A DNA stretch of 21,312 bases from Candidatus Aerophobota bacterium (GTDB lineage Bacteria; Aerophobota; Aerophobia; Aerophobales; B3-G15), in NCBI GenBank assembly GCA_030607715.1, contig JAUWJM010000013.1, positions 1 to 21,312 of the forward strand, given 5' to 3'. Each line of letters starts with the position of its first letter. Positions within the stretch are counted from its first letter, which is position 1. The notes below the pieces were generated by a model. The model did not search any database. It saw nothing but the letters and a program-made list of their open reading frames with translations, and had not been told where the DNA came from. Both the position numbers and the translations under genes were made by a program. Positions 1 through 21,312 of the stretch are shown here, piece by piece.

Positions 1-264
1 GCCAAATTTGTACTCCTGGCAGTCAATGTAGCGGAAAGGGAAAGCAAGGTTAGGTCCTTTGCAGAAGATAAAGATAACAGATTGACCTTTCCAGTACTTT
101 TAGACACAAAAGGAGAAATATTTCATATGTATGGGGCGAGATATTTCCCCAGTAATCTTTTTATTAATCCTGAGGGTGAAGTTATAGGAGTGGCTATTGG
201 AGGAAGAGAATGGGTTAATGAAAAATTTTATAATTTTTTGCAAAAGCTGTCTGAAACAGAGTAA
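1..264 (+). CDS. TlpA/ResA-like thioredoxin-fold protein, C-terminal part
   Basis: The reading frame is open from base 1 to a TAA at 262-264, so only the last 87 residues are in the window. They match the C-terminal half of the AhpC/TSA-TlpA-ResA group: a strand reading FVLLAVNV, the segment TFPVLLDTKGEI, then the cis-proline region YFPSNLFINPEGEV, and a final helix. In this family the product is a disulfide reductase or peroxidase, often tethered outside the membrane. The redox CxxC motif and any signal peptide would lie upstream and cannot be seen. The gene ends 15 bp before the tRNA gene and belongs to the ancestral chromosome flanking the island. Confidence 0.8.
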   Translation, partial: AKFVLLAVNVAERESKVRSFAEDKDNRLTFPVLLDTKGEIFHMYGARYFPSNLFINPEGEVIGVAIGGREWVNEKFYNFLQKLSETE

Positions 265-279
265 AAGATTTAAACTCAA

Positions 280-354
280 GCCGACGTAGCTTAAAGGTAG
301 AGCAGCTGATTCGTAATCAGCAGGTTGTAGGTTCAAATCCTATCGTCGGCTCCA
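280..354 (+). tRNA. tRNA-Thr (anticodon CGT), CCA encoded
   Basis: A full cloverleaf folds. The acceptor stem GCCGACG (280-286) pairs with CGTCGGC (344-350). The anticodon stem GCTGA (305-309) pairs with TCAGC (317-321) around the loop TTCGTAA, giving anticodon CGT at 312-314, which reads ACG (Thr). The T arm is GTAGG, loop TTCAAAT, CCTAT. The discriminator is T351 and CCA (352-354) is encoded. Its last 17-22 bases are copied at 4377-4393 and 6499-6520, so the gene has been the integration target of mobile elements. The copy here is complete, so the insertions have not damaged the tRNA. Confidence 0.96.
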
Positions 355-504
355 GACTGATAAAACCTTATGGGTCCGTCGTTTCGGTGCTCTGTTAATA
401 CTTCCTTAGACTACGACCGATTAGAAATCGCTGAGATTACCCAAATTTACCTTAATTTATCTTTAGGGGATGCCATCCGGGGGTTTTTGTGCAAGGAAAT
501 GCTG

Positions 505-533
505 TTGACTTTGCTAAAAAACGATGATATGCT
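505..533 (+). promoter_or_regulatory. Sigma-70-type promoter of the 54-aa membrane protein
   Basis: A -35 box TTGACT (505-510) and a -10 box TATGCT (528-533) are separated by 17 bp. Transcription would begin near 540, just upstream of the AAGGAG ribosome site at 549-554 that serves the gene at 562. The interval 355-504 shows no convincing gene. Confidence 0.5.
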
Positions 534-561
534 GTCTAAAAATAACCAAAGGAGATAGGCA

Positions 562-726
562 ATGGAAAACTTATTCTTCGTATTTTTCTGGTCCGGGCCA
601 ATTGGTCTTGGCATTTTTCTGGCATTATTGGGCATCTTCATCTGGCTACTGGCAAAAGCTGATGAGATAACTAAGCGCACAAAAGCAATGGCAAAGGAAA
701 AGAAAGTCGGGAAGGAAAAGGAATAA
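562..726 (+). CDS. Small single-pass membrane protein (54 aa), unknown function
   Basis: ATG at 562 follows a strong AAGGAG site at 549-554 and a plausible promoter, and the frame ends at TAA 724-726. The product has a hydrophobic span at about residues 5-31 (FFVFFWSGPIGLGIFLALL and on to IWLL). A strongly basic tail of about 20 residues follows, rich in K and ending KVGKEKE. The shape is one membrane helix with a charged cytoplasmic tail. I recognise no family. It is the first gene after the tRNA in element A. Small toxins, holin-like proteins and accessory membrane proteins all share this build, so no function is assigned. Confidence 0.6.
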   Translation: MENLFFVFFWSGPIGLGIFLALLGIFIWLLAKADEITKRTKAMAKEKKVGKEKE

Positions 727-1385
727 TTACCTCTCACGAGAGTATATTGCGAACCATAATCAAATCCCCTCAATGATACGCACTGTGACCAGGTAATAAG
801 TTGTAAATCATGTTCTGCCTAACGGTAGTAAATAAAGTACCTCGTTCTGTTTTTAATCCCAACCAGCCACCGGCAATAAGTTGGATAGACCTGGAATCTC
901 CACCAGAACCCTCCAAACAAATTTGACATTTTATTTCTTTGGTGACATTATATAAAAAAGAGAATATACAGAGTAGACATACAGAAATTATTATTATATC
1001 CTTTTCAAACTAATCCCACAGACCATACTACAGATTAAGAACTCACACTTTTCTTATTTTACCTTTATTTAGAATAAACTTATTTTATTAATAAGGCTTT
1101 CCAAAAAGATAAGCTTAAAATTATTGGTAGAGTAGTGAGAGTTAATAAGAAATTATGAGGAGGTGAGATTTTTTATTTTCCCTCCAATCTTATTCTTATT
1201 ATATTGGACAACAAGGATAATCCTAGAGTAATTGGGAAAGTGGTTAGAAAAGATTAAGAGATATTGAAAAGAGGTAAGTGGTGAGAGTAATAAAGAGGAC
1301 GTGAGGTCTTTTATAGAAATAGCATAAAAGATAAAAAATATCCACTTACAGAAGAATAAATTTATGATATAATAAGGAGACTAAT
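727..1385. other. Gene-poor, apparently decayed left part of element A
   Basis: No intact gene is visible on either strand over about 660 bases. One frame carries two short coding-like pieces with related endings. Residues KIIGRVVRVNKKL stop at 1156-1158, and further on in the same frame RVIGKVVRKD stops at 1255-1257. The endings resemble the C-terminus of LexA/S24-type repressors, but they are too short to be sure. Possible promoters are TTGACA (922-927) with CATTAT (946-951), which is weak, and CTTACA (1345-1350) with TATAAT (1368-1373) at a 17-bp spacing. The second would start a transcript so close to the next gene that the AAGGAG site at 1374-1379 would be nearly lost. Confidence 0.4.
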
Positions 1386-2039
1386 ATGGCTGAGGTAATA
1401 GTTGATAAGTTGGTAGTTAGCATCTCTTATGCTCAGAGTGCTTTTGGAATATTTGCAGGAAAGCGCAACTTTTTGAGGCTATAAGACAGATCTACGAATT
1501 TCCAAAATTTTGGGTAGCTAATGCGCAAGATAAGATAAAAGTAGAAGACCCAGAAAAGGAATATCTATTAAGCGTATCTTATCGGGAAGCAGGATTCAAG
1601 GCTACAAAAAACCCTGACGTGAGAAATATAGCTCAAACTATAGAGAAGTTGTTTCGTAAGGTCAAAAATATATTGGATATAACTTTACTAAATAATTTTG
1701 AAGTTGATTTGATGGGAGAGATTGTATTAGCTGAAAGTCAACCAGCTGAAAACTGGCTGTTTAATAAAGAAAATAGAGAAAAGATTTTCTAAACCCCTGA
1801 GCGTAAAGGTCGGATTCTTATCCCCAATCATTGTATATAGTAGTCCCGAATATAAAGATGGCATTATTACTGTCCAACTGATACCACTGGTTACAGAGCA
1901 AGGACATTGGCAATCAGCACTTCGTTATAAATCAAAGAAACGTAACTACAAGGCAGACCTTGTAGTTAGTGAAATAGAAACAACTATCAAATTTTTAGCT
2001 GATGAATATGATGGATTGTCAGAACGTATTTTGTTATGA
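1386..2039 (+). pseudogene. Frameshifted unknown gene (about 217 aa if repaired)
   Basis: ATG at 1386 follows AAGGAG (1374-1379). The first frame (MAEVIVDKLVVSISYAQSAF...) runs into TAA at 1482-1484. The frame shifted by -1 at the T-run near 1470-1474 continues with EAIRQIYEFPKFWVANAQDK and stops at 1790-1792. The original frame then resumes with a similar coding look (PLSVKVGFLSPIIVY...) and stops at 2037-2039. Two compensating single-base indels would therefore restore one protein. I recognise no family; it looks soluble, with charged helices and a beta-rich C-terminal part. Whether the breaks are real decay or assembly errors cannot be told from the sequence. It sits directly upstream of the restriction-modification genes. 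Confidence 0.55.
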
Positions 2040-2074
2040 ATTAATATATAATATAACAATTTTGGAGGTTAGAA

Positions 2075-2137
2075 ATGACTAAATTTATGAAGGAATTTTT
2101 AGAGAAAAAGAACTTTAGCAAAGAATTTGAAAGCTAA
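2075..2137 (+). CDS. 20-residue leader or truncated regulator, coupled to the methyltransferase
   Basis: ATG at 2075 has a very strong ribosome site (TTGGAGG, 2062-2068). The frame encodes MTKFMKEFLEKKNFSKEFES, and its TAA overlaps the methyltransferase start as TAATG (2135-2139). A TATAAT at 2047-2052 could be the -10 box, but no well-placed -35 is seen. The sequence resembles the first helix of small XRE-type antitoxin or controller proteins. It may be the stump of a controller gene, or a short leader that delivers ribosomes to the methyltransferase, which has a weaker site of its own. It is probably translated; its function is unknown. Confidence 0.5.
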   Translation: MTKFMKEFLEKKNFSKEFES

Positions 2138-3039
2138 TGGAAAATACTATGATGGAGAAAGCAAAGATGTTAAAAAGAATAGACATTAACTTTAGAAAAA
2201 CCTGTTCTTGCCCTGATAATCATATAAACTGCCTTACCGCTAAAGAGTGGATTAAAGGCCAAGTCGCTATTTGGGAGTTATATTATGAAAAAAGAGATAT
2301 TAGAGACAAAGATGTCCATCCAGCTGTATTTCCAATCGCTTTACCTAAAAAATGTATTCAGCTTTTTACTCATAAAGGAGAGTTAGTTCTGGACCCTTTC
2401 GTAGGTATTGGGAGCACTCTCGTTGCGGCGCAAGATTTAGAAAGGAACGCTGTAGGATTCGATCTTAACCAAGAATACATCGATTTTATCAATAAGAGGT
2501 TTACTCAAACACAGCTAAACTTTGGGAGAAATACAAAACAGATCGCGATCTGTGATGACGCAATCAATATCCCAAAATACCTTGATGAAGAAATTGTATC
2601 TTTATGCGTTACATCACCTCCATATGCCAATATGCTAAATCACAAAAGATTAAACAAAAGTCTTCGTAGTGATCTTCGCAAAAACAGACATTACAAAAAA
2701 ATTCAGCAATATTCAAATAATCCACGAGATCTTGGTACGATGAGACTTAAAGAATATATTGACGCACTTGCAAAAGTTTATGAAGGGGTATTACCACTCT
2801 TGAGGCCAAAAGCTCATTGCGTAATTAATATTAATGACCTGTGGGAGAATAATCACAGGTATCCAACGCATAGTTATATTATTGAGGCCATGGAAAAGGT
2901 GGGTTACGAACTTAGAAATATAATCATCTGGGATAAGAAAAACTTAGTAAATAGGGTTGGTATTTTCGGATGGCCAAGTAATTACATCACTCTTAGCACA
3001 ACCTTTGAATACATAATTGATTTTTGGAAGAAACCATGA
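2137..3039 (+). CDS. Type II DNA methyltransferase, N4-cytosine type
   Basis: The 300-residue protein has the AdoMet-binding motif DPFVGIGS at residues 86-93, preceded by a HPAVFPIALPKK segment (motif X-like). The catalytic motif TSPPY lies at 159-163, the form typical of exocyclic amino methyltransferases and commonest in m4C enzymes. Motif I comes before motif IV. The N-terminus has a cysteine pair (CSC) followed by NHINCLTAKEWIKGQ. The gene starts inside the stop of the 20-codon frame (TAATG) and overlaps the endonuclease at ATGA. It should protect the host against the adjacent endonuclease by methylating the same site. The MvaI/BcnI enzymes target CCNGG-type sites and pair with m4C methylases, which fits. 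The exact target is unknown. Confidence 0.85.
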   Translation: MENTMMEKAKMLKRIDINFRKTCSCPDNHINCLTAKEWIKGQVAIWELYYEKRDIRDKDVHPAVFPIALPKKCIQLFTHKGELVLDPFVGIGSTLVAAQDLERNAVGFDLNQEYIDFINKRFTQTQLNFGRNTKQIAICDDAINIPKYLDEEIVSLCVTSPPYANMLNHKRLNKSLRSDLRKNRHYKKIQQYSNNPRDLGTMRLKEYIDALAKVYEGVLPLLRPKAHCVININDLWENNHRYPTHSYIIEAMEKVGYELRNIIIWDKKNLVNRVGIFGWPSNYITLSTTFEYIIDFWKKP

Positions 3040-3743
3040 TGAGCTATTCTGAATTGATAGAAAGATTAAAAGCAATAAAGAAGATGGGTTATATTGGAAC
3101 CCATAGAACAGGCAATGCAGGTATAGGAAAAACCCTAGAGGACCTCTTGGGAATAACTGAAAATAATATACCTGGTCCAAACGCTGCAATGATTGAATTG
3201 AAATCTGCAAGGAAAAATGTTTCAAGCATGCTTACCTTATTCACAAAATCACCTCTTCCAGCAAGAGTCAACTCTGTTCTACTACAAAGATTTGGTTACA
3301 TGTTCTCAAGGGGAAACAAAAGAAAAGAATTACACACTACAGTAAATGCTATAAAGTATAATCGATTGAGAGGAAAATCCGGCTTTAAAATTGACATCAA
3401 AGAAGACAAAATAAATCTCATAAGTGACCAGAATGAAATTTTATGTTATTGGGATAAAGAAATACTAAAGAAATCCTTTGAAACAAAACTCCCAAAATTA
3501 TTATATGTGAAAGCAGAAACAAAAGGTAGGGGTTCTAATGAGGAGTTTTGGTTTAATGAAGCATGGTTGTTAAACGGTTTTAATTTTAATAACTTTACTC
3601 AATTGTTAAAGGAAGGAGTGATTCTTGTTGATATAAGGATTGGACAATATCCTAATGGTAGAACCCATGACCACGGCACAGGATTTAGAGTTTTTCCCGA
3701 TAGTTTGGATTTATGCTTCAGCTCTCGGCACAGGATAATGTAA
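3036..3743 (+). CDS. MvaI/BcnI-family type II restriction endonuclease
   Basis: The protein shows the landmarks of the MvaI/BcnI family: GYIGTHRTGNAGIGKTLEDL, then LLGITENNIPGP, IELKSARKN, SMLTLFTKSPLPAR, and near the C-terminus RTHDHGTGFRVFPD. About 235 residues is a normal full length. Known members act as monomers that nick each strand at CC(A/T)GG or CC(C/G)GG. The E-x-K pair is E54/K56. The aspartate expected about five residues earlier appears as N49, which could reduce activity. Starts at ATG 3036 or 3039 sit on the methyltransferase stop with GGAAG at 3026-3030; a TTG at 3024 is also possible. Overlap suggests coupled translation after the methylase. Confidence 0.88.
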   Translation: MMSYSELIERLKAIKKMGYIGTHRTGNAGIGKTLEDLLGITENNIPGPNAAMIELKSARKNVSSMLTLFTKSPLPARVNSVLLQRFGYMFSRGNKRKELHTTVNAIKYNRLRGKSGFKIDIKEDKINLISDQNEILCYWDKEILKKSFETKLPKLLYVKAETKGRGSNEEFWFNEAWLLNGFNFNNFTQLLKEGVILVDIRIGQYPNGRTHDHGTGFRVFPDSLDLCFSSRHRIM

Positions 3744-3749
3744 TCTTAC

Positions 3750-3823
3750 TGGCAGTTCTGGATTGGGCTGATTTAGGTGGAGAAATTATCCTATTTTGAC
3801 AAAACTTTTTCTTTGTTTATAAT
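3750..3823 (+). repeat. Shared module P, copy A (20-bp box plus promoter)
   Basis: A box TGGCAGTTCTGGATTGGGCT (3750-3769) is followed by TTGACA (3796-3801), a 16-bp spacer and TATAAT (3818-3823). Copy B at 5040-5114 has the same box with 3 transitions out of 20, and the same promoter layout 37 rather than 36 bp downstream. Sequence between box and promoter is only loosely similar. Copy A precedes the HicB-like gene; copy B precedes the toxin-antitoxin pair. Within the module the promoter is near perfect and should be strong unless repressed. Confidence 0.65.
3796..3823 (+). promoter_or_regulatory. Consensus sigma-70 promoter of the HicB-like gene
   Basis: Both boxes are exact matches (TTGACA and TATAAT) with a 16-bp spacer. 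Transcription would start near 3830, only a few bases before an in-frame ATG at 3836, which favours the later ATG at 3884 as the translation start. Confidence 0.8.
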
Positions 3824-3883
3824 TATCTATGATTAATGCTAATAGATTTTTATAAAAAAGGACTGAAGGGAGGTAGAAGTAAA

Positions 3884-4171
3884 ATGCTCTCCAATAATGG
3901 CCATCCTCTTAAATTTAAAGTCCGTATCATTATTGAGCCTGATGGTGATGGATTTCATGCTTATTGTCCCGCATTAAAAGGACTACATGTTGATGGAGAT
4001 ACAATAGAAGAAGCTCTAAAAAACGCTCAAGATGGAGCAACAGCATATCTTGAATCTTTGATTCAACATGGTGACCCTATTCCTGTGGGAGTTGAAACAA
4101 AACCAAGAAGGCGACCATTTGATATTCATCACAAATCTCAAATTAAAGATCTGCAATTAGCAATCCCATGA
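3884..4171 (+). CDS. HicB-like antitoxin-family protein (orphan)
   Basis: The core FKVRIIIEPDGDGFHAYCPA followed by LKGLHVDGDTIEEALKNAQD is the partial RNase-H fold of HicB/UPF0150 proteins. About 95 residues is normal for a short HicB. The start at 3884 is chosen because GGGAGG (3868-3873) precedes it; an in-frame ATG at 3836 lies too close to the predicted transcript start. In classic HicAB systems HicB binds and silences the HicA ribonuclease and represses the operon. No HicA-like frame (a small double-stranded-RNA-binding fold) is seen on either side, and no extra HTH domain is obvious. The C-terminus is basic (KPRRRPFDIHHKSQ). It could be an orphan antitoxin or a regulator. It is the last cargo gene of element A. 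Confidence 0.8.
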   Translation: MLSNNGHPLKFKVRIIIEPDGDGFHAYCPALKGLHVDGDTIEEALKNAQDGATAYLESLIQHGDPIPVGVETKPRRRPFDIHHKSQIKDLQLAIP

Positions 4172-4188
4172 AATTTTCCCCTCATATA

Positions 4189-4393
4189 TAAATCAAACAG
4201 AATGTTCGGTTAATCTTGTAACGAATTTGTAACAAAAATAGTCCAAAAAGAGGCAAAATTAAGACAAAAAGATATAAATTTAGAGTGATGAAAAAAGGGC
4301 TAAAAGTAAGGATTGATAAGGAAAACAAGCTAATAATAAGCATAGTAAACAAATCCTAAAAACCTACCTTATCGACTCCTATCGTCGGCTCCA
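4189..4393 (+). repeat. Shared module R, copy A (205 bp, right end of element A)
   Basis: This segment aligns without gaps to 6316-6520, offset 2127, with about 12 mismatches by eye (about 94% identity). It contains two TTGTAAC direct repeats 11 bp apart (4216-4222 and 4227-4233), an A-rich stretch, a short open frame ending at 4357-4359 (MKKGLKVRIDKENKLIISIV then NKS), and the tRNA-Thr 3' copy at its right edge. One helical turn between repeats is typical of recombinase or excisionase arm sites. I infer it is the recombination arm of the elements, perhaps with the tail of a lost gene. Confidence 0.8.
4377..4393 (+). other. Internal attachment site (tRNA-Thr 3' end copy, 17 bp)
   Basis: The bases TCCTATCGTCGGCTCCA are identical to tRNA positions 338-354. 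The bases just upstream diverge from the tRNA (TCGACT against TCAAAT), so this is not a tRNA gene. It separates element A from element B and should be able to act as attR of A and attL of B. Confidence 0.85.
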
Positions 4394-4531
4394 AGTCGTT
4401 TAATCCCGTGTAATAAGCTGATTTCCTAATTATAATGACCAAAATAAGACCAAAATTGTTATGGGAGTAATCAGAAAAGTAGGAAAATTGATTTATCTTT
4501 ATTATTCTCAGTATACACACAGAATGTTGTG

Positions 4532-4870
4532 TCAAATTGGATGGGCAAAAGAAGGAAATAAGAAAAGGGGGCTTGTGAGTGGGGGAATAAAATCGACCAC
4601 AAAAACTTTTGAATTATAAAGAGTCTTCATTCTCCCCGTAATCAAATGAACACTACTATCAGGTAACTGCTGCATATTTTCAGAAGATTTGCAAAAGATT
4701 TTGTCTGCAAAATCCGAAGAGATTGGATTTTCTATGTATTTAACTTCCTGTTCTTTAGGCAATCCTTCGTATAATTTACTTATGTAAAAAGTAGTAGAAT
4801 TATGATTTATTCTACCTGGAGAGCCAAAAGAACTTGTTCGAGTTCCCTTCTTTCTTAGATTAGTTTTCAT
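4532..4870 (-). pseudogene. Truncated DNA methyltransferase (N-terminal fragment)
   Basis: Read on the minus strand, ATG at 4870 follows GGAGGGAG. The first 77 residues (RKKGTRTSSFGSPGRINHNS, then SKLYEGLPKEQEVKYIENPI, IFCKSSENMQQLPDSSVHLI) match the N-terminus of a widespread group of N4/N6 site-specific methyltransferases. In those proteins the catalytic TSPPY motif follows immediately. Here homology ends at about 4640, and the frame continues with unrelated residues to a stop at 4532-4534. No catalytic or AdoMet motif remains, so the protein cannot methylate DNA. It looks like the scar of a deletion that removed the body of a restriction-modification system. The 4394-4531 stretch to its left shows no gene. 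Confidence 0.75.
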
Positions 4871-5039
4871 GTTAATTCTCCCTCCAGTAATCCAACCACC
4901 TCTTATATGGGTTATAATCTTGTTTGGTTTTTTGCCAAAGTATCTCAATAGCCCGAGATTCCTTATTCTTAACTAAGTCTGACAATGCTTCCTTAGTTAT
5001 AAAGAATAGATGATTCTCAAATTTTCGTTTTATTTATGT

Positions 5040-5114
5040 TGGTAATTTTGGATTGGGCTATAAGAAGGGAAGAGAGCCACCTTTCCTTGACAACAAACTT
5101 TTGTGATATATAAT
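5040..5114 (+). repeat. Shared module P, copy B
   Basis: The box at 5040-5059 matches copy A at 17 of 20 positions, with transitions only. The promoter follows at nearly the same distance. This copy heads the toxin-antitoxin operon of element B. Confidence 0.6.
5087..5114 (+). promoter_or_regulatory. Consensus promoter of the toxin-antitoxin operon
   Basis: TTGACA (5087-5092) and TATAAT (5109-5114) are exact matches with a 16-bp spacer. The transcript would start near 5120, leaving a leader of about 200 bases before the first gene, with a terminator inside it. Confidence 0.78.
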
Positions 5115-5263
5115 AATTATATAAATATATAAAAGGTGATGACCTCTTTTTGCAGATCTGTATATTTAGAGGTATCAAGTTCCAGTGAATCCGGGTGAAG
5201 GAAAAAGGTATGTTTGAAATAACCTCCTCATTTTTACTTCGTGTAACAGTGAGCAATAATCTC

Positions 5264-5300
5264 CCCGGTGTTACTTCGTGTAACACCGGGCAATTTTTTT
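5264..5300 (+). terminator. Intrinsic terminator/attenuator in the leader of the toxin-antitoxin operon
   Basis: CCCGGTGTTAC (5264-5274) and GTAACACCGGG (5280-5290) form a perfect 11-bp stem with loop TTCGT, followed by CAA and seven T. A second copy of the inner part, TTACTTCGTGTAACA, lies upstream at about 5234-5248, and its arms could pair with either arm of the terminator. A 30-codon open frame starting at ATG 5210 runs across both copies and stops at 5300-5302. The position between a strong promoter and the antitoxin gene suggests attenuation; this is inferred from sequence alone. Confidence 0.7.
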
Positions 5301-5321
5301 AAAGAAGGGGGTGAATAAAAA

Positions 5322-5933
5322 ATGGGAATCATTTCCAAAGCAACACTGCAAAGATTGTTTTTATTGGGTGTTTTAGAGCAATTCAAAAATGGGATCTATG
5401 GAGCCAAGCGTTTGCAGAAAGTTATATATTTCATCGAAAAAAATACTGGCATACAACCTTTTGGTTACAAAAAGTACCTGCATGGTCAATATAGCGAAGA
5501 ATTGGAGGAAATCAAAGAGCAACTTATGTCTATGTGTTATATTTCTGCTATTCCACTTGATAAAGGGCAGGGGAATAAATATTCCCTAACAAATAAAGCA
5601 AGCCGATTTGATACCATTCTGGAATCAATCTTTCCTGGTAGCAAACAAAAGATAAAGTCCATGATTAAAGAAATTGGATATTTATCTGAGGAAGATCTTG
5701 TTGAATTAGCTTATCAAAATTCTAATCTCAAAAAGGTAGCTTTTGATAAGACAATCATAAAGAGCGATTTACCAGAAAAACTTACAATAAAAAATTTGAG
5801 TGATGAAGAATGTGAGAATATTGAATTAACATTGAACCCAAATTTTATTCATTTTTCGACAAAAATAAAAGAGGCTCTTGATTCTGGAAAACTTGACATA
5901 GATAAAGTAGAAAAAATAGCCCACCTTGTTTAA
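5322..5933 (+). CDS. Panacea/DUF4065-like putative antitoxin
   Basis: The 203-residue protein carries, at about residues 28-90, GAKRLQKVIYFIEKNTGIQP followed by FGYKKYLHGQYSEELEEIKE. This is the signature layout of the Panacea (DUF4065/SocA-like) and YwgA-like proteins: a helix with RLQK, an aromatic patch, then a hGxYSxxL motif. Panacea proteins are antitoxins found beside many unrelated toxin folds. The remainder is helical and charged and may hold the toxin-binding part. ATG at 5322 follows AAGGGGGTG. The gene overlaps the RelE-like gene by 8 bp, the order antitoxin then toxin. The family match is from motif memory, so a YwgA-like assignment is an alternative. Confidence 0.7.
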   Translation: MGIISKATLQRLFLLGVLEQFKNGIYGAKRLQKVIYFIEKNTGIQPFGYKKYLHGQYSEELEEIKEQLMSMCYISAIPLDKGQGNKYSLTNKASRFDTILESIFPGSKQKIKSMIKEIGYLSEEDLVELAYQNSNLKKVAFDKTIIKSDLPEKLTIKNLSDEECENIELTLNPNFIHFSTKIKEALDSGKLDIDKVEKIAHLV

Positions 5934-6318
5934 ATTTCTTGCGCATGAAATCTTTCAAAATATGGCTTCGCAATTATTAGATATATATCCCTCTATGAAA
6001 AAACCATTAAATAAGCAAATTGAAAAAGCTTGTGCTGATCCTTTTAGAGCAGGTAGGCCCATGCGCGATCTACCCCCTCATTTGCAAGGATATCTCTATA
6101 GATTATGGATTAGGGGACCAAGGGGATTTAGAATGATTTATTTTGTTTATCGTGAAAAATCCATTGTTTTAGGAACATATATCTCGCAAATAAAGAGAAA
6201 AAATCTTAATTACAATAAAGCTCCTTGGTTAGAGAGCACTAATAAAATTTATGATGATCTTATTACTGGAAACAAATCAAAATTTAAATTGATTGATCCT
6301 CAGGAGGGAATATCTTAA
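5926..6318 (+). CDS. RelE/ParE-superfamily putative toxin
   Basis: The 130-residue product contains DPFRAGRPMRDLPPHLQGYL followed by YRLWIRGPRGFRMIYFVYRE and a strand ending YISQIKRK. The order (small helical start, G-rich turn before a leucine-proline segment, RLxxxGxxGFRxIYxV strands) is that of RelE/ParE-fold toxins, which cleave mRNA on the ribosome or block gyrase. TTG at 5926 lies 8 bp inside the upstream stop; an ATG at 5962 is a plausible alternative that removes 12 residues. The tail of about 35 residues beyond the core is longer than in minimal RelE. Its partner is the upstream Panacea-like protein. Activity as ribonuclease or gyrase poison cannot be told here. Confidence 0.72.
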   Translation: MFKFLAHEIFQNMASQLLDIYPSMKKPLNKQIEKACADPFRAGRPMRDLPPHLQGYLYRLWIRGPRGFRMIYFVYREKSIVLGTYISQIKRKNLNYNKAPWLESTNKIYDDLITGNKSKFKLIDPQEGIS

Positions 6319-6520
6319 ATCAAACATAATGCTCGGTTAATCTTGTAACGAATTTGTAACGAGAATAGTCCAAAAAGAGGCAAAATTAAGACAAAAAGAT
6401 ATAAATTTAGAGTGATGAAAAAAGGGCTAAAAACAGGTGTTGATAAGGAAAACAAGCTAATAATAAGCATAGTAAACAAATCCTAAAAACCTACCTTGTC
6501 AAATCCTATCGTCGGCTCCA
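6316..6520 (+). repeat. Shared module R, copy B (205 bp, right end of element B)
   Basis: Gap-free partner of 4189-4393. The TTGTAAC pair lies at 6343-6349 and 6354-6360, and the short open frame at 6415-6486. Differences cluster in one stretch of seven bases (codons VRI in copy A, TGV here) and around the attachment core. The module begins inside the stop codon of the RelE-like gene. Confidence 0.8.
6499..6520 (+). other. Right-hand attachment site (tRNA-Thr 3' end copy, 22 bp)
   Basis: The last 22 bases of the tRNA (333-354) are repeated exactly here. This is longer than the internal copy, as expected if it is the chromosomal remnant of the original tRNA end. leuS begins 28 bp further on. 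Confidence 0.85.
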
Positions 6521-6547
6521 AAAATTAAACTACTTTAGGATGGAGAA

Positions 6548-9010
6548 ATGAGTTTTCAATATAAACCACAAGAGATTGAAAAAAAATGGCAAAGATATTG
6601 GGAGGTTAATAAAACTTTTTCTTCTTGGTTAAGAAAAGACAAGGAAAAGTATTATCTCCTGGAAATGTTTCCCTATACCTCGGGAGGTATTCATATGGGA
6701 CACGTGCGCAATTATGTTATTGGAGATGTTCTGGCTCGATACAAGTGGATGAGGGGATTTAATGTTCTTCATCCCATTGGTTTTGATGCTTTTGGTTTAC
6801 CTGCTGAAAATGCTGCTATAGAAAAGAAGATTCATCCCCGAGAATGGACTTATCGCAATATCAAGATTTTAGAAGGTCAGTTAAAGCAATTGGGAATCTC
6901 TTATGATTGGGAAAGAGAAGTTATTACCTGTGATGAGAATTATTATCGCTGGAATCAATGGTTTTTTATTAAGTTTTATCAGGAAGGATTAGTTTATCGA
7001 AAAAAAGCTTCAGCTAATTGGTGTCCTGCTTGCAAGACCGTTTTAGCTAATGAGCAGGTAACAAATGATAAATGCTATCGGTGTGGCTCATCTGTTCAAC
7101 AAAAGGAACTTACTCAGTGGTTTTTCAAAATTACCAAATATGCTGATGAGCTTTTAGATGAAATTAAGAATTTAGTTCACTGGCCTCCTACTGTAAAAAA
7201 AATGCAAATTAACTGGATTGGCAGGAGTGAAGGAATGGAGATTAAATTTAAGTTAGCGGAAAATTATACTGAAATTCCTGTGTTTACTACCCGGCCGGAT
7301 ACCATCTTTGGAGCCACTTATCTTGTTTTATCTCCTCATCATCCTTTAACTGAAAAAGCTATCAGGAGGAATGTAAAGATTAAAGACGAAGTAAAGAGGA
7401 TGAAAAAAGAACAGTTAATTAGAGGAGATATAGAAAAAAGGGGTATTATCAGCGGTCTGTGGGCAGTAAATCCGGTAAATGAAGAGAAAATCCCCATCTG
7501 GATAGCTAATTATGTTTTGATGGAATATGGAACAGGAGCTATTATGGCTGTTCCTGCTCATGATGAACGAGATTTTGAATTTGCTAAAAAGTATGGTTTA
7601 CCTGTAAGAGTTTTTGTATCTCCTCCTCATTGGAGCTCTGATCAGGATAATCCAAAAGAGGCTTACATAGAGGAAGGTACAATGGTAAACTCAGCTCAGT
7701 TTAATGGTCTTCCCAGCGAGCTTGCCCGAGAGAAAATGAGTAAATGGATGCTTGAGCAGAAAATGGCAAATCACAAAGTAAGCTATAAACTGAGGGATTG
7801 GTGTATCTCTCGTCAAAGATATTGGGGCACTCCTATTCCCATTATTTACTGCTCCCGATGTGGTGTGATGCCTGTTCCTGAAGAGAACCTTCCTGTAGAG
7901 CTGCCCTTTGATGTCCAAATAACTGGCAAGGGAGGGTCTCCCTTAAAGAAGGTAGAGTCTTTTGTAAAGTGTCTGTGTCCTAAGTGCGGGAACGAGGCAA
8001 GAAGAGAAACCGATTCCATGGATACCTTTGTAGATTCTTCCTGGTATTTCTTGCGCTATACCAGCCAGGAAAATGATCATATTCCCTTTAATAAGAAAGA
8101 GGTAGATTACTGGATGCCAGTAGATCATTATGTTGGAGGCATAGAGCATGCGATTTTACATCTCTTGTATTCCCGTTTCTTTACCAAAGCCTTGAGGGAT
8201 TTAGGTCTTATTGAAACAGGAGAGCCTTTTAATAGATTACTCAACCAGGGGATGGTAATAAAGGATGGGGCTAAAATGTCTAAGTCCAGGGGAAACGTTG
8301 TTACTCCTGAACAGATGATTAAAGAATATGGAGTGGATGTAGTAAGGGGATTTATTTTATTTGCTGCTCCTCCCGAGATCGATTTAGAGTGGAAAAGAGA
8401 AGGACTGGAAGGGATACATCGTTTTTTAAATAGAGTTTGGAAATTAGTTATTTCTAATTTGAAAGAAAAAAGTCAATGGGAATCTGGGAAGTTTGAGAAA
8501 ATTTATTTTCCTGGAAAAAACAAAGAGGAGATTGAACTCCAGCGGATGGTTCATAAAACCATAAAGAAAGTTACCGAGGATATAGAGCAGCGTTTTCATT
8601 TTAATACAGCCCTGGCCTCTCTTATGGAACTGGTAAATTTTCTCTACCAGTACTCTTTTAAGAATAGCCTTATCTATAAGCAGACTTTGCAAGTTCTTCT
8701 CTTGCTTCTTTATCCTTTTACTCCTCATATCTGTCAGGAACTGGCGGAAAGGACAGGATACGAGGGTGATTTATCTAAATATCCCTGGCCCGAATACAAG
8801 GATAAGTTCCTCAAAAAACATCAGGTTACCATTGTTATTCAAATTAATGGAAAAATAAGGGACAGAATGGTTATCTCTGCAAATGAGGAAAGAGAAATGG
8901 TGGAAAGAGAAACTTTAAATAGAGAAAAAATTAAAAGATATACCCAGGGAAAATCCATAAAAAGAACAATCTATGTTCCTCTTAAGCTTCTTAATATTGT
9001 AGTCCAGTGA
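6548..9010 (+). CDS. leuS: Leucyl-tRNA synthetase
   Basis: The 820-residue class I synthetase attaches leucine to tRNA-Leu in the cytoplasm. The ATP-site motifs are HMGH (residues 49-52) and KMSKS (576-580). A zinc knuckle CPAC...CYRC begins at residue 159. The editing domain shows TTRPDTIFGATYLVL and MAVPAHDERDFEFAKKYGLP, needed to hydrolyse mischarged tRNA. A second CSRC...CPKC pair lies in the insertion before the catalytic half. Length and order are those of complete bacterial enzymes. ATG 6548 follows GGATGGAG. The gene lies directly behind the island, so its upstream DNA now comes from element B, and no clear promoter is seen there. Its transcription may read through from upstream. Confidence 0.97.
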   Translation: MSFQYKPQEIEKKWQRYWEVNKTFSSWLRKDKEKYYLLEMFPYTSGGIHMGHVRNYVIGDVLARYKWMRGFNVLHPIGFDAFGLPAENAAIEKKIHPREWTYRNIKILEGQLKQLGISYDWEREVITCDENYYRWNQWFFIKFYQEGLVYRKKASANWCPACKTVLANEQVTNDKCYRCGSSVQQKELTQWFFKITKYADELLDEIKNLVHWPPTVKKMQINWIGRSEGMEIKFKLAENYTEIPVFTTRPDTIFGATYLVLSPHHPLTEKAIRRNVKIKDEVKRMKKEQLIRGDIEKRGIISGLWAVNPVNEEKIPIWIANYVLMEYGTGAIMAVPAHDERDFEFAKKYGLPVRVFVSPPHWSSDQDNPKEAYIEEGTMVNSAQFNGLPSELAREKMSKWMLEQKMANHKVSYKLRDWCISRQRYWGTPIPIIYCSRCGVMPVPEENLPVELPFDVQITGKGGSPLKKVESFVKCLCPKCGNEARRETDSMDTFVDSSWYFLRYTSQENDHIPFNKKEVDYWMPVDHYVGGIEHAILHLLYSRFFTKALRDLGLIETGEPFNRLLNQGMVIKDGAKMSKSRGNVVTPEQMIKEYGVDVVRGFILFAAPPEIDLEWKREGLEGIHRFLNRVWKLVISNLKEKSQWESGKFEKIYFPGKNKEEIELQRMVHKTIKKVTEDIEQRFHFNTALASLMELVNFLYQYSFKNSLIYKQTLQVLLLLLYPFTPHICQELAERTGYEGDLSKYPWPEYKDKFLKKHQVTIVIQINGKIRDRMVISANEEREMVERETLNREKIKRYTQGKSIKRTIYVPLKLLNIVVQ

Positions 9011-9028
9011 AGCTTATACGGGCCCCCG

Positions 9029-9057
9029 AAAAGGGATTCCCACAACAATCCTTTTTT
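9029..9057 (+). terminator. Possible weak terminator after leuS
   Basis: AAAAGGGAT (9029-9037) can pair with ATCCTTTT (9048-9055) with one bulged G and a loop of about 10 bases, within a run of six T (9052-9057). The stem is mostly A-T, so efficiency is doubtful. Confidence 0.35.
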
Positions 9058-9121
9058 CTTCTCTCGTTGGTTAATCCGATATCTCGAATTTCAATAATTT
9101 GTATTGATCAGTTCTTATTCA

Positions 9122-9160
9122 GACTACCGGACTATAAGACTACAGGACTACCAGACTATC
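9122..9160 (+). repeat. Short intergenic repeats GACTACNGGACTA
   Basis: Units GACTACCGGACTATAA, GACTACAGGACTAC and CAGACTATC follow each other between leuS and the MFS gene. They are imperfect, about 13-16 bases each, and have no coding look. An open frame of 73 codons across this stretch (9007-9228) is not protein-like. Confidence 0.5.
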
Positions 9161-9194
9161 TTGACAAGAGACTTAGTCACTTCCTCCCTAACCT

Positions 9195-10352
9195 TTACTT
9201 TAATCTATTGAAATCTAATCTGAGATAAAGTCCGCTGAGAAAAATTGCTATTAGCGACAGAATGCCCAGAAAACTAAATCCCTTGATAAATCCAAAGTTA
9301 TCAATCAGGTATCCAATTACAGGCAAGGTAACTGCTGATATAATCATTGTGCCGCCTCCTAAAACTCCCACGGAAGTCCCTATTTTCTCTCCTGGAGCTA
9401 ATTCAACTGAAAAGGCAATGCCTACAGGAAAAGTAATGGTAGCACAAAAACCTATTCCAAGAAGAGAAGGAATTAACCATTGGTAATGCATTGCAGAGCC
9501 TTGTGCAATAATGAGACAGAAAAAAAGAAAAAATATACTTAGCCCTATACGACTGAAAAAAATTATTTTTCTCTTGGAAAACCTATCTCCAAGAATACCA
9601 CCAAGAGGTTGAGCAATAAAACCCATACTCAGCATTGTTCCTGTTAAAAAACCTGCTATATTTAAAGAAAAACCTGCATTTGTTAGAAAGGAGGGAAGAA
9701 AAGAAATAATTCCGCTAAAAACTGCGCCGTTTAAACCCAAAATCAAAACAAGAAAAACAATAGGTAATCTTATTACATGGGTAAATCCCCTCCCCCCTTT
9801 TTCTTTAGACTCTTTCAATATTAGTTGTGTAAAAGTGATGGCAATGAGAGCAGGAACAATCAAAACTATAGCCGCCATCCTCCATTTTAATCGAGAGATA
9901 AGAAAGGCAATAAGGATAGGGGCAATAAATGGTCCCAATTGACCTCCTACCCCATGGATACCTAATGCCTGACCCCTTTTTTTGATAAACTCTTTGGTAA
10001 TAAGATTAGCGCTTTGAGGATGGTAGGTTGTTATAGCAATTCCAATAAGAAGGGATGAGACAAGAAGAAGACTGAATCCCCTGCTTAAGCTAAGCATGAT
10101 TACTCCCAAAGCATAAAAGAGGAAACCAATGCCAATAACAGCTACTCTTTTTCGATAAAGATCAGCCCAATATCCAACAGGAGAATGAAGTACAGCACCT
10201 ACTATAGTAGCAGTTGTCATTAAAATACTGGCATCAAAATAAGATATTCCTATTTCCTGAACCAGCACAGGGATAAAAATAGGTAATAAAAGACCATAGA
10301 AATCGTTAACAAAATGAGCAAAAAATAAAGTTCCTAACATACGCGCTTTCAT
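9195..10352 (-). CDS. Major facilitator superfamily transporter (fosmidomycin-resistance-like type)
   Basis: The 385-residue protein is hydrophobic throughout, with about 12 predicted membrane segments. Between segments 2 and 3 it has the MFS motif-A-like SPVGYWADLYRKR. The matching loop in the second half reads LGGILGDRFSKRK. The start HFVNDFYGLLLPIFIPVLVQ resembles the Fsr (fosmidomycin resistance) branch of MFS exporters. Substrate cannot be inferred. ATG 10352 has only a weak ribosome site. The gene is convergent with leuS and divergent from comEA, with its own promoter upstream. Length is slightly below the 400 typical of the family but both halves are complete. Confidence 0.85.
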   Translation of the reverse strand: MKARMLGTLFFAHFVNDFYGLLLPIFIPVLVQEIGISYFDASILMTTATIVGAVLHSPVGYWADLYRKRVAVIGIGFLFYALGVIMLSLSRGFSLLLVSSLLIGIAITTYHPQSANLITKEFIKKRGQALGIHGVGGQLGPFIAPILIAFLISRLKWRMAAIVLIVPALIAITFTQLILKESKEKGGRGFTHVIRLPIVFLVLILGLNGAVFSGIISFLPSFLTNAGFSLNIAGFLTGTMLSMGFIAQPLGGILGDRFSKRKIIFFSRIGLSIFFLFFCLIIAQGSAMHYQWLIPSLLGIGFCATITFPVGIAFSVELAPGEKIGTSVGVLGGGTMIISAVTLPVIGYLIDNFGFIKGFSFLGILSLIAIFLSGLYLRLDFNRLK

Positions 10353-10393
10353 CCTGGTGATTACACCCTGTCAATTAACAAATTTTTTCTTAG

Positions 10394-10421
10394 AGTATAA
10401 CTCACGTCTTTTTTTTGTAAA
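10394..10421 (-). promoter_or_regulatory. Promoter of the MFS gene
   Basis: On the minus strand, TTTACA (10421-10416) and TATACT (10399-10394) are separated by 16 bp, each one base from consensus. The leader before the ATG is about 35 bases. Confidence 0.6.
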
Positions 10422-10445
10422 GGATTTATAGGTTATTATGATAGC

Positions 10446-10592
10446 ATGTGTGATCAGGAAAATGGAGTAGATATAATTGACAGTGAAGCTTTATTTGGTA
10501 ATATTGAAGCTGAAATAAAGATAAAATTAGAAGAAGAAAAAATATGTGGAATCTTACCCGAGATGAGCAACTTATCCTCTTTTTTATCTTAG
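10446..10592 (+). CDS. Possible 48-residue protein overlapping the comEA start
   Basis: The frame from ATG 10446 reads MCDQENGVDIIDSEALFGNI then an acidic helix EAEIKIKLEEEK, and stops at 10590-10592 inside comEA in another frame. Composition is protein-like, but the ribosome site is weak and no family is recognised. A TATTAT at 10434-10439 would make its transcript nearly leaderless. It may help translate comEA, whose own ribosome site is poor. It may also be chance. Confidence 0.3.
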   Translation: MCDQENGVDIIDSEALFGNIEAEIKIKLEEEKICGILPEMSNLSSFLS

Positions 10593-11041
10593 CTGTTTTT
10601 CTCATTGGTGCAGGGATAAAACTTTTAGGAGGAATTCCTTATTCACCAGGTGCTTTTTCTCCAAATTTAATTAGAGTAAAAATTACCGGAGCAGTTAAAA
10701 AATCAGGGTGGCATAGTATACCTCAGGGAATCTGTGTAAGGGAAGTTCTTGAGAAAGCAGGGGGTCCTCTCCCCTGGGCTGATCTAACTGAAATAAATTT
10801 AAATTTCTCTGTAGAGGAAGGAGGAGAAATTAATATCCCGGAGGGAAAAATTATTTTAAATAAAGCCTCTATCATTGATTTGACTTTTCTTCCTGGAATA
10901 GGTCCTGTCCTTGCTCAAAGAATTGTAGATTATAGAGAGGAAATAGGAGGATTTAAAATCCTTTCCCAGCTCAAGGAGGTTCCCGGGATAGGGGAGGTGC
11001 GTTTTGAAAAAATTAAAAGCAAGATAACTTTGAGAAAATAA
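10544..11041 (+). CDS. comEA: ComEA-like DNA-binding competence protein
   Basis: The 165-residue protein has one N-terminal membrane helix (about residues 9-29), an SLBB-like domain (IRVKITGAVKKSGWHSIPQG onward to about residue 100), and a C-terminal helix-hairpin-helix pair. The pair shows INLNKAS-type ILNKASIIDLTFLPGIGPVLAQ and VPGIGEVRFEKIKSKITL. This is the complete ComEA layout: a membrane-anchored protein that holds double-stranded DNA outside the cytoplasmic membrane during uptake by type IV-pilus machinery. No comEC or other competence gene is in the window. It is followed after 3 bp by a short remnant frame and then lipB, so the three may share a transcript. Confidence 0.9.
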   Translation: MWNLTRDEQLILFFILAVFLIGAGIKLLGGIPYSPGAFSPNLIRVKITGAVKKSGWHSIPQGICVREVLEKAGGPLPWADLTEINLNFSVEEGGEINIPEGKIILNKASIIDLTFLPGIGPVLAQRIVDYREEIGGFKILSQLKEVPGIGEVRFEKIKSKITLRK

Positions 11042-11044
11042 ATT

Positions 11045-11149
11045 ATGAGAAAAGAAAAAGGTGATGAGAGTTTTATTGTTGAGGATACCTGGCGAGTTTT
11101 TCGAATAATGGCTGAATTTGTTATAAAAAGTTTTTATCGGGGCTCTTAG
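11045..11149 (+). pseudogene. N-terminal stub of a LOG-family (TIGR00730) protein
   Basis: ATG 11045 opens a 34-codon frame containing FIVEDTWRVFRIMAEFV. This strongly resembles the conserved start of the larger LOG-family (cytokinin-activating phosphoribohydrolase-like) proteins, where it is followed by EGFE and a Rossmann fold. Here the match breaks after EFV and the frame stops at TAG 11147-11149. No Rossmann-fold remainder occurs nearby. lipB starts at the very next base. The stub may still be translated and feed ribosomes into lipB, which lacks a good site of its own. Confidence 0.55.
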
Positions 11150-11839
11150 TTGAAAGCAAGAGAATGCCTTATAGTTAACTTAAAAAGAATTGAATATAAA
11201 AAGGCCTGGGAGTTGCAGAAAAAAATTTTCCAGGCCAAATGGAAAAAAAAATTAAACGAGGATGCTTTGCTTTTACTTGAACATCCTCACACTATTACTG
11301 TAGGAAAAAAAGGGAAGAAAGATGAGATTTTAATTGATTATGAAAGATTAAAAAAGGAGGAGGTATCTATTTTTTACATTGAAAGAGGAGGTAGAGTGAC
11401 CTACCATGGGCCAGGTCAGTTAGTGGGATATCCTATTTTGGACTTGAATTGTTATCTAAAAGATCTCCATCTGTATCTTCGATACTTAGAAGAGGTGTTA
11501 ATTAGAGTCTTGAAAGAGTTCAAGATTGAGGCAGAAAGGATAAATGGTTTAACAGGGGTCTGGGTGGATAGAAAAAAAATTGCCTCTATTGGCATTAAAG
11601 TTAGAAGATGGATTACTCTACATGGATTTGCCCTCAATGTAAATACTGAGCTTGGCTATTTTAATTTAATTCAGCCCTGTGGTATGGAGGCACAAATTAT
11701 GACCTCTATGGAAAGGCTTTTAAATAGGGATATTAAACTAAAAGAAGTTGTAGAGAAATTAATTCCCCGGTTTTCTGATGTATTTGGAGTAAAGATGAAA
11801 GAAATTTCTCTGTTGGATTTACAAAAAAAGCTTTATTGA
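11150..11839 (+). CDS. lipB: Octanoyl-[acyl-carrier-protein]:protein octanoyltransferase
   Basis: The 229-residue enzyme transfers octanoyl groups from ACP to lipoyl domains, the first step of lipoate synthesis. Visible family motifs are LLLEHPHTITVGKKGKK, then ERGGRVTYHGPGQLVGYPIL, DRKKIASIGIKVRRWITLHG with the catalytic lysine, and QPCGME with the catalytic cysteine. Length is normal. The start is a TTG directly after the upstream TAG, with no clear Shine-Dalgarno sequence, so translation is probably coupled to the short frame before it. lipA is not in the window. The next gene, a HAD phosphatase, starts 30 bp downstream. Confidence 0.93.
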   Translation: MKARECLIVNLKRIEYKKAWELQKKIFQAKWKKKLNEDALLLLEHPHTITVGKKGKKDEILIDYERLKKEEVSIFYIERGGRVTYHGPGQLVGYPILDLNCYLKDLHLYLRYLEEVLIRVLKEFKIEAERINGLTGVWVDRKKIASIGIKVRRWITLHGFALNVNTELGYFNLIQPCGMEAQIMTSMERLLNRDIKLKEVVEKLIPRFSDVFGVKMKEISLLDLQKKLY

Positions 11840-11869
11840 CCTGGATACCAATGGCTTAAGGAGATAAAA

Positions 11870-12484
11870 TTGCTCTGGTTAAATAAAGAAAAGCGAAAGA
11901 ATAAGATTAAAGGAATTATCTTTGATCTTGATGGAGTTTTAGTTAAGTCTTTGCTTGATTTTAGTTTAATTAGTAGAGAAATTTTTGGCTCCCAGGAGAA
12001 AAAGCCTGTTCTTGAGAGTATAAATAATATCAAAGATCCGGAAAAGAAGGCTCAGGCCTGGAAAATTTTAGACAAACATGAGAAAAAAGCAGCTTTTACT
12101 TGTAGGCTTACCAGAGGTATAGTTGAGCTTCTTAAATTTCTTGAACAAAAAGAAATTAAAAAGTCTATAGTAACCAGAAATAGCAAAAAATCAATTTGCA
12201 CAGTTTTAAACAGATTCAATTTAAGCTTTGATGGAATAATTAGCCGTGAAGATGCTCCTCCTAAGCCAGCTAAAGAACCAGTGCTCCTGGCCTGCAGGCA
12301 AATGGAATTGTCACCAAAAGAGGTGATATTCTTAGGAGATTATGAGTTTGATATGATTTCTGGAAGAAAAGCTGGTGTAATAACTGCTCTGTTGAGAAGC
12401 AATAATCAATTTTTTTCAGAAAATGCTGATGTCATAGTGGATTCCATTTTGGAATTTACCAAATTAGTTTCTGAAATCTCTTAA
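11870..12484 (+). CDS. HAD-superfamily phosphatase (subfamily IA)
   Basis: The 204-residue protein has the HAD motif I IIFDLDGVLV with nucleophile D19 and acid D21, motif II in SIVTRNSKKS, a motif III lysine near PKPAKEP, and motif IV in LGDYEFDMISGRKAG. The helical cap lies between motif I and about residue 85, as in subfamily IA. Such enzymes dephosphorylate small molecules such as phosphoglycolate or sugar phosphates; the substrate is not evident. TTG at 11870 is chosen because AAGGAG sits 6 bases upstream. It probably shares a transcript with lipB. Confidence 0.85.
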   Translation: MLWLNKEKRKNKIKGIIFDLDGVLVKSLLDFSLISREIFGSQEKKPVLESINNIKDPEKKAQAWKILDKHEKKAAFTCRLTRGIVELLKFLEQKEIKKSIVTRNSKKSICTVLNRFNLSFDGIISREDAPPKPAKEPVLLACRQMELSPKEVIFLGDYEFDMISGRKAGVITALLRSNNQFFSENADVIVDSILEFTKLVSEIS

Positions 12485-12495
12485 GGGATATATCT

Positions 12496-12560
12496 CGTCT
12501 ATTTGGTCTATTCCGTCTGTCTGGTTAACCTTTTACCCTTAGCCCTTTGCCTTTAGCCTC
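12496..12560 (+). repeat. Intergenic slippage repeats
   Basis: A first part repeats a GTCTATT/GGTCTATT/CCGTCTGT/CTGGTT pattern (about 12496-12526). A second repeats a CCTTTTACCCTTAGCCCTTT pattern (about 12529-12560). Both are low-complexity, non-coding tandem-like stretches between the HAD gene and the promoter of the next operon. Confidence 0.5.
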
Positions 12561-12569
12561 TTCTAAATT

Positions 12570-12597
12570 TTGACAGCTTTTTTAAATCTGATATAAT
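12570..12597 (+). promoter_or_regulatory. Consensus promoter of the pdxA-ABC operon
   Basis: TTGACA (12570-12575) and TATAAT (12592-12597) are exact, with a 16-bp spacer. The transcript would begin near 12604, about 50 bases before the dehydrogenase start. Confidence 0.85.
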
Positions 12598-12656
12598 ACT
12601 TCCAAATAAATTTATACTTACTAATGTTGTTTTAAAATATTACAAAAAGAATCTAT

Positions 12657-13709
12657 ATGCTTAAACCAAAAATTGGTATTACTATGGGAGATGCAGCGGG
12701 GATAGGACCGGAAATTACTGTTAAAGTATTAAATGAGGGAAAAGTTTATGAGGAGTGTTTCCCCATAGTTCTTGGAGATGTTAAAGTAATAAAGACAACT
12801 TTGAGAAGTACTGGTTTGAATCTAAAAGTTCATCCCGTCAAGGAAATTTCCCAGGCTCAATTTGAATACGGCACTGTTGACGTGCTTGATTTTAACAACA
12901 TTGATATTAATAAGTTAAAAATAGGCCGGGTAAGTGAAATGTGTGGGAAGGCAGCCGTTGTTTATACTCAAGAGGCAGTAAAAATGGCTATGGATAAACA
13001 GATTCAAGCTATAGTTTCTGCTCCTCTAAATAAGGAATCTATGAGAAAAGCAGGCTATCACTATTCCTCTCAAACTAATATAGTTGGTGAGCTAACCTCA
13101 TCAAAGAATTACTCACTTATGTCAATTTTTAATAATCTTCGAGTATTAACGGTAACCAGTCATATACCTCTTAGAAGAGCTTGTGAGTTAATAACCAGAA
13201 AGAGAGTTTTTGATACCATTATTTTAGCTAATAGTTCAGTTAAAACTCTATTTGGAATAGCTCAACCTAAAATAGGTGTCTCAGCTCTTAATCCCCACGC
13301 AGGTGAGGGAGGTATATTTGGAGAAGAGGAAACAAAAGAAATCATTCCAGCTATTATAAAAGCCAATCATTTAGGGATAAAGGCTACAGGTCCTATTCCA
13401 GCAGACACAGTTTTTATTAAGGCAAAGAAAGGAGAATTTGATATTGTAGTTGCTCTTTATCATGATCAGGCATTTATACCAATAAAGACTTTAGGATTTG
13501 GCCAGGTTGTAACTGTAGTAGCTGGGGTTCCTGTTATTAGGACATCTGTTGCTCATGGAACAGCCTTTGATATTGCTGGTAAAAACTTAGCTGACCACTA
13601 CAATTTCTTGCAGGCAGTAAAATTAGCTATAGATTTAGGAAGAAAATCTATGAAAGGAGGGGGAGTAACTAAAAACAAAAAAACATCACTACAAAGAAGA
13701 TTAGAATAG
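12657..13709 (+). CDS. PdxA-family 4-phosphohydroxy-acid dehydrogenase
   Basis: The 350-residue protein follows PdxA from end to end: MGDAAGIGPEI near the start, VSAPLNKESMRKAG, then metal-binding histidines H169 (TSHIPL), H214 (LNPHAGEGG) and H269 (ALYHDQ), and VAHGTAFDIAGK. PdxA oxidises 4-phosphohydroxythreonine for vitamin B6; the PdxA2 branch acts on phosphorylated four-carbon sugar acids. The substrate-binding GHTE motif of PdxA reads SQTN here (Q139-T140-N141), so the substrate may differ and I give no gene symbol. It starts the operon and ends 19 bp before an importer's binding protein, suggesting catabolism of something imported. Confidence 0.85.
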   Translation: MLKPKIGITMGDAAGIGPEITVKVLNEGKVYEECFPIVLGDVKVIKTTLRSTGLNLKVHPVKEISQAQFEYGTVDVLDFNNIDINKLKIGRVSEMCGKAAVVYTQEAVKMAMDKQIQAIVSAPLNKESMRKAGYHYSSQTNIVGELTSSKNYSLMSIFNNLRVLTVTSHIPLRRACELITRKRVFDTIILANSSVKTLFGIAQPKIGVSALNPHAGEGGIFGEEETKEIIPAIIKANHLGIKATGPIPADTVFIKAKKGEFDIVVALYHDQAFIPIKTLGFGQVVTVVAGVPVIRTSVAHGTAFDIAGKNLADHYNFLQAVKLAIDLGRKSMKGGGVTKNKKTSLQRRLE

Positions 13710-13728
13710 AGGAGGTAATAAGAAAAGA

Positions 13729-14757
13729 ATGAAGAGAAAAGTTAAGTTATTGACGGCTTTAACAATAGCTGGAGTGATTCTTTTAAGCTTTAGCTGTCTT
13801 TCCCTACTTGCTGCTGAAGAAATGATAAAGATTGGGATTACGCAGATAGTGGACCATCCTGCTTTAAATGCGGTGAGAGATGGTTTCATTGATGCTATGG
13901 CTGAGTATGGTTATATAGAGGGTAAAAATATCAGCTACGATAGACAAAATGCCCAGGGAGATATCACTGTAGCCAAAACTATTGCTCAGAAATTTATTAG
14001 TGAAAAAGTAGATTTAATCTTATCTATTGCTACACCCACTTCTCAGGCAGTAGTAAATTCTACCACAGAAATCCCCATTGTTTTCTCAGCAGTAACCGAT
14101 CCAATAGGAGCAGGCTTAGTTAAGAATTTGGATAACTCTGGCAACAATGTTACGGGAATATCTGATTTAACTCCTGTAGGAAAACAATTCCAGCTAATCA
14201 AAAAGATATTTCCCAATGCAAAAAATGTGGGAACTCTTTACAACGCTGCCGAGGCTAACTCTGTATTAACAAATGAGTTAGCTAAAAAGGCTTGCAAAGA
14301 ACTGGGTCTAAAATTAATTGAGGCAACTGTTTCCACTACTTCCGATGTTTTTTTATCAACTCAATCTCTGGTAGGAAAGGTAGATGCTATTTATGTCTCC
14401 ACAGATAACACTGTAGTTTCAGCTCTGGACGCAGTGATACAGATAACCAATGCTAATGACATTCCCCTAATTTTAGCCGATCCCACTACTTTAGAAAAAG
14501 GAGCTCTGATAGCACTTGGTTTTAACTACTATCAGCATGGACAGCAAACAGCACCAATCGTTGTGAAGATTCTTGAGGGAACAAAACCAAGTGATATTCC
14601 TGTAGAGTTTGCAAAAAATGTAGAGCTTTGGGTAAATATGAAAACAGCTATTGAGATACATGTGGATGTTCCTTCACTCCTTGAGAATATTACAGCTTTC
14701 ACTGAAGATATGAATAGAGAAGGTGGAAAGGTAAAAATTCAGGTTTTTGGTGAATAA
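13729..14757 (+). CDS. ABC transporter substrate-binding protein (ABC_sub_bind, TrpX-like)
   Basis: The 342-residue protein starts with a signal peptide (positive MKRKVK, hydrophobic stretch to about residue 27). The first lobe reads MIKIGITQIVDHPALNAVRD and the family-typical DLILSIATPTSQAVVNSTTE IPIVFSAVTDPIGAGLV, here in two parts. Next come VTGISDLTPVGKQFQLIKKI and a second lobe ending in VELWVNMKTA. This is the ABC_sub_bind/TrpX family that delivers tryptophan or related ligands to a small permease-ATPase pair. A cysteine in FSC near residue 23 is not a good lipobox. A GGAGG lies 13 bases before the ATG. It is the most 5' transporter gene and is set off from the permease by a strong hairpin. 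Confidence 0.9.
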   Translation: MKRKVKLLTALTIAGVILLSFSCLSLLAAEEMIKIGITQIVDHPALNAVRDGFIDAMAEYGYIEGKNISYDRQNAQGDITVAKTIAQKFISEKVDLILSIATPTSQAVVNSTTEIPIVFSAVTDPIGAGLVKNLDNSGNNVTGISDLTPVGKQFQLIKKIFPNAKNVGTLYNAAEANSVLTNELAKKACKELGLKLIEATVSTTSDVFLSTQSLVGKVDAIYVSTDNTVVSALDAVIQITNANDIPLILADPTTLEKGALIALGFNYYQHGQQTAPIVVKILEGTKPSDIPVEFAKNVELWVNMKTAIEIHVDVPSLLENITAFTEDMNREGGKVKIQVFGE

Positions 14758-14791
14758 GTTTATAAAAAAGTTTATTAGTATTATTAGTAAG

Positions 14792-14823
14792 GCAAAAAGG
14801 GGGACTTTCGTCTCCCTTTTTGC
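14792..14823 (+). terminator. Strong intercistronic hairpin between binding protein and permease
   Basis: GCAAAAAGGGGGAC (14792-14805) pairs with GTCTCCCTTTTTGC (14810-14823): 14 bp with a single G-T pair and a TTTC loop. The T-run is within the stem arm rather than after it, so it may be a partial terminator or an mRNA-protecting hairpin. Either would raise the amount of binding protein over permease. Confidence 0.65.
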
Positions 14824-14845
14824 AAATTAAGGAGATTTTAGAAAG

Positions 14846-15766
14846 TTGCTAAGTTTTATTTTACATGTTTTAGAAGAAGGGATGTTATTTGGTGTTATGG
14901 CCCTTGGTGTTTATATAACTTTCAAGGTGCTTAATTTTCCTGACCTTACAGTAGATGGAAGCTATCCCCTGGGGGCAGCTGTATCAGCTATTATGATTAT
15001 CAAAGGAGTAAATCCTTTTCTTTCCCTTTTAGTTGCTGTTTTAGCTGGAATTTTAGCAGGTCTTCTTACCGGTTTTTTGCATACTAAATTAAAAATTGCT
15101 CCTCTCTTAGCTGGAATCCTGACTATGATTTGTTTATATTCAATAAATTAAAGGATTATGAGGCGTCCTAATATATCTTTATCCAGATATTTAGGATACG
15201 AAACTGTTATAACTATTTTAAACAGGGTTAATTTTCCTCTGAATAAGGTGTATCTTACTCTCTTGTTTTTCTTTATAATTTTAGTCTCTTTAAAATTTTT
15301 ATTGGATATCTTTTTGCATACTGAAATAGGTTTATCTCTTCGAGCTACAGGGGATAATGAACAGATGATCAGGTCTCAAGGGGTAAATACCGATACTACT
15401 AAGCTGATTGGGTTGAGTTTATCTAATGGTTTAGTTGCTTTATCCGGAGCTCTATATGCCCAGTATCAAGGTTTTGCTGATGTGGGGATGGGAATTGGTA
15501 TGATTGTAGCAGGGCTTGCTTCTATAATTACTGGCGGAGCTTTAGTTCGTGGTAGAACTATTGGTATAATGACCTTTTCTGCTATTGTTGGAGCTATAGT
15601 TTATAGATCTGCCTTAGCGGCTGCCTTGAAGTGGGGATACAATTTTGGGTTTAAACCCACTGACCTAAAGCTTCTTACAGGTTTATTGGTTATTATAATT
15701 CTTTCTTTTCCTGTCATTCGGAGTAAACTTAAAATTAGGGAGCCTAAAGTTGTTAAGAATCACTGA
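14846..15766 (+). pseudogene. ABC transporter permease (TrpY-like) with an in-frame stop
   Basis: One continuous frame encodes a permease of the same transporter family, about 305 residues with some 8 membrane segments. It includes FKVLNFPDLTVDGSYPLGAA in the first part and SLRATGDNEQMIRSQGVNTD and VAGLASIITGGALVRGRTIG in the second. A TAA at 15149-15151 (codon 102) interrupts it in the phrase LYSIN-stop-RIMRRPN. Relatives have leucine there, so a single TTA-to-TAA change explains it. No good ribosome site precedes the ATG at 15158. TTG 14846 has AAGGAG upstream. It is either a real nonsense mutation, an assembly error, or suppressed. Confidence 0.8.
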
Positions 15767-16544
15767 TTTAACAAAGATATTTTTTAAAGGTAGCGTCAGT
15801 GAGAATATTGCGGTTAAAAATATTAATTTAACTGTTCCTCACTCAGATTTTGTTACTATCGTAGGAAGCAACGGAGCTGGGAAAACTACTCTTTTAAATT
15901 TAATTAGCGGAGTAATTTTACCCGATCAAGGTAAAATTGAAATAGGTGAAAAAAATGTCACTCATCTTCCCAATTATAAACGGGCTAAATTTATTGGACG
16001 AGTTTTCCAGAATCCTCTGCAAGGAACAGCGGCTTCTTTTACTATTGAAGAGAACTTAGCTATAGCTGATTTAAAGGGTAAAAAAAAGGGATTACATCTG
16101 GCAGTGACCCACAGAAAAAGAGAAAAATTTAGAGAAAAACTCAGGACGATAGGACTGGGATTAGAAGAACGATTACAGGAAAGAGTAGAATCCTTATCTG
16201 GGGGGCAAAGACAAGCCTTAACCATTTTTATGGCTATTTTTGCCCAACCCGAATTATTACTGCTCGACGAACATACAGCTAATCTGGATCCAAAAACAGC
16301 TCAGAAAATTCTTTTTTTAACACAAAAACTTATTGCCGAAAAAAAACTTACTACTCTTATGGTTACTCATAATATGGAACAGGCTTTACAATTTGGCAAC
16401 CGAACCATTATGATGCATGAAGGAGGAATAATACTGGATATCTCGGGTAAAGAAAGAGAAAAAATGGGGATTAAAGACCTCTTAGATAAATTCAGTGAGG
16501 TGAAAAAGGAAAGATTAGTTGAGGATAGAATGCTGCTAATATAA
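15750..16544 (+). CDS. ABC transporter ATP-binding protein (TrpZ-like)
   Basis: The 264-residue ATPase has Walker A GSNGAGKTT (residues 39-47), the signature LSGGQ (149-153), Walker B with D173-E174 in LLLLDEHTANLDPKTA, and an H-loop in MVTHNMEQAL. It energises the importer whose permease precedes it. TTG 15750 lies 17 bp inside the permease frame behind AGGGAG, so the two are translationally coupled. The frame is intact, which argues against long-standing loss of the transporter. Confidence 0.93.
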   Translation: MLRITDLTKIFFKGSVSENIAVKNINLTVPHSDFVTIVGSNGAGKTTLLNLISGVILPDQGKIEIGEKNVTHLPNYKRAKFIGRVFQNPLQGTAASFTIEENLAIADLKGKKKGLHLAVTHRKREKFREKLRTIGLGLEERLQERVESLSGGQRQALTIFMAIFAQPELLLLDEHTANLDPKTAQKILFLTQKLIAEKKLTTLMVTHNMEQALQFGNRTIMMHEGGIILDISGKEREKMGIKDLLDKFSEVKKERLVEDRMLLI

Positions 16545-16566
16545 AAATAATAAAAAGGAGAATTTA

Positions 16567-17127
16567 ATGGGCTGGCCAAGCAGAGAAGGAGCTATTACTC
16601 TTTTAGAGGAGTATACAAAAAATAGAAATCTTGTTAAGCATGCCTTAGCTGTTGAGGCAGCTATGAGGGATTATGCAAAAAGATTTGGAGAAGATCCTGA
16701 AAAATGGGGAGTAACAGGCCTGCTCCATGATTTTGATTATGAGAGGTATCCTTCCTTGGAAGATCATCCTTTCCAGGGGGTAAAAATCCTTCAGGAAAAA
16801 GGATATCCTGAAGATATGACCAGGGCAATTTTAGCTCATGGTGATCATACCGGAGTGCCCCGACAAACTCTTTTGGAGAAAACTCTCTATGCTGTGGATG
16901 AACTCACTGGACTAATAGTAGCAGTAGCTCTTGTTCGCCCTTCTAAACACATTGTTGATGTAAAGGTAAGCTCAGTTATGAAAAAATGGAAGGATAAATC
17001 CTTTGCTGGGGGTGTAAATCGTCAGGATATTGAGAAAGGTGCAAAAGAGTTGAAAATTGATTTAAGAGAGCATGTTAAAAATGTTCTTGAATCTATGAAA
17101 AAAATATCCTCTGAGTTGGGATTATAA
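16567..17127 (+). CDS. HD-domain metal-dependent hydrolase
   Basis: The 186-residue protein has the HD-superfamily ligands: H25 (LVKHALAVE), H54-D55 (GLLHDFDYERYP), H91 and H94 (LAHGDHTG) and D111 (AVDELTG). These are typical of the small single-domain predicted hydrolases close to the HDIG group. Members cleave phosphate esters in nucleotides or related compounds, but the substrate of this branch is not known to me. AAAAGGAG precedes ATG 16567. It begins 22 bp after the ATPase gene and is probably the last gene of the operon. Its stop lies 14 bp from that of the opposing gene. Confidence 0.85.
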   Translation: MGWPSREGAITLLEEYTKNRNLVKHALAVEAAMRDYAKRFGEDPEKWGVTGLLHDFDYERYPSLEDHPFQGVKILQEKGYPEDMTRAILAHGDHTGVPRQTLLEKTLYAVDELTGLIVAVALVRPSKHIVDVKVSSVMKKWKDKSFAGGVNRQDIEKGAKELKIDLREHVKNVLESMKKISSELGL

Positions 17128-17141
17128 ATAATGAGTAATTA

Positions 17142-17819
17142 TTACCTATAACTTTTGGCTAACTTTGGATCATAAGGTGCTTTTCTTCCAAAGCATACTT
17201 TTCTGGGACAGAGCTGGCAACTATAAAACTTAATTTCAGTAGGAAAATAAATTCCTGAGACAGATTTTCTGGGAATCATCAGAAAACTATCAGTTAAACT
17301 TACCCCTATGATTTTTTGAGTATTATTGAATATAGAGAATAACTCTTTTTGCTGGGTAATGGGCCAGTCCTTTAAAGAACCTGGGCTCATATTGGAGATC
17401 TGTCCAAGTTTGTATTCTCTCTTGAGATGCCTTTCCAGATACCTGCGGGTGTAATGTAAGGCTAAGTCCGCTATTCCCTCTAGATAATATTGCTTGAGAA
17501 GGTCATTCATTAAGGCGGCCTTGTTTTCTAATTTTCTCCCAATGGTAACAATGTGGGGGAAAACTCTTTCCAATTTACCCAGGTTTTCTCTAAGAACTCT
17601 GCTTTTAAATTGAACTTTCCCAATATCTACAGTTGTATCGGTTTTATTTTCTACAAAAGCTATTTCATAGACAACTCTTGGATTTATTAAATTAATAGCT
17701 AAGTTAATAAGTTCTTTTATAAGTTTTTTTTGTTTTGTTTGTGTCTCACCATTTAGCTTAAAAAATTTCAATATCTTTTCCAAATCAAATTCAATAGGAA
17801 TGTTACTTAATACTTCCAT
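17142..17819 (-). CDS. Vitamin B12-dependent methionine synthase activation-domain protein
   Basis: The 225-residue protein has an N-terminal helical part and then the stretch ISNMSPGSLKDWPITQQKEL, with IGVSLTDSFLMIPRKSVSGI and the cysteine motif CQLCPRKVC (C201, C204, C209) followed by GRKAPYD. This is a stand-alone relative of the MetH reactivation domain common in anaerobes, where it appears beside corrinoid methyltransferases. A role in reactivating oxidised cobalamin, or in folate or corrinoid methyl transfer, is inferred. ATG 17819 follows GGGAG. No corrinoid protein gene is in the window, so its partner is elsewhere. Confidence 0.85.
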   Translation of the reverse strand: MEVLSNIPIEFDLEKILKFFKLNGETQTKQKKLIKELINLAINLINPRVVYEIAFVENKTDTTVDIGKVQFKSRVLRENLGKLERVFPHIVTIGRKLENKAALMNDLLKQYYLEGIADLALHYTRRYLERHLKREYKLGQISNMSPGSLKDWPITQQKELFSIFNNTQKIIGVSLTDSFLMIPRKSVSGIYFPTEIKFYSCQLCPRKVCFGRKAPYDPKLAKSYR

Positions 17820-18031
17820 TCTTTCTCCCTTCTTCTTTAGCCCATCTGAGGACCGTTTAGTATGTTTTGAATATTATAGATAATTTTCTCTCTATTTTCC
17901 CTTGTTAGTTAAATTATTTTCACATCCTCTCTTTGTCTAATTTTTTCCAAAAATTCATTGATGAATAATCCAATAGATAATGTCCTTATATTTATAGCAC
18001 ATAATCCAAATTGTGGCAATGTAAGATTGAA

Positions 18032-18060
18032 TTTGACATTACCGCCAGAAATTGTATTAT
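18032..18060 (+). promoter_or_regulatory. Promoter of the DUF3857/transglutaminase gene
   Basis: TTGACA (18032-18037), 17 bp, TATTAT (18055-18060). It lies inside the upstream extension of the reading frame, which supports the ATG at 18108 as the real start. Nothing else is seen between 17820 and 18031. Confidence 0.65.
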
Positions 18061-18107
18061 ATCTGGTAAAGTTTGATTTCTATAATTTAACTAAAAAGGA
18101 TAATCCT

Positions 18108-20522
18108 ATGAAAAAAACAAAATTTAAGATGCAAAGATTTATCTTTTTAGCTGTGATTTTTGTTTTTGTATTTACTTGCCAATGCATGGCTAAAACTCAT
18201 CTTGAACTGGCTAATGAGTATGCAGCTCAAAGTGAGAAGTTCTTTAAAGCGGCTGTCTGTGAGTATGATTTGGCTTTAAAGGAACCAGGAGCTGATAAGC
18301 TTAAAATTAATTTTTTACTGGGCAAACTTTACTATGAACACGGAAGGTTTGAAGAAGCTATCCAGATATTAGCTTCTGTTTATGCGAAAAAGGACCAAGA
18401 TTTTGCTATAGCTAAACTTTTGGCTCTCTCTTACTTTAAAAATGGAGATTGGACAGATGCCCTAAGTATTTTCGACAAAAACAAGGATTCAGAAGATGAG
18501 GAATTTTTGTATTTCTACGGAAAAACTTGTGAAAAACAAAATCTTTTTGATCAGGCAGTCAAAATTTACGGAAAAATTAAAGGAATAAAGTATAAAAAAT
18601 TTGCTGAGGAAAGAGTTACCTATATCACAGCTAAAACCAGGGTAGCCACAGTTAAGGATATTGCCGATTCTTACATTAAAAATTTAATTGAGACCTCCCC
18701 CGGACAGTCTGAATATACAAATGCTGGAGCAATCATCCTCTTGAGCGATGAAAACTTCAAAATATTGAATGATTACACATCTGTGCAGGAGCACCATTCT
18801 CTGATAAAGATTTTAAATGATCGAGGAAAAGAAAAATATGGCGAGGTAAAATTAAGTTACGATTCCACTTATGAGAAAATAGAAGTAGTATATGCTCGAA
18901 CTATTAAACTCGATGGAACAATCATTTCTGTAGGAGCCAAGCATATTCGAGATATCTCCGAGTATCCAGAATATCCTTTATATAGCAATGCTCGTTTAAA
19001 GATAATCTCCATGCCTGGATTAACCCAGGGAGCTATAATTGAGTATAAGGCAAAAAAATATATTAAAAAATTAATTAATGGAAGGGAGCTTTGTGAAAAT
19101 TATTCAATTCAGAGCTTTGAGCCCTGTCTCAATAAAAGGATTAGCTTAACTGTTCCGCCTGAGTATGAAATCAGTTTCAAATCCTACAACCCTGGATACC
19201 TTAATTATGAGCTGAACTTTTCCCCTTCTGTGGAAAAGCTAAAAAATGGGAGTAAATATACCTGGGAGTTTAAAGATATCCCTGAGATTATTGCTGAGCC
19301 TTCTATGCCTCCATATGCCGAGATTACTCCTTATTTTTGCCTTTCCTCTTTTAGTAACTGGAGCCATATTTATAAGTGGTGGGAGAAGCTTTATAAAGAA
19401 AAGATAAGAACCAATGAGGCAATAGAAGAAAAAACTCAGGAATTAATCAAAGGAAAGAGCACAGAAAAAGACAAGGCCAGAGCAATTTACAACTGGTGTG
19501 CGGCAAAAATTCGATATGTAGGAGTAGAGTATGGAGAAGCTGGTTTTGAGCCCCACTATGCCACTGAGATATTTAAGAATAAATATGGGGATTGCAAAGA
19601 TCAGACAATGCTCTTGATTTCTATGCTTAAGTTTGCTGGAATTTCTGCTTATCCTGTCCTTATTGGAACAAGGGGAATTTATCCCTTAGATGAGGGATTT
19701 CCTACATTGCTTTTCAATCATGCTATTTGTCTGACTAAGATTGGGAAAGAGTTGATCTTTCTTGATCCCACAGGGGAAACTACTTCTTTCGGGGACCTCC
19801 CTGGCGGGGATCAGAATAGAGAGGTCTTAGTGTTTTACGAAAAAGAGGGAAAAATTGAAAAGATTCCTCTATTTGGAGCTGAGCATAACAAGGTTTTTCG
19901 CAAGCTTACAATTTCAGTAAATCCAGATGAGAGTATTTCCGGAACTATGAAAATTGATACTTTTGGAATATATAATCAGGGACAAAGATGGTGGCTGAAG
20001 TATACTAAACCTGTTTTAACTAAGGAGGAGCTTAAATCATGGGTGAGCACGATTTCTCCTGGTGGAGAGCTTCAGAACTATCAGATAAGTGATGTGGAAG
20101 ACCTTGATCAGCCGGTAGAAATTAAAATGGAGTTTAAAGGGCCAAAATTCTTAGCTGAAGCTGGTAAAAATAGGCTTGTTCCTCTGCTGGGTGGAGTTTC
20201 TGCTACTTTAGTTTCTCGGGAAAAGAGAAACTATCCCCTGGATTTTGATATTTTAAGCTCCTCGTATATGTCAGTTGAAATTAAACTTCCACAAAATCTC
20301 GCTGTTGATTATTTACCTCAACCTATTACTGAAGATACTCCCTGGTTTAGCTATTTCAGTGAATACACTTTTTCCAAAGGAACCATCTGTTTTGAAGAAG
20401 GTTTGATTCGTAAAAAAATTTTAGTGAGTACAAAGTCCTACAGAGAGTACAAAGAGATTTATGAGGAGCTTGCTCGTCAAACAGATAAACAGATTGTCTT
20501 AAAGAAAGTTTCCGAGGAATAA
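18108..20522 (+). CDS. Exported DUF3857 and transglutaminase-like protein with TPR-like N-terminus
   Basis: From ATG 18108 the protein is 804 residues. A Sec signal (KKTKFKMQRFIFLAVIFVFV then a cleavage region near CMA) is followed by TPR-like helices to about residue 190. Then comes a DUF3857 domain (VVYARTIKLDGTIISVGAKH and IISMPGLTQGAIIEYKAKKY), and a transglutaminase/protease-like core with C496 (GDCKDQT), H538 (FNHAI) and D553 (LDPTGE). The C-terminal third is beta-rich. Such proteins act outside the cytoplasmic membrane; their substrates are mostly unknown. The frame stays open upstream to 17958, but AAAAGGA before 18108, the signal peptide at 18108 and a promoter inside the extension all favour the shorter form. 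Confidence 0.88.
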   Translation: MKKTKFKMQRFIFLAVIFVFVFTCQCMAKTHLELANEYAAQSEKFFKAAVCEYDLALKEPGADKLKINFLLGKLYYEHGRFEEAIQILASVYAKKDQDFAIAKLLALSYFKNGDWTDALSIFDKNKDSEDEEFLYFYGKTCEKQNLFDQAVKIYGKIKGIKYKKFAEERVTYITAKTRVATVKDIADSYIKNLIETSPGQSEYTNAGAIILLSDENFKILNDYTSVQEHHSLIKILNDRGKEKYGEVKLSYDSTYEKIEVVYARTIKLDGTIISVGAKHIRDISEYPEYPLYSNARLKIISMPGLTQGAIIEYKAKKYIKKLINGRELCENYSIQSFEPCLNKRISLTVPPEYEISFKSYNPGYLNYELNFSPSVEKLKNGSKYTWEFKDIPEIIAEPSMPPYAEITPYFCLSSFSNWSHIYKWWEKLYKEKIRTNEAIEEKTQELIKGKSTEKDKARAIYNWCAAKIRYVGVEYGEAGFEPHYATEIFKNKYGDCKDQTMLLISMLKFAGISAYPVLIGTRGIYPLDEGFPTLLFNHAICLTKIGKELIFLDPTGETTSFGDLPGGDQNREVLVFYEKEGKIEKIPLFGAEHNKVFRKLTISVNPDESISGTMKIDTFGIYNQGQRWWLKYTKPVLTKEELKSWVSTISPGGELQNYQISDVEDLDQPVEIKMEFKGPKFLAEAGKNRLVPLLGGVSATLVSREKRNYPLDFDILSSSYMSVEIKLPQNLAVDYLPQPITEDTPWFSYFSEYTFSKGTICFEEGLIRKKILVSTKSYREYKEIYEELARQTDKQIVLKKVSEE

Positions 20523-20524
20523 AA

Positions 20525-21312
20525 ATGAAAGCAATGATACTTAAACAAATCTTACCAGTTGAGAAAGAACCTTTGGAAGTGATTGATTTACCAGTTCCTG
20601 AGCCAGATTCAAAAGAGATTTTAGTGAAGGTTTCAGCTTGTGGAGTTTGTCATACTGAACTTGATGAGATTGAGGGAAGACTTCAGCCAAAACTTCCAAT
20701 AATTCTTGGTCATGAGATTGTTGGAAGAGTGGAAAAATTAGGCTCAAAGGTAGCTAAATTTAAAAGAGGAGATAGAGTGGGAATTGCCTGGATTTACTCA
20801 AGTTGTGGGGAATGCAGTTTCTGTCAGGAAGGAAGGGAAAATTTATGTGCTAAATTTCAAGCTACTGGCTGCGATGCTAATGGTGGTTATGCTGAATTTA
20901 CAACTGTCTTAGAAGACTTTGCCTATCCTATTCCTGAAAGATTTTCTGATTCTCAGGCAGCCCCTTTATTGTGTGCTGGAGCAATTGGATATAGAGCCCT
21001 AAAACTAAGCAAACTTCAGGATGGGCAAGTTCTTGGTCTTTTCGGTTTTGGAGCTTCAGCTCACATTGTTATTCAAATAGTTAAATACAAGTATCAAAAT
21101 TCCAGGGTCTTTGTTTTCACCAGACCTCACCAGAAAGAGCACCAAAATTTAGCCAAGAGATTGGGTGCTGACTGGATTGGAGCAACTGGGGACATTCCAC
21201 CAACCAAGCTTAACTGTGCAATTGACTTTACTCCTACCTGGAAGCCAATAGTTGAAGCATTAAGAATTTTAGAAAGAGGAGGAAGAGTTGTTGTAAATGC
21301 AATTCGGAAAGA
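20525..21312 (+). CDS. Zinc-dependent alcohol dehydrogenase family protein, 5' part
   Basis: ATG 20525 follows GAGG in the end of the previous gene, and the frame is open to the window edge (262 codons). Residues VKVSACGVCHTELDEIEGRL hold the catalytic zinc cysteine, and PIILGHEIVGRVEKLGSKV the next ligand. SSCGECSFCQEGRENLC is the four-cysteine structural zinc lobe, and GLFGFGASAHI is the nucleotide-binding turn. GFGASAH in place of GxGxxG is characteristic of a subgroup of zinc-binding dehydrogenases (TIGR02822-like). It oxidises alcohols or reduces aldehydes with NAD(P). The start lies 2 bp after the upstream stop, so the two genes may be cotranscribed. The C-terminus is missing. Confidence 0.88.
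   Translation, partial: MKAMILKQILPVEKEPLEVIDLPVPEPDSKEILVKVSACGVCHTELDEIEGRLQPKLPIILGHEIVGRVEKLGSKVAKFKRGDRVGIAWIYSSCGECSFCQEGRENLCAKFQATGCDANGGYAEFTTVLEDFAYPIPERFSDSQAAPLLCAGAIGYRALKLSKLQDGQVLGLFGFGASAHIVIQIVKYKYQNSRVFVFTRPHQKEHQNLAKRLGADWIGATGDIPPTKLNCAIDFTPTWKPIVEALRILERGGRVVVNAIRK

Follow-up and report, generated by a model that had tools for sequence, protein, structure and literature searches.

Elements flanked by attachment sites, which carry cargo and no recombination genes of their own, are already known as CIMEs. Those of Streptococcus salivarius and S. agalactiae are described (PMC7563491, PMC5704250) as 1.2 to 13 kb long, without integrase or transfer genes, and arranged in tandem at a single 3′ gene end. 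Islands downstream of ssrA in Dehalococcoides are likewise stacked behind one RNA gene with 20-bp copies of its 3′ end, and according to the account in PMC3146451 some of them are missing the integration module, a serine recombinase (DsiB). The Pseudomonas defense islands I23, I44, and I55, downstream of the tmRNA gene, also combine an RNA-gene end, direct repeats, phage-defense cargo, and no autonomous transfer but encode a tyrosine integrase, IntY (PMC12595487). Here we document tandem integrase-less tRNA insertions with defense-type cargo in the Aerophobota, a little-studied phylum. As in CIMEs, each unit is bounded by direct repeats (attL/attR) derived from the end of the target gene; they differ from CIMEs in their phylum, in their defense-type cargo, and in that the array holds no ICE or IME, while their ends resemble tyrosine-integrase arms, unlike the Dehalococcoides module. 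In a limited literature search we met no integrase-less family of tRNA defense cassettes and, judging by titles, no paper on Aerophobota mobile elements.

The window analyzed covers 21,312 nt (positions 1 to 21,312, forward strand) of contig JAUWJM010000013.1 from an uncultured “Candidatus Aerophobota” bacterium (GCA_030607715.1). The insertion target is an intact tRNA-Thr(CGT) gene at 280 to 354 on the plus strand (ARAGORN and Rfam RF00005). Its 22-nt 3′ end occurs three times on that strand: within the gene, on the attL side (333 to 354, 22/22 matches), at a middle attP-like junction (4372 to 4393, 20/22, with an unbroken stretch of 17 bp at 4377 to 4393), and on the attR side (6499 to 6520, 22/22). 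The number of occurrences expected from 100 shuffles was 0. These cores delimit unit 1 (355 to 4393, 4,039 bp) and unit 2 (4394 to 6520, 2,127 bp), followed by leuS (6548 to 9010, plus strand), a host gene that by synteny neighbors the tRNA in relatives. The three copies and two units of about 4.0 and 2.1 kb had been described in an earlier note on this DNA, which also proposed looking for an empty tRNA-Thr/leuS junction. Such a junction is present in the closest relative compared (G017, LeuS 87%), with the same 27-bp gap between tRNA and leuS, and we therefore conclude that 6.2 kb was inserted at tRNA-Thr. Among 17 Aerophobota genomes, a 19-nt version of the site (≤1 mismatch) is single copy in 15 and present twice in none; leuS is within reach at 14 of these 15 loci, at a distance of 31 to 285 bp in 13. 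In one genome (G015), it lies 1.1 kb from the site, with a 347-amino-acid ORF between them.

The cargo of both units is of the restriction-modification (RM) and toxin-antitoxin type, as the earlier note had it. Unit 1 carries, all on the plus strand, an apparently frame-shifted ORF with pieces in different frames (1368 to 2039, from stop-to-stop ORFs; two pieces scanned, no significant family match), an N4/N6 DNA methyltransferase (2137 to 3039; PF01555, 7e-30; PADLOC MTase_II, 7e-119), an MvaI/BcnI-type restriction endonuclease (3024 to 3743; PF15515, 7e-50; R.MvaI, 1e-29; R.BcnI, 1e-21), and a HicB-like protein (3836 to 4171; PF15919, 7e-7; phrog_497, 1e-12), for which no HicA partner was identified. 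In unit 2, two minus-strand fragments are predicted pieces of a ThaI-type RM system: the N-terminal part of a methyltransferase (4532 to 4948; PADLOC PDLC03350, profile positions 2 to 80 of 312, 7e-21) and the C-terminal part of the endonuclease (4872 to 5033; PF15514, positions 163 to 203 of 203, 6.5e-10). They are followed on the plus strand by a candidate toxin-antitoxin pair. The antitoxin candidate (5322 to 5933) bears a weak likeness to the second half of DarG (PADLOC PDC-M19A, 4e-7; DarG, 1e-5; NCBIfam DarG, 0.001, below the cutoff) and has no Pfam match, and the RelE/YoeB-like toxin candidate (5926 to 6318) has weak matches only (TIGR02116, E 0.013; phrog_1213, E 0.09; RelE chains, E 0.26 to 0.74). 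Their predicted structures (pLDDT of 76 for the antitoxin and 64 for the toxin candidate) had no match among solved structures with an E value of 0.001 or lower, the best hits being chains of a DarTG complex (0.015) and a HigBA complex (0.48).

Both units end in the same block, comprising a right arm and the core, at 4189 to 4394 (copy 1, unit 1) and 6316 to 6521 (copy 2, unit 2), both on the plus strand. The copies align over 206 bp with 12 mismatches and no gaps (94% identity), very close to the ungapped 205-bp module first noticed. Measured in 20-base steps, the left edge is sharp, with 17 to 20 identical bases of 20 inside the block and 0/20 just left of 4189, while on the right side identity falls to 10/20 and then 6/20 from 4389 onward. 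The two right ends thus start at the same base, each beside a different gene, and apart from the block no other clear sequence is common to the units. A 45-codon frame within the block differs in four codons between the copies, all nonsynonymous, which gives no sign of coding constraint, and in an Rfam scan of 250 to 6600 the tRNA alone gave a match (E 0.5 or better). From its sequence the block is best read as a putative integrase arm plus core, since 8 of the 20 viral-contig loci with the left-arm motif have it next to either a tRNA or the gene of a tyrosine integrase.

Repeats of the form GNC(C/A)AAA, spaced by 11 bp, flank the middle core to its left and right (4241 to 4458). Three arm-like sites with exact 11-bp spacing are found in block copy 1 (4241 to 4273) and three in copy 2 (6368 to 6400), and the left arm of unit 2 has a pair of GACCAAAAT sites 11 bp apart (4437 to 4458), all on the plus strand. 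The right-arm triple pattern did not occur in 1.70 Mb of other loci, in 400 Markov windows, or, as GNCMAAA, in the 17 Aerophobota genomes. With a matrix built solely from viral sites, the right-arm sites scored as a triple above all 351 null tiles and were unexceptional as pairs (14/351 tiles as high). The left pair of unit 2 also exceeded 351/351 tiles, a score that is circular because this pair had served to find the viral sites in the matrix. At the left end of unit 1 (355 to 754), where a tyrosine-integrase attachment site would be expected to have arm sites, none was recognizable (null tiles as high, 16/351 for pairs and 105/351 for triples). The middle junction, with a tRNA-end core and predicted arm sites on both sides, fits the pattern of an arm-type tyrosine-integrase site. 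In the 20 viral loci with GACCAAAATNNGACCAAAAT, an integrase ORF lies within 230 bp in 6, 2 more are downstream of tRNA-Met, and the remaining 12, of which 3 fall inside coding frames, show neither an integrase nor a tRNA. Temperate phages with GACCAAAA arrays (contigs L137/L138 and L144/L151/L158) have sites at the same 11-bp spacing that flank a tRNA 3′-end core on one side (the cores partly read by eye); unlike the units described here, they come from larger viral contigs, with an integrase beside the array in L137, L138, and L158. Arrays of 11-bp-spaced GNCMAAA beside a tRNA end may serve as a signature of orphan ends without an integrase gene.

No recombinase was recognized to go with these sites, in agreement with what had been claimed for the units. 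With a profile built from 32 tyrosine recombinases, no match in the window was better than E 1.4, whereas viral integrase ORFs outside the profile set (L152, L156, and L158) scored 9e-35 to 7e-14. An earlier, poorer profile reached 0.76, and tblastn with the same integrase set returned short weak matches only, the best of them (0.002) to a query that was a non-integrase frame. Among the main ORFs scanned with Pfam, there was no recombinase family that could indicate a serine recombinase integration module, nor any relaxase, coupling protein, or VirB4 gene. The units thus lack the integrase of their own that defines an IME or mobilizable genomic island.

The locus probably represents tandem insertions made by an arm-site tyrosine integrase, now reduced to CIME-like, integrase-less remnants with defense-type cargo. 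This reading starts from the insertion relative to the closest relative, the three cores, the two related right arms, and the arm-like repeats flanking the middle core. Two mobile elements would have integrated successively into the tRNA-Thr 3′ end, likely unit 2 earlier and unit 1, which adjoins the tRNA, later, with the core on the leuS side left unchanged. Both would have lost their integrase, transfer genes being absent as well, and any present mobility may depend on accretion with an incoming element or on an integrase acting in trans. The broken-looking genes in both units and the missing left arm of unit 1 point to decay. Against this, right ends stopping at the same base are not what independent decay of the two units would be expected to produce, and no remnant supporting descent from an ICE, IME, or prophage was recognized in the ORFs scanned.

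The shared right end speaks for a different history, possible but on balance unlikely, in which the units belong to a non-autonomous lineage with a fixed right end and interchangeable small cargo, which would integrate by means of an integrase that a phage or ICE provides in trans. A tRNA-like core in phage contig L137 separates the integrase gene from a GACCAAAAT pair, and L139 likewise has an integrase that ends before such a pair (with no core identified in that contig); the corresponding position in the window is occupied by the HicB-like gene in unit 1 and by the toxin candidate in unit 2. Unit 2 keeps both arms within 2.1 kb. Moreover, a perfect TTGACA-16-TATAAT box follows GGATTGGGCT at 36 to 37 bp in both units, ahead of the last gene(s) of each, with a pair score equaled by 2 of 2,000 Markov pairs, although in an all-against-all comparison of tiles the similarity was not significant (55, when the next pair reached 53 and a tile of unit 1 compared with the chromosome reached 59). 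A fuller version, in which a constant right end (a 183-bp integrase arm and the core) is joined to a toxin-antitoxin or RM cargo slot at the position taken by the integrase in related phages, and integrases of passing phages stack the cassettes at one tRNA, is likewise unlikely. The discovery of a helper integrase would reveal how defense cassettes spread with no recombinase of their own.

No further member of such a lineage appeared in the genomes, viral contigs, and phage or plasmid records searched. In the search of related genomes that the earlier note had proposed, copy 1 was found in 0 of 17 Aerophobota genomes (without a positive control), and the block had no match in phage and plasmid records. 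Copy 2 was absent from four genomes reached through loci and from 400 genomes of the phylum of a Dehalococcoidia genome (G020; at most two candidates scored per genome, without a positive control). It matched 10 of 384 genomes in the phylum of an Omnitrophota genome (G019; again at most two candidates per genome and without a positive control); the eight matches examined as loci spanned 26 to 61 columns, all within long ORFs, and the surrounding 2 to 3 kb or so contained neither a tRNA nor an integrase. This shallow search of 784 genomes outside Aerophobota thus gave no credible copy. A 37-base block pattern had no occurrence in viral contigs, where the core 17-mer marked three loci, of which two are phage tRNA-Thr genes and the third falls in a phage integrase-like gene, and none of 30 Aerophobota integrase-match loci examined (2.1 to 3.5 kb) had a tRNA. 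Of the trans-mobilized cassette family proposed in the earlier note, what holds is the tRNA-Thr insertion of two att-bounded, integrase-less units with defense-type cargo and arm-like repeats; no further member and no left arm in unit 1 was recognized, and each unit contains genes that seem broken.

A single insertion, with later homologous recombination or gene conversion duplicating its terminal 206 bp inside the locus, would account for block copies 94% identical in units that otherwise share no clear sequence. We regard it as improbable, since copying would need to stop exactly at the tRNA end and the middle site is flanked left and right by arm-like repeats, as a junction between two elements should be. 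An assembly chimera of two strains is very improbable: although the window is known from the contig alone, the middle core and the tRNA disagree at 2 of 22 positions, and the only 17 unbroken bases in common are shorter than the usual assembly words.

Relatives of the cargo were found in several collections. The antitoxin candidate has four in the protein collection, at 40 to 87%, and was matched neither in viral contigs nor in the 17 Aerophobota genomes; the toxin candidate has two relatives, at 61 and 89%. For the closest relatives of both, the longest contig measures 1,693 bp and is probably one and the same. The endonuclease has relatives in 3 viral loci (43 to 52%), in 22 plasmid records (all <60%), and in 1 of the 17 Aerophobota genomes (75%), while the methyltransferase has a relative at one viral locus, at 77%.

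The tRNA-Thr(CGT) gene (280-354) and leuS (6548-9010) enclose two tandem stretches, unit 1 (355-4393, 4,039 bp) and unit 2 (4394-6520, 2,127 bp). LeuS of the window is 63 to 71% identical to that of three Candidatus Aerophobetes MAGs and 87% identical, across the first 490 residues, to that of the Aerophobota genome G017; on these protein matches, the source bacterium is related to Aerophobetes/Aerophobota. In G017 the tRNA and leuS are separated by 27 bp, the same distance that lies in the window between leuS and the third copy of the core (6499-6520), and the flanks align over the junction (86% identity from the core into leuS, 99% in the tRNA), while upstream of the tRNA the two sequences are dissimilar. 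Judged from this alignment, the stretch between tRNA-Thr and leuS is an insertion relative to G017. Among 17 Aerophobota genomes searched, 15 carried the 19-nt site, always in single copy, with leuS within reach in 14 of the 15 loci and the first matching LeuS residue 31 to 285 bp away in 13. In G015, leuS lies 1.1 kb from the site, of which there is only one copy, and a 347-aa ORF intervenes between tRNA-Thr and leuS (L127, 3235-4278). G009 has the site, and no leuS was found within the stretch searched.

As the earlier note described, the tRNA 3' end is present in three copies, the last two within a shared block; the cores lie at 333-354, 4372-4393, and 6499-6520, and the block measures 206 bp (4189-4394 and 6316-6521). 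The left edge of the block is sharp, with 0/20 identical bases immediately left of 4189 and 17 to 20 per 20-base step inside, and identity is lost past the CCA end of the core. Upstream of cores 2 and 3 lie three sites, GTCCAAAAAGA, GGCAAAATTAA, and GACAAAAAGAT, at an exact 11-bp spacing; GACCAAAATAA and GACCAAAATTG follow core 2. The GNCMAAA triple is present once in each block and nowhere else in the window, and was absent from 1.70 Mb of other loci and from 400 Markov windows. When arm sites were scored with a matrix built from viral sites only, both right-arm triples exceeded all 351 null tiles; scored as pairs they were unexceptional (14/351 tiles equally high). The left pair of unit 2 also outscored all null tiles, the viral sites of the matrix having been selected using that pair, and no score stood out at the left end of unit 1 (355-754). 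We propose two successive insertions into tRNA-Thr by an arm-dependent tyrosine integrase that would now be missing. Where two such elements meet, at the middle core, the attP form (arm-core-arm) is expected, and the middle junction has this form; the right arm is kept in both units and a recognisable left arm in unit 2 only.

In viral contigs, the strict left-pair pattern was found at three loci, each adjoining a tyrosine integrase gene, the same integrase in two of them. A looser pattern gave 20 loci: six with an integrase ORF at most 230 bp away (L137, L138, L139, L152, L156, and L158), two with a tRNA-Met upstream (L144 and L151), and 12 with neither, three of these within coding frames (L148, L153, and L159) and one, L155, on the same contig as L152. 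Collapsing near-identical loci by eye left 14 distinct sites, of which 5 were att-like. In L137, a tRNA-3'-end-like stretch (by eye) separates the integrase stop from the array. The 17-nt tRNA-Thr end also lies inside a tyrosine integrase-like ORF (by eye) of a GC-rich phage contig (L140, 5589-5605), either by chance or as an internal attachment site.

Unit 1 carries an apparently frame-shifted ORF, a methyltransferase and an MvaI/BcnI-type endonuclease that appear intact, and a HicB-like gene; unit 2 has, on the minus strand, one methyltransferase fragment and one fragment of a ThaI-type endonuclease, followed by an antitoxin/toxin candidate pair with weak matches only. The HicB-like gene and the toxin candidate sit where an integrase would be expected, which, like the start of both right ends at one and the same base, favors the stronger claim of the earlier note, a family of cassettes that depend on an integrase acting in trans; however, no further members were found in the genomes, viral contigs, and phage and plasmid records searched, and unit 1 looks eroded. 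The units agree in their features with CIMEs (att-flanked, without integrase or transfer genes), descent from an ICE or IME and mobilisation being only putative here, and the same stacking appears in the Dehalococcoides ssrA islands, there with a serine recombinase. The novelty is therefore modest. The RM pair of unit 1 recurs in the Aerophobota genome G016 (77.6% DNA identity), next to two genes that by eye resemble a second methyltransferase and, where the contig ends, a serine recombinase; that contig has no tRNA and the block is unmatched in G016, so the pair also occurs apart from these ends. In a 60-kb virus contig, L135, the methyltransferase encoded at 8007-8897 shares 77% identity with the unit 1 enzyme, and further methyltransferase-like ORFs (by eye) lie close by.

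Both units contain a perfect TTGACA-16-TATAAT box 36 to 37 bp past GGATTGGGCT (3760 and 5050), in regions (3750-3823 and 5040-5114) upstream of the last gene or genes of the respective unit; another box lies at 12570, and 1.89 Mb of other loci held three boxes and one GGATTGGGCT. This is suggestive of a promoter block common to both units, for which the all-against-all comparison was not significant. Between the promoter-like box of unit 2 and the antitoxin candidate gene, two adjacent hairpins (5218-5299, fold z-score -3.8), the second a terminator-like 11-pair stem followed by a T run, are possibly an attenuator of the operon. Elsewhere in the window, a permease-like gene (14846-15766, by eye) is apparently split by a single in-frame TAA (15149-15151), its halves sharing one frame.
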